Part shown: positions 1 to 57,561 of the stretch, piece after piece
How positions within the stretch are numbered: position 1 is the first letter of the stretch
How the letters are laid out: the number at the start of each line of letters is the position of its first letter
From: an uncultured Lachnospiraceae bacterium
GTDB lineage: Bacteria; Bacillota; Clostridia; Lachnospirales; Lachnospiraceae
Direction: 5' to 3'
NCBI GenBank assembly: GCA_947630595.1
Contig: CANRIG010000009.1
Location: 1 to 57,561, forward strand
Length of the DNA stretch: 57,561 bases
Position numbers and translations under genes: made by a program
The notes under the pieces: generated by a model
What the model was told of the DNA's origin: nothing
The model's database searches: none
Seen by the model: only the letters and a program-made list of their open reading frames with translations

Positions 1-5
1 TAAGA

Positions 6-39
6 GCCGGATTTTCCTTATTTTACAAGGAATTCCGGC
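6..39. other. Hairpin upstream of lexA, role unknown
   Basis: GCCGGA (6-11) pairs with TCCGGC (34-39), and TTCCTT (14-19) pairs with AAGGAA (27-32) around a short loop. There is no run of T on either side, so it is not a clear intrinsic terminator. It may belong to the 3' end of a gene lying before the window. Confidence 0.4.
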
Positions 40-129
40 CCTTTCCAATCACTCAAGTGTCGAAAACGGGATTATACTTCACATTTTCGGGATACGCAAT
101 AAAAACTATGGCTCTATGATGACAACACC

Positions 130-168
130 GAACGGGTTCACATAGATTCTTACGGAAAACATTTGTTT
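130..168 (+). promoter_or_regulatory. Candidate LexA operators upstream of lexA
   Basis: Two inverted repeats precede lexA: GAAC-N2-GTTC at 130-139 and AAAC-N4-GTTT at 157-168. The Gram-positive LexA (DinR) box is GAAC-N4-GTTC, so the second has the right spacing and a near match, and it overlaps the -35 element. The first has the right half-sites but a spacer two bases short. Autorepression of lexA is usual, which makes the second the better candidate; binding is inferred. Confidence 0.45.
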
Positions 169-195
169 GCTTTTTTGATATGCCTGTGTTATACT
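167..195 (+). promoter_or_regulatory. lexA sigma-A-type promoter
   Basis: TTGCTT (167-172) and TATACT (190-195) are separated by exactly 17 bases. The element sits 34 bases ahead of the lexA start codon and overlaps a LexA-like inverted repeat. Confidence 0.6.
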
Positions 196-228
196 AAAGG
201 AAACATACGTACGGGAGGATTCGGTATT

Positions 229-843
229 ATGTCAGAGAGACGGATCACAGCCAAACAGGAAGACATCCTCAATTATATAAAAGAAGAGATTCTGCGGCGT
301 GGCTTTCCGCCGACAGTCCGGGAGATCTGTCAGACCGTTGGGCTCAAATCCACCTCCTCGGTGCACTCCCATCTGGAGTCGCTTGAGAAGAACGGCTACA
401 TCCGGCGCGATCCGACGAAGCCGCGCGCGATCGAGATTCTGGACGATTCGTTCCAGATGCTGCGCCGCGAGATGGTGAATGTCCCGGTCGTGGGCACGGT
501 GGCCGCGGGTCAGCCGATTCTGGCCGAGCAGAATATCGACAGCTACTTCCCGATTCCGGCCGAGTATATGCCGAACGAGCAGTCGTTTATCCTCCGCGTA
601 AAGGGCGAGAGCATGATCAATGCCGGCATTATGGACGGCGATCAGGTGATCGTGCGCCAGCAGTCCACCGCCCGCAACGGCGACATCGTTGTCGCGCTTG
701 TGGAGGATTCCGCCACGGTCAAGACCTTTTATAAAGAAGACGGCTACTACCGCCTGCAGCCGGAGAATGATACCATGGAGCCGATCCTTGTGAACGACGT
801 GCAGATTCTCGGCAAGGTATTCGGGGTATTCCGCTTCTTTTGA
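229..843 (+). CDS. lexA: SOS repressor LexA
   Basis: LexA represses DNA-damage genes and cleaves itself when RecA filaments form. The 204-residue protein has the N-terminal winged helix-turn-helix (about 1-70) and the C-terminal S24 peptidase fold. The Ala-Gly cleavage site is at 93-94, the nucleophile Ser in GESM at 128 and the general-base Lys in VKTF at 165. The reading frame stays open upstream to a TTG at 163, but that would place the start inside the promoter. The ATG at 229 has a GGGAGG ribosome-binding site at 213-218 and gives the normal family length. It is the only plus-strand gene in the first 28 kb and stands alone. Confidence 0.97.
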
Positions 844-1083
844 GCTATCGTAGCGAAACAGAAAAATTCTTCCTGAACTGTCGCGGATCAATCAGATAAT
901 TTTTTTCTGAATCGCTGCGGTTAAATCAGCGGTTAAATCAGCGGTTAAATCAGATAATATCTCCCTGAATTGCGGCGGGCCAAACCGGCAGACAAAAAGC
1001 TAAACCAGAAAGAAAAGCTAAATCAGGCAAAACAGACGGTTAAAAAAACAGACGACAAAAAAGAAAAACATCCACAAAAACAA
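844..1083. repeat. A/T-rich intergenic spacer with 12-bp tandem repeats
   Basis: No gene is apparent. Three perfect head-to-tail copies of GCGGTTAAATCA occupy 917-952. A looser module of the form CTGAA...GCGG...AATCAGATAAT recurs around 871-900, 908-958 and 971 onward. The rest, up to the terminator at 1084, is rich in A and would encode an implausible Lys-rich peptide. Confidence 0.6.
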
Positions 1084-1128
1084 ACGCCTCCGGCAAGCCC
1101 TTACGGGTCAGTTCGGAGACGTTTTTTA
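1084..1128. terminator. Bidirectional intrinsic terminator between lexA and the SseB-like gene
   Basis: A nine-pair stem (1084-1092 with 1114-1122, one mismatch) is followed by TTTTTT on the plus strand. On the minus strand it is followed by a T-rich run (complement of 1076-1084). It can end both the lexA transcript and the convergent minus-strand operon. Confidence 0.7.
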
Positions 1129-1138
1129 TACTTCTCTC

Positions 1139-1969
1139 TCACTCCTCCGCGTCCTCATCCTCCACGTCATCCACCGAGAAACGCGTTGTAAGGCCGTTTA
1201 AGAGCTCTTTTGGCATCGCAAGGTGAAAACCCATGGGATTGAGCATAAAACCCTTGGATTCCTTAATCAGGAGCTTTGAGAGGTTGTCGAACGGCACCGC
1301 GATCGCCTTGAGCTTGTTCTCCTTGTTGCACTTGGCGAACTCGCCGGGGTCGGTGAAGATCGGCTGCAGGACGTCGCCCGCCTTGTTCTTGAGCACCGGC
1401 ATCCGGTAGCTGCGGTTTTTGAGCTTGTCCAGGTCGCTCCCGGGGCCCGGCAGAAACTCGATCGGAATCACATAGCGCGCCTTTAAAAGGTTGGCCGCCA
1501 GCTCCTCCTCCAGATCCTGCAGCTGCGTCTTTTCCTCGTTCGGCACCGGGCGCGACGCCTCCTGCACGAAATAGAGGCCGGTGAGCTGGAGCTCCGCGTT
1601 GATGATCGGCCGCTTTTCCGGCGGCAGTTTGGAATAGTCCGGCTTGCGCACCAGTTCGTCGAGCAGCAGCGTCTGCTGTCCGGCCGCGCCCACGAACACG
1701 AGCTCGTTCACGCCGATGGTGTACAGCATCGAGAAAAAGTTCAGGAAATTCTTGTTGAGGTATTTGAGACCCCGCAGGAGAATCTTTTTCTCCGTGTAGG
1801 GCTTTGCAAACTCCTGCAGCTGCTCCTCCGTGTCGAAAATCCAGACCTGGTCATTGAAGGTCTCCGGATCGCAGACCACGAGGGGCATATTGGTGTAGGC
1901 GCAGTAGGCTACGATAAATTCCTTCTTGCGCTGAATGCTTTTGATTAAGAATGATTTGTTTACCGCCAT
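1139..1969 (-). CDS. SseB-family protein
   Basis: The 276-residue protein resembles the SseB family (enhanced serine sensitivity), whose biochemical role is unclear. An N-terminal region of about 115 residues is followed by a C-terminal domain ending in an acidic tail (DDVEDEDAEE). No signal peptide or membrane segment is visible, so it is probably cytoplasmic. The start chosen is the ATG at 1969, preceded by GGGAG; a longer open frame to 2074 would overlap rsfS. It is the last gene of the operon that begins with the histidine kinase or with rplU, 16 bases after rsfS and directly before the terminator. Family assignment is moderate; function is not known from sequence. Confidence 0.75.
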   Translation of the reverse strand: MAVNKSFLIKSIQRKKEFIVAYCAYTNMPLVVCDPETFNDQVWIFDTEEQLQEFAKPYTEKKILLRGLKYLNKNFLNFFSMLYTIGVNELVFVGAAGQQTLLLDELVRKPDYSKLPPEKRPIINAELQLTGLYFVQEASRPVPNEEKTQLQDLEEELAANLLKARYVIPIEFLPGPGSDLDKLKNRSYRMPVLKNKAGDVLQPIFTDPGEFAKCNKENKLKAIAVPFDNLSKLLIKESKGFMLNPMGFHLAMPKELLNGLTTRFSVDDVEDEDAEE

Positions 1970-1985
1970 AGCTGTTCTCCCGCCT

Positions 1986-2345
1986 TTATGCCAGATCTTC
2001 CGGATAGATGGTCTTTCCGTCGGACCAGATGCGCTCCAGGTCGTAGAAAAGCCTGTTCTCCGAGTCAAACACATGGACGATGATATCGCCGTAGTCCATC
2101 AGCACCCAGTTGGCGGAGCGGTAGCCCTCCGTCTGCCGTACCTCGTAGCCGGCCTTCCCGAGCTGTTCCTCCACGTTGTCCGCCAGGGCCTGCACCTGAT
2201 TGCGGTTGGTGCCGGACGCAATGATAAAGTAATCCGCCAGCACGGAAATCTCACCGATATCGATGATGGAAATATCCGCCGCCTTTTTTTCGTCTAATGC
2301 CTGGTAGGCAAGTCTTGCCATTTCTTTTGCTTTCTGATCTGCCAT
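1986..2345 (-). CDS. rsfS: Ribosome silencing factor RsfS
   Basis: RsfS binds ribosomal protein L14 on the 50S subunit and blocks joining with 30S when nutrients are scarce. The 119-residue protein spans the whole family, with the conserved core around ADYFIIASGTNRNQV (37-51) and the region VLMDYGDIIVHVFD (81-94). It lies 11 bases after yqeK in the conserved order nadD-yqeK-rsfS, which is common in Firmicutes. Confidence 0.95.
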   Translation of the reverse strand: MADQKAKEMARLAYQALDEKKAADISIIDIGEISVLADYFIIASGTNRNQVQALADNVEEQLGKAGYEVRQTEGYRSANWVLMDYGDIIVHVFDSENRLFYDLERIWSDGKTIYPEDLA

Positions 2346-2356
2346 AATTCCTCCTT

Positions 2357-2947
2357 CTACTCTTCTTCCGTGTCCAGATATTGTTTATAATAATTATAAG
2401 CAACTACCGTCTGTTTATCAAGGGATGTTTTCGTGCGCTGCAGATAAAACAGCGTGTCGCGCATGATCACGTAGACGGCGCGGTCGAGGTCGTGAAAGGC
2501 GAGATGCCGGATTTCCTCGAGGTTTGAGGCCTTGGAGCGCATGGGCTCGATGTAGTCGGAGACGAAGATGATTTTTTCCATCAGCGTCATCGCCGGCTTC
2601 CCGGTCGTGTGATATGCGATTGCGCTTAAAATCTCCTGGTCGTCCACGCCGTATTTCGTGCGGGCGATGAAAGCGCCCAGCCGCGCGTGCAGCAGATACG
2701 GGGACCGCTGTTCCGTCTCGGAGACGGGAATGTTGTAGCGGCTGCAGAGCTTGAGCTTTTTGTCGTTGGGAATGCACTTGGCGCAGTCGTGCAGCAGCCC
2801 GGCGACCTGCGTGCGCTCCAGATCGGCCCCGTAGCACATGGCCAGGGAGGCCGCCGTAAACATGACGCCGAGCGTGTGCTGGTAGCGCATCTCGTCAATA
2901 TATTTTTTCAGCTTTTTCTGCATTTTCGGAATATTGTAGGTGGTCAT
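2357..2947 (-). CDS. yqeK: HD-domain hydrolase YqeK
   Basis: YqeK proteins are HD-domain metal-dependent phosphohydrolases, shown in related bacteria to cleave diadenosine tetraphosphate symmetrically. The 196-residue protein has the expected metal ligands: His near residue 24 (YQHTLGV), His-Asp in LLHDCAK, a further His in LLHARLGA and the late Asp in FVSDYIEP. Its start overlaps the nadD stop by four bases (ATGA), implying translational coupling. Confidence 0.93.
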   Translation of the reverse strand: MTTYNIPKMQKKLKKYIDEMRYQHTLGVMFTAASLAMCYGADLERTQVAGLLHDCAKCIPNDKKLKLCSRYNIPVSETEQRSPYLLHARLGAFIARTKYGVDDQEILSAIAYHTTGKPAMTLMEKIIFVSDYIEPMRSKASNLEEIRHLAFHDLDRAVYVIMRDTLFYLQRTKTSLDKQTVVAYNYYKQYLDTEEE

Positions 2948-3600
2948 TTCGCTTCGTTGTCCTCGTCGGTTGTACTGTCCTGATAGACGTCAAATTTTGT
3001 AATATAATCCCGGACCGCATCCGGCACGTAATAGCGCAGGGACTGTCCCCGGCGTGCGCGGTCCCGCAGCTCCGTAGAGGAAATCTCCATATCAGGCGTG
3101 TCCAGTAGGCGGATATCGGCTCCGTAGCGCCGGCGCAGCCGTTCGATCTCCCGCTCCATCCGCTCCCGGGACGCATGGTCGCGCACGGCAGCCAGCAGGG
3201 TGCAGTTCCGGCAGACGATCTGCGGATTTTTCCAGGTGCCCAGGGCGAACAGGGAATCCGCGCCGATGATGAAATAATAATCGGTGTCCGGGTGAGCCTC
3301 GCGCAGCGCCAGCAGCGTCTCAAACGTATAGGTGTCGCCGGAGCGCCGCATCTCCTCGGCGTCGAGGCTGAAATGCGGATTGTCCCGGATCGCCAGAGCG
3401 ACCATGGCCACCCGCTCCTCATCTTCCGCCCCGCCGGTGCGCCCGTGCTTGTGCGGCGGGTTGCCGGCCGGAAGGAACAGCACCGTATCCAGTTCAAACT
3501 GTTCGTAGGCGCGTTCGGCCAGCATCAGGTGCCCGATGTGAATCGGATCGAACGTACCGCCCATGATGCCGACGCGCCGCCTGCCCTCCTGGTTCCTCAT
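2944..3600 (-). CDS. nadD: Nicotinate-nucleotide adenylyltransferase
   Basis: NadD transfers AMP from ATP to nicotinate mononucleotide to make deamido-NAD, a late step of NAD synthesis. The 218-residue protein has the nucleotidyltransferase signature GGTFDPIHIGH near the N-terminus and the second ATP-binding motif ISSTELR near residue 178. It overlaps yhbY upstream and yqeK downstream by four bases each, so the three genes form a tightly coupled set. Confidence 0.95.
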   Translation of the reverse strand: MRNQEGRRRVGIMGGTFDPIHIGHLMLAERAYEQFELDTVLFLPAGNPPHKHGRTGGAEDEERVAMVALAIRDNPHFSLDAEEMRRSGDTYTFETLLALREAHPDTDYYFIIGADSLFALGTWKNPQIVCRNCTLLAAVRDHASRERMEREIERLRRRYGADIRLLDTPDMEISSTELRDRARRGQSLRYYVPDAVRDYITKFDVYQDSTTDEDNEAK

Positions 3601-3905
3601 TTTTTTCCTGCCGCCGCGGGCAGCTCGATTTTTTTGTTTTTGTCCTTGCCCTCGCGGTACAGGACGATTTTTTTGCCGATGACCTGCACGACCTGGGAGC
3701 GCGTGCGCTCGGCTACGGTCTGCGCCAGCTCGTGCGGGTCGTCCATACAGTTCTGCAGAACCGAAATCTTGATCAGCTCACGCCGCGCAAGAGCCTCGGA
3801 GACGGCCTCCGTCAGCTCCGGCGTCAGGCTGGATTTGCCGATCTGGAAAATCGGTTCCATGGTCATTGCAAGGCTTTTCAGATAGGCGCGCTGTTTGCTC
3901 GTCAT
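3597..3905 (-). CDS. yhbY: YhbY-type CRM-domain RNA-binding protein
   Basis: A 102-residue single CRM (KH-like) domain protein of the YhbY/YqeI family, associated with pre-50S ribosomal particles. The N-terminus MTSKQRAYLKSLAM and the motif FQIGKSSLTPE are characteristic; the usual GxxG-type loop appears as IGKSS. It sits between obgE and nadD as in many Firmicutes, ten bases after obgE. Confidence 0.92.
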   Translation of the reverse strand: MTSKQRAYLKSLAMTMEPIFQIGKSSLTPELTEAVSEALARRELIKISVLQNCMDDPHELAQTVAERTRSQVVQVIGKKIVLYREGKDKNKKIELPAAAGKK

Positions 3906-3914
3906 AATGTCCTC

Positions 3915-5598
<1,684 letters not shown>

Positions 5599-5600
5599 AG

Positions 5601-5927
5601 CTACACCTCCTCAAAAGCTAAAGTAATATATTCGTCTCCGTACTCAGCCTGAATCGACTCGATGCCGAGCACCAGGCTGTCCATCAGCAGCGCCGCCCGC
5701 TCGCCGGGATTTCCGTTGAACCGCAGTTTCAGATAACCGCCGTCCACAGCCCGCTCCGTCTCAAACGCGTCCTCCGTGAAAGCCTCGATGGAGTTCACCG
5801 CGTTGATGACCAGCGCCGATACCGCCGCGCAGACGATGTCCCAGCCCTCCTGCGCGTATCCGGCGTGTCCCCGGCTCTCAAAGCCGCCGTACTGCTGCTC
5901 CGATTTCCACACTCTGAACTGAATCAT
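5601..5927 (-). CDS. prp: Ribosomal-processing cysteine protease Prp
   Basis: Prp removes the N-terminal extension of L27. The 108-residue protein contains the catalytic pair His21 (RGHAGYA) and Cys33 ([10 protein letters not shown]), spaced as in the family. It is placed between L21 and L27, the standard arrangement in Firmicutes, and its presence matches the extension seen on L27. Confidence 0.94.
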
Positions 5928-5930
5928 GGA

Positions 5931-6236
5931 TTAACCGTTGATCTTTTCGATCTTGACCTGCGTGTACTGCTGTCTGTGACCGTTCTTCTTGTGGTATCCG
6001 GTTTTTCTCTTGTACTTGTAAACGATGACTTTTTTATGCTTTCCGTTCTTGACAACGGTTGCGGTCACGGTTGCGTCAGCAACGTCAGCGCCTACCTTCA
6101 GGCCGTCATTGCTCACTGCAAGCACCTGATCAAAGGTGACGGTCTCGCCGGCTTCTGCGCCGAGCTTTTCCACAGAAATGATATCGCCCTCGGCTACCTT
6201 GTACTGTTTACCACCTGTTGCAATAATTGCGTACAT
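5931..6236 (-). CDS. rplU: 50S ribosomal protein L21
   Basis: L21 is a 23S rRNA-binding protein of the large subunit. The 101-residue protein starts [14 protein letters not shown] and ends in the conserved [22 protein letters not shown] region. Two adjacent ATG codons occur (6239 and 6236). The second gives the better spacing from GGAGG and matches the family N-terminus, so it is used. The gene is preceded by a consensus promoter and a structured leader. Confidence 0.96.
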
Positions 6237-6239
6237 CAT

Positions 6240-6310
6240 AGCACCTCCTGTTATCATTACTCGCCAAATCCGGTGGCCCATGGCACTTAAACCTCTTTGT
6301 GCGGCATACT
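6240..6310 (-). promoter_or_regulatory. Candidate L21 leader RNA
   Basis: Between the promoter and the rplU ribosome-binding site lies about 70 transcribed bases. They include short complementary arms (for example GTGCC and GGCCAC flanking CATG) and the segment GGATTTGGCGAGTAATG next to the Shine-Dalgarno. Placement and shape fit the L21 autoregulatory leader known from Firmicutes. I could not run a covariance model, so this is a likely rather than certain match. Confidence 0.5.
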
Positions 6311-6315
6311 TAATA

Positions 6316-6344
6316 AAAATAGCATATTGCGGGTGCAGAGTCAA
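6316..6344 (-). promoter_or_regulatory. rplU operon promoter
   Basis: On the minus strand TTGACT (6339-6344) and TATTTT (6316-6321) are separated by 17 bases. This places a transcription start about 70 bases before rplU and makes L21-Prp-L27 and downstream genes separable from the upstream RNase G transcript. Confidence 0.65.
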
Positions 6345-6383
6345 ATACTTTTTGCAAAATTTCGGGAAAATTTCGGGAAAATT

Positions 6384-7643
6384 TCAGGCGGAAGTCCTGC
6401 CGTCGGACGGCCGTCCCTGCACGCACTCCTGCAGCGGCCGCTCTTTCTTGCGCCGCGTGATTTCCACCAGCGAAAGGCTGGTCATCTCCACCAGCACCGT
6501 GCGGATCGGATCCTTCCGCAACTCGGCCTCCAGCAGCGCCAGCAGCTCCTGGTTGGACTCGGGCGATTTCATGTTGATGAAGTCGACGATGATGATGCCG
6601 CTCAGATTGCGCAGGCGCAGCTGGCGGGCGATCTCGACGGCGGCTTCGCGGTTGATTTTCAGAAACGTGCTCTCCTGCTTTTTGCCGCCCTCGTATTTGC
6701 CGGTGTTGACGTCGATGACGGTCAGGGCCTCGGTCGGCTGGATGACCAGATAGCCGCCGGAATTCAGCCATACCCGCTCCTGCAGGGCCCGTGCGAGCTG
6801 CGTTTCCAGCGAATACAGCTTTTTCATGGGCAGCAGCCCGTCCTGATAGAGGGAGAGCTTTGCGCGGTCCTGCGGCTGGTGCTGCGCGAGATAGGCGCCG
6901 ATCTCCGAAAAGAGCTCCCCGTCGTCCGTGAGAATGCGGTCGGCCTCGGAATCATAGAGGTCGGACAGCCGCAGCAGATACGGGGCCTCCGTCCGCAGAA
7001 GGCAGGAAAAACAGGTGCGGTGCCGCGCCTGCTCCATGATCTGCCGGTAACGGGCGTACAGAAGCTCCATTTCGCCGTACAGGAGCGGTTCTGCCGCGCC
7101 ACCCGCGTTGGTGCGGAACAGCCAGCCGAAATCCGGCTGCGTGCCTTCGGAAAACGCCGCCTGACCGGCATCGGAATCCCGCGCGGCCGGGAACGCGTCC
7201 GCCAGCTGCGTCAGCCGCTGCTTTTCCTCCCGGCTCAGCTTGGAGGAGGCGCGGACACAGGGTTCGCCGCTCATCAGCAGCACGTACTTCCCGTGAAGCG
7301 TGAACTCCGTGGTCACCGAGGGGTGCTTGCCCTTGATGCTCTCCCGGCTGATCTGGACGACCAGCTCGTCGCCGGCCTGCGGGAGCCTGGAGCTGCCTTT
7401 TTTCGTGAACACGGGATGCCGGATGTCGTTCAGCGACAGATGGCAGACGGCGCCCGGCGCGACCTCCACAAAGGCGGCCCCGATGTTTTTGGCGATATTC
7501 CTGATTTTTCCGATATAGATATTACCCAGCGCGTAATCCGCCTGTTCCTCATCGCAGTGGATTTCCACGGCCTGCTGGCCGTGCAGCAGAAAGGAAAAGA
7601 CGCGGCCGTTCATGCGGGTAATCAGATAATTTTTTTCTGTCAT
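6384..7643 (-). CDS. rng: Ribonuclease G/E family endoribonuclease
   Basis: RNase E/G enzymes cut single-stranded RNA and help process rRNA and mRNA. The 419-residue protein has an S1 domain (about 38-115) and the catalytic DNase I-like domain with the two metal-binding Asp residues at 311 (VIDVNTG) and 354 (IIVDFINM). It ends soon after VEITRRKKERPLQE and lacks the CPxC zinc-link found in E. coli RNase G, so its oligomer contacts must differ. The ATG at 7643 overlaps the stop of the preceding gene by four bases. A longer open frame upstream has no homology. Confidence 0.92.
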   Translation of the reverse strand: MTEKNYLITRMNGRVFSFLLHGQQAVEIHCDEEQADYALGNIYIGKIRNIAKNIGAAFVEVAPGAVCHLSLNDIRHPVFTKKGSSRLPQAGDELVVQISRESIKGKHPSVTTEFTLHGKYVLLMSGEPCVRASSKLSREEKQRLTQLADAFPAARDSDAGQAAFSEGTQPDFGWLFRTNAGGAAEPLLYGEMELLYARYRQIMEQARHRTCFSCLLRTEAPYLLRLSDLYDSEADRILTDDGELFSEIGAYLAQHQPQDRAKLSLYQDGLLPMKKLYSLETQLARALQERVWLNSGGYLVIQPTEALTVIDVNTGKYEGGKKQESTFLKINREAAVEIARQLRLRNLSGIIIVDFINMKSPESNQELLALLEAELRKDPIRTVLVEMTSLSLVEITRRKKERPLQECVQGRPSDGRTSA

Positions 7644-8356
7644 AGAATCTCCGTTCCCAGGCCGCTCAGCGGCACAAGATGCCGGCTGCCCTCCGTTCCG
7701 GTGTCCGCGTACAGTTCGCAGCGGTTGATCTCGTAGGCGAACGGCGGCGGTTTGATTCCGAGTGTGCCGAGAAAGGTATCCATGACCAGCTCCGGCTTGA
7801 GATTGGCCGCGCTGCCGGAGGCCAGCTGCAAAAAGATGGTGTCCGGGGATTCCGGCAGACAGCGCATGCCGTAGATGAGAGGCCGGATATCCACCTCCTG
7901 TTCGGATTTTTTCGTCTTTTTCCACACAAGGATTTGCTCCTGCGCATAAAAGGACGGCACCGCCTCCTGCCAGCGGCAGTCCGGCGCGCGGCCCTCGCGG
8001 AAGCGCAGGGTGTAATCCGCCGCCGCGACCAGCGTCATGGCCTTGCCGGCCTTTCCCTCCGGAATCTGATAAAAGCCGGTCACCTCGATGCCCTCCGCGC
8101 CCACGCGGTTGAGGGCCGCGACCGCTTCCACAGAGGAAACCGGCGTGCGCAGCTCGATGTCCATATATTCCGCGTCGCTGGTCAGTCCCACGCCCAGCGG
8201 GGAGGCGAACGACATGATCATGTGCGGGCTCAGCCCCTCCGTGTAGGCGATGTCGATTCCGGCGCGGCGTATGGCTTTCTGGAAATAGCGCATCACGTCG
8301 AGATGGCCGATGAATTTGAGATTACCCTGCTTGCGGAACTTTACGCGAACCTTCAA
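7640..8356 (-). CDS. TIGR03936-type protein (DUF2344), partner of the radical SAM protein
   Basis: A 238-residue protein of the family found beside, or fused to, TIGR03960 radical SAM proteins in Firmicutes; its function is not established. The N-terminal motif RVKFRKQGNLKFIGHLDVMRYF is diagnostic. The start chosen is TTG at 8356, which has GGAGG eight bases away; it lies inside the end of the upstream gene (35-base overlap). The frame is open further, to 8386, without a better site. It overlaps rng by four bases, suggesting coupled translation of an RNA-related trio. Confidence 0.85.
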   Translation of the reverse strand: MKVRVKFRKQGNLKFIGHLDVMRYFQKAIRRAGIDIAYTEGLSPHMIMSFASPLGVGLTSDAEYMDIELRTPVSSVEAVAALNRVGAEGIEVTGFYQIPEGKAGKAMTLVAAADYTLRFREGRAPDCRWQEAVPSFYAQEQILVWKKTKKSEQEVDIRPLIYGMRCLPESPDTIFLQLASGSAANLKPELVMDTFLGTLGIKPPPFAYEINRCELYADTGTEGSRHLVPLSGLGTEIL

Positions 8357-10205
8357 CGCAAACACCTCCCCGGTAAGCGGCCGCACCGCAGCCGGAACAC
8401 TGTACGCGGCAGTTGGGGGTCACCGTTTCTTCGTGCGCCCGCTGCCACTCTTTTTTCAGAAACTGTTTCGTCACGCCGACGCGGATGAAATCCCAGGGGA
8501 ACTGCTCGTCTAAACCGCGCTCCCGCAGGGTATAGAAATCCATGTCGACGCCGGTCTTTTCAAAGGCACGCAGCCAGCGGTCAAAGTTCCAGTGCTCGGT
8601 CCAGGCGTCGTAGAGCGCGCCCTGCCGGTACGCCTCCAGAATGGCCGCGGAAACCCTGCGGTCGCCGCGGGCGAACACGCCCTCGAGCAGGGTGACGTCC
8701 GCCGGGTGCCAGTTGTAGCGGATGCTTTTCTGGTTGAGCATGGCCTTGATCTCGTGGTTGACGGTTTTGGCGTAGCCCAGATAGTCCCCGGGCCGGAACA
8801 TGGAAGCCCACTGAAACGGCGTAAACGGCTTCGGCACGAAAAACGAGGTGCTCACCGTGATCTGGCATTTGCCGTTTCGATGGTCTTTCGGAAGCTCATA
8901 ATATTTTCGGGCGATTTTGTCCGCCAGATGCGCGATTTCCCTGCGGTCCTCCTCCGTCTCCAGCGGCAGCCCCAGCATGAAATAGAGCTTGACCTTGTTC
9001 CAGCCGCCGTGAAACGCCTCATCGGCGCCCTGGAGGATGATTTCCTCGGTCAGGCCCTTGTTGATCACGTCCCGCAGGCGCTGCGAGCCGGCCTCCGGCG
9101 CGAAGGTGAGGCTGCTCTTGCGGACATCCTGCACCTTGCTCATGACGTCGAGCGAGAACGCGTCGATGCGCAGGGACGGCAGGGAAATGTTGATGTTCTG
9201 ACCGCGAAATTCATCGATCAGGAAATTGACGATGCCGGGCAGCTCGCTGTAATCGCTGGAGCTGAGCGAGCTCAGCGAAATTTCCTCATGCCCGGTGTTC
9301 TCCAGCATCCTTCTGGCGTGCTCTTTGAGGCAGGCGAGGCTGCGCTCTCTCGTCGGCCGGTAAATCATGCCGGCCTGGCAGAAACGGCAGCCGCGGATGC
9401 AGCCGCGCTGGATTTCGAGCACCACCCGGTCCTGCGTGACCTTGAGAAACGGCACCACCGGCGCTTCCGGGTAGGGAGCGTCCGTGAGGTTCATTTCCAC
9501 CTGCTTTTCGACAACGGCGGGGATTCCCTCCTCCGTCGGCGCAAACGAGGCGATGGTTCCGTCTTCGTGGTAGGTCACTTCATAGAGAGAAGGAACATAA
9601 ATGCCGGGAATGCGGGCCGCGCGGCGCAGAAATTCGCGGCGCGAAAGCCCCTCGCTCCGGCACGCCTTGTAAAGGTCGAACAGGCTGTCGTAGACCGTCT
9701 CGCCCTCTCCGATGTAAAACAGGTCGAAAAAGGCCGCCAGCGGCTCCGGATTGTAGGCGCAGGGGCCGCCGCCGATCACCAGCGGGCAGTCCTCCTCCCG
9801 CTCGGCGGCGAGCAGCGGAATGCCGCTCAGATCGAGAATCTGCAGCACGTTGGCGTAGCACATCTCGTACTGCAGCGTAATGCCGAGAAAATCGAACGCG
9901 CGGATCGGGTCCTGGGACTCGAGGGCAAACAGGGGAATCTTTTGTTCCCGCATGATGCGGTCGAGGTCCACCCAGGGCGAATAGACGCGCTCGCACCAGA
10001 CGTCCTCCCGCCGGTTGAACATGTCGTAGAGAATCTGAATCCCGAGATGCGACATGCCGATCTCGTAGACGTCCGGGAAGCACATCGCGAAGCGGATCGC
10101 CACTTCGTCTCTGCGCTTCATCACCGAGTTGACCTCCCCGCCGATGTAGCGGGCGGGCTTCTCGACGCTGAGTAAAATTTCATCGTTTAATGCAAGTTTT
10201 CTCAA
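8322..10205 (-). CDS. TIGR03960-type radical SAM protein with B12-binding-like N-terminus
   Basis: A 627-residue radical SAM protein. The N-terminal region (about 1-200) resembles a cobalamin-binding domain. The SAM/iron-sulfur motif is CxxxCxxC (RGCIRGCRFCQAG), and a Cys cluster (CSGCG...C) lies near the C-terminus. The target is unknown; constant linkage with RNase G and ribosomal genes suggests RNA or ribosome modification (inference). The start is TTG at 10205, forming TTGA with the stop of the histidine kinase gene and preceded by AGGGG. The frame is open upstream, but that part only mirrors the kinase gene. Confidence 0.88.
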   Translation of the reverse strand: MRKLALNDEILLSVEKPARYIGGEVNSVMKRRDEVAIRFAMCFPDVYEIGMSHLGIQILYDMFNRREDVWCERVYSPWVDLDRIMREQKIPLFALESQDPIRAFDFLGITLQYEMCYANVLQILDLSGIPLLAAEREEDCPLVIGGGPCAYNPEPLAAFFDLFYIGEGETVYDSLFDLYKACRSEGLSRREFLRRAARIPGIYVPSLYEVTYHEDGTIASFAPTEEGIPAVVEKQVEMNLTDAPYPEAPVVPFLKVTQDRVVLEIQRGCIRGCRFCQAGMIYRPTRERSLACLKEHARRMLENTGHEEISLSSLSSSDYSELPGIVNFLIDEFRGQNINISLPSLRIDAFSLDVMSKVQDVRKSSLTFAPEAGSQRLRDVINKGLTEEIILQGADEAFHGGWNKVKLYFMLGLPLETEEDRREIAHLADKIARKYYELPKDHRNGKCQITVSTSFFVPKPFTPFQWASMFRPGDYLGYAKTVNHEIKAMLNQKSIRYNWHPADVTLLEGVFARGDRRVSAAILEAYRQGALYDAWTEHWNFDRWLRAFEKTGVDMDFYTLRERGLDEQFPWDFIRVGVTKQFLKKEWQRAHEETVTPNCRVQCSGCGAAAYRGGVCVEGSRKVPQAG

Positions 10206-12835
10206 TGCTCTGTCCCCTTTTGCGTAAGCGCGGCGGAAGCTCCGTCCGCGCGTTCTTTCAGAATGTCCGTGAGGATTTCCAGCAGCTTTTCCACGTCGAT
10301 CGGTTTGGCGATGTGCGCGTTCATGCCGCATTCAAACGCCTGCCTGCGGTCTTCCTCAAACGCGTTGGCCGTCATGGCCACGATCGGGATGGCTGCGAGC
10401 GCCGGATCCTCCAGCGCCCGGATGGCCCGGGTGGCGTCGTAGCCGTTCATCTTCGGCATCTGGATATCCATGAGGACAAGGGAATAATAGCCCGGGACGG
10501 AGTTTTTCACTTTCTCCACGGCGACGGCGCCGTCCTCGGCCGTCTCCACGAGAAATCCGCTGCCGGAAAGCAGCTCCTCCGCGATTTCCCGGTTCAGCTC
10601 GTTGTCCTCGGCCAGCAGCAGGCGGGCGCCGCCTGGATGCCCGGAAAGACCGGGGATGGGAACCGCCTGCCGCTCGTCAGGCGTATTGCGGCCGGTGGCC
10701 GCGATCAGGATATCCCGCAGCTCGGAGAGGAAAATCGGTTTGTTGCAGAAAGCGTTCACGCCTGCCGCGCGCGCCTCCTCCTCGAAAGCGGTCCAGTCGT
10801 AGGCGGTGACGATGATGATCGGCGCGCTGTCCCCCACGATGGAGCGAATCTGGCGCACGACCTCCAGCCCGCTTAAATCCGGAAGAAACCAGTCTATGAT
10901 GTAGGCGTGGTACTCGTCGCCCAGCTCATACGCCTGCCTTGCGTGCAGGACGGCCTCCCTGCCGTGCAGGACCCACTCGGGGCGCATGCCGATCTGGCGG
11001 AGCATCTTGGTGACGCTGTCGCAGGTGGAAAAACTGTCGTCCACGACAAGGGCGCGCAGGCCCTGAAGCTCCTGAATGATCTCCACCTTCTGCGGTTCCG
11101 TGCAGAGGCGGAAATCAAGGCTGATGATAAATTCCGTGCCCTTGCCCTGCTCGGAGTGCAGCTCAATCGTGCCGCCCATCGTATCGATGATATTTTTTGT
11201 GATGGCCATGCCGAGCCCCGTGCCCTGTATGCCGCTGGCGGTGGTGTTGCGCTCCCGCTCAAAGGGCTCGAAAATATGCTTCGTAAATTCCGGGCTCATG
11301 CCGATGCCGGTGTCCTTGACCCGGATTTCATAGGAGCCGTAGCCCTTGGGCGCGCGCGGCTTCTGCCGGATCGTCAGCGCCACGGTGCCGCCCGCGGGAG
11401 TAAATTTGATGGCGTTGGAGAGCAGGTTCAGCAGCACCTGGTTTACGTGCAGCTTGTCGCAGTAAATGTTCTCGTCGATGACGTCCACCGTGTCCATGAA
11501 GAAATTGAGCTGCTTGGAGTGCATCTGCGTCTGTATAATATTGCGCATATCCCGGAAAATATCCGAGATGGAACATTCCTTTTCCTCGATGTTCAGCTTG
11601 CCGGATTCGATGCGGCTCATGTCCAGAATGTCGTTGATCAGGGAGAGCAGGTGGTTGCTGGAGGAGAGAATCTTCTTCAGGTATTCCTGCGTCCGCTCCC
11701 GGTTGTCCAGATTGGCCTGCGCCAGCGTCGTAAAGCCGATGATCGCGTTCATCGGCGTGCGGATGTCGTGCGACATGTTTGAGAGAAAGACGCTCTTGGC
11801 GCGGTCGGCGGCCTCGGCTTTCTGCAGCTTCTCGGCGAGCACCGCGTGCTCGACCGCCTGCTCCGTCACCTGCTTTGCGTTGTGCCGCACCCACAGGTAG
11901 TACAGGATGACCGTGACGGCCACCAGCGCGCCGAGGAGGATGCAGACGCGCTGCACCGCGAAAACGCTGGCAAAAGCCTCCTTCTCCGGCACATCGACCG
12001 CGACCGCCCAGTCATTGACCCCGATGGGGGCATAGTACATGTACTCCCAGCCGCCGGTGTCCGGCGTGCGGTAGACGACGTAGCCGGAATTGAGGCTGAT
12101 CAGATCGTCTGTGAATTCATCCCAGCTCTTGTCGCCCTTGGTCTTCCGGCCATCATCGGCGGAGGTAAAGCCGGAGACATTCCCGAGCGTATCATGCCAG
12201 GTATCCACGAGAAAATCCCCCGTCCTCGTGTCAATGATGTAGACATAGGCGCTGGCGTTGTAGATGTTGTCGATATTGAGGCTGCCGGGCAGACTCTCCA
12301 GCTCGGTGACGCCGTAAAGCAGGGCCGCAGTCTCCCCGTCCTGGATGATCGGCACAAAATGCCGCAGGATCGGCTGGTCGGTGAGAAGATCGTATGTGCG
12401 GTCCGTGATATGCTCGCCGAGCGGGGCCTCCTGCGCAAAAGAAAGATTGCCGTGTTCCGAGGCCCTGGTGATCGTACCGTCTGTGGTGAGGATACGGTCG
12501 TCCGGCAGCAAAATCTTCACGTTCATCGTTTCCAGCAGTGGATTTATGCTCTTCATGATCGCCAGCGTGGCGTCGATGTCGAAATTGTCCGCCTGCGAGA
12601 TAATGCCGGCGGTCGCGTTCAGGAGGCGGCTGTCGCGCTCGATCTTGGACGTGATCTCTTCGATCGCGGTGTTGGCGCCCTCTTCCAGACGGCTCAGGGA
12701 GCGCTCCCTGAGAACGGAGTTGATCTGATAATATGCAAAGAGCAGGAGCACCATAATGACGGCGATTACGATGCCCGTGGCTTTCAGGCTTTTGTCTTTC
12801 CGGGCGGATTTTCCCAGTTCTGTATCACGAATCAT
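10202..12835 (-). CDS. Hybrid sensor histidine kinase with two receiver domains
   Basis: An 877-residue membrane kinase. A transmembrane helix (about 20-36) is followed by an extracellular sensor of roughly 255 residues resembling dCache, ending in the typical WEYMYYAPIGVNDWAVAV. A second helix (294-315) leads to a HisKA domain with phospho-acceptor His356 (SHDIRTP), an ATPase domain (N-box near 474, DTGIGM, GTGLGM), and receiver domains with Asp648 and Asp790. No HPt, DNA-binding or cyclic-di-GMP domain is present, so the output must be a separate protein that I cannot see nearby. It is translationally linked (TTGA) to the radical SAM gene, an unusual partner. Confidence 0.95.
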   Translation of the reverse strand: MIRDTELGKSARKDKSLKATGIVIAVIMVLLLFAYYQINSVLRERSLSRLEEGANTAIEEITSKIERDSRLLNATAGIISQADNFDIDATLAIMKSINPLLETMNVKILLPDDRILTTDGTITRASEHGNLSFAQEAPLGEHITDRTYDLLTDQPILRHFVPIIQDGETAALLYGVTELESLPGSLNIDNIYNASAYVYIIDTRTGDFLVDTWHDTLGNVSGFTSADDGRKTKGDKSWDEFTDDLISLNSGYVVYRTPDTGGWEYMYYAPIGVNDWAVAVDVPEKEAFASVFAVQRVCILLGALVAVTVILYYLWVRHNAKQVTEQAVEHAVLAEKLQKAEAADRAKSVFLSNMSHDIRTPMNAIIGFTTLAQANLDNRERTQEYLKKILSSSNHLLSLINDILDMSRIESGKLNIEEKECSISDIFRDMRNIIQTQMHSKQLNFFMDTVDVIDENIYCDKLHVNQVLLNLLSNAIKFTPAGGTVALTIRQKPRAPKGYGSYEIRVKDTGIGMSPEFTKHIFEPFERERNTTASGIQGTGLGMAITKNIIDTMGGTIELHSEQGKGTEFIISLDFRLCTEPQKVEIIQELQGLRALVVDDSFSTCDSVTKMLRQIGMRPEWVLHGREAVLHARQAYELGDEYHAYIIDWFLPDLSGLEVVRQIRSIVGDSAPIIIVTAYDWTAFEEEARAAGVNAFCNKPIFLSELRDILIAATGRNTPDERQAVPIPGLSGHPGGARLLLAEDNELNREIAEELLSGSGFLVETAEDGAVAVEKVKNSVPGYYSLVLMDIQMPKMNGYDATRAIRALEDPALAAIPIVAMTANAFEEDRRQAFECGMNAHIAKPIDVEKLLEILTDILKERADGASAALTQKGTEH

Positions 12836-13182
12836 GGGTTCGGTCCCTCCTTTGGCTGCCGGACTGTTTTCTATATTTATTCAGAAAAAATAAATGTTTT
12901 CTTGAAATTATAACAGGCCGGGGAAAGAATGTCCAGAAAGAGTTGAAGAGCTGCTGTAAAACACTGCTGTATAATGCAGCGGGCCCGGCACGATCCAGTT
13001 GTTCACTTAGTCTTCGTTACAGCTGTCTGCCTGCGGCGGACTGCATCCGCCTCAGATCAGACATCTGTCTCAGACATGTGCACAACCGGATTGTGCCGGG
13101 CCCTGTCTGGTATTTTTGTGACAGCTCCTGTCGGGTATTTTTACGACAGCCCTTGTCCGGTATTTACGTCAGCCTTTCGGGG
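12836..13182. repeat. Intergenic region with 22-bp inverted repeat and 25-bp palindromic repeats
   Basis: The 347-base gap between the SH3 gene and the kinase gene holds no convincing ORF. Arms at 12981-13002 and 13082-13103 match over 22 bases with two mismatches and enclose 79 bases. Inside is a smaller stem, GGCGGA with TCCGCC. Just beyond are three head-to-tail copies of a 25-base unit (13102, 13127 and 13152 onward), each with CTGTC and GACAG-type arms around GGTATTT. A TATAAT (12970-12975) on the plus strand has no good -35 partner. Confidence 0.65.
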
Positions 13183-14820
13183 TTAGCCGCGGACCCGCAG
13201 CGCCTCGATGTTGCGGGTTTCGCTTCCGTTGGTTGAGGACATCCAGGTCACTTCCACGTACTGGCCGGCCGAGAGGTTGTCCGCCATCTCGATGTCCGCA
13301 TCCGTGATGTCAAAGGTACGGTACGTGCCGTCGCTGCAGCTCAGCTCCAGGCGGTTCGGCGTGCAGGAGGCGACGACGCCCTCGATGCTGCAGGACCGCT
13401 CCTGCGGGCTGTCGCTGTGGCGGATGTAGTCGTTGACCTGCGTGGCGGTGTACGGCGCGCCGGCTCCGGTGTAGTAGACCTCCACCCAGTCGCCGGTGTA
13501 AATGGTATCGCGCAGGTTGAGCGCCGCATAGCTGGTATTGAACATGGCGCTGCCCTGTCCGTCGTCGCGCGCGATGGTCAGCGAGCCGTAGGAGGCTTCG
13601 GTGACGATGCCGGTCATGTAGCCGTTCTTCACGTAGGTCTCGGTCACCGGTTCGGACCAGGACAGATAATCGGCGTACACGTAACCGGTCTGCCCGTTGT
13701 ATTTCACGCGCACCCAGCCGTTGTTCGTCGTTCCCGTGATCTCGATGCCCTGTCCTCTGGAGAGGCCGCCGAGGATTGCGGAATCGGAGGAATAGCTCTG
13801 GCGCACGTTGACGCTGGCGGTCGCGTACATCGTGCCGCTGCCGTTCTTGGTGAGTACCGGCATGGAGGCGCTGATGTAATCGCCCCAGATATATCCGATC
13901 GCGCCGTTATACTGCACCTGAATCCAGCCGTCGCTGGTGTAGCCGGTCTCCGTGATGCCGCTGCCGGCACTGAGCCCGCCCAGAATGACGGAGGTGAGGT
14001 CGCCGGCCGCGCGCACGTTGACGTCGTCCGTGGCATAGACGGTGCGCAGCAGAGGCGTGATCGTAGCCTCCGGTTTTTCCGGCTGCGACGTCTGATAAGC
14101 GGAAAGATCCGGAAGATCGACGGATACGGTCTGCCCGTTCTGGCGGAATCTCGCCACGGTGCGGGCGAAGAACGACTCCTGATTCTCTCCGTTGGCGACG
14201 GTATAGACCATATCGATTTCGCGCTTCACCACGTGGCCGTCCCTGTTGACCTCCATGGTGCCGTGCAGGGAATCGACCTTTGCGCCCTGATCGCCGCCGG
14301 AGCCTTCCAGCAGCTTTTTGCTGTAGTCGCCCAGCGTCTCCGGGGTCGCGGCGAAATGATAGGTGACCGTGCCGTCGCTGCCTTTCTCCGAGTAGAGCAT
14401 CCGCAGGTAATTGCTGGTCATATCCAGGTAAATCTCGGCGTTGATCTTTTCCCAGATGTCGGCGCGCTCCATTTCACGCTTCTCCTGCCCGTTGGCGGTC
14501 GTCGTGTAATAGTAGCCGTTCTGGTAGTAGCTCTCGCTCGTGCCCTCGTCGGTGCGCACCGCGATGTCCGCCTTCAGGGAAGCGCCCTTGATGCCGGATA
14601 CCTTTAAGGCCACGCGCTTGGTCGCGGACTGGTTGGTGCTTCCGGAGATTACGGTTTCCCTTACGGTTACATCCAGGCCGTCAAGCGCGTCCTGGCCCTG
14701 CACCGCGGTGTTGTACGCCGCCTCCATCTCCGGCTCGAACGCAGCCTGCGAGGCAAAGCCGGCAGACAGGGAAATCAGCGCCGCCGACACAAAACCGATC
14801 ATCCATTTCTTCCTTTTCAT
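13183..14820 (-). CDS. Secreted protein with two SH3b domains
   Basis: A 545-residue exported protein. A signal peptide (KRKKWMIGFVSAALISLSAGFASQA) leads to a mostly beta domain of about 230 residues resembling lipoprotein-like DUF6612 regions. Two bacterial SH3 domains follow (about 275-330 and 340-395, each with VNVR...G...GWIQV/WVRV...GYI/V), then a C-terminal region of unknown fold. SH3b domains usually bind cell-wall peptides, so it probably acts at the envelope; no catalytic domain is recognised. The ATG at 14820 has AAGGAG at the right distance; an ATG 21 bases upstream has none. Confidence 0.8.
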   Translation of the reverse strand: MKRKKWMIGFVSAALISLSAGFASQAAFEPEMEAAYNTAVQGQDALDGLDVTVRETVISGSTNQSATKRVALKVSGIKGASLKADIAVRTDEGTSESYYQNGYYYTTTANGQEKREMERADIWEKINAEIYLDMTSNYLRMLYSEKGSDGTVTYHFAATPETLGDYSKKLLEGSGGDQGAKVDSLHGTMEVNRDGHVVKREIDMVYTVANGENQESFFARTVARFRQNGQTVSVDLPDLSAYQTSQPEKPEATITPLLRTVYATDDVNVRAAGDLTSVILGGLSAGSGITETGYTSDGWIQVQYNGAIGYIWGDYISASMPVLTKNGSGTMYATASVNVRQSYSSDSAILGGLSRGQGIEITGTTNNGWVRVKYNGQTGYVYADYLSWSEPVTETYVKNGYMTGIVTEASYGSLTIARDDGQGSAMFNTSYAALNLRDTIYTGDWVEVYYTGAGAPYTATQVNDYIRHSDSPQERSCSIEGVVASCTPNRLELSCSDGTYRTFDITDADIEMADNLSAGQYVEVTWMSSTNGSETRNIEALRVRG

Positions 14821-14842
14821 ACTGCTCTCCTTTTTTTGCATG

Positions 14843-14887
14843 ATATTGCGAACCGATGCATAATATTACGAACCGCTCCCTGATCAA
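14843..14887 (-). promoter_or_regulatory. Weak promoter with 13-bp direct repeats before the SH3 gene
   Basis: On the minus strand TTGATC (14882-14887) and TATTAT (14860-14865) are 16 bases apart. Two near-identical 13-mers of the form ATATTRCGAACCG (plus strand), 19 bases apart, lie near 14843-14875 and could be a regulator site. Evidence is modest. Confidence 0.35.
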
Positions 14888-14986
14888 CTGCATAATGAGG
14901 CTGATTCTGTTCTTTGCGGACGCCATACGGATCCATCCTGATATTATGGTATGGCTTCCGGGATAAAACGTGCCTGCGCAGCCGCG

Positions 14987-16270
14987 TCAGCGCCGGGCCA
15001 GCTCCTCTGTGATATCCTCCCAGCTGACGCCGCGCTCGGCCATCAGCACCATCACATGGTAGAGAAAATCGGAGATTTCGTACTTGATCTCCTCCGGGTC
15101 CGGATTCTTGGCCGCGATCACAATCTCCGTGGCCTCCTCTCCCACCTTTTTGAGAATCTTGTCAATCCCTTTGTCAAACAGGTAATTGGTGTAGGAGCCC
15201 TCCTTCGGATGCAGCCTGCGGTCCAGAATGACGGCGAACACGTCCTCAAACACGCGTATGGGATTGGTCTCGTCGTACTCTTTTTTGAGCACCGTGCGGT
15301 AAAAGCAGCTGCGGTTCCCGGTATGGCAGGCGGCTCCCACCTGCGCCACCTTCGCCAGCAGCGTATCGTTGTCGCAGTCGATGCGCAGCTCCTTCACGTA
15401 CTGGAAATGCCCGGAGGTCAGCCCCTTCACCCACAGTTCCTGACGGCTGCGGCTCCAGTAGGTCATGCGGCCGCTGCGCACGGTCGCCTCAAAAGCCTCG
15501 CGGTTCATGTAGGCCACCATCAGCACCTCCAGCGTGCGGTAGTCCTGCACGACCACCGGCAGCAGCCCGTCGGCGCCAGTTTTGACCTGTTCCCAGGAAA
15601 GGTCCGGCTCGAAGGTATTGACGGGAATGCCCGCTTCTCTCAGGCGGTGCTTCTGCTCCATCAGCGGGAAATCCGCGTTTCGGAACTCGTCCGCGAACAC
15701 GCCGCTCACCCGGCCGCATGAAAGCGTCAGGCCCGCCTGCCCGGCCGGACAGTGCACGTACAGCTCCCAGGCATCCGGACAGTCGGAAAATGCGATGTTT
15801 TCCGTGTCCTGGCTGTGCAGCAGCACCAGGCCTCCGAGCCAGGGCTCCTGCTGTTTTGCCGCCTCCAGTTCGGCGGCTCCGCTGACGCAGGCCAGGATTT
15901 TTTCCCGGCCGAAGCGCTCCGACACCTCTTTTGTGAGCGCCGCGTTGGATTCCTTTGCGTAGTTGAGAAATACCCTGCGGCAGCCGGCGTAGAGCAGCTT
16001 CTTGACATCCTCGGCGCGCCGGATATTGCCGCCGCCGTAGACCGGAATGTCCACCGCCCGCGTGATCTGCCGGATCTGCCCGATCACCGCGTCGTGCGCC
16101 GAATCGCCCTGCGAGAGGTCAAACACAAGCAGCGCGTCCGCTCCCGCGCGGTCGCAATCAAGCGCCAGCTCTGCCGCGTCCGGCTGCGCGCACGGCGTGA
16201 GGCCGTCCGGGGAATCTGCCGCGCCGTGCTCGTTCAGGTACAGGGGGACAATCAGTTCTTTTGTTTTCAT
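14987..16270 (-). CDS. hisIE: HisIE fused to an N-terminal HisA/HisF-like barrel
   Basis: The C-terminal half (about 225-427) is the bifunctional phosphoribosyl-AMP cyclohydrolase and phosphoribosyl-ATP pyrophosphatase of histidine synthesis. It carries the HisI motifs [13 protein letters not shown] and CHTGNRSCF, then the HisE helices with VGEEATE. The first ~220 residues resemble the HisA/HisF barrel ([18 protein letters not shown]), but both catalytic Asp positions are lost: PLYLN replaces the first Asp motif and LACVSG the second. The barrel is therefore probably non-catalytic. The ATG at 16270 has a GGAG site. It is the last his gene, 26 bases after hisB. Confidence 0.9.
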
Positions 16271-16296
16271 AAGGAAAAACTCCTTTGTTCGTTTTG

Positions 16297-16887
16297 TTAT
16301 GCCAGCGTGCCCTTGGTGGAGAGCACGCCGGTGATGCGCGGATCCAGGCTCACGGCCTCGTCCAGCGCCTTGGCAAAGGCCTTGCTCATGGCCTCCGCCA
16401 TGTGGTGGCAGTTGCCGGGAGCGAGCATCTGGAAATGCAGGTTCATGGCGGCCGAGTAGGAAACGGCGTAGAAAAATTCGTGAATCAGCTCTGCATCGAG
16501 CGCTCCGATCTGCGGGGCCGGAAATTCCACATTCGAGCGGTAATACGGCCGCCCGCACAGGTCCAGCGCGCACAGCACCAGCACTTCGTCCATCGGCAGA
16601 ATCCGGCTGCCGTAGCGGCGGATGCCCTTTTTATCCCCGGCGGCCTCGCGGATCGCCTGGCCCAGCGCGATGCCGGTGTCCTCCACCGTGTGGTGGCCGT
16701 CCACCTCGAGATCGCCGTGCACCTCCGCCTCCAGATCGAACAGCCCGTGGCGGGCAAAGCCCTCCAGCATGTGGTCGAAAAAGCCGATGCCGGTGTGCAC
16801 CTGATACTGCCCGGAGCCGTCCAGATTCAGGAAAATCCGGATCTGCGTCTCTTTTGTATTCCTGATAACTTCTGCCTGCCGTCCCAT
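16297..16887 (-). CDS. hisB: Imidazoleglycerol-phosphate dehydratase
   Basis: HisB dehydrates imidazoleglycerol phosphate to imidazole-acetol phosphate. The 196-residue monofunctional form has the Mn-binding motifs [15 protein letters not shown] and, near the C-terminus, NCHHMAEA. The ATG at 16887 is preceded by GGAGG; the frame is open a little further but without a site. It follows hisD after a repeat-filled gap of 179 bases. Confidence 0.96.
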
Positions 16888-16976
16888 TCTGAGGCCTCCT
16901 TCTGTTTTCTTTCTATATAATATCTGTGTCTCTGGCATCCTGTCCTGACATTTCAACTGCGGTATACCGGATTCCT

Positions 16977-17082
16977 GAGGGTTACTTGAATCGCATCAGG
17001 GAGTTACCCGAACCGCACTCGGAATTACCAGAACTGCGCTCGGAGTTACTCAAACCAAACCCGGCATTACTCGAACCGCACC
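16977..17082 (-). repeat. Tandem 21-bp repeats copying the end of hisD
   Basis: About five copies of a 21-base unit run from within the last codons of hisD into the gap before hisB. Each contains a minus-strand TAA; these stops lie at 17067, 17046, 17025, 17004 and 16982, so four are in the same frame. The first copy encodes the hisD C-terminus RVRFE, and the others would read RVWFE, RAQFW and RVRFG. Confidence 0.75.
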
Positions 17083-18356
17083 CGGATCGAGTTTGCGTGC
17101 GCCGTCAAATGCTCCGCCTCCGCGAAGGCGATGATATCTTTGTGCGCGGCCTCCAGCGCCTCCCGCGAATAATAGATAATGCTCGATTTTTTGATGAAAT
17201 CGTCGACCGACAGCGCCGAGAAAAAGCGCGCCGTCCCGTTGGTCGGGAGCACGTGGTTCGGGCCGGCAAAATAGTCGCCGAGCGGCTCGCTGCTGTGCTC
17301 TCCGATGAAGATTGCGCCGGCGTTGCGGATGCGGGTCATGACCTGGAAAGCGTCCTTTGTCACGATCTCCAGATGCTCGGAGGCAATCTCATTGACGGTG
17401 TCGATGGCCTCGTCCAGCGTGTCCGCGAGCAGGATAAAGCCGTACTGCTCCAGCGAACGGCGGATGATATCGGCGCGCGAAAGCGTCTGCAGGAAGCCGG
17501 AAATCTCCTCCGCCACCGCGGACGCCAGCGCTTCGCTGGTGGTGACGAGAATCGCCGAGGCCATCTCGTCGTGTTCGGCCTGCGACAGCAGGTCGGCGGC
17601 CACATAGCGCGGGTTGGCCGTCTCGTCGGCCAGCACCAGAATCTCGCTCGGCCCGGCCACGGAATCGATGCTGACGTGGCCGTAGACCGCCTTCTTGGCC
17701 AGCGCCACGTAAATGTTGCCGGGCCCGGTGATCTTGTCCACGCGGGGGATGCTCTCGGTGCCGAAGGCGAGCGCGGCGATGGCCTGCGCGCCTCCGACTT
17801 TATAGATTTCATCCACACCGGCCTCGTTTGCCGCCACCAGCGTCGAAGCCGGGATGCGGCCGTCTTTTTCCGGCGGCGTCGTCATGACGATGCGGGGCAC
17901 GCCGGCCACCTTTGCCGGCACCACGTTCATCAGCACAGAAGAAGGATAGACCGCCTTTCCGCCCGGCACGTAGACGCCGGCGATGGAGAGCGGCGTGATC
18001 TTCTGCCCGAGGATGGTTCCCGCCTCGGTGCTGTCAAACCAGCTGTAGCGCTTCTGTTTTTCATGGTAGCTGCGGATGTTGACCAGCGATTTGCGGATCA
18101 CCTCCAGCAAAGACGCGTCCACGGCCCGGTAGGCCTCGTCGATCTCCTCCCTGGTCACGCGTACCTTTTCGGAAGTAATGTCCACGCCGTCAAACCGGCG
18201 CGTATAGTCAAAGACCGCGGCGTCGCCCTCCTGCCGCACGCGCGACAGAATCTCCTGCACGCGCTCCTCATAGCCCTGATAGCTGTCCGGGCTGCGCTTG
18301 AGCAGCTGCGTCAGGATGTCGTTTCTGGTCTCTTTTGTCAGTCTCACTGTCTGCAT
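17067..18356 (-). CDS. hisD: Histidinol dehydrogenase
   Basis: HisD oxidises histidinol to histidine in two NAD-dependent steps using a zinc ion. The 429-residue protein has [23 protein letters not shown], the zinc-ligand region [10 protein letters not shown], the catalytic Glu-His in SEHLEI, and [14 protein letters not shown]. The ATG at 18356 opens MQTVRLTKE and overlaps hisG by 13 bases. Its last 21 bases are the seed of a tandem repeat array. Confidence 0.96.
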
Positions 18357-19024
18357 GTCTGTGCCTCCTGCTGTTCCTGTGTGATGATCTCGTTCAGCCG
18401 CGAGAGCAGCCCGGTGATGCGCTCGTTCTCCATGCGCATGCTGACCGGATTGACCACGACCCGCGCCGACAGAGGACAGATTTCCTCCAGCACCACGAGG
18501 CCGTTCTCGCGCAGCGTGGAGCCGGTCTCGACGATATCGACGATGACCTCCGAAAGCCCCACGATCGGCGCCAGCTCGATCGAACCGTTCAGCTTGATGA
18601 TCTCGACGGTCTGGTTTTTCTGATTGTAAAAATAGTCCTTGGCGATATGCGGGTACTTGGTAGCCACGCGGATCTGGCTCTGCCCGTCGAGCAGCGCCCG
18701 CGCCGGCTCCGGCCCGCACACGCACATGCGGCACCTGCCGAAGCCGAGGTCCAGCACCTCGTAGAGCTTGCGCCCTTCCTCCTGGATGGTGTCGCGCCCG
18801 ACGACGCCGATGTCCGCCGCCCCGTACTCCACGTAGGTGGGCACGTCTGGCCCCTTGGCGAGAAAAAATTTCAGTTTCAGTTCTTCATTTTTAAAGATCA
18901 GTTTGCGCGAATCGGGGTCCTTCATCTCATCGCAGACAATGCCCAGCCGCTCAAAAAGCTCCATTGTCTTTTTGGCCAGCCGTCCCTTCGTCAGCGCAAA
19001 CGTCAGATATCGGTCTGTATTCAT
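18344..19024 (-). CDS. hisG: ATP phosphoribosyltransferase, short form
   Basis: HisG starts histidine synthesis by joining ATP and PRPP. At 226 residues this is the short form without the C-terminal regulatory domain; such enzymes need HisZ, encoded directly upstream. It has [10 protein letters not shown] at the N-terminus and the PRPP-binding stretch [15 protein letters not shown] near residues 170-184. The ATG at 19024 lies 37 bases after the hisZ stop, with an AGGAGAG site slightly farther away than usual. Confidence 0.95.
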
Positions 19025-19061
19025 ACGGTCTGCTGCTCTCCTGCCAACATTTTTTGTCGTT

Positions 19062-20267
19062 TTACTGTAATTCTCCGCTTCCGTCCCGGGACAGATCAAT
19101 CACGCGCGCGTTTGGAAGCGCGTTCGCGTAATCCAGGCAGTCCTGGCGGGTGCGTTCCCCGGCGATGCGCACAAGCTCCGTCCCGACGCCCTGCGCCCGC
19201 AGCTCCAGCGCCCGGCGAATGGCCTCCGCCCGCCGCTCTTCCTCATAGATGACCACGCAGCGCGGCGCGGCTTCCTCCGGCTCCGCTTTCTGGCGCGCGA
19301 GCGCGTTTAAAAGCTGGTCGATCACCGCCACAAAGCCGACCGCCGGCGCGTCCTTTCCGAAATGACGGAGCAGTCCGTCGTAGCGGCCTCCGCGGATGAT
19401 GGCCTCGCCGGTGCCGTAGGTGTAGCCGCGGAAGATGATGCCGGTGTAGTACATGTAGCGGCTCAGCATGCCGAGGTCGAACGATACGTACTCTTCCACG
19501 CCGTACAGGCACAGAATCTCCCGGATGTCGCGCAGCCGCTGCAGGGCGGCCAGCGCCTGCGGGTTACCGGTCATCGCCTGCGCCCGGTCGAGGACCGCTT
19601 CGCTGCCGAACAGCCCCGTCAGGGAGGCGAACAGTTGCTTCAGGGAGCCGCTGATGTTCTGGCCGTGCAGCAGCTGCTGTACGCCGAAGGTATTTTTGTT
19701 GGTGATCAGCTCTTTCAGCTGCGCCGTCAGCGTCTCGTCAAGCCCGGCCTCGTGCGCCAGGGCGTGGAAAAAGCCGACGTGCCCGAGCACGATCTGAAAT
19801 TCACCGAGGCCGCTGGCCTGCAGCAGCCGAACTACAAGGGCGATGTTTTCCGCGTCGGCGTCCGCGCTGTCGTCCCCGATCAGCTCGCAGCCGATCTGCG
19901 TCGTCTCCTTGAGGCGTCCCTGATAGCTGGAATTGTTGATGAAAGCGTTCCCCAGGTAGGTGAGGCGGATCGCCATGCGGTCGTTGAGAAAATAGCGGGA
20001 GGCCGCTCTGGCCACCGGCGGTGTAAAATCCGGCCGCAGCACCAGCGTATTGCCCTCGCGGTCGAAAAACTTATACAGCTCGCGCGACGGTGTGGTGCCG
20101 ATCTCATTGCTGAAAATGTCGAAAAATTCAAAGGTCGGAGTCTCGATGCCGCGGTAGCCGCAGGAGCGGATGACGGCGCGGAGCTTTTCCTGCAGCGCCA
20201 GCTTCCGCTCGTATTCTCCGTTGTAAATGTCGCGAACGCCTTCCGGCGTGTGCAAAATTTTCTGCAT
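19062..20267 (-). CDS. hisZ: ATP phosphoribosyltransferase regulatory subunit HisZ
   Basis: HisZ is a histidyl-tRNA synthetase-like protein that forms an octamer with short HisG and mediates histidine feedback. The 401-residue protein has the class II synthetase fold, with HTPEGVRDI at the start, [11 protein letters not shown] (motif 2 region) and [12 protein letters not shown] (motif 3 region). It lacks a full anticodon-binding domain. It opens the his operon behind a consensus promoter. Confidence 0.93.
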
Positions 20268-20358
20268 CTGTGTTCTCTTCTTTCCGGATGTCCTTTTCCA
20301 GGATGTCCTGCGCCTGCCGGAACGCCCGGCGGCACGGCTGATAATTTAACACTGTGAA

Positions 20359-20376
20359 GTGGTAATTCGCTACCAC
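20359..20376. promoter_or_regulatory. Palindrome just downstream of the his promoter
   Basis: GTGGTA (20359-20364) and TACCAC (20371-20376) flank six bases and lie about 12 bases inside the predicted transcript. The position suits a repressor site or a small leader hairpin. No T-box or histidine-codon leader peptide was recognised in the rest of the leader. Confidence 0.4.
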
Positions 20377-20394
20377 ATAAAATCAAACGAACAA

Positions 20395-20423
20395 ATTATA
20401 AGAGATAACAGGGAAATTGTCAA
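20395..20423 (-). promoter_or_regulatory. his operon promoter
   Basis: A perfect sigma-A-type promoter on the minus strand: TTGACA (20418-20423), 17-base spacer, TATAAT (20395-20400). It overlaps the stop codon of recU and lies about 130 bases before hisZ. Confidence 0.8.
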
Positions 20424-20968
20424 TCCCCACTGTGCGCGTCCCGAAAATCGAGATCGCGCTGCAGCGCCTCCAGGTACGGCACGAGAATGCCGCTGTGCGG
20501 CTGAATGTAATAATTCTGGTCAAGCTCCATGTAACGGAAGCTCTTTCTGCCGCCCTCCTGCGCCCGGTTCCAGAACGCCATCATATCCCGGTACGGCAGG
20601 TAGAACAGCTCGTTGCGGGTGCTGAAAAACAGAATCAGGAACGACACCCCGCCCTGCCGTTCAAACTGTGTCATAAACTCCACCTGGTGCGGGTGGATGT
20701 TCTGCAGGGCGAACGTGTCCGCCGTGCACTCCTTGGCGTCGAAGCACACCGGAATGCCCTGCACGGCGCCGATGTAGTCGACGGTGCTCTTCTGGTCGAA
20801 ATAGGCGAGCGTGATGTGGCGGCTCTCCTTGTCGATACGGATGGGGGTGATCGGAGTCGGCACCTTCTGAATCAGCGCCAGTCCCTTTTCCAGATACAGC
20901 TCGTTGGTGCGGTTGATCAGCTCCTCGAGCGTCGAGCCGCGCAAGCCGCGGGTGTTCCAGGTTGCCAT
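20420..20968 (-). CDS. recU: Holliday junction resolvase RecU
   Basis: RecU cleaves Holliday junctions in Firmicutes and works with RuvAB, whose genes are also in this window. The 182-residue protein has the N-terminal GSTLEELINRTNELYLEKGLALI region and QKVPTPI. The nuclease residues are Asp64 (STVDYIG), Asp77 and Lys79 (FDAKE), and a conserved PLPYRD-like segment (FYLPYRD) follows. AAGGA precedes the ATG. The start is downstream of a long hairpin element. Confidence 0.93.
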   Translation of the reverse strand: MATWNTRGLRGSTLEELINRTNELYLEKGLALIQKVPTPITPIRIDKESRHITLAYFDQKSTVDYIGAVQGIPVCFDAKECTADTFALQNIHPHQVEFMTQFERQGGVSFLILFFSTRNELFYLPYRDMMAFWNRAQEGGRKSFRYMELDQNYYIQPHSGILVPYLEALQRDLDFRDAHSGD

Positions 20969-21020
20969 AGTGATTCCTTCTTACATCTGTTGAGTGTTAT
21001 CTGTCTGTTGCCACTGGGAC

Positions 21021-21197
21021 GCTGCCGCGAGGCGCCTGTCCCCGCGCGGACGGGGCAAAGCTGCGGTGAACGAATCGCTGACTGCGACTAAGCCGCTCAG
21101 GAGAGCCTTCGCGGCTAAGTCTCCGTAGGCGATGGATTTCACCTCCGCAAAAAGCGCCCCTGAGTGTCCGCTTCCGGGACAGGCGCCTTGCGGCAGC
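21021..21197. repeat. 177-bp rod-like hairpin element between recU and the RluA-family gene
   Basis: The outer arms (21021-21042 and 21176-21197) match over 22 bases with one mismatch. Further arms nest inside: GCGGAC with GTCCGC, GGGGC with GCCCC, GCGGTGAA with TTCACCTCCGC, ATCGC with GCGAT, and GACT-A-AGCCGC with GCGGCT-A-AGTC. The whole element can fold into one long rod. It fills most of a 325-base gene-free gap. It could be a structured RNA, a leader of recU or a non-autonomous repeat element. Confidence 0.7.
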
Positions 21198-21253
21198 TGT
21201 TTATCGTATAAATGATGTGACTGCTTTCAGGAGTTTGTTCGATTTAGTCGGCA

Positions 21254-21278
21254 GGCCATGGCGGGCATGGCCTTTTTC
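21254..21278 (+). terminator. Plus-strand intrinsic terminator with no plus-strand gene
   Basis: GGCCATG (21254-21260) and CATGGCC (21266-21272) form a perfect stem followed by TTTTT on the plus strand. No plus-strand gene precedes it; the only candidate transcript is the hairpin element at 21021-21197. Confidence 0.6.
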
Positions 21279-21293
21279 ACTAAAATGCGGTCA

Positions 21294-22277
21294 TCAGGAA
21301 CCTTTGGTTTTAATCCAGGCCGCGACAGCGCAGAAAGTCTGCGGCTCCGGCGCGCAGAAGGTCCGGTTGGACAGGTGCGCGAGCGTGCCCTCCATCGGCG
21401 GGAATTCAAGGCGGAAGGCGTGCAGGAGCTGCGTGCTGACGCCGTGCGAGGCGCGGAAGCGCCGGTTCTGCGCCGGGTCGCCGTATTTGGGGTCGCCGAG
21501 GATCGGGTGTCCGATCGAGGCCAGGTGCGCGCGGATCTGATGGCTGCGGCCGGTGATCAGGTGCACCTCCAGCAGAGAAAGCCCGCCGCCCGCGGCCAGC
21601 ACCCGGTATTCCGTCTCGATGGCCTGCCCTCCGTCCTCCGGGCTTTCCCGCACGGCGACCTGGTTGGCGGCCCGGTCTTTCTGCAGATAGCCGCTCAGGC
21701 GGCCTTTGCCGCTCAGCTCTCCCACGGTCACGCAGCGGTAAAATTTGCGCACGGTGCGCTCGCGCAGCAGCAGGCTCATGGTCTGGAGGCCGGCGAGGCT
21801 TTTGCCCGCCGCGACGATGCCGCTGGTGTTGCGGTCGAGGCGGTTGCAGACGGAGGGCCGGAATCCGGCCAGCTCCTCCGGCGTCAGGCTGCCCGACTGC
21901 AGGAGGTAGGTAATCAGGTACTCCACGAGGGATACGTCCTCCGGCCTGGCTTTCTGCGAGAGCATCCCGGCCGGCTTGTTGACCAGCAGGATGTGCGCGT
22001 CCTCATAGAGGATGGAGAGCGGCTGCGGCGGAACGAACAGCTCTGGATTTCGTTTTTCTCCCTGGAATTTGCGAAGCGTCTCGTCGGAGAAAAAGAGCCG
22101 GATTTCGTCGCCGGCGGCCAGCAGCTCGCTGCCCTGCGCTTTTTTGCCGTTCAGGGTGATATTTTTTTTGCGCAGCATCCGGTAGAGAAAGCTCTTCGGC
22201 GCCTCGCGCAGGTATTTGGCGAGCAGCTTGTCCAGACGCTGCCCGGCCTCGTTTGGGGTCACGGTAATCAGTTTCAT
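21294..22277 (-). CDS. RluA-family pseudouridine synthase
   Basis: Converts specific uridines in RNA to pseudouridine. The 327-residue protein has an N-terminal S4 RNA-binding domain (about 1-70) and the RluA catalytic domain with the Asp in NRLDRNTSGIV, HILLVNKPAGML and GRSHQIRAHLASIGHPILGDPKYG. Which uridine it modifies (RluC/RluD-like) cannot be told from sequence. It lies 12 bases after the preceding membrane-protein gene in the same direction. Confidence 0.92.
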   Translation of the reverse strand: MKLITVTPNEAGQRLDKLLAKYLREAPKSFLYRMLRKKNITLNGKKAQGSELLAAGDEIRLFFSDETLRKFQGEKRNPELFVPPQPLSILYEDAHILLVNKPAGMLSQKARPEDVSLVEYLITYLLQSGSLTPEELAGFRPSVCNRLDRNTSGIVAAGKSLAGLQTMSLLLRERTVRKFYRCVTVGELSGKGRLSGYLQKDRAANQVAVRESPEDGGQAIETEYRVLAAGGGLSLLEVHLITGRSHQIRAHLASIGHPILGDPKYGDPAQNRRFRASHGVSTQLLHAFRLEFPPMEGTLAHLSNRTFCAPEPQTFCAVAAWIKTKGS

Positions 22278-22289
22278 TTATTCTCCCGC

Positions 22290-22898
22290 CTACAGAGAAA
22301 TCGCCAGCAGGGTGTGCAGGATCAGCTCCTCGCGGGAAAGCTGCGGATAGCGCTCGTCCGGCGTGAACGTGATGCCCTCGCGGTAATGATCCTGGCGTTT
22401 GCGCAGCTCCTCCACCCGCTGCAGGTATTTTTTGAAATCCTTCAGCACTCTGACCTGCGCGGAGGCAAAATTGTTGAGCGTCAGAATGCGTGAAATATGC
22501 TTTTCCAGATAGGCGGCGTCCGCTTTTTCCTCCGGCGTGTAGCAGACCACCTGGTCGCCGCAGATCACCAGCGCGGTGACCGGGGTCGTGTGCTCGTAGG
22601 CCGTGAAGACCAGTTCGTAGCCGGCGGTGAGGTCCCCTGCCGCCCGGGCCGCTTCCCGGCAGACTTCCGCTTTCGGGGAGCGCTGCATCAGCAGCATGAT
22701 CGTATTGACCAGGGACTTGCAGGCCGGCAGGCAGCCGAGAATCGCCACAAAGGTAAAGAGATTGAGCCGGGTCTTTGTCTGCAGGTAGCCGGTGACGTAA
22801 ATCACCAGCGGAATCAGAAACAGGACAAAGGTGACGGCCACGCTTTTTAACTTGGCGTAGCGGAGGTATCCGCAGCAGCCCTTTTTCACTTTTTTCAT
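22290..22898 (-). CDS. Uncharacterised membrane protein with two transmembrane helices
   Basis: I do not recognise the family. The 202-residue protein has a basic N-terminus, two hydrophobic helices (about 20-40 and 48-65) and a soluble C-terminal part of about 130 residues. That part contains AGYELVFTAYEHTTPVTALVICGD and a Lys/Arg-rich helix, and probably faces the cytoplasm. The ATG at 22898 is used; a GTG nine bases upstream is possible. It follows ygiQ by 12 bases and precedes the pseudouridine synthase, so it is likely co-transcribed. Confidence 0.6.
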   Translation of the reverse strand: MKKVKKGCCGYLRYAKLKSVAVTFVLFLIPLVIYVTGYLQTKTRLNLFTFVAILGCLPACKSLVNTIMLLMQRSPKAEVCREAARAAGDLTAGYELVFTAYEHTTPVTALVICGDQVVCYTPEEKADAAYLEKHISRILTLNNFASAQVRVLKDFKKYLQRVEELRKRQDHYREGITFTPDERYPQLSREELILHTLLAISL

Positions 22899-22910
22899 TC
22901 TTCTCACATC

Positions 22911-24914
22911 CTAGCCTGACTTTTTTCGATGTATATTGCGTATTGTTTTCTTTTTTGTATGCTGTACCGGATGCTTTCCGGCAGCGGTATCACCCGCCGG
23001 CGCACGGTACGGCGGTGTCTTTGCCTGCCGTTTTCCGGCACTGTCCGCCTGCGCACGATACGGCGATGTCCTTGCTTTCTGTTTTCCGGTACTGCTGCTG
23101 CCCGGCCGCGCTCCGGCGGCATCCCGCCGCGGACGGATCAGGCACTGCGGCCCGTATCCGATCAGGTCCGTGCGCCCGGCGATGCGCAGCGCCTCCTCGA
23201 CCAGATCATAATGTTCCGGGAAGCGGAACTGCATCAGGGCCCGCTGCATGGCCTTGTAGTGCGGGCGCTTTTCCACGTATACCGGCTCCATCGTGCGCGG
23301 GTCGAGACCCGTATAGTACATGCAGGTCGAAAGCGTCGAGGGCGTCGGATAAAAATCCTGCACCTGCTGCGGCGTGTGACCTATTTCCCGCAGGTAGCAG
23401 GCCAGCTCGACCGCCTCCCGCATGGAGCAGCCCGGATGGGAGGACATCAGGTAAGGCACCAGATACTGGTCCATGCCGCAGGACTGGTTGATGCGCTGGT
23501 ATTTTTCGGTAAAGGCCTGATACACGCGGTGCCGCGGCTTGCCCATCTTGTCGAGGACGCGGTCGGAGACGTGCTCCGGCGCGACCTTGAGCTGTCCGCT
23601 GATGTGATGCAGCACCAGCTCCCGGAAAAACTCGTCCGAGGGGTCGAGCATCAGGTAATCGAAGCGGATGCCCGAGCGGATAAACACCTTGCGGACGCCG
23701 GGCAGGCTGCGCAGCTTCCGCAGAAGCGCCACGTAGTCGCTGTGGTCGGCGCGCAGGTTCGGGCAGGGAGCCGGAAACAGGCACTGGCGGTCCCGGCAGG
23801 CGCCCGCGGTCAGCTGCTTCTGACAGGCCGGCTGCCGGAAATTGGCGGTGGGCCCGCCCACGTCGTGAATGTAGCCCTTGAACTGCGGGTCTTTCGTCAT
23901 CTTTTCCGCCTCGCGCAGGAGCGAGTCGTGGCTGCGCGTCTGGATAATCCGTCCCTGGTGGAACGTCAGCGCGCAGAAACTGCAGGCGCCGAAGCAGCCA
24001 CGGTTGCTGACCAGGCTGAACCGCACTTCGCGGATGGCCGGAATGCCGGCCTCGCGGTACATCGGATGGCAGTCGCCGCAGTAGGGAAGATCGTAAATAT
24101 CGTCCATCTCCTGCGTGGTCAGCGGTTTGGACGGAGGATTCTGGACGACGTAAACCGTCCCGTACGGCTCCGCCAGCCGTCGCCCCGTAAACGGGTCGGT
24201 ATTGCGGTACTGCGTGTAAAAGCTCTCGGCGAAGCGGCGCTTGTCCGCGCGCAGCTCCTCATAGTCCGGGAGCAGGATATAGTCGTACACCTGATCCAGC
24301 CGTTTGGTGCGGTAGCAGGTGCCGTCGACAAAGGTGATATCGCGGACCGCGAGGCCGGATGCCAGCGCGTCGGCGATCTCCACGATCGAGCGTTCTCCCA
24401 TGCCGTAGGAAATCAGGTCCGCGCCGCAGTCCATCAGCAGCGACCGCTTCAGGGAGTCCGACCAGTAGTCGTAATGGGCCAGACGGCGCAGGCTGGCCTC
24501 GATGCCGCCCACGATGATCGGCACGTCGCGGCAGGCGCGGCGGATGAGATTGCAGTAGACGACGGCGGCGTAATCCGGCCGCCGGCCCGTCTCCCCGCCC
24601 GGCGTGTAGGCGTCCTGCGCCCTGCGTCTGCGGGAAACGGTGTAATGGTTGACCATGGAATCCATATTCCCGGCCGTCACCAGAAAGCCGAGCCGCGGAC
24701 GCCCCAGCGCCAGCACGCTCTCCGGGCTGCGCCAGTCCGGCTGGGCGATGATGCCGACCGTGTAGCCGTGCGCCTCCAGCACCCGGCTGATGATGGCGTG
24801 CCCAAACGAGGGATGATCCACGTAGGCATCCCCGATGACGTAAACAAAGTCCAGCTGGTCGATTCCGCGTTCCCGCAGCTCCTGTGCGCTCACCGGGAGA
24901 AACCTGTCGTTCAT
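22911..24914 (-). CDS. YgiQ-family radical SAM protein
   Basis: A 667-residue radical SAM protein of the YgiQ (UPF0313) family, function unknown. It has an N-terminal family domain, the cluster motif CxxxCxxC in GCFGACSFCAL, and the conserved C-terminal block VPYLMSSHPGC. The last ~60 residues are a basic, repetitive tail (KTPPYRA-type repeats) not needed by the core family and encoded by duplicated DNA. The ATG at 24914 has GGAG at a good distance and gives the usual MNDRFLPVS start. An in-frame ATG at 24953 overlaps the preceding stop but lacks a site. Confidence 0.9.
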   Translation of the reverse strand: MNDRFLPVSAQELRERGIDQLDFVYVIGDAYVDHPSFGHAIISRVLEAHGYTVGIIAQPDWRSPESVLALGRPRLGFLVTAGNMDSMVNHYTVSRRRRAQDAYTPGGETGRRPDYAAVVYCNLIRRACRDVPIIVGGIEASLRRLAHYDYWSDSLKRSLLMDCGADLISYGMGERSIVEIADALASGLAVRDITFVDGTCYRTKRLDQVYDYILLPDYEELRADKRRFAESFYTQYRNTDPFTGRRLAEPYGTVYVVQNPPSKPLTTQEMDDIYDLPYCGDCHPMYREAGIPAIREVRFSLVSNRGCFGACSFCALTFHQGRIIQTRSHDSLLREAEKMTKDPQFKGYIHDVGGPTANFRQPACQKQLTAGACRDRQCLFPAPCPNLRADHSDYVALLRKLRSLPGVRKVFIRSGIRFDYLMLDPSDEFFRELVLHHISGQLKVAPEHVSDRVLDKMGKPRHRVYQAFTEKYQRINQSCGMDQYLVPYLMSSHPGCSMREAVELACYLREIGHTPQQVQDFYPTPSTLSTCMYYTGLDPRTMEPVYVEKRPHYKAMQRALMQFRFPEHYDLVEEALRIAGRTDLIGYGPQCLIRPRRDAAGARPGSSSTGKQKARTSPYRAQADSAGKRQAKTPPYRAPAGDTAAGKHPVQHTKKKTIRNIHRKKSG

Positions 24915-24949
24915 GCAGCGCTCCGTTCCGCCCGCTTGCGGGCTCTTGG

Positions 24950-25642
24950 TCATTTCGCTGACGGCAGGGGGTCCGGCGTCAGCACTTCGTATGTATGGCT
25001 GTAAATTTCGTCGTATGAGGTAATATAATAATCCGCCAGGCGGCGAATCTCCTCCGTCTGGTCAAGCGCATGGGCGTCCGCCACGGCGCACACCCGCATG
25101 CCGGCGCTCTTGCCGGCGCGGATGCCCATCGGCACGTCCTCAAACACGAGGCACTCCCGGGGATCCGTCTGCAGCGCGGCGGCCGCGCATAGATACACGT
25201 CCGGCGCCGGTTTGCCGCGCCCCACGTCGCAGGAGATCGTGATCGAGTCAAAGCAGTCGTCCACGCCGTTGTGGGCCAGGCAGGCCCGGATCAGCTCCCG
25301 GCTGTTGCTGCTGGCGATTCCCACGCGGATGCCCTCCCGGCGCAGACGCCGCAGAAAATTGCCTGCACCCGGCTTGAGCGGCACCTGGCGCGCGTATTTG
25401 TCGTAGGACATCCGCAGCCAGTCCTCCTTGATCTCAGCAATGGTGCAGGGAAGGGAAAAACGTTTTTTAAAATATTCGGCGGTCTCGGTGAATCCCATGC
25501 CCTCGATGTCCTTCTGCAGGCCCTCCGGCACCTGATAGCCGTAGCGCCCGAGGTACTCGACGTCGATGTCCGCCCACATCCACATGGAATCGACCAGCGT
25601 CCCGTCCAGATCGAACAGAACCGCCTTCGTCTGTCTCAGCAT
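24950..25642 (-). CDS. HAD-superfamily phosphatase (beta-phosphoglucomutase-like)
   Basis: A 230-residue haloacid dehalogenase hydrolase. Motif I is DLDGTLVDS (residues 11-19), motif II the Ser in IASSNSRE, motif III Lys in GRGKPAPDVY and motif IV ED in LVFEDVPMG. The helical cap between motifs I and II fits the beta-phosphoglucomutase/phosphoglycolate phosphatase subgroup. The exact substrate cannot be read from sequence. It overlaps the upstream RsuA-family gene by seven bases. Confidence 0.88.
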   Translation of the reverse strand: MLRQTKAVLFDLDGTLVDSMWMWADIDVEYLGRYGYQVPEGLQKDIEGMGFTETAEYFKKRFSLPCTIAEIKEDWLRMSYDKYARQVPLKPGAGNFLRRLRREGIRVGIASSNSRELIRACLAHNGVDDCFDSITISCDVGRGKPAPDVYLCAAAALQTDPRECLVFEDVPMGIRAGKSAGMRVCAVADAHALDQTEEIRRLADYYITSYDEIYSHTYEVLTPDPLPSAK

Positions 25643-26355
25643 GATGCTCTCAGCCTTTCCGTTTCTTCCGGCGTCAGCTCCCGCCAGCCGCCCGCGCCCA
25701 GTCCCTCGTCAAGGGCCAGCCCGGCCATCGCGGTCCGCTTCAGGTAGACGACCTGCTTGCCTCTGGCGGCAAACATGCGCTTCACCTGATGGTACTTGCC
25801 CTCGCAGATCGTCAGCTCCGCCTCGGAGTACGCTCCGCTCTCCAGTATCGTCAGCCGGGCGGGCATGGTCAAAGCCTTTTCGCCGATGTCGACGCCGGCC
25901 GCAAATGCGGCGGCATCCTCCTGTGTAATTCTGCCCTCGGTGCGCACGAAATAGGTCTTTTCCACATGGCGGCCGGGTGCCAGCATGCGGTGCGCGAGGG
26001 CTCCGTCGTTCATCAGAAACAGCAGGCCCTCCGTGTCAAGGTCGAGCCTGCCGGCCGGAAACAGCTCTTTCCGGCGCTCATGCGTGATATAATCCATCAC
26101 GGTCTTCTGCCGCCGGTCCTGTGTCGCCGTGACACAGCCGGCCGGCTTGTAAAACATCAGACAGAGAAACGGCTGCCAGAGCACGGCCTGCCCGCGGCAG
26201 ACAACCGTTTCCTGATTCGGGTCGATTTTGAACTCCGGCTTCCGGACGGTCTGGCCGCCGACCGTGACGGCGCCGTCCCGCAGCAGCTTTTTGACCTCGC
26301 TGCGCGTGCCCGCGCCGGAGGAGGCGAGAAATTTGTCCAGTCGTATCAGGGGCAT
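25636..26355 (-). CDS. RsuA-family pseudouridine synthase
   Basis: Modifies uridine in 16S or 23S rRNA (RsuA/RluB/RluE/RluF group). The 239-residue protein starts with an S4 domain (IRLDKFLASSGAGTRSEVKKLL) and has the catalytic Asp in AGRLDLDTEGLLFL. KPAGCVTA and GKYHQVKRMFAARG confirm the family. It lies 14 bases after the alarmone synthetase gene and overlaps the HAD gene. Confidence 0.92.
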   Translation of the reverse strand: MPLIRLDKFLASSGAGTRSEVKKLLRDGAVTVGGQTVRKPEFKIDPNQETVVCRGQAVLWQPFLCLMFYKPAGCVTATQDRRQKTVMDYITHERRKELFPAGRLDLDTEGLLFLMNDGALAHRMLAPGRHVEKTYFVRTEGRITQEDAAAFAAGVDIGEKALTMPARLTILESGAYSEAELTICEGKYHQVKRMFAARGKQVVYLKRTAMAGLALDEGLGAGGWRELTPEETERLRASC

Positions 26356-26369
26356 GCCGTCCTCCGCTC

Positions 26370-27209
26370 TCAGAATTGTTTGTTCGCTGTAATCTGCCGC
26401 GCGCTGCGCTCCACGGACTGGGCGCGGTAGCCCTCCGCGATGATGTCGAGTTCGCGTCCGAACCGCCTGAGCTGCTCGATGTCGTTCAGCTCGTAGATGC
26501 GGTAAAATTCGTCCTGAATCTTCAGCACCTCCCGCTTGTTGGCGATGCGGTAGAGATTCTGGATGTTGTTCAGGATATCGGAGATCAGTCTGGATTGTGT
26601 CTGGAAGGAATTCTGCGCGTCCATGATCTCGCTGCGCACCGCGGACATCTCATTGTCCAGCGCAATGATGGCGTTGGCCGCGTTCGTCAGCTTTTCCCGG
26701 ATATGGTCGGGAATGTTTTTCTTGTATTTGTACTGCAGCGAGTGCTCGATCGTCGACCAGAAATTCATGGCAAGCGTGCGGATCTGAATTTCCACCATGA
26801 TCTTGCGGTTGCCGGTCAGCATCTGCACCTCATAACTGACAATGATATGGTAGCTGCGGTAGCCGCTGTCCTTCATGTGATTGATGTAATCGCGCTCGCT
26901 GATGATCTCCATGTCCGTGCGGCGGCGGATGATCTCGACCACCTTGCGGATGTCCTCCACAAACTGGCAGATAATCCGGATGCCGGCGATGTCGGCCAGG
27001 CGCTTCTCCACCTCGTCGATGGGGATGTTTTTCTTCTGTGCCTTGTCGAGAATGCTCGCGACGGTCTTGACCCGTCCCGTCACGCGCTCGATCGGGGAGT
27101 ACAGGCCCTGCATGCGGTGTTCTTCGATCAGGTGATCAAATTTTACGATCAGTTCTTCCACTGCCAACTCATATGGGGTCAGAATCTCACGCCATAATTG
27201 TATTTCCAT
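26370..27209 (-). CDS. Small alarmone synthetase (GTP pyrophosphokinase)
   Basis: A 279-residue synthetase-only RelA/SpoT homologue that makes (p)ppGpp from ATP and GDP/GTP. There is no HD hydrolase, TGS or ACT domain. The synthetase domain shows HMKDSGYRSYHIIV (G-loop region) and RTLAMNFWSTIEHSLQYK. A helical C-terminal extension of about 90 residues probably drives oligomer formation, as in RelQ/YjbM. The ATG at 27209 follows GGAGG by five bases; a TTG four codons upstream contains that site and is rejected. A promoter lies just upstream. Confidence 0.92.
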   Translation of the reverse strand: MEIQLWREILTPYELAVEELIVKFDHLIEEHRMQGLYSPIERVTGRVKTVASILDKAQKKNIPIDEVEKRLADIAGIRIICQFVEDIRKVVEIIRRRTDMEIISERDYINHMKDSGYRSYHIIVSYEVQMLTGNRKIMVEIQIRTLAMNFWSTIEHSLQYKYKKNIPDHIREKLTNAANAIIALDNEMSAVRSEIMDAQNSFQTQSRLISDILNNIQNLYRIANKREVLKIQDEFYRIYELNDIEQLRRFGRELDIIAEGYRAQSVERSARQITANKQF

Positions 27210-27238
27210 AACAACCTCCAAAAAATCCCTGGTATTTT

Positions 27239-27267
27239 ATTCTAACACATCCGGCACAAAGTTGCAA
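27239..27267 (-). promoter_or_regulatory. Promoter of the alarmone synthetase gene
   Basis: TTGCAA (27262-27267), 17-base spacer and TAGAAT (27239-27244) on the minus strand, about 30 bases before the start codon. It probably also serves the downstream rsuA-type, HAD and ygiQ genes. Confidence 0.6.
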
Positions 27268-27290
27268 CGAAAGTGTTGCCGCGTTTTGGG

Positions 27291-28142
27291 TCATTCGGAC
27301 GCCGCGTCCCCGGCCGTCCGGTACCTGCAGTAGCGCAGCACCCAGTAGGGATTCACGCTCAGCTCCGGCGTCGTTTCCGTGCGGATGTAGATGCCGAGGT
27401 GCAGGTGCACGGGAAAGCGCCCGCGCGTGCCCTCGTCGCCGTAGCCGGTGTCGCCCATGAAGCCGAGAAGCTGCCCCGCGCTCACGTACTCCCCGACGGA
27501 AAAATCCGCGGCGTACGAGTCCAGGTGAGCGTAATAAAAATAGCCGCCGGAGGGGCTGCGGACGCCGATGCGCCAGCCGCCCTGCGGCAGCCAGCCGATA
27601 TGTTCCACTACGCCGTCCGTCATGCTGACGATCCGGTAGCAGCCGGGAATGTCCTCCGGCGGCATCAGGTCCGTGCCCTCGTGGCCGCGCGTCCCGCCGT
27701 AGGTGCGCTCAAACATCCAGCTGTTCTCAAAGGAGACGCCCTGCGCGTCGACGGGAAAGCAGGCGATGTCGTCCCACACGGCGCCATAGGCCGCGCGCAC
27801 CCGCCCGTAGGCGGCGGGCCGGTAATCGGTAAATACCCGTCTCCAGCGCCAGAGCGCAGCGGCGGAGAGCCGCGCGGGAAGCCGGGCAAAGCGGCAGTCC
27901 TGCCCGGAGGCGAGAACCGACAGTATCTCGCCGGCCGGCATCGAGGCCTCCTGCTCCAGCTGTTTCAGCAGCGGCAGCGTCTGTTCCGACAGCGTCTGCG
28001 TGCGGAATTTGTCGCTCTCCGGGCGGATGCGGGCCAGGCCGGCGGCGGACGCCTGACGGTACAAAAGCGCGGAGAGCTGGGCGGACGCCGTCATCAGAAA
28101 CAGAAGAAACAGCAGAAGGTGCGTCTTTTTTATATGCTGCAT
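27291..28142 (-). CDS. M23-family metallopeptidase, membrane-anchored or secreted
   Basis: A 283-residue protein with an N-terminal hydrophobic segment (LLLFLLFLMTASA) acting as signal or anchor. The C-terminal LytM/M23 domain has zinc ligands in GHEGTD and HLHLG. M23 enzymes cut peptidoglycan cross-bridges. It is divergent from the sporulation gene ylbJ, but I see no SpoIIQ-specific feature. Its downstream end is 24 bases from the alarmone synthetase promoter. Confidence 0.88.
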   Translation of the reverse strand: MQHIKKTHLLLFLLFLMTASAQLSALLYRQASAAGLARIRPESDKFRTQTLSEQTLPLLKQLEQEASMPAGEILSVLASGQDCRFARLPARLSAAALWRWRRVFTDYRPAAYGRVRAAYGAVWDDIACFPVDAQGVSFENSWMFERTYGGTRGHEGTDLMPPEDIPGCYRIVSMTDGVVEHIGWLPQGGWRIGVRSPSGGYFYYAHLDSYAADFSVGEYVSAGQLLGFMGDTGYGDEGTRGRFPVHLHLGIYIRTETTPELSVNPYWVLRYCRYRTAGDAASE

Positions 28143-28212
28143 TATTTTCCCCGAATCGGAGCCTTATTCCATGTATACGGCGGCCGGGGTCAAAAAAGAA
28201 TACGCGCCGTCC

Positions 28213-28241
28213 GCATATTCCCGCCGTCTTTTTCATACGAT
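28213..28241 (+). promoter_or_regulatory. Sigma-E promoter of ylbJ
   Basis: GCATATT (28213-28219), a 14-base spacer and CATACGAT (28234-28241) match the mother-cell sigma-E consensus (KMATATT, N13-15, CATACAHT) at all but one base. Transcription would start near 28249, which excludes ATG codons at 28171 and 28240 as the ylbJ start. Confidence 0.7.
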
Positions 28242-28269
28242 GCAGCAACAGAACTTCCGGGGTGTCCCT

Positions 28270-29244
28270 GTGAAACGTCCGCTTCGTCTTTTATTCCTGC
28301 CGCTGTGCTGCTGCCTGCTCTACCTGCTTGCCTTTCCGGCGCAGGCGCTGGCGGGCGCGCGCGACGGCCTGCTGCTGTGGTACCGCTCCGTGCTGCCGGT
28401 GCTCCTTCCGTTCATGCTGGTCAGCGGCATCCTCATGAAGCTGGGACTGCCCGGGCGGCTGCTGGATCTGCTGCATGGCCCGCTTCATCTGCTGTTCGGC
28501 TGCTCGCGGTACGGAGCCTTCGCGGTGCTGACCGGCTTTCTGTGCGGCTTCCCGATGGGGGCCAAGGTCACCTCCGACCTGTACCGGCAGGGGAAAATCA
28601 GCCGCGGGGAAGCAAAATTTCTGTACGGCTTTGTCAACAACTTAAGCCCGGCCTTTATCCTCTCCTATCTGGCCGCCGACCAGATGCGGACGCCGAGGCT
28701 GAAAGGACTGTTTCTGTGCAATATCCTGGGCGCGGCCGCGCTCTACGGGGTGATCACTTCCATAGGATTCCGCCGCAGCCGGAAAGGGAACGCGACCGGC
28801 TGCGCCGCGTCCGAACCAGCGGCGGCTTCCGGCGTGTCCCGTATGTCCTCGATCTTCCCGGTGATCGACGGCTGCATCAATGATTCGGTGCTCAATGTGG
28901 TGCGGCTGGGCGTGTACATCATGGCCTTTTCCATGCTCAGCCGGGCCGTCGCCGGTCTGATTGACGTTTCCGACCCGCAGCTGCTGTTTGCGGCCGCCTG
29001 CATCGAAGTCACCAACGGCGTCCATCTGCTGAGCGCTTCCGCGCTGCCGTTTGCGCAGAAATACGTGCTGGTCTGCGCCTGCGCCGCGTTCGGCGGCCTG
29101 TCCGCGCTGGCCCAGACCGTCTCCATCGCCGGCATGGACCGCGAGATGCTGTCCGGGTACATAAAAAGCAGGGCAACGATTGCCCTGCTTGCTGCGTGCT
29201 GTTCTCTTGGGTCGGTTTTATGCGTCCTCGTTTTCCGGCGCTGA
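28270..29244 (+). CDS. ylbJ: Sporulation integral membrane protein YlbJ
   Basis: YlbJ is a mother-cell-expressed membrane protein needed for full spore development in Bacillus, related to nucleoside-transporter-like proteins. The 324-residue product is mostly hydrophobic, with about eight membrane segments and Gly-rich motifs GFLCGFPMGAKVTSDLY and NNLSPAFILSY typical of the family. The start is the GTG at 28270, about 20 bases inside the transcript from the sigma-E promoter and preceded by GGGGTG. The last 27 bases overlap the end of the convergent coiled-coil gene, and its coding sequence also contains that gene's terminator. Confidence 0.88.
   Translation: MKRPLRLLFLPLCCCLLYLLAFPAQALAGARDGLLLWYRSVLPVLLPFMLVSGILMKLGLPGRLLDLLHGPLHLLFGCSRYGAFAVLTGFLCGFPMGAKVTSDLYRQGKISRGEAKFLYGFVNNLSPAFILSYLAADQMRTPRLKGLFLCNILGAAALYGVITSIGFRRSRKGNATGCAASEPAAASGVSRMSSIFPVIDGCINDSVLNVVRLGVYIMAFSMLSRAVAGLIDVSDPQLLFAAACIEVTNGVHLLSASALPFAQKYVLVCACAAFGGLSALAQTVSIAGMDREMLSGYIKSRATIALLAACCSLGSVLCVLVFRR
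29163..29189 (-). terminator. Intrinsic terminator of the coaD operon, embedded in ylbJ
   Basis: A perfect nine-pair stem (29167-29175 with 29181-29189) is followed on the minus strand by TTTTT (29163-29167). It lies 29 bases after the stop of the coiled-coil gene and inside the ylbJ reading frame. Confidence 0.75.
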
Positions 29245-29811
29245 GGACGGCATGGTGTAGCTGGACGGCGCGGCCTGCGGCGACAGCTCCATGCGGTTCT
29301 TGCTTACGATATCGTAGCAGGATTGGATGGAATTGATGAAGTTATTGTACTTCGCGCCGGCGGAATCGATCGCGTGGCTCATGATCTGCTCCAGGTTCGC
29401 CAGCATCTCGTCCGTGTACTGGATCGCGCTCATGCGGACGTTGTTGGCTTCGGTTGTGGCATTGTCCATGATCTCCTGCGCCTGTGCGTTGGTCTGCTCG
29501 ATCAGCTGGTTGGACTGCTGCAGGGCCACCTGCATCACTTCGCTCTCGCTGACGATCTTCTGCGCCTGCGCCTGCGCCTCGGCGATGATATTGTCCGCCT
29601 TGGTCTGCGCGTCCTCGAGAATCGCGTCCTTGTTGCTGATGATCTTCTGGTAGCGCTTGATCTCGTCCGGCGTCTTCATCCTCAGCTCGCGCAGAAGCTC
29701 CTCCAGCTCTTCCTTGTTGACCACAATCTTGGTCGAGGAAAGCGGCTGGAATTTACAGCTGTCGATAAACTCTTCAATTTCCTCAATGATCTGCTCAATC
29801 CTACTGCTCAT
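29218..29811 (-). CDS. Coiled-coil protein (ATPase subunit H-like, function unknown)
   Basis: A 197-residue Glu/Gln/Ala-rich protein predicted to be one long coiled coil (about 55-150), with a short C-terminal tail rich in Pro and Ser. Similar proteins are often labelled as V-type ATPase subunit H or F0 subunit b homologues because of heptad patterns such as AEAQAQAQKIVSESE, but there is no membrane segment or other ATPase gene here. A DivIVA-like structural role is possible. It follows coaD by 29 bases. Confidence 0.65.
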   Translation of the reverse strand: MSSRIEQIIEEIEEFIDSCKFQPLSSTKIVVNKEELEELLRELRMKTPDEIKRYQKIISNKDAILEDAQTKADNIIAEAQAQAQKIVSESEVMQVALQQSNQLIEQTNAQAQEIMDNATTEANNVRMSAIQYTDEMLANLEQIMSHAIDSAGAKYNNFINSIQSCYDIVSKNRMELSPQAAPSSYTMPSSAPENEDA

Positions 29812-29840
29812 AGTTTTCTCTCCTTACTCCTTATTAATTG

Positions 29841-30341
29841 TCAGTTCCCCTTTTCCCCTCTGACCTGTGCAATGCGTCTGTGCAGCCGCCCGGCGACGGC
29901 CTCCGGCACAAACCCGGACACATCGCCGCCGTAAAACGCCACCTCCTTGGCGATCGTGGAGCTGATGTACGCATAATTCAGCTCGGTCGCCAGAAACAGC
30001 GTGTCCACGCCGCGGTCAATGCTGCGGTTCGTCTGCGCCATCTGGAGCTCGTACTCAAAGTCCGTCACCGCGCGCAGGCCGCGCACGATAAAGGACGCCT
30101 CGCACTTTCGTACAAACTCTACCGACAGGCCCGAAAACGCCTCGATGCGGACATTCGGAATATGCCTGGTAACATCTATTAACATATTAACACGTTCTTC
30201 GACGGAAAACAACGGTGTTTTTTCATTATTATTTAATACGCCGACGATCAGCTCGTCCACAATCGCCGCCGCGCGCTCGATGATATCGAGATGTCCCTTT
30301 GTCACGGGGTCAAAGCTTCCCGGATATACGGCCCGCTTCAT
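29841..30341 (-). CDS. coaD: Phosphopantetheine adenylyltransferase
   Basis: CoaD makes dephospho-CoA from 4'-phosphopantetheine and ATP. The 166-residue protein has [13 protein letters not shown] near the N-terminus, [12 protein letters not shown] and [11 protein letters not shown], covering the whole family length. The ATG at 30341 has GAGG seven bases upstream; an ATG two codons earlier is too close to that site. It lies 46 bases after rsmD, the usual neighbour in Firmicutes. Confidence 0.96.
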
Positions 30342-30387
30342 CTGCATTCCTCGCTTTCCTCCTGGTTCCTGTCCGCGCCGGCCGTGG

Positions 30388-30945
30388 TCAGCGCTGCCGC
30401 AGGAAAACATGCCGGTTCGTCTTGTAGGTCTTGACGCGCGCCGTCTCGAATCCGAGCGCGTCCGTGTAGGAAAAGTCCGTATCCAGCGCGGCCTCGATGA
30501 TAATCTGCGTATCAGGAGACACGAACGACGGACGATGGGAGGCGAAATACTCCAGGGAGCTGCGCTCGAGCCCTTTGCGGTAGGGAGGATCCATGAAAAT
30601 GATGCCGAACGGCTCCTGCCCCTCCAGCCGCGCAAACGCCGTCAGCGCGTCGCACTGCAGCACCACCGCATCCTGCGCGAGACGGGTAAACGCGAGATTG
30701 TCCCGGATGCAGTCCGCGGCCGCCCGGCTGTTCTCGATGAAGTATGCCTTTGCCGCTCCCCGGCTCAGGGCCTCGATCCCGATCCCGCCGCTGCCGCTGA
30801 ACACGTCGAGAAACCGGACTCCGTAAATATCGTTCTGCAGAATATTGAACAGGGTCTCCTTGATACGGTCCGTCGTCGGCCTCGTATCCTGCCCTGCCGT
30901 CGTTTTCAGCGGAAGCCGCCGCGCCTTGCCTGCGATTACCCTCAT
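30388..30945 (-). CDS. rsmD: 16S rRNA (guanine-966-N2)-methyltransferase RsmD
   Basis: RsmD methylates G966 of 16S rRNA using SAM. The 185-residue protein has [13 protein letters not shown], the SAM-binding [18 protein letters not shown] (near 47-64) and the catalytic NPPY-type motif as MDPPY. The start at 30945 is the canonical one; the frame is open further without homology. A promoter lies 61 bases upstream. Confidence 0.94.
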
Positions 30946-31005
30946 GAAGCCCGCTCCTGACTGTCTGTATTTCCCCGCAAACTGCGGAATATCTGGCTTT
31001 GCCTC

Positions 31006-31035
31006 ATTATAAATAAGAGCGGCCGCGCTTGTCAA
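31006..31035 (-). promoter_or_regulatory. Promoter of rsmD-coaD
   Basis: TTGACA (31030-31035) and TATAAT (31006-31011) on the minus strand with an 18-base spacer. Both hexamers are perfect consensus. Confidence 0.75.
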
Positions 31036-31162
31036 TAAGGAACAAATAAATTTCGCTTTTTTCACCGAAAGCATATGGCCTTTCCGGGGAAAATGTCGTA
31101 TACTCAGAGCTGGAAACTGGAAAACGGAATGGAACACAGGAAGGTGAAGGGATTTTATACTT

Positions 31163-32629
31163 ATGAAAACGGGCTTTGACAATCAGAAATATCTTCACAT
31201 GCAGTCGGAGAAAATCCGCGAACGGATTTCCATGTTTGACAACAAGCTTTATCTGGAATTTGGCGGCAAGCTGTTCGACGACTACCATGCATCCCGGGTG
31301 CTGCCCGGATTTGAGCCGTCCAGCAAGCTGCAGATGCTGCTGCAGCTCGCCGATCAGGCGGAGATCGTGATCGCGATCAATGCCGCCGACATCGAAAAGA
31401 ACAAGATACGCTCCGACCTCGGGATCACCTACGATCTCGACGTCCTGCGCCTGATCGACGTGTACCGCAGCCACGGCCTCTACGTCGGCAGCGTGGTCCT
31501 CACTCAGTACAACGGCCAGCAGCTGGCGGATACCTTCCGGGCCCGGCTGGAGCGGCGCGGCATCCCGGTCTACTGCCATTACCGGATCGAGGGCTATCCC
31601 AAGAACATCTCGCTGATCGTGAGCGACGAGGGCTACGGGCGCAACGATTACATCCGCACCACGCGCCCGCTGGTGGTCGTGACGGCTCCGGGACCGGGCA
31701 GCGGCAAGATGGCGACCTGCCTCTCCCAGCTCTACCACGAGCACAGGCGCGGCATCCGCGCGGGCTATGCGAAGTTTGAGACGTTCCCGGTGTGGAACCT
31801 GCCGCTCTCCCACCCGGTCAACCTGGCCTACGAGGCGGCGACGGCCGATCTCAACGACGTCAATATGATCGACTCGTTCCACCTCAGCGCCTATGGCGTC
31901 TCGACCGTCAACTACAACCGCGACATCGAGATATTCCCGGTGCTCAATGCGATTTTTGAAAAGATTTTCGGCAGCAGCCCCTACAAATCCCCGACGGATA
32001 TGGGCGTCAACATGGCGGGCTACTGCATCGTCGACGACGAAGCCTGCCGCGAGGCCTCCCGCCAGGAGATCATCCGCCGCTACTATGAGTCGCTGGTGCG
32101 CAAGGCCGACATGAAGGCGACCGACGACGAGCTTTTTAAGATCGAATTTCTGATGCAGCAGCTCGGACTGAAAGGCTCCGACCGCCCCTGTGTGAAGGCC
32201 GCCAACGAGCGCGCCGCCGCCCTCGGACTCGGCTGCGCCGCCGTCGAGCTGGAGGACGGACGCATCATCACCGGCAAGACCTCCAAGCTGCTGGGACCGT
32301 GCTCGGCGGTGCTGCTGAACGCGCTCAAGGAGCTGACAGGCATCGATCACGAACGTCTGCTGATTTCCGCAAAGGCGCTGGAGCCGATTCAGAAGCTGAA
32401 AACGCAGTATTTCGGGAGCCGCAATCCGCGCCTGCACACGGACGAGACGCTGATCGCCCTCTCCATCAGCGCCGCCGAGAGCGAAACGGCGCAGCGGGCG
32501 CTCGACGCCATCGGCCGCCTGCAGGGGTGTCAGCTCCACTGTTCCTCGCGCCTGTCCAAGGTCGACCTCGACACGCTGCGCAGGCTGAAGCTGCAGGTGA
32601 CGATGGAGCCGGTGGCGGAACAATTTTGA
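31163..32629 (+). CDS. DUF1846-family protein
   Basis: A 488-residue protein spanning the whole DUF1846 family, which is common in Firmicutes and without an agreed function. It has the N-terminal MKTGFDNQKYLHMQSEKIRERI signature in part, and a P-loop-like stretch APGPGSGKMATCLSQLYHE near residues 175-193 suggesting nucleotide binding. No membrane segment is present. It is divergent from rsmD and is followed by a 133-base gap holding the promoter of the next gene. Confidence 0.9.
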   Translation: MKTGFDNQKYLHMQSEKIRERISMFDNKLYLEFGGKLFDDYHASRVLPGFEPSSKLQMLLQLADQAEIVIAINAADIEKNKIRSDLGITYDLDVLRLIDVYRSHGLYVGSVVLTQYNGQQLADTFRARLERRGIPVYCHYRIEGYPKNISLIVSDEGYGRNDYIRTTRPLVVVTAPGPGSGKMATCLSQLYHEHRRGIRAGYAKFETFPVWNLPLSHPVNLAYEAATADLNDVNMIDSFHLSAYGVSTVNYNRDIEIFPVLNAIFEKIFGSSPYKSPTDMGVNMAGYCIVDDEACREASRQEIIRRYYESLVRKADMKATDDELFKIEFLMQQLGLKGSDRPCVKAANERAAALGLGCAAVELEDGRIITGKTSKLLGPCSAVLLNALKELTGIDHERLLISAKALEPIQKLKTQYFGSRNPRLHTDETLIALSISAAESETAQRALDAIGRLQGCQLHCSSRLSKVDLDTLRRLKLQVTMEPVAEQF

Positions 32630-32681
32630 ATAAATTTGCTATTTTTTATAAAAATGCTCGCTTTTGCGCCTGATTTTTGTG

Positions 32682-32687
32682 TATAAT
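32682..32687 (+). promoter_or_regulatory. Probable -10 element of the DUF6465-type gene
   Basis: A perfect TATAAT lies about 75 bases before the start codon in an A/T-rich gap. The -35 region at the expected distance is poor, so only the -10 box is claimed. Confidence 0.4.
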
Positions 32688-32762
32688 TTACCTTGCACTT
32701 TGAAATAATATGAGCTAATATTCAGGTGAAAAAGGAAACACAGGTTTTCAGGAGGTAACACA

Positions 32763-33143
32763 ATGGAAAAGAAGGAAAAAGCAGCCGCGGAAAAGAAAGC
32801 TGCTGCCGGGAAGAAAACCGCCACGGTGAAAAAGGCCGCTCCGGCAAAGAAAGCCGCTGAGGAGAAAAAAGCCGCTCCGGCAAAGAAAGCCGCTGAGGAG
32901 AAAAAAGCCGCTCCGGCAAAGAAGCCCGCTGCCAGAAAACCGGTAAAGGAAACGGTGTATCTTCAGTATCTCGGAAAAGAGATCGACAAGGACGAGCTGA
33001 CCAAACAGGTGAAGGCCGTCTGGACCAAACAGATGAAAAGGAAGGTTTCGGAGCTCGAGTCGATGACGCTCTATCTGAAACCGGAAGAAAATATGGTTTA
33101 TTACGTGATTAACGGCGAGGTTACCGGCAGCATTGATTTATGA
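32763..33143 (+). CDS. Ala/Lys-rich histone H1-like protein of DUF6465 type
   Basis: A 126-residue protein in two parts. Residues 1-60 are an Ala/Lys/Pro-rich, strongly basic tail like that of histone H1. Residues 62-126 form a small conserved domain (VYLQYLGKEIDKDEL...YYVINGEVTGSIDL) seen in Lachnospiraceae proteins. The tail is built from a 36-base DNA repeat (starts at 32835, 32871 and 32907). A strong GGAGG precedes the ATG. A nucleic-acid-binding or chromosome-compacting role is an inference from composition. Confidence 0.75.
   Translation: MEKKEKAAAEKKAAAGKKTATVKKAAPAKKAAEEKKAAPAKKAAEEKKAAPAKKPAARKPVKETVYLQYLGKEIDKDELTKQVKAVWTKQMKRKVSELESMTLYLKPEENMVYYVINGEVTGSIDL
32835..32934 (+). repeat. 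36-bp tandem repeat encoding the AAPAKKAAEEKK tail
   Basis: Two full copies and a partial third copy with exact 36-base period, almost without mismatches. The repeat keeps the reading frame, so copy number would change tail length without frameshift. Confidence 0.8.
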
Positions 33144-33183
33144 CAGCCGAATCTTCCGTTTTTCATAGCTTACCTATCAAGGC

Positions 33184-33229
33184 AAAAGGACTGTCTCCGG
33201 CTGGGCCGCCGGTTACAGTCCTTTTGTTC
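33184..33229. terminator. Bidirectional terminator between the DUF6465-type gene and ssp
   Basis: AAAAGGACTGT (33184-33194) pairs perfectly with ACAGTCCTTTT (33215-33225), giving T-rich ends on both strands. It serves both convergent genes. Confidence 0.8.
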
Positions 33230-33261
33230 ATGTTCTGAAACGCCTGTCTATGAGACGCTGT

Positions 33262-33510
33262 TTACATCATGGTCGTGCCGGTCTGGCCTGCAGACATCTG
33301 GCCGGTCTGGCCTGCGGACATCTGACGCTCCTGCGCCTCGATCATCTTCTTCACCATATATCCGCCGACAGAACCGTTCTGCTTCGAAGTGAGGTTTCCG
33401 TTGTAGCCGTTCGTAAGCGGTACGCCCAGCTCATTTGCCACCTCAAATTTGAAACGGTCTAATGCGCCTTTCGCTTCCGGTACTGCTGTAGTGTTGGATG
33501 ATGTTGCCAT
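33262..33510 (-). CDS. Small acid-soluble spore protein, alpha/beta type
   Basis: Alpha/beta SASPs coat spore DNA and protect it from UV and heat. The 82-residue protein has both family blocks: FKFEVANELGV (21-31) and the stretch from NGNLTSKQNGSVGGYMVKKMI. The C-terminus carries a short duplication (QMSAGQTG twice, from a 24-base DNA duplication). The start has AAGGAGG. A sigma-G-type promoter lies upstream, fitting expression in the forespore. Confidence 0.95.
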   Translation of the reverse strand: MATSSNTTAVPEAKGALDRFKFEVANELGVPLTNGYNGNLTSKQNGSVGGYMVKKMIEAQERQMSAGQTGQMSAGQTGTTMM

Positions 33511-33579
33511 TTGTAACGCCTCCTTTGTTTACAGATTTCTTTTTCATCCGTATTTTTGTGCAGCTATCTGCTGCATCTC

Positions 33580-33608
33580 TAGTATGTGCAGCTTAAAAGG
33601 ATATAAAC
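33580..33608 (-). promoter_or_regulatory. Probable sigma-G promoter of the SASP gene
   Basis: On the minus strand GTTTA (33604-33608), 17-base spacer and CATACTA (33580-33586). The -10 matches the sigma-G form CATnnTA exactly, and the -35 differs from GHATR at one position. Confidence 0.55.
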
Positions 33609-33673
33609 TGGTAATTGTTGCAATTTCTCCGCAATGGCACACAGCATTTTTTATAAAAAAAGGGTAAAAGCGC

Positions 33674-33701
33674 TTGATTTTTTAGAAATATTTGCTATAC
33701 T
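33674..33701 (+). promoter_or_regulatory. Promoter of the mgsA-like gene
   Basis: TTGATT (33674-33679), 16-base spacer and TATACT (33696-33701), about 38 bases before the start codon. Confidence 0.55.
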
Positions 33702-33739
33702 ATACATGTAGTAGTTTGCTTGGAAAGGTTTGGTAAAGG

Positions 33740-34153
33740 ATGAATATTGGACTAATCGCACACAACAGCAAGAAAACCTTAATCGAAAACTTTTGCCTGG
33801 CATACAAGTATATCTTGTCAAAGCATAATTTGTATGCGACAGGCATCACCGGACGAAGAATCGAAGACGTAACGAATTTAAAGGTTTACAAGTTTCTGCC
33901 GGGAAGCGTCGGCGGAGACAAACAGTTCATCGACATGATCGAGCGCAACTGTATGGATATGGTGATTTTTTTCTACAATCCTCTTTCAACCAGCCCCAAC
34001 GCACCGGATATTTTTGCAATCTCCCGCTCCTGCGACGAGTATAATATCCCGATTGCGACCAACATAGCTACAGCAGAGTCACTGGTACTCGGACTGGCCC
34101 GCGGAGATCTGGACTGGAGAAAAAACGTTCGCCCGGATGACGGATTATTTTAG
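33740..34153 (+). CDS. Methylglyoxal synthase homologue with altered active site
   Basis: The 137-residue protein aligns end to end with methylglyoxal synthase (MgsA), which makes methylglyoxal from dihydroxyacetone phosphate. It keeps the fold motifs LYATGITGR, GGDKQ (Asp60, the E. coli Asp71 position) and IPIATNIATAE, the first His (His8) and Asp90 (E. coli Asp101). The residues equivalent to E. coli Asp20, Asp91 and His98 are Asn9, Asn80 and Asn87. It may be inactive or act on another phosphate ligand. It stands alone between terminators. Confidence 0.8.
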   Translation: MNIGLIAHNSKKTLIENFCLAYKYILSKHNLYATGITGRRIEDVTNLKVYKFLPGSVGGDKQFIDMIERNCMDMVIFFYNPLSTSPNAPDIFAISRSCDEYNIPIATNIATAESLVLGLARGDLDWRKNVRPDDGLF

Positions 34154-34175
34154 GGTCGATTTAAGGAAAAAAGCA

Positions 34176-34205
34176 AGGGTTGTCAAAAGACAGCCCTCTT
34201 TTTTT
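34176..34205. terminator. Bidirectional terminator between the mgsA-like gene and recG
   Basis: A nine-pair stem (34176-34184 with 34189-34197, one G-U pair) is followed by a T-run on the plus strand. The minus strand reads out through TTGCTTTTTT, so it can also end the recG transcript. Confidence 0.75.
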
Positions 34206-34225
34206 ATGCCCGGAATAAGTTTTGA

Positions 34226-36283
34226 TTACAGATTCAGGTTTTCGCTTTGATGGCGGACCAGCGCGCCAAGCCGCAGCCTCAACTCCCGGTGGCGCTCCTG
34301 CTCCAGAAGCGGGTCCTTCGCGAGCAGGTCGCCGACAGCCTCGTTTGCCTCCTGCAGGACGGAGGCGTCGGCGTAGATGTCGGCCAGGGCGAAATCAAGC
34401 ATGCCGCTCTGGCGCACGCCGAACAGGTCGCCGGGGCCGCGCAGCTGCATGTCGCGGCTGGCGATCTCAAAGCCGTCGTTGGACTTGCAGAGGATGCCGA
34501 GCCGCTCCTCGATGTGCTTTCCCCCGGCCGTGTGCAGGAAGATGCAGTAGGACTGGGCGTTCCCGCGCCCTACCCGGCCGCGGAGCTGGTGAAGCTGCGC
34601 CAGTCCGAAGCGCTCCGCGTTTTCGATCATCATCACCGTGGCGTTGGGCACGTTGACGCCGACCTCGACCACCGTCGTCGAGACGAGCACCTGGATTTCA
34701 TTTCGCAGAAAGCGCTCCATGATCTCATTCTTTTCGGAGGGCTTCATTTTCCCGTGCAGATATTCGACCCGGATGCTGTCCGGCAGCGCCTGCTGCAGCC
34801 GTCTGGCGCAGGCAAGCACGTTTTCGGCCTCGATGGCCTCGCTCTCGTCCACCATCGGGCAGATCACGTAGGCCTGATGCCCCAGCTCCGCCTGGGCGCG
34901 GATGAATTCATAGGCCTTTTTGCGGTAGCCGGTGCCGACGACGCAGTTTTTGACGGGCAGGCGGTTGGCCGGCATCTCATCTAGGACGGAGATGTCCAGA
35001 TCGCCGTAGAGAATGACGGCCAGCGTGCGCGGAATGGGGGTGGCGCTCATGACGATGACGTGCGGCGTCTCTCCCTTCTGCGCCAGCAGCTCGCGCTGCC
35101 GCACGCCGAAGCGGTGCTGCTCGTCGGTAATCACGAGGGCCAGATTATGGTACACGGCCTTTTCCTGAATTAAAGCGTGGGTGCCGATGACGATGGAAGC
35201 CTCGCCGGAGGCCATTTTCTGGTATGCCCCGCGCTTCTGCGCCGCCGTCATGGAGCCGGTCAGCAGCACCGCCTCAAAGGGCAGGCCGTTTGCCTCCAGC
35301 AGCTCGCAGACCGACGCGTAATGCTGGCGCGCCAGCACCTCCGTCGGCGCCATGAGCGCGCCCTGAAAGCCGTTGTCCGCCGCCGTCACCAGCGCCAGGA
35401 TGGCGAGAATCGTCTTTCCGGAGCCGACGTCTCCCTGAATCAGCCGCGCCATCACGGCGGGCCCGCCGAGCTCCTGCTCGATGGTGTGCCAGACGCGCTG
35501 CTGCGCCGCCGTCAGCGTGTAGGGAAGCCCGGCGATGAGGCGGGCCGCCTGCGCGGACGGCCGCAGGACGAAGCGGTTTTCCGACTGCCGGCGCGTCTGT
35601 TTGAGCCTGCGCAGCTGCAGCAGAAAGAAAAAGAATTCGTCAAACACCAGCCGCCGCCGCGCCAGAAGCAGGGCCTGCTCGCTCTCCGGAAAATGAATCT
35701 GCTCGACGGCGAAATTGTACTCGGAGAGCTGATACGCCTTCCGGTATTCCTCCGGCATGTGGTCGCGCAGCAAATCTTTCTGCGGAAGCACCTGCCGCAG
35801 CGCCTTCTGCAGCATCTGCCCGGTCAGCCCTTTGATCAGCGGGTACACCGGGATCAGCGTGCGGCTGAGCTGTTCGTATTGTTCCGCACGAAAAACAGCG
35901 GGCTGCTCGATGAGCAGCCGCTGGCCTTTGGACTTGATTCTGCCCCGGAACACGTAAGGAGTGCCGGGACGTATGGAATTTTTCAGATAAGGCATGTTGA
36001 ACCAGGTGAGCGCCAGCGCGTCGCTGCCGTCGCTGCACAGAACCGTGGAGATGCTCAGCCCGCGCAGGCGGCGGGTGGCCAGGGGCGCGGTCAGAACTGC
36101 GGACACGGCCGCCGTCTCGCCCTCCCGCAGGTCGCGGATGCGCACCGGAGCCTCGTAGCGGTCGTACATGCGCGGATAATAGGCGAGCAGATCGCCCACG
36201 CACTCGATCCCGGCTTTCGCAAATACCTGTTTTGTCTTGTCGCCGATCCCTTTCAGGGAATCGAGCGGGGAGTCCAGATTCAT
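34226..36283 (-). CDS. recG: ATP-dependent DNA helicase RecG
   Basis: RecG rewinds stalled replication forks and branch-migrates recombination intermediates. The 685-residue protein has the N-terminal OB wedge domain, Walker A GDVGSGKT, helicase motif II as DEQH (ITDEQHRFGVRQR), SATPIPRTLA and the motif VI region QLRGRVGRG. It is the last gene of asp23-fakA-recG, eight bases after fakA, and matches the order in Bacillus. Confidence 0.96.
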   Translation of the reverse strand: MNLDSPLDSLKGIGDKTKQVFAKAGIECVGDLLAYYPRMYDRYEAPVRIRDLREGETAAVSAVLTAPLATRRLRGLSISTVLCSDGSDALALTWFNMPYLKNSIRPGTPYVFRGRIKSKGQRLLIEQPAVFRAEQYEQLSRTLIPVYPLIKGLTGQMLQKALRQVLPQKDLLRDHMPEEYRKAYQLSEYNFAVEQIHFPESEQALLLARRRLVFDEFFFFLLQLRRLKQTRRQSENRFVLRPSAQAARLIAGLPYTLTAAQQRVWHTIEQELGGPAVMARLIQGDVGSGKTILAILALVTAADNGFQGALMAPTEVLARQHYASVCELLEANGLPFEAVLLTGSMTAAQKRGAYQKMASGEASIVIGTHALIQEKAVYHNLALVITDEQHRFGVRQRELLAQKGETPHVIVMSATPIPRTLAVILYGDLDISVLDEMPANRLPVKNCVVGTGYRKKAYEFIRAQAELGHQAYVICPMVDESEAIEAENVLACARRLQQALPDSIRVEYLHGKMKPSEKNEIMERFLRNEIQVLVSTTVVEVGVNVPNATVMMIENAERFGLAQLHQLRGRVGRGNAQSYCIFLHTAGGKHIEERLGILCKSNDGFEIASRDMQLRGPGDLFGVRQSGMLDFALADIYADASVLQEANEAVGDLLAKDPLLEQERHRELRLRLGALVRHQSENLNL

Positions 36284-36291
36284 AAAGACCT

Positions 36292-37980
36292 CTATTCTGC
36301 CGAGATAATATAATAGTAGATCGGCTGTCCGCCGTAGTTCAGCTCCACGTCAAAATCCGGGTACAGCTGTGCGAGCCGGCCGCGCAGCCGCTCGGCCTCC
36401 TCCTCATGGATGTCCTCGCCGTAGTAAATGCTGATCAGCTCGGTCTCCTCGTCCGTCATCTGGCGCACGGTGTCCTCCGCCACGCGGTCGATGTCGTTGC
36501 CCACCGCGAGAATGGCGTGGTCGCCGACGCCCATGATGTCGCCGGCGCGGATCACCTTGTCGTCGATGTGGGTGTCGCGCACCGCGTAGGTCAGCTGCCC
36601 GGTCTTCACGCGGGCGATCTCCTCCTCCATCAACGCGGCGTTCTCCTCCGGCGTCTTCTCCGGAACGTAGTTGATCACGGCCGTGATGCCCTGCGGGATG
36701 GTGCGCGTCGGGATCACGAAGATATTTTTGTCCTTCGTCATGGACTGCGCCTGGTTGGCCGCGAGAATGATGTTCTTGTTGTTGGGGAGGATGAAAATGT
36801 TCTTTGCGTTCACCTTGTCGATGGCGTTCAGCATATCCTCCGTGCTGGGGTTCATGGTCTGGCCGCCCTCGATCAGGTAATCGACGCCGAGGTCGCGGAA
36901 AATGTCGGCGATGCCGTCGCCGATGGACACCGAGATAAAGCCGGTCTCCTTCCGCTCCGCCGCAGCGCTTCGCGCCTCCTCCTGCGCCTGCGCCGCCTGG
37001 CGCTCCGCCTCGCGGATGACCTTCTCATGGTGCTCCTCGCGCATGTTGTCGATCTTCATGCTGGTCAGGGAGCCGTAGGTCAGCGCGCGCTGGATGGCCA
37101 GCCCGGGGTCGTTGGTGTGCACGTGCACCTTGACGATGCCGTCGTCGGACACCACCACGATCGAATCGCCGATGGACTCCAGAAACGCCTTGAAGTCGAG
37201 CTCCGTGTCGCTGGTGTATTCCTTCTCCAGCATAATGATGAATTCCGTGCAGTAGCCGAAACGGATGTCCGTCTCCACGGGCCCGGCCGCCGCAGACGCG
37301 CCCGCCGGCGCCGCGGAGGTCCCGGCCCCGGTCCCTGCGATGTCGTAATCCATTGCTTTGCCTAAAAACGCGTCCTGCGCGCCCTTCAGCACCTGAATCA
37401 GGCCCTGGCCGCCGGAATCCACGACGCCGGCCTCTTTCAGCACCGGAAGCATCTCCGGCGTCTTCTCCAGGACTTCCTCCGCCCGCGCGATGCTCTCGCT
37501 GATCAGGGTCTCCAGGCTGACGTCCGGATCCTGCTCGAGCAGCTCCGCCGCGCGCTCCGCCCCGCCTCTGGCCACCGTGAGGATGGTGCCCTCCTTGGGC
37601 TTCATGACCGCCTTGTATGCGGTCTCGACCGCTTTCTGGAACGCCGCCGTCAGCACGGCGGGCGTGATCTCCTGCTCGCTGCGGATGACCTTGGTGAAGC
37701 CGCGCAGCAGCTGGGACAAAATGACGCCGGAATTGCCGCGGGCGCCGCGCAGAGAACCGGAAGACACCGCTTTCGCGAACGTCTCCATGGTCACCGGTTC
37801 GAGCGCCGTCACCTCTCTGGCAGCGGACATGATGGTCAGCGTCATGTTGGTGCCCGTGTCTCCGTCAGGCACCGGGAACACATTCAGTTCATTGATCCAT
37901 TCCTTTTTCGCCTCCAGGTTCCTGGCCCCGGCCAGAAACATTTTGGCGCAAAGGGATGCGTCTATCGTATTTCTGCTCAC
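36292..37980 (-). CDS. fakA: Fatty-acid kinase-type DAK2 protein (FakA/YloV)
   Basis: FakA binds ATP and phosphorylates fatty acids carried by FakB, feeding exogenous fatty acids to membrane lipids. The 562-residue protein has the N-terminal DhaL/DAK2 domain with the metal-nucleotide motif VPDGDTGTNM (near 38-47), a middle domain and a C-terminal DegV-like region. It lies between an Asp23 gene and recG, as YloV does in Bacillus. No fakB is in the window. Confidence 0.9.
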   Translation of the reverse strand: MSRNTIDASLCAKMFLAGARNLEAKKEWINELNVFPVPDGDTGTNMTLTIMSAAREVTALEPVTMETFAKAVSSGSLRGARGNSGVILSQLLRGFTKVIRSEQEITPAVLTAAFQKAVETAYKAVMKPKEGTILTVARGGAERAAELLEQDPDVSLETLISESIARAEEVLEKTPEMLPVLKEAGVVDSGGQGLIQVLKGAQDAFLGKAMDYDIAGTGAGTSAAPAGASAAAGPVETDIRFGYCTEFIIMLEKEYTSDTELDFKAFLESIGDSIVVVSDDGIVKVHVHTNDPGLAIQRALTYGSLTSMKIDNMREEHHEKVIREAERQAAQAQEEARSAAAERKETGFISVSIGDGIADIFRDLGVDYLIEGGQTMNPSTEDMLNAIDKVNAKNIFILPNNKNIILAANQAQSMTKDKNIFVIPTRTIPQGITAVINYVPEKTPEENAALMEEEIARVKTGQLTYAVRDTHIDDKVIRAGDIMGVGDHAILAVGNDIDRVAEDTVRQMTDEETELISIYYGEDIHEEEAERLRGRLAQLYPDFDVELNYGGQPIYYYIISAE

Positions 37981-37995
37981 TGATCGCTTTCCTCC

Positions 37996-38352
37996 TTAAT
38001 CAATCACTCTGACGCCTTCGACGAACATGTTGATCTTCTCCACTTCCATACCGGTAAATTCCTCCACACGGTACTTGACGTTGCCGAACAGATTGTCGGC
38101 GACGGCGGAGATGCTCACGCCGTAGGACACGATCACATGGAAATCGATCGTGATTTTGTTGTCCTCGATGCGCACGCTCAGGCCGCGCTCCAGGCTGTCT
38201 CTCCTGAGCAGTCGTACCAGACCGTCCTTTACATTGACAATCGCCATGCCGACGATGCCGAAGCACTCGACTGCGACGCTGCCCGCGTAGGTGGCGATTA
38301 CATTGGGATCGATTACGATGGACCCCAATTCATTGCTCATACGTCCTTTCAT
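37996..38352 (-). CDS. Asp23/Gls24-family envelope stress protein (YloU-like)
   Basis: A 118-residue single-domain Asp23 protein. In staphylococci such proteins sit under the membrane and influence envelope homeostasis. It has IDPNVIATYAGSVAVECFGIVGMA and HVIVSYGVSISAVADN, both typical. The ATG at 38352 has GGAGG five bases away; an ATG four codons earlier contains that site. It starts the operon with fakA and recG, divergent from rpmB as in Bacillus. Confidence 0.92.
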   Translation of the reverse strand: MKGRMSNELGSIVIDPNVIATYAGSVAVECFGIVGMAIVNVKDGLVRLLRRDSLERGLSVRIEDNKITIDFHVIVSYGVSISAVADNLFGNVKYRVEEFTGMEVEKINMFVEGVRVID

Positions 38353-38477
38353 AGATACCTCCATCTATCATAAAATGAATAGTTCTGTCCTGACCATTTA
38401 TTTTAACAGAAAAGTTTCTCATTGCATAGATAAAATTTGGGATTCTCAAAATTATTTTATATTTCCTGATTTTTTGC

Positions 38478-38506
38478 TTGCAAATTATTGCTCTATCTGG
38501 TAGAAT
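38478..38506 (+). promoter_or_regulatory. rpmB promoter
   Basis: TTGCAA (38478-38483), 17-base spacer and TAGAAT (38501-38506), about 58 bases before the start codon. The spacing and hexamers are the same as in the alarmone synthetase promoter. Confidence 0.65.
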
Positions 38507-38564
38507 GAATACGCTGTGAGTCTATATGTGGAGTAGACTTAATCTATGTTGAGGAGGTGCGGTC

Positions 38565-38750
38565 ATGGCCAAATGTGCTATTTGCGATAAAGCTGTTCAT
38601 TTTGGGAATAACGTGAGCCATTCCCACAGAAGAAGCAATAAAATGTGGAAAGCCAACATCAAACATGTAAAGGTTAAAGAGAACGGTGTGGCAAAGAAGA
38701 TGTATGTTTGTACTTCTTGCCTGAGATCCGGAAAAGTGGAGAGAGCTTAA
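38565..38750 (+). CDS. rpmB: 50S ribosomal protein L28, zinc-binding form
   Basis: A 61-residue L28 with two Cys pairs (CAIC at 4-7 and CTSC near 49-52), the zinc-ribbon version. The conserved GNNVSHSHRRSNKMW segment is present. GAGGAGG precedes the ATG. It is monocistronic, ending at a strong terminator 16 bases later. Confidence 0.97.
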   Translation: MAKCAICDKAVHFGNNVSHSHRRSNKMWKANIKHVKVKENGVAKKMYVCTSCLRSGKVERA

Positions 38751-38765
38751 TCCTGTGAAAAGCAG

Positions 38766-38796
38766 GGCTGCTGCATTCGTTGCAGCAGCCTTTTTT
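38766..38796 (+). terminator. rpmB intrinsic terminator
   Basis: GGCTGCTGCA-type stem (38766-38775 with 38781-38790) and a five-base loop, followed by TTTTTT. Confidence 0.85.
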
Positions 38797-38797
38797 C

Positions 38798-38985
38798 GTC
38801 TTATAGGAAAGACCTTGTCACACTAAAGTGTGAAAGTGCCTTTCCTATAAGACAAAGCGCTTCGCGCACAGATGCGCACGGACGCAGAAGGAGTTTTTTT
38901 GCTTCGCAAAATGCGTCCGGCGCGGAAAAAGTGTGCTTCCTGATATTTTAGGAGAAGCGCGAGAGTGTGCGAAGCACACTTTTTT
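38798..38985. repeat. Cluster of nested inverted repeats after rpmB
   Basis: A perfect 14-bp inverted repeat (38798-38811 with 38840-38853) encloses another (38818-38833). It is followed by three small hairpins with three-base loops: 38857-38867, 38897-38911 inside a larger stem 38879-38919, and 38964-38980. The last has TTTTTT on the plus strand and so is a second terminator. AGTGTGCTTC (38930-38939) can compete for one arm of that hairpin and would form a minus-strand terminator. No ORF is credible here. Confidence 0.7.
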
Positions 38986-39000
38986 ATACCGGGAAATATC

Positions 39001-39138
39001 CTATGAGAGAAAGAGGTTGTAACCCAGCAGCAGGCAAAACAGTATCAGCAGGATACTCACCAGGATGCTCTCGATAAACAGCTCCGCCGCCATGCCCACA
39101 GCCACCCAGAACAGGGTATATCCGATCAGTCTGTGCAT
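39001..39138 (-). CDS. 45-residue single-pass membrane peptide
   Basis: A short gene starting MHRLIGYTLFWVAVGMAAEL and ending GYNLFLS, with one long hydrophobic helix (about 21-40) after an aromatic, partly hydrophobic N-terminal segment. AGAGGA lies about six bases before the ATG. It follows gerW by 48 bases in the same direction. Peptides of this form (RLIGYTLFWVA...GYNLF) occur in Lachnospiraceae to my recollection, but the function is unknown to me. Confidence 0.65.
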   Translation of the reverse strand: MHRLIGYTLFWVAVGMAAELFIESILVSILLILFCLLLGYNLFLS

Positions 39139-39186
39139 ACAGGTTCCTCTGACTCTTTTCTTCTATTATATGCGCGAAACGGCGGT

Positions 39187-39591
39187 TTAGAATGTCGTCT
39201 CCTGCCGGGAGGCGTTGTGAATGGCCTCCTCCACGTTTTCGTCGGTATTGGTCTTCCCGCCGCGCCCGGAGGTGAATTTGTTGACGAAGTCCGGCACCAT
39301 GTCCAGAATCTTGGTCACGCTGTCCTGATTCTTGACGTTGACGAGCCTGGTCGTGCCGTTCTGGATGACCAGCACGGCGCTCGGCGAAATCTTGCCGCCC
39401 ATCCCGCCGCCTCCGTTGTTTTTGCGTTCTTCCGTCTTTGCGGTCGCGGCCACGCCGAACGTCACGTCCACCAAAGGCAGAATAATGGTCTCGCCGATTG
39501 TGATCGCGTCTCCGACTACGGTCTTTGTCGTGATGAAATTGTCCATCCCCCGGAACAGCGACTCCATGGTATTCTGAAAATTCTCCGCCAT
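39187..39591 (-). CDS. gerW: GerW/YtfJ-family sporulation protein
   Basis: In Bacillus, GerW (YtfJ) is made in the forespore and is needed for the germinant receptor response to L-alanine. The 134-residue protein has the conserved FITTKTVVGDAITIGETIILPLVDVTFG in part and the Gly-rich NNGGGGMGGKISPSAVLVI. It follows the DUF2953 gene by two bases, the same pairing as ytfI-ytfJ in Bacillus. Confidence 0.93.
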   Translation of the reverse strand: MAENFQNTMESLFRGMDNFITTKTVVGDAITIGETIILPLVDVTFGVAATAKTEERKNNGGGGMGGKISPSAVLVIQNGTTRLVNVKNQDSVTKILDMVPDFVNKFTSGRGGKTNTDENVEEAIHNASRQETTF

Positions 39592-39593
39592 TG

Positions 39594-40877
39594 TTATTCT
39601 CCTCTCTTTCTCACCGCGTTGATGAATGTTCTTAACTTTTTATTCCGAAGCGCTTTCCATCCGGCGCGCAGCAAATGGCAGGCGCGCAGACGTCCGGCGC
39701 AGATCAGCTTCGTTTCCAGTACCTTTTCCGTGAATTCCGGCTCCACCGAGAACCGTTCCGCCCTCGCGGGCAGCAATAGATACGCAAGCCCCGTCAGCCA
39801 TCCGGTCACGGCGGGATCGCCCGTCCCGAAATGCAGATAGCCCTCGATGCTCCGCGGCTTATAGTGGATGATCAGCTCCGTCAGATAGCCGAATACGCTC
39901 CCGAAGACCTCCTGCTCTTCCAGCTCGGCCAGCTGTTCCAGCAGCTCGCCGGGCTTTTTCAGCAGCCCGACCATTTTCTCGGCCTGTTTTTGTATCGTTT
40001 CCGGCAGGGCGATGATGCGCCGTCCCAGCTGCACGATACGCTCCCCGAGGGACCGGAGCCTGTCCGCCAGAGCCCGGAGACGGCCGCAGATACGCTGGAA
40101 CGCTTCCGCCGCTCTCCCGGCGCGCGGTTCCTCCTGCGGCTCATCTTCTGTTCGCTTTGCTTCTTGCCTTGGTGATTGCAACGTCTGTTTATTTTCTGTC
40201 AGTTTCGGTTCTTCATTTGATGATTGCGGTGCCTGCTCTTTATCCGATCTCTCTGTTCCGGGTTTCCATGACTGCTCCTGATCTGCTTGCCCGGATTCCT
40301 CGTTCGGCAGATGCGATATTTGATTCTGCGTCTGGCCTTTTCCGGCTTGCTCCGTTTTCTGCACCTGCGGCTCCGGCGTCCGTTTTTCCGCCGCCTTTTC
40401 TTTTTCTGTCGGCTTCGTCTCTTCTTTCGACAGATGCGTCTGCCCTTTTCCGGCTTGCTCCGCTTTTGGCATTCGCAGCTCCCGCGTCCGTTCTTCTTCC
40501 GCCTTTTCCTTTTCCTTTTTCTTTTTCTTTTTCTTACCGCCGTTGTGGAATTTCCCGAGCGGCAGTTTTCCTCTGCGTCCTCCCGCCCCGCCTGCGCCCG
40601 ATTTTGGCGAATCATCGAACAGCGGCAGCCGTATGCCGAACAGGCGGACCACGATCTGCGGCTGCTGCCCGGGGGCCGCCGTCAGCTGCAGGCTCACGAG
40701 ACGAAACAGCCAGCTGATACGCGCTTCGGCCTGAAGGCGCTCCGCCTCCCGGGCGGCCTGCACGCGGTAGCACACCGGAACGAATAAAACGGCGAGCACG
40801 GCAGCCAGCAGAAGCAGGATCAGGATGCCGGCGATGATACCGATGACCTTTAGTATACCCAGAATCATATGTAGCAT
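39594..40877 (-). CDS. DUF2953-family membrane protein with long charged insert
   Basis: A 427-residue YtfI-like protein. An N-terminal transmembrane helix (about 8-33) and a first conserved part are separated from the C-terminal DUF2953 part (about 290-427, SVFGYLTELIIHYKPRSIEGYLHFGTGDP) by about 170 residues. The insert is low-complexity and rich in Lys, Glu, Gln and Pro, including a seven-Lys run. It probably acts in the spore or cell membrane together with GerW. AGGA precedes the ATG at 40877. Confidence 0.8.
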   Translation of the reverse strand: MLHMILGILKVIGIIAGILILLLLAAVLAVLFVPVCYRVQAAREAERLQAEARISWLFRLVSLQLTAAPGQQPQIVVRLFGIRLPLFDDSPKSGAGGAGGRRGKLPLGKFHNGGKKKKKKKEKEKAEEERTRELRMPKAEQAGKGQTHLSKEETKPTEKEKAAEKRTPEPQVQKTEQAGKGQTQNQISHLPNEESGQADQEQSWKPGTERSDKEQAPQSSNEEPKLTENKQTLQSPRQEAKRTEDEPQEEPRAGRAAEAFQRICGRLRALADRLRSLGERIVQLGRRIIALPETIQKQAEKMVGLLKKPGELLEQLAELEEQEVFGSVFGYLTELIIHYKPRSIEGYLHFGTGDPAVTGWLTGLAYLLLPARAERFSVEPEFTEKVLETKLICAGRLRACHLLRAGWKALRNKKLRTFINAVRKRGE

Positions 40878-40925
40878 ATTCTTTCCTGCAGACCTCTCTG
40901 TCTAAATTTGCACCGCGCGGCAGGC

Positions 40926-41279
40926 TCAGAGCGCGCCGCCGGAATTGCCGCCGGAGTCTGCGCGCTGCGCCTCCTGCTCCAGATATGCCCGGATCATGAC
41001 GCCGCCGGTTTGCCGGTAGACGTCCTCTGTAATTTTCTGTACCAGCGCAAACGCCTCGCGCCGTCCGCACCCGAGGCCGACGACCATGGGAATGCTGCCG
41101 CGGCTGTACCAGAAGCGCAGGTTCCAGGCAGGGACGATTTCAAGCTGGTTGGACGGGCCGGAAGCGAGCGTCAGCAGATACGTGTCAGGGGGAGTTTTCC
41201 CCGATTCTATCTTTTGAATCAGCGCTTCTTTCTTTTTCGCCGCTTTTTCTCCGAGATACAGCTGCGGATACCAGTTCAT
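40926..41279 (-). CDS. Uncharacterised 117-residue protein
   Basis: I do not recognise the family. It starts MNWYPQLYLGEKAAKKKEAL, is soluble and mixed alpha/beta in appearance, and contains IVPAWNLRFWYSRGSIPMVVGLGCGRREA in overlapping segments. It has a Gly-rich C-terminus. It lies between the NUDIX and DUF2953 genes in the same direction, with a GAGGTG site before the ATG, so it is likely part of that operon. Confidence 0.65.
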   Translation of the reverse strand: MNWYPQLYLGEKAAKKKEALIQKIESGKTPPDTYLLTLASGPSNQLEIVPAWNLRFWYSRGSIPMVVGLGCGRREAFALVQKITEDVYRQTGGVMIRAYLEQEAQRADSGGNSGGAL

Positions 41280-41370
41280 ACGGTCACCTCGCTATGTCCG
41301 CCGGCTTTCTGCCATCCAGCGGAAATGCCGAAATCCCGCAGGAAGCGGAACCCCGGCATCAACGTGTGGA

Positions 41371-41823
41371 TCAAAAATACTTTTGGTTTCCCCAAAGATT
41401 ATTTTTTTTCATATTCAGATACTCATTGTACGCTTTTTCCAGAATCGTCTTCTCATTTGTGAATTTGAGAAGATGGTAAGCCTCATGGTACTTGTAGTAC
41501 CCCGAGTCGACGAAATACTCCTCCCGCTGCGGTTTGCTGTAGTAGCTGTCCGCCATCATCAGATACCAGTGGACGTCCTTGGCGACCGTATCCTCCGGCA
41601 CGTTGAACGTATACTGGCTCTTGCCGATGTATTTGATGATGGACGCCCTGACGCCGGTCTCCTCCAGCACCTCGCGGGCGGCAGTTTCCTTGTAATCCTC
41701 ACCGTCCTCCACCGTTCCCTTTGGCAGAACCCAGCCCTCGTATTTGTTTTTGTAACTCTTATACAGGACCAGGATTTTGCCTCTGAATATCACCACGCCG
41801 CCACAGCTTGTTGCCTCGATCAT
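41371..41823 (-). CDS. NUDIX hydrolase
   Basis: A 150-residue NUDIX enzyme with the complete box: G-x5-E-x7-REVLEETGV (starting near GTVEDGEDYKE). Such enzymes cleave nucleoside diphosphates linked to another group. A hydrophobic-plus-aromatic C-terminal helix follows. The size and simple architecture resemble diadenosine-polyphosphate hydrolases, but the substrate is not determined. The ATG at 41823 has GGAGGG. Confidence 0.9.
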   Translation of the reverse strand: MIEATSCGGVVIFRGKILVLYKSYKNKYEGWVLPKGTVEDGEDYKETAAREVLEETGVRASIIKYIGKSQYTFNVPEDTVAKDVHWYLMMADSYYSKPQREEYFVDSGYYKYHEAYHLLKFTNEKTILEKAYNEYLNMKKNNLWGNQKYF

Positions 41824-41884
41824 TGCAATCCCTCCTGTCTGCGTGTGCACCAAACAACTGGATTCAGTATAACGCTTTTTTGCA

Positions 41885-42005
41885 AATCACGCAACCAGAA
41901 ATCACGCTTCGCGGCAAATTCACGGCGAATCTGGAAAGCAGGGCTTCGCGGCAAATTTGAAAAGCCGGGCTTTGCGGCGAATCTGAAATCTGAAAAGCCG
42001 GACGG
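41885..42005. repeat. Degenerate ~26-bp repeats between the PBP and NUDIX genes
   Basis: Three imperfect copies of a unit like GCTTCGCGGCAAATTTGAAAA run through this gap, with one internal duplication of AATCTGAA. The 200 bases between the genes hold no ORF; the rest (41824-41884) contains the NUDIX ribosome-binding region. Confidence 0.6.
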
Positions 42006-42023
42006 ACGCCGGGCGGCCTTGGT

Positions 42024-43622
42024 TCAGTAGCCGTAGACGTTGTAATAGGTCTCAAAGACGCGGGCGGCGATCGGCACTGCCGTCTCGCTGCCGGTGCCGC
42101 CGTCCTCCGCAATCACGGTGACGACGAGATCGGGGTTTTCCACGTTGGAGAATCCGACAAACCAGGAATGCGTGCCCGCATATCCGTTCGACACGTACTC
42201 CGCGGAGCCGGTCTTGCCGGCGACGGAGAAATTGTACCACCCGAGCGCGGTGGCCGTCCCGCTGGCCACTGTCTCCTGCATGTATTCCGTCAGCATCCGC
42301 GCCTCCTCGGTCGTCATCAGCCGCTTGTACTTGGAGGGCGAGGTTTTGGAGACGAGATCGCCGTCGTAGGTCTGGATGTGGTCGACGCAGTAGGGCTTCA
42401 TCATGATGCCGCCGTTGGCCACGGTCGCGGTCAGCAGGGCCATGTGCAGCGGCGTCACCAGCGTCTGCCCCTGGCCGATGGCCGTGGTCATCTGGTCGCC
42501 GTAGGACGAATTTTCATCCAGAGAAAATTGGGAGGTGCTGTGCTGCAGCGCCGTCGGGAGCGCCCGACCGAACAGAAATTCCTCGCAGAGGGAGCGGAAA
42601 TCCCCGGAGTCCAGCTCCATGCCGATCGTGGCGAAGGCAGTGTTGCAGGAATGGGCGAACGCGGCCTTCAGATCCTCCTGTCCGTGGACGTTGTTGTTGT
42701 AGCAGTTGATGGTCACGTCGTTGACCGTCAGCTGCGAGGTGCAGTCGTACTGGAAATTCCGGAATTCACCGGGCTTTTGCCGCATGAACGCCAGCGACGT
42801 CAGAATCTTGAACGTGGAGCCGGGCGGATACAGGCCCTGGGTGGCGCGGTTTAAGAGCACGCTGCTGGAGCTGTCCGTGATCAGGCTCTCCCAGATGCTG
42901 CCGATGGAATTGGGATCGAAGTCCGGCTTTGAGACCATGGCCAGAATTTTTCCGGTGTCCGGCTCCAGAGCGATCACCGCGCCGTTGTAGGAGCCGAGGG
43001 CGTCGTAGGCCGCGTTCTGCAGCGCCGCGTTTAATGTCACCACCACCGAGTCGCCCTGCGTTTTCCGGTCGTCGTCCTCCTTCAGCTGCGTCAGGATGGA
43101 AGCGTGCGAGGACAGCAGGTCGCGGTTGCAGCTCGCCTCGAGCCCGGCCTTGCCGTTGGTGGCGTAGCCGATGATGTGGGAAAACACATTGGCATAGGGA
43201 TAGCTGCGGATTTCCTCGCCCGATTCGGAAATATTGGTCTGCGCCAGAATACTCCCGTCGGAGGAAATGATCGAACCGCGTATGTATTTGTCGATGTTTG
43301 CGTCCTGCTTGGTGTTGTAGGCGCTGGAATTGAGCTCGTCCGCTTTCCAGACGTTCAGATAGACCAGATAGCCGATCATGATCAGGAACAGGAAGACAAA
43401 GGTGTAGGTAACGATGCCGAGCTCGGTATTGCGGCCCTGGCCGGTCACCGGCTCCGGTTCCTGCTCAAACTGCACCTCGCGGACGCGCACCGGAATCCGG
43501 CTGCCGCGCTGCTTCGCCGCAGTCTGCTCTCCGCCCTGGTCACGATTCGTCGTCCTGGTAGTATTCGTAGCGCGGCCCGACGTATCCGTCCCGCTTGTAG
43601 TATTCGTTCTGCGTTTCTTCAT
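42024..43622 (-). CDS. Class B penicillin-binding protein (PbpA-like transpeptidase)
   Basis: A 532-residue transpeptidase that cross-links peptidoglycan. After a Thr/Arg/Gln-rich cytoplasmic tail and one transmembrane helix (69-89) come a short dimerisation region and the penicillin-binding domain. Its motifs are SxxK (Ser269-Lys272), SCN (325-327) and KTG (469-471). The absence of a large N-terminal module and PASTA repeats fits the PbpA/short PBP2 group that partners an adjacent SEDS protein. The ATG at 43622 overlaps the ftsW-like gene by 83 bases; no later start would keep the membrane anchor. Confidence 0.88.
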   Translation of the reverse strand: MKKRRTNTTSGTDTSGRATNTTRTTNRDQGGEQTAAKQRGSRIPVRVREVQFEQEPEPVTGQGRNTELGIVTYTFVFLFLIMIGYLVYLNVWKADELNSSAYNTKQDANIDKYIRGSIISSDGSILAQTNISESGEEIRSYPYANVFSHIIGYATNGKAGLEASCNRDLLSSHASILTQLKEDDDRKTQGDSVVVTLNAALQNAAYDALGSYNGAVIALEPDTGKILAMVSKPDFDPNSIGSIWESLITDSSSSVLLNRATQGLYPPGSTFKILTSLAFMRQKPGEFRNFQYDCTSQLTVNDVTINCYNNNVHGQEDLKAAFAHSCNTAFATIGMELDSGDFRSLCEEFLFGRALPTALQHSTSQFSLDENSSYGDQMTTAIGQGQTLVTPLHMALLTATVANGGIMMKPYCVDHIQTYDGDLVSKTSPSKYKRLMTTEEARMLTEYMQETVASGTATALGWYNFSVAGKTGSAEYVSNGYAGTHSWFVGFSNVENPDLVVTVIAEDGGTGSETAVPIAARVFETYYNVYGY

Positions 43623-45114
43623 AGTCATCGTCCTCATATGGTCCGTCGTCGTCCAGCGGACCGTACTGATCTTCATATTCCTGACCGTCCGTATCATCAT
43701 AATCCCCGCCGTAGGGATCGCCGTAATCCTGCGCGGCCCCGTAATAGTCTTCCTGACGGTAAGGCGGATAACCCGGCTGTTCCTCCTCCATGCGCCGGCG
43801 CAGCGCGCGCATCTCCTCGTCCCGCTGCAGCATGTACAGGCCCTGCACGATGGAGAACATGATCAGCGTGCTCAGCATCGAACTGCCGCCGTAGCTGACC
43901 AGCGGCAGCGTCACGCCGGTCAGCGGAATCAGCTTGATGCCGCCGCCGATGGTGAGAAACACCTGCACCGCGTAGGTCGCGCCCAGGCCCACCGCCACCA
44001 GCCGGTAAAAGCGGTTGGTCAGCTGCATGGCGATGTTGACAAACATGATAAAACAGCTCATGCAGACGAGAATCAGGCAGATGCCGAAAATGCTGCCCAG
44101 CTCCTCCGCAATCGCCGGAAACATCGAATCCTGCTCCACGAACGGAATCGCGTCCGGGGAGCCCTGGTACAGCCCGGTGCCGAACCAGCTCCCGGCGCTG
44201 ATGGCAAAGAGCGACTGACAGATCTGATAGCCGCCGCCCTGATAGTCGCTGAACGGGTCGCTCCACGCGCGCACGCGCACGCGGATATGCGCAAACAGGA
44301 AGTAGGCGCCCACGGCGGCCACCGAGCCCGAGAGCAGGCCGGCCAGCACGAAGAACGGGTTGCGCGTCGCCACGAACAGCATCACCAGATAGGTGATGAA
44401 AAAGATCAGGGCGCTGCCGAGGTCCTTGGAAACCACCAGAATCAGCACGTGCAGCGCAGCCAGCCCGGTCGCCACCACGATGCGCCGGAAATCCCGGGCG
44501 TGGCTGAGCAGGCCGGCGATGGCAAAGACGTAGATGATCTTGACGAACTCCGAGGGCTGGATCGAGATGCCGCCCACCGTGAACGAGAGCTTGGCCCCGT
44601 AGGTGGACTGAGCCGCGATCGCGACCAGCGCCAGCAGCCCCAGGCCCAGCAGCGCGTACGCCCAGTACATGCGCGTGATAAAGCGGAGCTTGCGGATCAG
44701 CAGCGGCACCAGCAGCGCCACCGCCGTGGCGAACAGCGCGATCTGAAACTGCTTGATGCTCTGCCCGTAGGAAAGCCGCGTGATCATGATGAAGCCGATG
44801 CAGATGAGCATGCACATGTTGTTGATCAGAAGCCGCGAGGCAAGCGGATAAAGGTTGCGAAACAGCACCAGAACCGCCGCCAGGTACAGCGCCTGCGCCC
44901 CGTAGAACAGAAAGACGGTCGTCTCCCCGATCTTCAGCCAGAGCACGGTAAAGGCCACGAAATGCATGCAGAACATCAGCACGTTCTGGCGCAGGAACAG
45001 GTAGTCCTTGTCCTCCTCGTCCTTGCCGTGAAAAACCGTAAAGCACTGGATGGTGTACAGCGCCATAAGGCCAATAATCAAATATCTGGAAACCTGAATA
45101 ATCAAATTTGTCAT
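43540..45114 (-). CDS. SEDS-family peptidoglycan polymerase (FtsW/RodA/SpoVE-like)
   Basis: A 524-residue polytopic membrane protein with about ten helices and the signature IPLTGVTLPLVSYGGSS near residues 400-416. SEDS proteins polymerise lipid II and act with a class B PBP, here encoded by the next, overlapping gene. Unlike typical members it ends in a ~85-residue tail rich in Asp, Glu, Tyr and Gly; the DNA for that tail also encodes the start of the PBP. Division or elongation role cannot be told apart. Confidence 0.92.
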   Translation of the reverse strand: MTNLIIQVSRYLIIGLMALYTIQCFTVFHGKDEEDKDYLFLRQNVLMFCMHFVAFTVLWLKIGETTVFLFYGAQALYLAAVLVLFRNLYPLASRLLINNMCMLICIGFIMITRLSYGQSIKQFQIALFATAVALLVPLLIRKLRFITRMYWAYALLGLGLLALVAIAAQSTYGAKLSFTVGGISIQPSEFVKIIYVFAIAGLLSHARDFRRIVVATGLAALHVLILVVSKDLGSALIFFITYLVMLFVATRNPFFVLAGLLSGSVAAVGAYFLFAHIRVRVRAWSDPFSDYQGGGYQICQSLFAISAGSWFGTGLYQGSPDAIPFVEQDSMFPAIAEELGSIFGICLILVCMSCFIMFVNIAMQLTNRFYRLVAVGLGATYAVQVFLTIGGGIKLIPLTGVTLPLVSYGGSSMLSTLIMFSIVQGLYMLQRDEEMRALRRRMEEEQPGYPPYRQEDYYGAAQDYGDPYGGDYDDTDGQEYEDQYGPLDDDGPYEDDDYEETQNEYYKRDGYVGPRYEYYQDDES

Positions 45115-45117
45115 CGG

Positions 45118-47838
45118 TTATTCTACTCCCCTTTTGAAGTGCCCCCGCGTGCCCTCAGGGCCGGCGCCCTCCTCCGCGAAGGACAGCAAGCCGCGGCGGA
45201 ACAGCGCGAGAAGCTGCGCCGTGCGCGCGCCGGACTCCACCGTAAAGCTGAGCCGCACGAAAGCCGGATGCAGCCGCCGGATCTCCTCCCGGCACGGCAG
45301 AAGCTGCAGCGGCACGGAATTCAGGATCGTGGTGCAGCAGACGCCGCAGCGGCTGACGACCGGAAAGCGGATGCCCCTGCGGTCCTGCAGCCAGTGCAGG
45401 CTGGGCGTATGGGTGCAGCCGCCGGTGTTTTTTACCGGGCACTGCGCCGACTGCATCAGCGGCTGGTGCCCGTAGACGATCAGCTCCGCCGCCGACCGGT
45501 CGAGCCGCAAAAGCTCGCGGCTGTTGAGCTCCGCCGGCAGCGTGAATCTCCCGGCGCCGTGCGCGCGCAGAAATTCCGCCGCCCTTTGGTTGTATGCGTA
45601 AAGCGTGTCGTCCGCGGCGAGCACGGCATCCTCCCTGCCCGCGCGCGCGAAAAACGCCAGCTCGTCGATCGTGTGCAGAAGAAAGCCGTCCATGCGCCGC
45701 AGTACCTGCCGCACCGGCTCCTCCGCGAAAAACGCCAGCTCCCGGTCCCGCAGCACCGGCGGGCAGCTGAGGAAGCAGGCGAATCCTTTCGCCTTTGCCG
45801 CGTCCACGGCGGCGTTCATCCGTTCCGCCCGCCGCCGGCTTCCGTTCTCCGCGCCGAAAAACATGGAGTCCAGATAGACCGTGTCCAGCGGGAGCAGGCC
45901 GCCGGAACACGCGCCGGCATCCGGCAGCGCATCCAGCTGCTCCCAGGTGGTCACGAGCACATTCATGCGGTACGCCGCCTGCACACTCTGTGTATCTATT
46001 GTGCTCTGTGTATTTGCTGCAATCGGTATCGTCGTCTGACGTGTATTCGCTGCAATCGGTGCAGCCGTAGTATTCTGTATCGTTGCCTGCCGTGTATCTG
46101 TTGCGCCCGATGCAGCCGCAGTATTCTGTATCATCGTCTGCCGTACATTCGCTGCAGCCGATGCGATTTCGGTATCTGGCACTGATTCCCGGCACCTGTC
46201 CGTCGTAACCGGTATAGTCGCAATATTCTGTAACGTTGTCTGCCGTGTATCTGTTGCGTTCGGTGCAGCCGCAGTATTCGGTATCGTTGCCTCTTGTGTA
46301 TCCGGCGCCGCCGTGTCATGCAATATATCCGCCGCATCCGACCCGCCCGGCGCTTTCCGCCGCCCGGCGGCGAGAATCGCTTCCTCCAGTCCGGCCAGCG
46401 CCCGCCTGCGCAGCTCGTTGAGCCGGCTCACGGGGACGAACAGCCCTTCGTCCAGCGCAATCTGCAGCCGGTCGAACACAAAGGGTGTGCCTCCGGTGCG
46501 CCGCAGCTGTTTCTCCACCGCGTCCGCTCCGGTCGGGTTCTGCCGGGCCGGCTGGGCGATCTCATCGCAGACCGTACACGTGCTCAGACCGTTCCAGACG
46601 CGCAGCATGGCGGGCGCTTCGCCGGAAATTTTCAGTTCTCCGCAGATTTTTTCCTGCGAAGGGGCATCCAGGAATCGCGCGCGGATGGAGCGCAGCAGCT
46701 GTTCGCTCTTAACGCGGTACACCGTCTGTCCGGGCCGCAGACTGCTTCTCCCGGCCCGGAAGGTAAATTCCGCCCCGGCCGGCACATCGGCAGGAAGCGT
46801 CGCCTCCGCGTCGCGCGCGGTCTCCAGCACGTCGCCGGCGTACAGCGGCTCCAGCGCCGCGGCCCGGATTTGCGGCCCCCGGACGCTCTGAATCCGGGCC
46901 GCCGCCGTGCCCTGGTGGTTCGGCCGCGTCAGAGCCATCATTGATTTGCCGTTTCTGGTATGGTAATAGCCTTCGGAAAACCCGCCGCGGTTGTAGAGGT
47001 CAAGCAGGACGCGCCGGTCTTCCTCCAGGACGGCGTACCCCTCTCTCCCCCTCTCCAGATATTGGTCGATGCAGCGGCGGTAAATGCCGACGACCCCGGC
47101 GGTGTATTCGGCGCGCTTCATGCGCCCTTCGATTTTGAAGGAGGCAATCCCGGCGTCGATCAGCTCCGGCAGAAGCGCCAGAGCGCACATGTCTTTCATG
47201 CTGAGCAGATAGGATTCCCCGTTCGCCGCCTCCCCGAAACGGTACGGCAGGCGGCAGGGCTGCGCGCAGCGCCCGCGGTTGCCGCTGCGTCCGCCCAGCA
47301 GGCTGCTGAACAGGCACTGCCCGGAGTAGGCGTAGCACATGGCCCCGTGGACGAACGTCTCCACCTCGACGCCGCTGTCACGGATGATCGCGCGCAGCTC
47401 GTCCAGGGAGAGTTCGCGCGCCGGAACTACCCGGACGAAGCCCTCCCGGCGCAGCAGAGACGCTCCGGCGGCTCCGGTCACGGTCATCTGCGTGCTGGCG
47501 TGCAGAGGCAGGCCGGGAAAGTGGCGGCGCACAAAGCGGGCGACGCCGAAATCCTGCACGATCAGGCCGTCCGCTCCGCTTTCATAATACGGAAGCAGGT
47601 AGGGATAGAGCTCCTCCTCCAGCTCCCGCTCTTTCAGCAGGGTGTTGACGGTCAGATACAGCTTCCGCCCGTGCAGATGGCAGTATTCGATGCCCTCGAT
47701 CAGCTGCGCCTGCTGCGGGTTGTCCGCGTAAGCCCTGGCGCCGAAACGGCTGCCGCCGATGTAAACCGCATCCGCTCCCGCGCTGACAGCCGCTTTCAGG
47801 CTGTCGAGGGAACCTGCCGGCGCAAGTAGCTCAACCAT
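45118..47838 (-). CDS. U32-family peptidase-like protein (RlhA/collagenase type)
   Basis: A 906-residue U32 protein. The N-terminal barrel starts MVELLAPAGSLDSLKAAVSAGADAVYIGG and carries the Cys-rich signature (HGAMCYAYSGQC, then NRGRCAQPC). The C-terminal half has further Cys residues (RCGVCCTT). Relatives such as RlhA and TrhP hydroxylate RNA and bind an iron-sulfur cluster, so an RNA role is more likely than proteolysis. A repetitive linker (about 505-615) of Thr/Ala/Gln/Asn-rich units divides the two halves. It follows zapA and precedes the SEDS gene. Confidence 0.88.
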   Translation of the reverse strand: MVELLAPAGSLDSLKAAVSAGADAVYIGGSRFGARAYADNPQQAQLIEGIEYCHLHGRKLYLTVNTLLKERELEEELYPYLLPYYESGADGLIVQDFGVARFVRRHFPGLPLHASTQMTVTGAAGASLLRREGFVRVVPARELSLDELRAIIRDSGVEVETFVHGAMCYAYSGQCLFSSLLGGRSGNRGRCAQPCRLPYRFGEAANGESYLLSMKDMCALALLPELIDAGIASFKIEGRMKRAEYTAGVVGIYRRCIDQYLERGREGYAVLEEDRRVLLDLYNRGGFSEGYYHTRNGKSMMALTRPNHQGTAAARIQSVRGPQIRAAALEPLYAGDVLETARDAEATLPADVPAGAEFTFRAGRSSLRPGQTVYRVKSEQLLRSIRARFLDAPSQEKICGELKISGEAPAMLRVWNGLSTCTVCDEIAQPARQNPTGADAVEKQLRRTGGTPFVFDRLQIALDEGLFVPVSRLNELRRRALAGLEEAILAAGRRKAPGGSDAADILHDTAAPDTQEATIPNTAAAPNATDTRQTTLQNIATIPVTTDRCRESVPDTEIASAAANVRQTMIQNTAAASGATDTRQATIQNTTAAPIAANTRQTTIPIAANTQSTIDTQSVQAAYRMNVLVTTWEQLDALPDAGACSGGLLPLDTVYLDSMFFGAENGSRRRAERMNAAVDAAKAKGFACFLSCPPVLRDRELAFFAEEPVRQVLRRMDGFLLHTIDELAFFARAGREDAVLAADDTLYAYNQRAAEFLRAHGAGRFTLPAELNSRELLRLDRSAAELIVYGHQPLMQSAQCPVKNTGGCTHTPSLHWLQDRRGIRFPVVSRCGVCCTTILNSVPLQLLPCREEIRRLHPAFVRLSFTVESGARTAQLLALFRRGLLSFAEEGAGPEGTRGHFKRGVE
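46010..46330 (-). repeat. In-frame ~48-bp repeats encoding the U32 linker
   Basis: Degenerate units of about 16 codons of the form TDTRQTTIQNTAAAPIA recur five to six times. They are encoded by T- and G-rich plus-strand DNA unlike the flanking sequence. Confidence 0.65.
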
Positions 47839-47918
47839 AATGCCTCCTATAAAACGGGCTGCAACACTCCGCAGGACAACGTATCCAAATATGTGCGGAT
47901 CATCGCAGCCGATGAAAT

Positions 47919-48329
47919 CTATCGTTTGTTCTGATTTTTGGTCTGTGCCTCGAGCTGGACCATCTCGTTCTGGAGCTTCGTGTGCCGCTCCTCCAGCGCC
48001 TGGAAATCCTTTTCCGCGTTTTCCAGTTTGATCTGCGCGGTGATCAGCTCGTGCTTGAATTCGTAGATTTCCTTATCCTTCTCGGAGAGCTCGTGCTCCA
48101 TCGCCTCCACTCTGGATTTGAGCTTGAAATAGTCGTCCGCGATATTCAGGTCCAGCATGATGCCCTTCAGCTCCGGGGACAATCTGTGATAGCCATCCAG
48201 ACCTTTGAATTCGGAAATCTTGCCGTTCAGATACGTGGCAACCCGCTGCAGATACTCCTCGCTCTCGTATCCGCTCAGCGTATAAATCTTTCCTGCGATG
48301 ATGACTTGCGTGTTGTTCTTGGATGACAT
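47919..48329 (-). CDS. zapA: Cell division protein ZapA
   Basis: ZapA cross-links FtsZ filaments at midcell. The 136-residue protein has the N-terminal globular domain (VIIAGKIYTLSGYESEEYLQRVATYLN) and a long C-terminal coiled coil (about 65-130). It follows its own promoter and starts the run that includes the SEDS and PBP genes. Confidence 0.92.
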   Translation of the reverse strand: MSSKNNTQVIIAGKIYTLSGYESEEYLQRVATYLNGKISEFKGLDGYHRLSPELKGIMLDLNIADDYFKLKSRVEAMEHELSEKDKEIYEFKHELITAQIKLENAEKDFQALEERHTKLQNEMVQLEAQTKNQNKR

Positions 48330-48381
48330 CGAATGTCCTTCCTTTCTGGTTATCTGGTGAAAAATCAGGGCTTCTGCCCTT

Positions 48382-48409
48382 ATTATAATCGAATTTGCGG
48401 GAAATACAA
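48382..48409 (-). promoter_or_regulatory. Promoter of zapA and downstream genes
   Basis: TTGTAT (48404-48409), 16-base spacer and TATAAT (48382-48387) on the minus strand. It lies in the gap after ruvB. A tiny GGGC-AGAA-GCCC hairpin follows at the transcript start. Confidence 0.6.
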
Positions 48410-48413
48410 CAAT

Positions 48414-49406
48414 TTATTTTACACGGCCCAGATGTTCATAGGCAAAGTCCGTCACGACACGGCCCTTCGGCGTGCGGTTCAGGAAGCCGTTTTTGATCAG
48501 ATACGGCTCGTACACGTCCTCGATGGTGCCGGAATCCTCGCCGATGGCCGCCGCCAGCGTGTCCAGGCCCACCGGCCCGCCGCCGAATTTGTCGATCATC
48601 AGCTCCAGGATGCCGCGGTCGATCTGGTCGAGGCCGAAGCGGTCGATCTCCAGCAGATCCAGCGCCTCGGCGGCGACCTCCGAGGAAATCCTGCCGTCGT
48701 AGCGCACCTGCGCGTAATCGCGGACGCGCTTGAGCAGGCGGTTGGCCAGACGCGGCGTGCCGCGGGAACGGCGCGCGATCTCGAGCGCCCCGCGGTTGTC
48801 GATGTTCACGCGCAGCACCTCGGCCGAGCGCGTGACGATCGTCTGCAGCTCCTTCTCGGAATAATATTCCAGATGGTTGACGACGCCGAAGCGGTCCCGC
48901 AGCGGCGCGGAGAGCATGCCGGCCCGCGTGGTGGCGCCGATCAGCGTGAAATGCGGCAGGTCGAGGCGCACGGAACGGGCCGTGGCCCCCTTGCCGATCA
49001 TGATGTCGATCGCGAAATCCTCCATGGCCGGGTACAGCACCTCCTCCACCTGCCGGTTGAGGCGGTGAATCTCGTCCACAAAGAGGACGTCTCCCTCCTG
49101 CAGGTTGTTGAGGATGGCCGCCATCTCGCCCGGCTTCTCGATCGCCGGCCCGGAGGTGATTTTGATGTTTACCTCCATCTCGTTGGCGACGATGCAGGCG
49201 AGCGTGGTCTTGCCCAGGCCGGGCGGCCCGTAAAACAGCACGTGATCCAGGGAATCCCGGCGTTGCTTCGCCGCCTCGATAAAAATTTTCAGCGTGTTCT
49301 TGGCCTTCTCCTGGCCGATGTATTCCTGCAGAAGCTGCGGCCGCAGCCCCGGCTCCAGACGGATATCCTCCTCCGTGGAATCCGTCGTGATAATTCGTCT
49401 CGCCAT
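48414..49406 (-). CDS. ruvB: Holliday junction branch-migration helicase RuvB
   Basis: RuvB is the hexameric AAA+ motor that drives junction migration with RuvA; RecU, also in this window, resolves the junction. The 330-residue protein has Walker [10 protein letters not shown], Walker B FVDEIHR, sensor motif GATTRAG and the C-terminal winged helix. It lies 54 bases after ruvA. Confidence 0.97.
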
Positions 49407-49460
49407 ACCGGTCTCCTCAGTCGTTTATGATGCGAAAGCCTGCGGCCTTCTCCCGGCGTC

Positions 49461-50075
49461 TCACAGCGCCGTCATCTGCCGCAGCGCCAGCTTGAGAATG
49501 GTCTCCGTGTCCATGTCCGGGGTGATGTCCGCCAGCCGCACGGCCTTCAGCGCGTCGCTGTTGGAATAGCCGAGCGCGGTCAAAGCCTGCACGGCCTCCG
49601 ATCTGGCGTCCCCGGGCGCGTCCGCTCCCGCCGCCAGCGCCTGATGCTCGAATTTCTTCTCAAACGCATCCTCCAGGCTCAGCTTGTCCCGCAGCTCCAG
49701 GATCAGCTTCTGGGCCGTCTTATTGCCGATGCCGGGCGATCTGGCGATGGCCTTCGCGTCGTCCGATAACACCGCAAAGCGCAGGTCGTCGGCGGTCATG
49801 GCCGAGAGAATGCCGAGCGCCCCTTTGGGGCCGATGCCGCTCACGTTCAGCAGGAGCCGGTACATCTCCAGGTCGTCCTCCGAGAGAAAGCCGAAAAGCT
49901 GCATGGCGTCCTCCTTGACGTTCAGGAAGGTGTACAGCTTGACCTCCTCGCCGCGGCCCGGCATGGCCTCCGCCTCCCGCGCCGAGATAAACACGCGGAA
50001 GCCGACGCTGTTGACGTCGAGGATGACGTATTTGTCCGTTACCTCCGCTACAATTCCCTTTAAATATGCGATCAT
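49461..50075 (-). CDS. ruvA: Holliday junction DNA-binding protein RuvA
   Basis: RuvA tetramers hold the four-way junction for RuvB. The 204-residue protein has the OB domain (IAYLKGIVAEVTDKYVILDVNSVGFRV), helix-hairpin-helix motifs LLNVSGIGPKGAL and IARSPGIGNKTAQKL, and the C-terminal RuvB-contact domain (AVQALTALGYSNSDA). The ATG at 50075 has GGAGG; the frame is open upstream without homology. Confidence 0.96.
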   Translation of the reverse strand: MIAYLKGIVAEVTDKYVILDVNSVGFRVFISAREAEAMPGRGEEVKLYTFLNVKEDAMQLFGFLSEDDLEMYRLLLNVSGIGPKGALGILSAMTADDLRFAVLSDDAKAIARSPGIGNKTAQKLILELRDKLSLEDAFEKKFEHQALAAGADAPGDARSEAVQALTALGYSNSDALKAVRLADITPDMDTETILKLALRQMTAL

Positions 50076-50121
50076 AAAAGCCTCCATAAGGACTGTGATG
50101 TAAAACTGTGACGACGCCGGA

Positions 50122-50634
50122 TTATGCCTCTCCCGAACCGCCGCGGCCGGAACCATCGGGCAGGCGGCGCAGGATTTCGCGGCTCAGCAGGCCGACCAGC
50201 AGGCCGGTCAGCAGGCCTGAGAGCAGCAGAACCGGCAGGTAATAGAGCAGGTTCAGGTTCTCGATCAGAAAGCAGGCGACGATGAGCTGGCCGATGTTGT
50301 GGGCGATGCCTCCGGCCATGCTGATGCCCACGATAGAAAAGACCCTGCGCCCTTTCATCAAAAGCATCACCAGCAGGCTGAGGGCCGCGCCGGCAAGGCT
50401 GTAAAAAATGGAAAACAGATTGCCGAACAGAAAGCCGGTCAGCACAATCCGCACCACCGAAATCAGGCAGGCGGCCGGGAAACCCAGCAGATACAGAATC
50501 ACGAGCGACATGCTGTTGGCCAGGCCCAGCTTTACGCCCGGAATGCCGTAGAAAAGCGGAAACAATGATTCGATGTAGCTTAATATCATCGCCAGCGCCG
50601 TAAAAATTCCCAGATAGGCTACTTTATCTTTCAT
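50122..50634 (-). CDS. Gx transporter / heptaprenyl diphosphate synthase component I-like protein
   Basis: A 170-residue membrane protein with about five helices, of the family labelled Gx transporter or heptaprenyl diphosphate synthase component I. It contains VKLGLANSMSLVILYLLG and GGIAHNIGQLIVA, typical of ECF S-component-like folds. The ATG at 50634 follows AGGAG; an ATG six codons earlier is weaker. It lies 10 bases after the NusG-II gene, its common partner in Clostridia. The true function is uncertain. Confidence 0.82.
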   Translation of the reverse strand: MKDKVAYLGIFTALAMILSYIESLFPLFYGIPGVKLGLANSMSLVILYLLGFPAACLISVVRIVLTGFLFGNLFSIFYSLAGAALSLLVMLLMKGRRVFSIVGISMAGGIAHNIGQLIVACFLIENLNLLYYLPVLLLSGLLTGLLVGLLSREILRRLPDGSGRGGSGEA

Positions 50635-50644
50635 GCGTTCTCCT

Positions 50645-51013
50645 TTATCCAACGATCAGGTCCGGCGCATTTTCGTCCGGCCCGTCCGCATCCGGCGCGT
50701 CGATCTGGACGCTGACGCGGTTGGGGAGGCAGACGATCATTTCCCCGCGCGAGGAAATCCGCCCCTGATGAATACACAGATGATCCGGGCAGTCCGCTTC
50801 GATCATGCGCACCGTCCCGTCTTCAATACATATGCGGTTGGTATCGCCGATGCCGATCTCCTGCTCTTTTCGGAGATCATAGCGTCCGTACAGTTCTCCG
50901 TCTACCTCCACCACCGCAAAGCTCCCCTGTGTGCGCAGCTGCGATCTGGCGAAAAAGAGAACGAGACATATGGCAGCGGCTGCCAGCAAAAAGATAAAGT
51001 CTGCCTTTTTCAT
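50645..51013 (-). CDS. NusG domain II-containing membrane-anchored protein
   Basis: A 122-residue protein with an N-terminal membrane anchor (7-22) and an extracellular NusG domain II-like fold, including CPDHLCIHQG and GEMIVCLPNRVSV. The family sits beside Gx-type transporters and flavin-transfer genes in many anaerobes, and its role is not settled. It is followed by the Gx gene and preceded by the hydrolase terminator. Confidence 0.85.
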   Translation of the reverse strand: MKKADFIFLLAAAAICLVLFFARSQLRTQGSFAVVEVDGELYGRYDLRKEQEIGIGDTNRICIEDGTVRMIEADCPDHLCIHQGRISSRGEMIVCLPNRVSVQIDAPDADGPDENAPDLIVG

Positions 51014-51036
51014 GTTATCACCGGTTGCATTTTAGC

Positions 51037-51078
51037 ATAAAAAAGGGACAAAATCAATCATGCGGTTGATTTCGTCCC
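51037..51078 (-). terminator. Terminator of the cell-wall hydrolase gene
   Basis: GGGAC-AAAATCAA (51045-51057) pairs with TTGATTT-GTCCC (51066-51078) with one mismatch, and on the minus strand it is followed by TTTTTT (51039-51044). Confidence 0.8.
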
Positions 51079-51121
51079 AAACAGCCGAAACAGTTAAGCG
51101 GTTATAACCAGTCAATCCGCC

Positions 51122-52366
51122 CTACTGCCAGGTCCGGAAAAAGACATGGTCGCCGATCTTCAGATACTCCGCCGACAGTCCCTGGCTCTTGTAGGCCGGC
51201 TCCGTCATAAAGAACAGGTGCGGGAACAGAATCTTCTCTCCGTCCACCTTGAGATATACCTTTTTTCCCTCCTTGTAGTTGGCAAAGCGCTTGAGCACCG
51301 TGGCCGCCGCCTTTCTCGTCGAGGCCGATATGGTCTCCGGCGCGCGCATCCGCTTGGAGAGGCTGCCGTCTCGGGCCGGCGTAAACTGGCCTTTTTCATA
51401 GATGACCTCGCGCAGGGTCGTCGCCTGATCCAGCGGGCTGTACAGGCGGTTCATGATCACGACCCCGACCGCCAGCTTGCCGGTCTGCGGCTGGTTATCG
51501 GCCTCGCAGCAGATAATGGAGGCCAGCAGCGTCTCGTCGTCGGCTGCCGGGTCGGTGTAATAAGTGGGCTCCACGGCGACCTTGGCCTTCGGTATCTTGG
51601 ACGTGTCGTTTTTCAGCGTGCCCTTTCCGTCCGCGTCAAATTCCCAGGTATTCTCGCCGACGGTGATAGTCGTGTTCACGGCCTTCTTGTAGGTCTTGAG
51701 GTCGAAGTAATACGTGACGGAGTCCACTTCCTGCAGCCCCTTGAGCGCCTTGCCGTTGGCGCCGAGGTAGCAGTCGTCCTGCCAGGCGTTTGTCAGGCGG
51801 TAGCCTTTGGTGCCCAGATAGAAGCGGCCCTTCCACTGATTCTTGTACATCGCGCCGTCGCTGCCGAGGTAGTAGTATTTCCGGTCGATCTGCACCCAGC
51901 GGTCGGTCTGCAGATGGCCGGTCGTAAGGTCGAAATAATAGCTCTTGCCGTTCAGATTGCGCTTGCCAGTGAGCATGATGCCGCGCTGGTTGAAGCCGTA
52001 GGTGGCGCCGCCGATCTCATAAAGCCCTCCGGTGAGGAGCGCGCCGGTCTCGCCGGCGTAAAATTTCTTTTTGTGGTAGGTAACCCAGCCGTTCTTCACG
52101 AGCTTGCCGGAGGTGGATTTGGCGAAATAGTACCACTGATCGCCCTCGTGCAGCCAGCCGATGCGGCGGACGCCGTTTGCGTCCACGTAATAGTCGCTAC
52201 CGATCCATCTGCTCTTTACCAGCGTGCCGTTCTTATAATAGGAATATGTACCGTCCGTATTTTTCTTCCACTCAGCCTGCGCATTGACGGTCATGCAGCA
52301 AAACATCATCAGAAATAATACGCCGGCCAGCCAGAATTTTTGTCTGCTTCTGTACTTCGGGAACAT
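51122..52366 (-). CDS. Secreted SleB-type cell-wall hydrolase with choline-binding-like repeats
   Basis: A 414-residue exported protein. A signal peptide (to about residue 31) is followed by roughly ten aromatic ~20-residue cell-wall-binding repeats (WYYF, YYFDL, YYLGSDGAM patterns, about 32-240). The C-terminal hydrolase domain begins near DDETLLASIICCEADNQP, with the catalytic Glu in CCEAD, and runs through the VIMNRL motif. This is the SleB/CwlJ-type transglycosylase fold used in spore cortex and vegetative wall turnover. The housekeeping promoter suggests vegetative expression. Confidence 0.88.
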   Translation of the reverse strand: MFPKYRSRQKFWLAGVLFLMMFCCMTVNAQAEWKKNTDGTYSYYKNGTLVKSRWIGSDYYVDANGVRRIGWLHEGDQWYYFAKSTSGKLVKNGWVTYHKKKFYAGETGALLTGGLYEIGGATYGFNQRGIMLTGKRNLNGKSYYFDLTTGHLQTDRWVQIDRKYYYLGSDGAMYKNQWKGRFYLGTKGYRLTNAWQDDCYLGANGKALKGLQEVDSVTYYFDLKTYKKAVNTTITVGENTWEFDADGKGTLKNDTSKIPKAKVAVEPTYYTDPAADDETLLASIICCEADNQPQTGKLAVGVVIMNRLYSPLDQATTLREVIYEKGQFTPARDGSLSKRMRAPETISASTRKAAATVLKRFANYKEGKKVYLKVDGEKILFPHLFFMTEPAYKSQGLSAEYLKIGDHVFFRTWQ

Positions 52367-52422
52367 AATTTCTCTCCTTTGCAGTTCATCTACAGTTTAC
52401 TTTTTTGTAACATTTAATTCAT

Positions 52423-52451
52423 ATTATAAGCCAAATATTACGTTTTGTCAA
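52423..52451 (-). promoter_or_regulatory. Promoter of the cell-wall hydrolase
   Basis: A perfect consensus promoter on the minus strand: TTGACA (52446-52451), 17-base spacer, TATAAT (52423-52428). Confidence 0.8.
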
Positions 52452-52513
52452 ATAAAACTCATCACAAAAAAGATGCAACATAATGCAAATATTGACAGGA
52501 TTCGCGCTTATTT

Positions 52514-53983
52514 TCAGATAATAATGCAGATCAGCTTCCCGCGCGACTCATTTACGATACATTTCATCGTATCCTGCAGCTTTTGCTGGCTCTGGTCCCC
52601 GATCATGGCCAGCCGCGACTGAATGCCCTCCTCCACCATCTGCTCCACGGATTTCCCGAAAATCAGCGTGCCGCCGGCCCCGTCCTCGGTCCCGCCGCTG
52701 TTTTTCATGTAGGAAATCAGATCCTGCGCCTGCGACTCACTGCCGACGAGGGGCGCGATTTCCGTCTCGATGTCGGCCCGGATCAGGTGGATGGAAGGCG
52801 AGGTGGCCCTGATTTTCACGCCGTAGCGGTTGCCCTGGCGGATCACGGCCGGCTCCTCCATGTGGATTTCCCCGCGCTGCGGCGTGATGACGCCGTAGCC
52901 GGTCTGCCGGACCGCGGACATTGCGGTGGCCACCGATTCATATTCCTTTTTCAGGAGGGACATCTCGCGCACCAGCGAGATCAGCTGATATTCGTTGAGG
53001 ATTTCCGTGCCCGTCATTTCGCTGAGGATTTCATAGTAGAGCGGCTCCTGCATGGCCACCGCCACTTCCACGCTGCCGTCCGCGAGGCTGACGTGCTCGA
53101 TTTTCGCCTTTTTGATGTGCTCGCTGACCGGCAGGACGCTGTCGCGGTAGACGTCGCGCACCGTGTGCAGTCCCTGCATCGACGTCTGCACCGCCGCGAA
53201 CAGCTCCTTTTTCAGCCAGTGCCCGCTGTCGAGCGTCTCCATCCACCGCGGAATCTGGAAAATGACGCGCGTCAGCGGAAATTCATAGAGAAACTGTTCA
53301 AACACGCGGTAGATTTCGCTCTCTCCCATCTGCTCGCAGTTCAGCACCACCGGCGAAACCCCGTACGTCGTCTGCAGGTACGCCGCGGCGGCCTTCGCCT
53401 CCTCGCCGTAGGGGCGCGCGGAATTGAGGACGACCAGAAACGGCTTGCCGATCTGCGCAAGCTGCGTGATGGCCTCCCGCTCCGCCTCTATAAAATTCTC
53501 GCGCGGCAGCTCGCCGAAGCTGCCGTCCGTGGTCACCACAATGCCGACGGTCGCGTGATCCGTGATCACTTTCTGCGTGCCGATTCTGGCCGCGTCCTTA
53601 AACGGGAGCGGCTGTTCCTGCCACGGCGTTTTGACCATGCGCGCCCTGCCGTCCTCCTGTGTGCCCTCCGCTCCAGGGATGAGAAAGCCGACGCAGTCCA
53701 CGAGCCGCACCTGCATGCCGGTTCCGTCCCCGACCTCGATGCGGGCCGCGCTGCGCGGGATGAATTTGGGCTCCACCGTCGTCACCGTGCGTCCCGACGC
53801 GCTGGCCGGCATCTCGTCCTGCGCCTGCGCCCGCTCCTGGTCTTTCAGCTCCGGGAGCACGAGGTGCTCCACGAATTTTCTCACAAAGGTGGATTTCCCT
53901 GTCCGCACAGGGCCTACGATACCAACATAGATGTCTCCGCCCGTTCTCCGCTGAATATCTCTGTATAAATCGAATTTCTCCAT
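52514..53983 (-). CDS. spoIVA: Stage IV sporulation protein A, spore coat ATPase
   Basis: SpoIVA polymerises on the forespore surface using ATP and anchors the coat. The 489-residue protein starts MEKFDLYRDIQRRTGGDIYVGIVGPVRTGKST in overlapping parts, with Walker A at about 24-32, and covers the full family length including the C-terminal region that binds SpoVM. AGGGGG lies seven bases before the ATG, inside a strong hairpin. No clean sigma-E promoter was found nearby, although CATATAGT in the same hairpin resembles its -10. Confidence 0.96.
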   Translation of the reverse strand: MEKFDLYRDIQRRTGGDIYVGIVGPVRTGKSTFVRKFVEHLVLPELKDQERAQAQDEMPASASGRTVTTVEPKFIPRSAARIEVGDGTGMQVRLVDCVGFLIPGAEGTQEDGRARMVKTPWQEQPLPFKDAARIGTQKVITDHATVGIVVTTDGSFGELPRENFIEAEREAITQLAQIGKPFLVVLNSARPYGEEAKAAAAYLQTTYGVSPVVLNCEQMGESEIYRVFEQFLYEFPLTRVIFQIPRWMETLDSGHWLKKELFAAVQTSMQGLHTVRDVYRDSVLPVSEHIKKAKIEHVSLADGSVEVAVAMQEPLYYEILSEMTGTEILNEYQLISLVREMSLLKKEYESVATAMSAVRQTGYGVITPQRGEIHMEEPAVIRQGNRYGVKIRATSPSIHLIRADIETEIAPLVGSESQAQDLISYMKNSGGTEDGAGGTLIFGKSVEQMVEEGIQSRLAMIGDQSQQKLQDTMKCIVNESRGKLICIII

Positions 53984-53989
53984 GAAAAG

Positions 53990-54028
53990 ACCCCCTGCAT
54001 ATACTACTTCACTATATGCGAAGGGGGT
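53990..54028 (-). promoter_or_regulatory. Hairpin covering the spoIVA ribosome-binding site
   Basis: ACCCCC (complement of 54023-54028) pairs with GGGGGT (53990-53995), and GCATATA pairs with TATATGC (53997-54003 with 54013-54019), around a nine-base loop. The 3' arm contains the AGGGGG ribosome-binding site. Confidence 0.65.
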
Positions 54029-54057
54029 ATCGGGTAGAACCGGAATTTCCGGGCGTA

Positions 54058-54113
54058 TAAAAAAGGCGCCGTCCCTGCGGGCCTTGCGGATGCCTGCAGC
54101 AAACTGCGCCTTT
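54058..54113 (-). terminator. Terminator ending the cobalamin riboswitch transcript
   Basis: AAAGGCGC and GCGCCTTT (54062-54069 with 54106-54113) form the outer stem, with a further CTGC/GCAG pair inside. On the minus strand it is followed by TTTTTT. It lies between the riboswitch and spoIVA. Confidence 0.75.
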
Positions 54114-54330
54114 CGTACAGATCAGCTTGCGGAACGTCATCTGTACGCGGTCCGGCGGCCTGTCTTTGCGGAGAGCCAGGGTCTGCCGGAACACAAGGAG
54201 GTATGTTTGTGTATAGATACATTGCCTCGAGACAACATTCCATCTTTCTATATTGCCCGGTTCCCATCGCAGGCAACACGGCCGCAGCGGCCGGCGGAGT
54301 GTTCAGCTTTACTCGGAAGCTCATCTCTCA

Positions 54331-54489
54331 TACCAAGCAGGTTTCCTGGCTCGCAGATCATCGTTCGCCTCTCCTTCTCGCGCCTGATGGGTGCGCAATG
54401 GAATACTGAGGGTCGCTCCCTGCATACAGTGACCGGATCGCTCAGGCGTCGCACCTGATTCCCTTTTCAGATCATGTCTGCACTTGGTA
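54331..54489 (-). ncRNA. Cobalamin riboswitch aptamer
   Basis: On the minus strand, stem P1 is formed by TACCAAG (54483-54489) and CTTGGTA (54331-54337). Between them are the conserved core AAAGGGAATCAGGTGCGA, the segment CCGGTCACTGTATGC, and the B12 box GAGCCAGGAAACCTGC (about 54337-54352) just before the 3' arm of P1. These are the hallmarks of the cobalamin riboswitch. The next 270 bases to the terminator hold several stems (for example 54115-54122 with 54139-54146) but no gene with a ribosome-binding site and homology. The nearest coding sequence on this strand is spoIVA, beyond the terminator. Confidence 0.88.
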
Positions 54490-54515
54490 CGGCAATTACT
54501 TATTACACAGGAAAA

Positions 54516-54544
54516 ACTATAGCATGTTTTTCCGAAATCGTCAA
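54516..54544 (-). promoter_or_regulatory. Promoter of the cobalamin riboswitch RNA
   Basis: TTGACG (54539-54544), 17-base spacer and TATAGT (54516-54521) on the minus strand. Transcription would start near 54509, about 20 bases before the aptamer. The RNA to the terminator is about 450 bases. Confidence 0.7.
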
Positions 54545-54552
54545 CCGCCTGC

Positions 54553-54825
54553 TTATCCGCGCACGGAAAATCCGTGTTCATTTTCTTCCAGCGGCAGCTC
54601 CTTGATGTCCATCCAGAAGACGGAAATGTAGCGGCTGCCCTTGATCTTGACGAGCAGCTCGTCGATCAGCGCAGGACGCCCCTGCACCTCCATGGTGACG
54701 GTGCCGTCCCACTCGTTGCGCACCCAGCCCGTCAGGCTCAGGGAACGCGCCAGGTGCGAGGCCGTGTAGCGGAAGCCGACGCCCTGGACGTGGCCGTAAA
54801 AGCGAATGTGCCTGCGTTCTTCCAT
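54553..54825 (-). CDS. acyP: Acylphosphatase
   Basis: Hydrolyses acyl phosphates such as acetyl and carbamoyl phosphate. The 90-residue protein has the phosphate-binding loop HVQGVGFR with catalytic Arg19 and the second catalytic residue Asn37 in GWVRNEWDGTV. It lies six bases after proB and probably shares its transcript; whether it acts on the proline pathway's glutamyl phosphate is unknown. Confidence 0.94.
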   Translation of the reverse strand: MEERRHIRFYGHVQGVGFRYTASHLARSLSLTGWVRNEWDGTVTMEVQGRPALIDELLVKIKGSRYISVFWMDIKELPLEENEHGFSVRG

Positions 54826-54831
54826 GGACGC

Positions 54832-55626
54832 TTACTTCCCGGTAAACAGCGTGCCCACGCGGGCGCCGCGCACGATGTCGTAGAGCGCCGCCGGATTTTT
54901 GCCGTTGGTGATGATGGTATCGATCCCCTGCGCCGTCGCCAGGGTGGCCGCCTGCAGCTTGGTCTTCATACCGCCGGTGCCGCGCCGGCTGCCCGCGCCT
55001 CCGGCCAGGTGGTAAACGCTCTCGTCGATGCAGTCAATCTGTTCGATCAGGCGCGCGTTCGGGTGAAGCCGCGGATCGCTGTCGTAGAAGCCGTCGATGT
55101 CGGAGAAGATCACCAGCTTCTGCGCCCGGCACAGCACGGCCACGACTGCCGAGAGCATGTCGTTGTCGCTGAACAGCCGGTCCTCGGACTCGATCTCCGT
55201 GTAGCTGACGGAATCGTTTTCGTTGACGACCGGGATCACGCCCATCTCCAGCAGGGAGTCGAACGTGTTGGTCAGGTTCTCCTTTTTCTCCTCGTGCTCG
55301 ACGTCCTCCGCGTTGAGCAGGATCTGGGCGATGGTCTTGTCGTAGTCGCCGAAAAACTTGTCGTACAGGAACATGATCCGGCACTGCCCCACCGCGGCGG
55401 CCGCCTGTTTCAGCCGCATGGTGTCCGGCCGCTTCGCCATGCCGAGCTTGTTCGCGCCGACCGCGATCGCGCCGGAGGAAACCAGGATCACCTCGTAGCC
55501 CATATTGTGAATATCCGCCAGCACGCAGGCCAGGCGGTCAAATGCGCGCAGATTGTTCTGCCCCGTTTCATTCGTCAGGGTGGAGGTCCCTACCTTGACG
55601 ACGATCCGATTCTGAAATAGTCCCAT
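54832..55626 (-). CDS. proB: Glutamate 5-kinase without PUA domain
   Basis: ProB phosphorylates glutamate, the first step of proline synthesis. The 264-residue protein is the kinase domain only (RIVVKVGTSTLTNE, then VILVSSGAIAVGANKL, NENDSVS and FSDIDGFY). The C-terminal PUA domain of the E. coli enzyme is absent, as in many Clostridia. No proA is in the window. The ATG at 55626 has GAGG; an ATG four codons earlier lacks a site. A promoter with an overlapping palindrome lies upstream. Confidence 0.95.
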   Translation of the reverse strand: MGLFQNRIVVKVGTSTLTNETGQNNLRAFDRLACVLADIHNMGYEVILVSSGAIAVGANKLGMAKRPDTMRLKQAAAAVGQCRIMFLYDKFFGDYDKTIAQILLNAEDVEHEEKKENLTNTFDSLLEMGVIPVVNENDSVSYTEIESEDRLFSDNDMLSAVVAVLCRAQKLVIFSDIDGFYDSDPRLHPNARLIEQIDCIDESVYHLAGGAGSRRGTGGMKTKLQAATLATAQGIDTIITNGKNPAALYDIVRGARVGTLFTGK

Positions 55627-55669
55627 ATCGCACCTCATTCATATGTATACTTCTGCCCTTTTGGCAGAC

Positions 55670-55686
55670 CGCTATACAGTATAGCG
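55670..55686. promoter_or_regulatory. 17-bp palindrome over the proB -10 element
   Basis: CGCTATAC-A-GTATAGCG is a perfect inverted repeat centred on the proB -10 box. Its position is ideal for a repressor operator. Confidence 0.55.
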
Positions 55687-55706
55687 CACTTTTTAGAATA
55701 TCTCAA
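55678..55706 (-). promoter_or_regulatory. proB promoter
   Basis: TTGAGA (55701-55706), 17-base spacer and TATACT (55678-55683) on the minus strand. Confidence 0.65.
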
Positions 55707-55732
55707 TCCGGAATGCAAATATTTTTTGGGAT

Positions 55733-55769
55733 AAAAGTACCGCACTGCGGCATTTTTGCTGCAGTGCGG
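55733..55769 (-). terminator. folD terminator
   Basis: A nine-pair stem (55740-55748 with 55761-55769) followed on the minus strand by TTTTAT. It closes the fhs-fchA-folD operon. Confidence 0.7.
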
Positions 55770-55812
55770 CACACAAACGAAAGGCTGGAGTGAAAAAGCC
55801 CTATGACTGATT

Positions 55813-56667
55813 TTACAGGCCCGCTTTTCTGGCGGCAGCCTCCACCACATGGCTCACGAGCACGGAAGTCGTCACGCTGCCGACGCCGCCCGGCACCGGG
55901 GTGATCGCTTCCACGATCGGCTCCACCGCCGCGTAATCCACGTCACCGCAGAGCTTGCCTTCGTCGTTTACATTGATGCCCACATCGATGATGATCTGGC
56001 CCGGTTTTACGTATTCCGCGCCGACGACGCCCGCGCGGCCCGCCGCTACGATCACGATATCCGCCTCGCGCGTCACGGACGGCATATCCACCGTTCTGGT
56101 GTGGCAGACGGTGACGGTCGCGTTTTTCTTGATCAGCATCATTGCCGCCGGTTTGCCGACCACCAGGCTGCGTCCGATCACGGTCGCTTTCTTGCCGGTG
56201 CAGTCGATTCCGTAATGGTCCAGAATCTCCATGCAGGCCTGCGGGGTGCACGGCGGGAAGCCGATTGCCTTGCCGGTAAAGACGCCGGACATGGAACCGT
56301 CGGTCATGCAGTCTACGTCCTTCGCGGGATCAAGCGCGTTCTCGATCACGCTCTGGTTCAGATGCTTCGGCAGGGGACGGAACAGCAGCACGCCGTGGAT
56401 GCTGTCGTTTTTGTTGACGTCGTCGATCACCTTCAGCAGCTCCTCCTGCGATACGTCCGCCGGAAGCAGAATCTTTTCGCAGGCAACGCCGAGCGTCTCA
56501 CAGCGTTTGGTCGCGCCTCTCTCGTAGGAAATGTCGCTCTCGTTTTCGCCGACGCGGATGATGCCGAGCGTCGGTTTGATTCCCTTTGCCTCGATCTCGG
56601 CTACCTTTGCCTTGATTTTCTCATTCAGGGCAGCCGTAACTTCTTTGCCAAGTAATTGTTTTGCCAT
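55813..56667 (-). CDS. folD: FolD-type methylenetetrahydrofolate dehydrogenase with changed cyclohydrolase residues
   Basis: FolD normally has two activities: oxidation of methylene-THF and hydrolysis of methenyl-THF. The 284-residue protein keeps the Tyr (Tyr48), KDVD (Asp119), the nucleotide-binding VIGRSLVVGKPAAMML and PVPGGVGSVTT. The catalytic Lys four residues after the Tyr is Ala52 (YERGATK), and the conserved Gln of the LVQLPLP motif is Phe96 (LLFRPLP). Both are linked to cyclohydrolase activity, so the protein is probably dehydrogenase only. A dedicated cyclohydrolase gene, fchA, lies 26 bases upstream. Confidence 0.94.
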   Translation of the reverse strand: MAKQLLGKEVTAALNEKIKAKVAEIEAKGIKPTLGIIRVGENESDISYERGATKRCETLGVACEKILLPADVSQEELLKVIDDVNKNDSIHGVLLFRPLPKHLNQSVIENALDPAKDVDCMTDGSMSGVFTGKAIGFPPCTPQACMEILDHYGIDCTGKKATVIGRSLVVGKPAAMMLIKKNATVTVCHTRTVDMPSVTREADIVIVAAGRAGVVGAEYVKPGQIIIDVGINVNDEGKLCGDVDYAAVEPIVEAITPVPGGVGSVTTSVLVSHVVEAAARKAGL

Positions 56668-56693
56668 TGTTTGTTTGCTCCTTTCCCCGCTTC

Positions 56694-57323
56694 TTATTTC
56701 AGGCGCGCAAGCACGCTCTCAAAGATTTCATCAGCCAGCGGCGGGTATTTCTCGAGCATTGCGTCCGCCTTTGCGTTGAGCTCGGCCGCATACTCTTTGT
56801 TTGCCATGGATTTCGTATTGATGTACACGTTCAGACTTGCGCCTTTTAAGGCCGCCTTGCAGAAGATCACGCCCACGCCCGCGTCGCTGATCGCCAGCGC
56901 GGAGCCTTTGGCCGCGAACTCTTTGATCAGGTCGATCGCCTCGCAGCATTTCTCCATGATCTCCATGGGAACGGAGCAGGCGTCCTTGAGCACGATTTCC
57001 ATCACGCGCGCTTTCTCCGCTTTTTCTTCCTCGGTCGCGCGCGGCATTCCGTATGCCTTGGAAAGGGGTTCGAATACCTCTGCGTCCTTCTCCACGAGCG
57101 CCAGGAGCTCCTCCTGCAGCTTGTCGCATTTTGCCTTGAGCTCATACATCTCCGCCTCGACGTCCGCATATTTCTTCTTGCCGACGGTGAGGCTGCCTAC
57201 CATGTTTCCGAGGGCCGTGCCGATGGCGCCCACCAGCGCGGACGCGCCGCCGCCGCCCGGAACCGGAGCCTTTGAAGCGAGTACTTCCACAAACTCATTG
57301 CACGGTACGGTTGAAAATCCCAT
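56694..57323 (-). CDS. fchA: Methenyltetrahydrofolate cyclohydrolase (FchA, cyclodeaminase family)
   Basis: A 209-residue, mostly helical protein of the formiminotransferase-cyclodeaminase C-terminal family. Stand-alone members in Clostridia (FchA) hydrolyse methenyl-THF to formyl-THF. The N-terminal signature VLASKAPVPGGGGASALVGAIG is clear. It lies between fhs and folD, completing formate to methylene-THF interconversion. Confidence 0.9.
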   Translation of the reverse strand: MGFSTVPCNEFVEVLASKAPVPGGGGASALVGAIGTALGNMVGSLTVGKKKYADVEAEMYELKAKCDKLQEELLALVEKDAEVFEPLSKAYGMPRATEEEKAEKARVMEIVLKDACSVPMEIMEKCCEAIDLIKEFAAKGSALAISDAGVGVIFCKAALKGASLNVYINTKSMANKEYAAELNAKADAMLEKYPPLADEIFESVLARLK

Positions 57324-57363
57324 TGCTGTCTACCTCCTTCGTATCAGACGGTCTGTTCTGTTA

Positions 57364-57561
57364 TCAGAACAGGCCGGAAATCCTGCCGTTCTCGTCGACG
57401 TCGATGCGCTCCGCAGCCGGCACCTTCGGCAGGCCCGGCATCGTCATGATCTCGCCGGTCAGCGCCACGATGAAGCCTGCGCCCGCGGAAATCTTCAGGT
57501 TGCGCACCGTCACCTCAAACCCGGTCGGAGCGCCCAGCTTCGTCTGGTCGTCCGTCAGGGA
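57364..57561 (-). CDS. fhs: Formate-tetrahydrofolate ligase, C-terminal fragment (cut by window edge)
   Basis: The last 65 residues and stop of Fhs, which makes 10-formyl-THF from formate, THF and ATP. The fragment contains [19 protein letters not shown] and ends [25 protein letters not shown], the conserved C-terminus. The rest lies beyond the window. It is the first visible gene of the fhs-fchA-folD set, 40 bases ahead of fchA. Confidence 0.93.

Follow-up and report, generated by a model that had tools for sequence, protein, structure and literature searches.

On the minus strand of a 57,561-nucleotide stretch of DNA from an uncultured Lachnospiraceae bacterium (contig CANRIG010000009.1 of assembly GCA_947630595.1; hereafter the window), we found a unit of about 450 nt that is very probably a stand-alone non-coding RNA. 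Computationally, it presents itself as a promoter-like site, a cobalamin aptamer, a conserved non-coding tail and a terminator; the gene downstream of it changes, and the unit is present in six genera. We consider it probable that this RNA acts in trans under the control of B12, while an action through pairing with ribosome-binding sites is a possibility that in our estimation falls somewhat short of probable. Taken as a whole and with its mechanism included, our reading of the unit as an RNA gene with a built-in B12 sensor, in which the aptamer forms the 5′ half and a conserved regulatory module the 3′ half, is one that we favor with some reservation. The features of the unit are compiled in Table 1.

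Table 1. Features of the B12 sensor-containing RNA unit and its surroundings (positions are those of the window).
Feature	Position	Strand	Remarks
Promoter TTGACG-17-TATAGT with extended TG before the -10 region	54516..54544	minus	10/12 match
RNA 5′ end GUGUA (GUGUAA, ~54508), 5′ strand of long-range helix P0a	54504..54508	minus	inferred transcription start
AUUGCC, 5′ strand of long-range helix P0b	54491..54496	minus	
Cobalamin aptamer (RF00174)	54502-54319	minus	
Hairpin GAGCUUCCGAGUAAAGC, immediately 3′ of the aptamer	54306..54322	minus	covarying
Hairpin with invariant GGG loop	54250..54279	minus	U-rich tract absent here
Near-invariant GGAAUGUUrUCUC (GGAAUGUUGUCUC here)	54229..54241	minus	can alternatively pair with 54131-54142 (H2: 5′ arm plus loop)
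GGCAAU...UACAC, 3′ strands of the long-range helix closing the sensor domain	54209..54226	minus	
UACCUCCUU, anti-Shine-Dalgarno-like stretch	54195..54203	minus	
Hairpin H1, loop CUCCGCAAA	54149..54194	minus	extent approximate
Hairpin H2, stem GUACAGA/UCUGUAC, loop UCCGCAA	54115..54146	minus	
Hairpin H3 (terminator), inner loop UCCGCAA, then T6	54059..54110	minus	strong covariation
spoIVA start	53983	minus	

A preliminary description of this DNA had pointed to a good promoter, a full cobalamin aptamer, an intrinsic terminator ahead of spoIVA and the lack of a credible ORF in between, and each of these features was borne out. The promoter is conserved in the 38 loci of the genus that we oriented for comparison (the locus of the window, G000, included); in their alignment, TTGAC and TGnTATA are kept at 90% or more, and the region 53500-55000 contains two promoter-like sites as against the 0.4 expected from shuffling. 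The Rfam model RF00174 matches the aptamer over all of its 189 positions (1-189) with 105.9 bits (cut-off 31.5; E 1.5e-25). The 5′ half of the unit is hence a full-length member of this family, whereas three traits set the unit apart from it: its conserved tail, the helix by which the 5′ end closes the sensor domain, and the absence of a target gene. By score, the aptamer ranks third among the four RF00174 matches in this genome; as judged by eye, two of the other three precede CbiK-like genes and one precedes a gene for a solute-binding protein. B12 gating of the RNA is inferred from the aptamer. About 260 nt without a credible gene separate the aptamer from the terminator, a GC-rich stem ending in GGCGCC that is followed by T6 and covaries in the 38 sequences; a simple terminator scanner did not list it, probably because of the inner hairpin inside its loop. 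The spoIVA gene, in whose product the SpoIVA Pfam domains were found, lies on the same strand as the unit, 77 nt past the terminator.

The post-aptamer segment and its stems, including the covarying H3, are conserved in the relatives of this bacterium. We matched this region in 42 of the 47 genomes of the genus and in 24 of the 25 good-quality ones; the genomes without a match (G012, G024, G030, G034, and G040) have completeness values of 71-91%. The promoter-plus-aptamer region was matched in 44 of the 47 genomes, and the weakest of these matches (G024, G034) are perhaps other aptamers. Together with the kin found in five other genera (see below), the conserved, structured and non-coding tail supports, in outline, the idea of a B12-gated regulatory RNA that the preliminary description had put forward.

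Two readings in which the unit would serve a neighboring or a former gene were weighed against these data. The unit might be a long riboswitch leader, an attenuator that governs read-through into the next gene, and both the strand of spoIVA and its proximity would suit such a function, since spoIVA directly follows the unit in 20 of the 38 loci. However, another gene comes first in 15 loci: an acyltransferase gene and then spoIVA (two), a [2Fe-2S] gene (six), cbiD, tetR and Ldh (one each), various other genes (G029, G043, G039), and a convergent gene (G023) whose protein product has no Pfam match. The next gene was not assigned in the remaining three loci, which lie on short contigs (G044, G003, G001). 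Pfam was consulted for ten of the neighboring proteins and orthologues were recognized by eye; short stop-to-stop frames of 83, 88 and 98 aa on the opposite strand just past the terminator (G014, G027 and G025, respectively) were disregarded. In the other genera, the next gene is of the [2Fe-2S] type by eye (G224), a convergent homocysteine S-methyltransferase gene (G295), a peptidase-like gene (G167), an unnamed gene (G249), or a convergent Fe-hydrogenase gene (G073), so that it is convergent in two of these five loci. Conservation, moreover, mostly stops at the terminator: the alignment of the intergenic region ends at query positions 491-522 in 31 of the 37 other loci of the genus, the terminator being located at 504, and a second short aligned piece precedes spoIVA in two of these 31. 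It extends to the spoIVA start in two loci (G042, G011) and stops earlier in four, in one of them at a contig end. Because the next gene varies and is sometimes convergent, and because conservation mostly ends with the terminator, we do not regard the unit as a spoIVA leader; the attenuation of spoIVA read-through considered in the preliminary description is thus very improbable.

Besides spoIVA, the commonest neighbor is a gene of the hydrogenase type, either the [2Fe-2S] gene or the Fe-hydrogenase gene of G073 (L025, L032, L065, L073, L075, L076, L114, L136; Pfam assignments for L025 and L136 only). Such a neighbor is also present in two genera beyond that of the window, and this neighborhood is perhaps the older location of the unit.

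Even less credit can be given to the view that a short peptide gene, or the relic of a lost gene, follows a cobalamin riboswitch of the ordinary type. The RNA strand of this single genome does allow ORFs of up to 106 aa, but the distance between two conserved blocks differs from that of G000 by a number of nucleotides that is not a multiple of three in 20 of 37 sequences, each of the six frames is interrupted by stops in 18-27 of the 38 sequences, and, by eye, the conserved blocks fall into different frames in different species. No frame is kept across the 38 sequences and, judged by these patterns, the tail is non-coding. The compensatory changes in its stems and its conservation across six genera likewise speak against a peptide gene, and such long-term conservation is at odds with the lost gene that the preliminary description had also envisaged. 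We therefore consider this explanation as largely refuted.

Folded as a single sequence, the tail does only slightly better than its shuffled versions (z -1.92; 7 of 200 shuffles as good); the case for a structured tail rests on its conservation. In an alignment of 38 genus sequences (A1), H2 and H3 are 92.0% paired, compared to 25-53% for slid controls, and both sides have changed in 14 of the 25 pairs. All 500 shuffles scored lower on four of the five measures; on the fifth, the number of pair types, 13 of 500 did as well. Nearly all of this covariation resides in H3; in H2, the outer stem is almost constant and the three inner pairs are only weakly kept (66.4%).

For the upstream part of the structure, we used a full-length alignment (A6) of 37 of the 44 loci, from which three loci with long inserts (G010, G014, G011) and four whose 5′ end was missed by our pattern, yet is visible by eye (G025, G249, G073, G391), were left out. 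The helices tested in A6 were the two long-range helices connecting the 5′ end with the segment preceding UACCUCCUU, the GAGA/UCUC helix and the post-aptamer hairpin. They are 97.0% paired (22-53% when slid), with changes on both sides in five of 19 pairs (one in P0a, two in P0b and two in the post-aptamer hairpin), and they were equaled by none of 500 shuffles on four of five measures and by 16 of 500 on the fifth; in these comparisons, as in those for H2 and H3, related sequences may outdo shuffles even if they are unstructured, and the very sequences used for testing had also served to draw the structures. The GAGA/UCUC helix is invariant and hence uninformative on covariation, and P0b, which is 93.2% paired, fails in some rows of the alignment. 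The 5′-end helix has been rebuilt between lineages (GUGUA/UACAC, GUGCAAU/AUUGCAC, and GUGAAUUAC/GUAAUUCAC), and when its arms were swapped between single representatives of six lineages, eight of the 720 permutations were as good as the true one, which is itself among the eight. RNAalifold offered an alternative pairing between the near-invariant GGAAUGUUGUCU and AGAUGACGUUCC of H2; 99.6% of the cells pair without any compensatory change, and we view this pairing only as a candidate switch because it conflicts both with H2 and with the sensor-side pairing. The tail had no match among 4227 Rfam families at the gathering score or at E values up to 5, and we found no description of this RNA in the open-licence papers searched.

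Five more genera of the Lachnospiraceae contain a unit of this layout downstream of a cobalamin aptamer. A covariance model of the tail gave convincing matches in three of 397 genomes of the family (G224, 36.9 bits; G295, 28.9 bits; G167, 23.8 bits), each with RF00174 just upstream, and a short core sequence model added G249 and G073, again with RF00174 upstream, as well as G391, which was recognized by sequence. The six loci have in common, in this order, the aptamer, the GGG-loop hairpin, AUCUC, a long-range arm, AUACCUCCUUC, one or more UCCGCA hairpins and a terminator-like stem, which itself contains CCGCA in G224, G167, G073 and G391. Promoters of the type TTGACA/TATAAT were found in L115, L136 and L128. 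In L128 (G249), an additional UUCCGCA hairpin is situated between the aptamer and the GGG-loop hairpin at about 1430-1450.

The searches of the 397 family genomes returned 11 genomes at E 0.01 in the first round and 29 at E 0.05 in the second. Six loci of the first round (L117-L122) were rejected since they fall within coding DNA or at its margin and have no RF00174 match, and eight of the 29 genomes of the second were members; the other 21 were discarded for want of an aptamer motif upstream (20 loci by Rfam, the rest by motif). This leaves eight verified members among the 397 genomes, distributed over six genera in a patchy fashion; the genera of G073 and G224 comprise only two and one genomes, respectively, and distant kin may have been missed because strict filters were applied in searches of more than 40 genomes. 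Among 392 genomes of the order, 54 were returned at E 0.1, with no new member by motif among L172-L198. A loose pattern applied to viral contigs gave at least 120 stretches, and in none of the 80 inspected by motif did an aptamer lie upstream. MT835545.1, an entry filed as a bacteriophage from human faeces, matches the aptamer only: its stretch 18544-21108 (L291) includes a cobalamin-aptamer-like sequence upstream of a secreted-protein-like ORF, with no UACCUCCUU within reach after it. The core pattern was also found in 35 stretches of GTDB contigs, whose titles name Lachnospiraceae or Clostridiales metagenome-assembled genomes, Candidatus Choladousia, Parablautia sp. Marseille-Q6255 and bacterium 1XD42-54; Candidatus Choladousia and Parablautia both belong to the Lachnospiraceae. 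Parablautia sp. Marseille-Q6255 and bacterium 1XD42-54 are seemingly cultured strains, which makes the RNA amenable to experimental testing.

The GGG-loop hairpin is followed by five to seven T residues within nine bases in five of the six loci from other genera, and by four in G167. Within the genus of the window, such a U-tract is kept in some species (seven T in G004, G023, G041, G043 and G039; six T in G044, G027 and G028) and lost in many close ones, G000 having a single T in nine bases; for G013, the script that counted T residues picked a different hairpin. Since the U-tract is missing, early termination at this hairpin is not evident in G000 and many close species. Where the tract is present, in the other genera and in some species of the genus, the hairpin is likely a ligand-controlled terminator, and the distribution of the tract suggests that control by early termination is the older state, with control by folding perhaps operating in the remaining species.

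In the mechanism that we propose, the RNA would act in trans. Binding of a corrinoid would set the amount of full-length RNA via early termination at the GGG-loop hairpin, or it might instead alter the folding of the tail, with GGAAUGUUrUCUC pairing either inside the sensor domain or with H2. The full-length form would expose UACCUCCUU, which is located just past the helix closing the sensor domain, together with the loops of the UCCGCA hairpins. UACCUCCUU could then pair with the ribosome-binding sites of target mRNAs and thereby hinder their translation, and the UCCGCA loops might aid this pairing or bind a protein. Control by early termination has been reported for Rli55 and AspocR (PMC8079631) and, by analogy with these two RNAs, the full-length form is likely made when B12 is scarce. 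An activating corrinoid riboswitch has been reported as well (PMC10653944), so that the B12 response may run in either direction. A more far-reaching proposition, which we rate as unlikely at present, is that these RNAs form a new class of ligand-gated trans-acting RNA with sensor and effector in one molecule. The corrinoid would here directly hide or expose the anti-Shine-Dalgarno segment via the 5′-end-to-core helix and the GGAAUGUUrUCUC switch; the B12 status would be passed post-transcriptionally to several mRNAs, and early termination would be unneeded where the mid U-tract has been lost.

The 3′ end of 16S rRNA contains the anti-Shine-Dalgarno sequence (...ACCUCCUU...). UACCUCCUU, which resembles it and directly follows the end of a helix, does not vary among the 38 genus sequences or the six loci from other genera, and on these grounds we view it as the best candidate for the active site of the RNA. 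In the predicted folds of 40 sequences, it is only moderately open (median unpaired 0.51; range 0.08-0.91). Full complements of AUACCUCCUU before ATG are few and mixed in G000: AAGGAGGTAT sites precede an ATG in three cases (a CodY-like gene and two others), and AAGGAGGTA sites number 15. One of these 15 lies in the window itself (57321-57339), where an fchA-like gene, assigned by eye, has the ribosome-binding site AAGGAGGTAG.

AAGGAGGTAT sites are present in 46 of the 47 genomes of the genus. Those that we read came from 23 loci (L201-L223) and a further 58 selected stretches, along with two longer stretches that supplied context, and frequencies from the last 20 selected stretches are biased because these were chosen partly for their resemblance to the corrinoid operon described below. 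By eye, the genes that recur behind these sites are PFOR-like, ribosomal L10-like and CodY-like ones, and a nitroreductase gene was assigned by Pfam. Two genes of one corrinoid-methyltransferase operon, with URO-D and B12-binding Pfam domains, also recur; among the matches listed for G001-G023, such a perfectly complementary site precedes the URO-D gene in eight genomes and the corrinoid gene in six, and many of these loci were picked after the first ones had been seen. The operon was seen in L289 (G009:C76) and L290 (G019:C104), with similar ones in G004, G006, G007, G015, G018 and G020; it encodes the URO-D protein and the corrinoid protein and, by eye, a RACE-type protein in G019. As a target of a B12-sensing RNA, this operon would make sense, and we treat it as a lead. 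Duplex energies gave no preference for it: the mean was -26.9 kcal/mol for 10 of the 14 corrinoid sites (those from genomes whose own RNA entered the calculation) vs. -28.2 kcal/mol for 58 others (p 0.76), four of which were sites read twice (54 distinct sites), and sites preceding ORFs of less than 40 aa were omitted.

The precedent invoked in the preliminary description, the sequestration of the ANTAR-domain regulator EutV, is not supported for this RNA. As in Rli55 of Listeria and EutX of Enterococcus, a cobalamin riboswitch leads into a non-coding RNA and not into a gene, and a candidate mid-terminator that would give short and long forms is seen in other genera of the present class. The ANTAR motif is a dual hexaloop in which positions 1 and 4 are occupied by A and G, respectively (PMC8934654). 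We scanned 43 loci for such A1/G4 hexaloops on stems of at least four pairs, a procedure that counts any local stem, so that single matches mean little: 18 loci had any candidate, four had two, and none was common to most loci. The commonest candidates were an AUUGUG loop in six loci and the AGGGUA loop of the mid hairpin in five. The one ANTAR-domain protein found in the genome (L156, G000:C19:32551-32697) is encoded, by eye, between glutamine-synthetase-like and dapF-like genes, and no eut gene was recognized among the next genes of the unit. Unlike Rli55 and EutX, this RNA thus lacks a conserved ANTAR dual hexaloop and carries instead the anti-Shine-Dalgarno-like stretch and the UCCGCA-loop hairpins.

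These hairpins could nonetheless sequester an RNA-binding regulator of a different kind, in the manner of Rli55 and EutV, with UACCUCCUU serving as a spacer or as part of the site. In keeping with such a protein sponge, the loop motif recurs in two or three hairpins of the tail, UACCUCCUU is followed by one or more UCCGCA hairpins in each of the six loci from other genera, the loops of H1 and H3 are mostly unpaired in the predicted folds, and for most of the genus the last hairpin with the motif is part of the terminator, an arrangement reminiscent of antitermination systems. Yet conserved ANTAR hexaloops are missing, the motif of H1 has been lost in several species of the genus, the terminators of G295 and G249 are devoid of it, and the loop of H2 is closed in several predicted folds. 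We know of no protein of that kind and hold the sponge to be a rather doubtful explanation. In AspocR, the B12 riboswitch-controlled antisense RNA of pocR in Listeria, a riboswitch likewise precedes an RNA that may act by base-pairing, as has been suggested there and as we envisage here. The present RNA, however, is not antisense to a neighbor: its neighbors differ between species, and those in the window share its strand and lie entirely outside of the unit.

To our knowledge, few riboswitches have an RNA as their target in place of a gene, and those responding to B12 come from Listeria and Enterococcus. The RNA gene with a built-in B12 sensor described here would add a separate family of RNA-controlling B12 riboswitches, from gut Lachnospiraceae and with a different effector part. 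It would bear on how gut bacteria that compete for corrinoids tune sets of their genes to B12.
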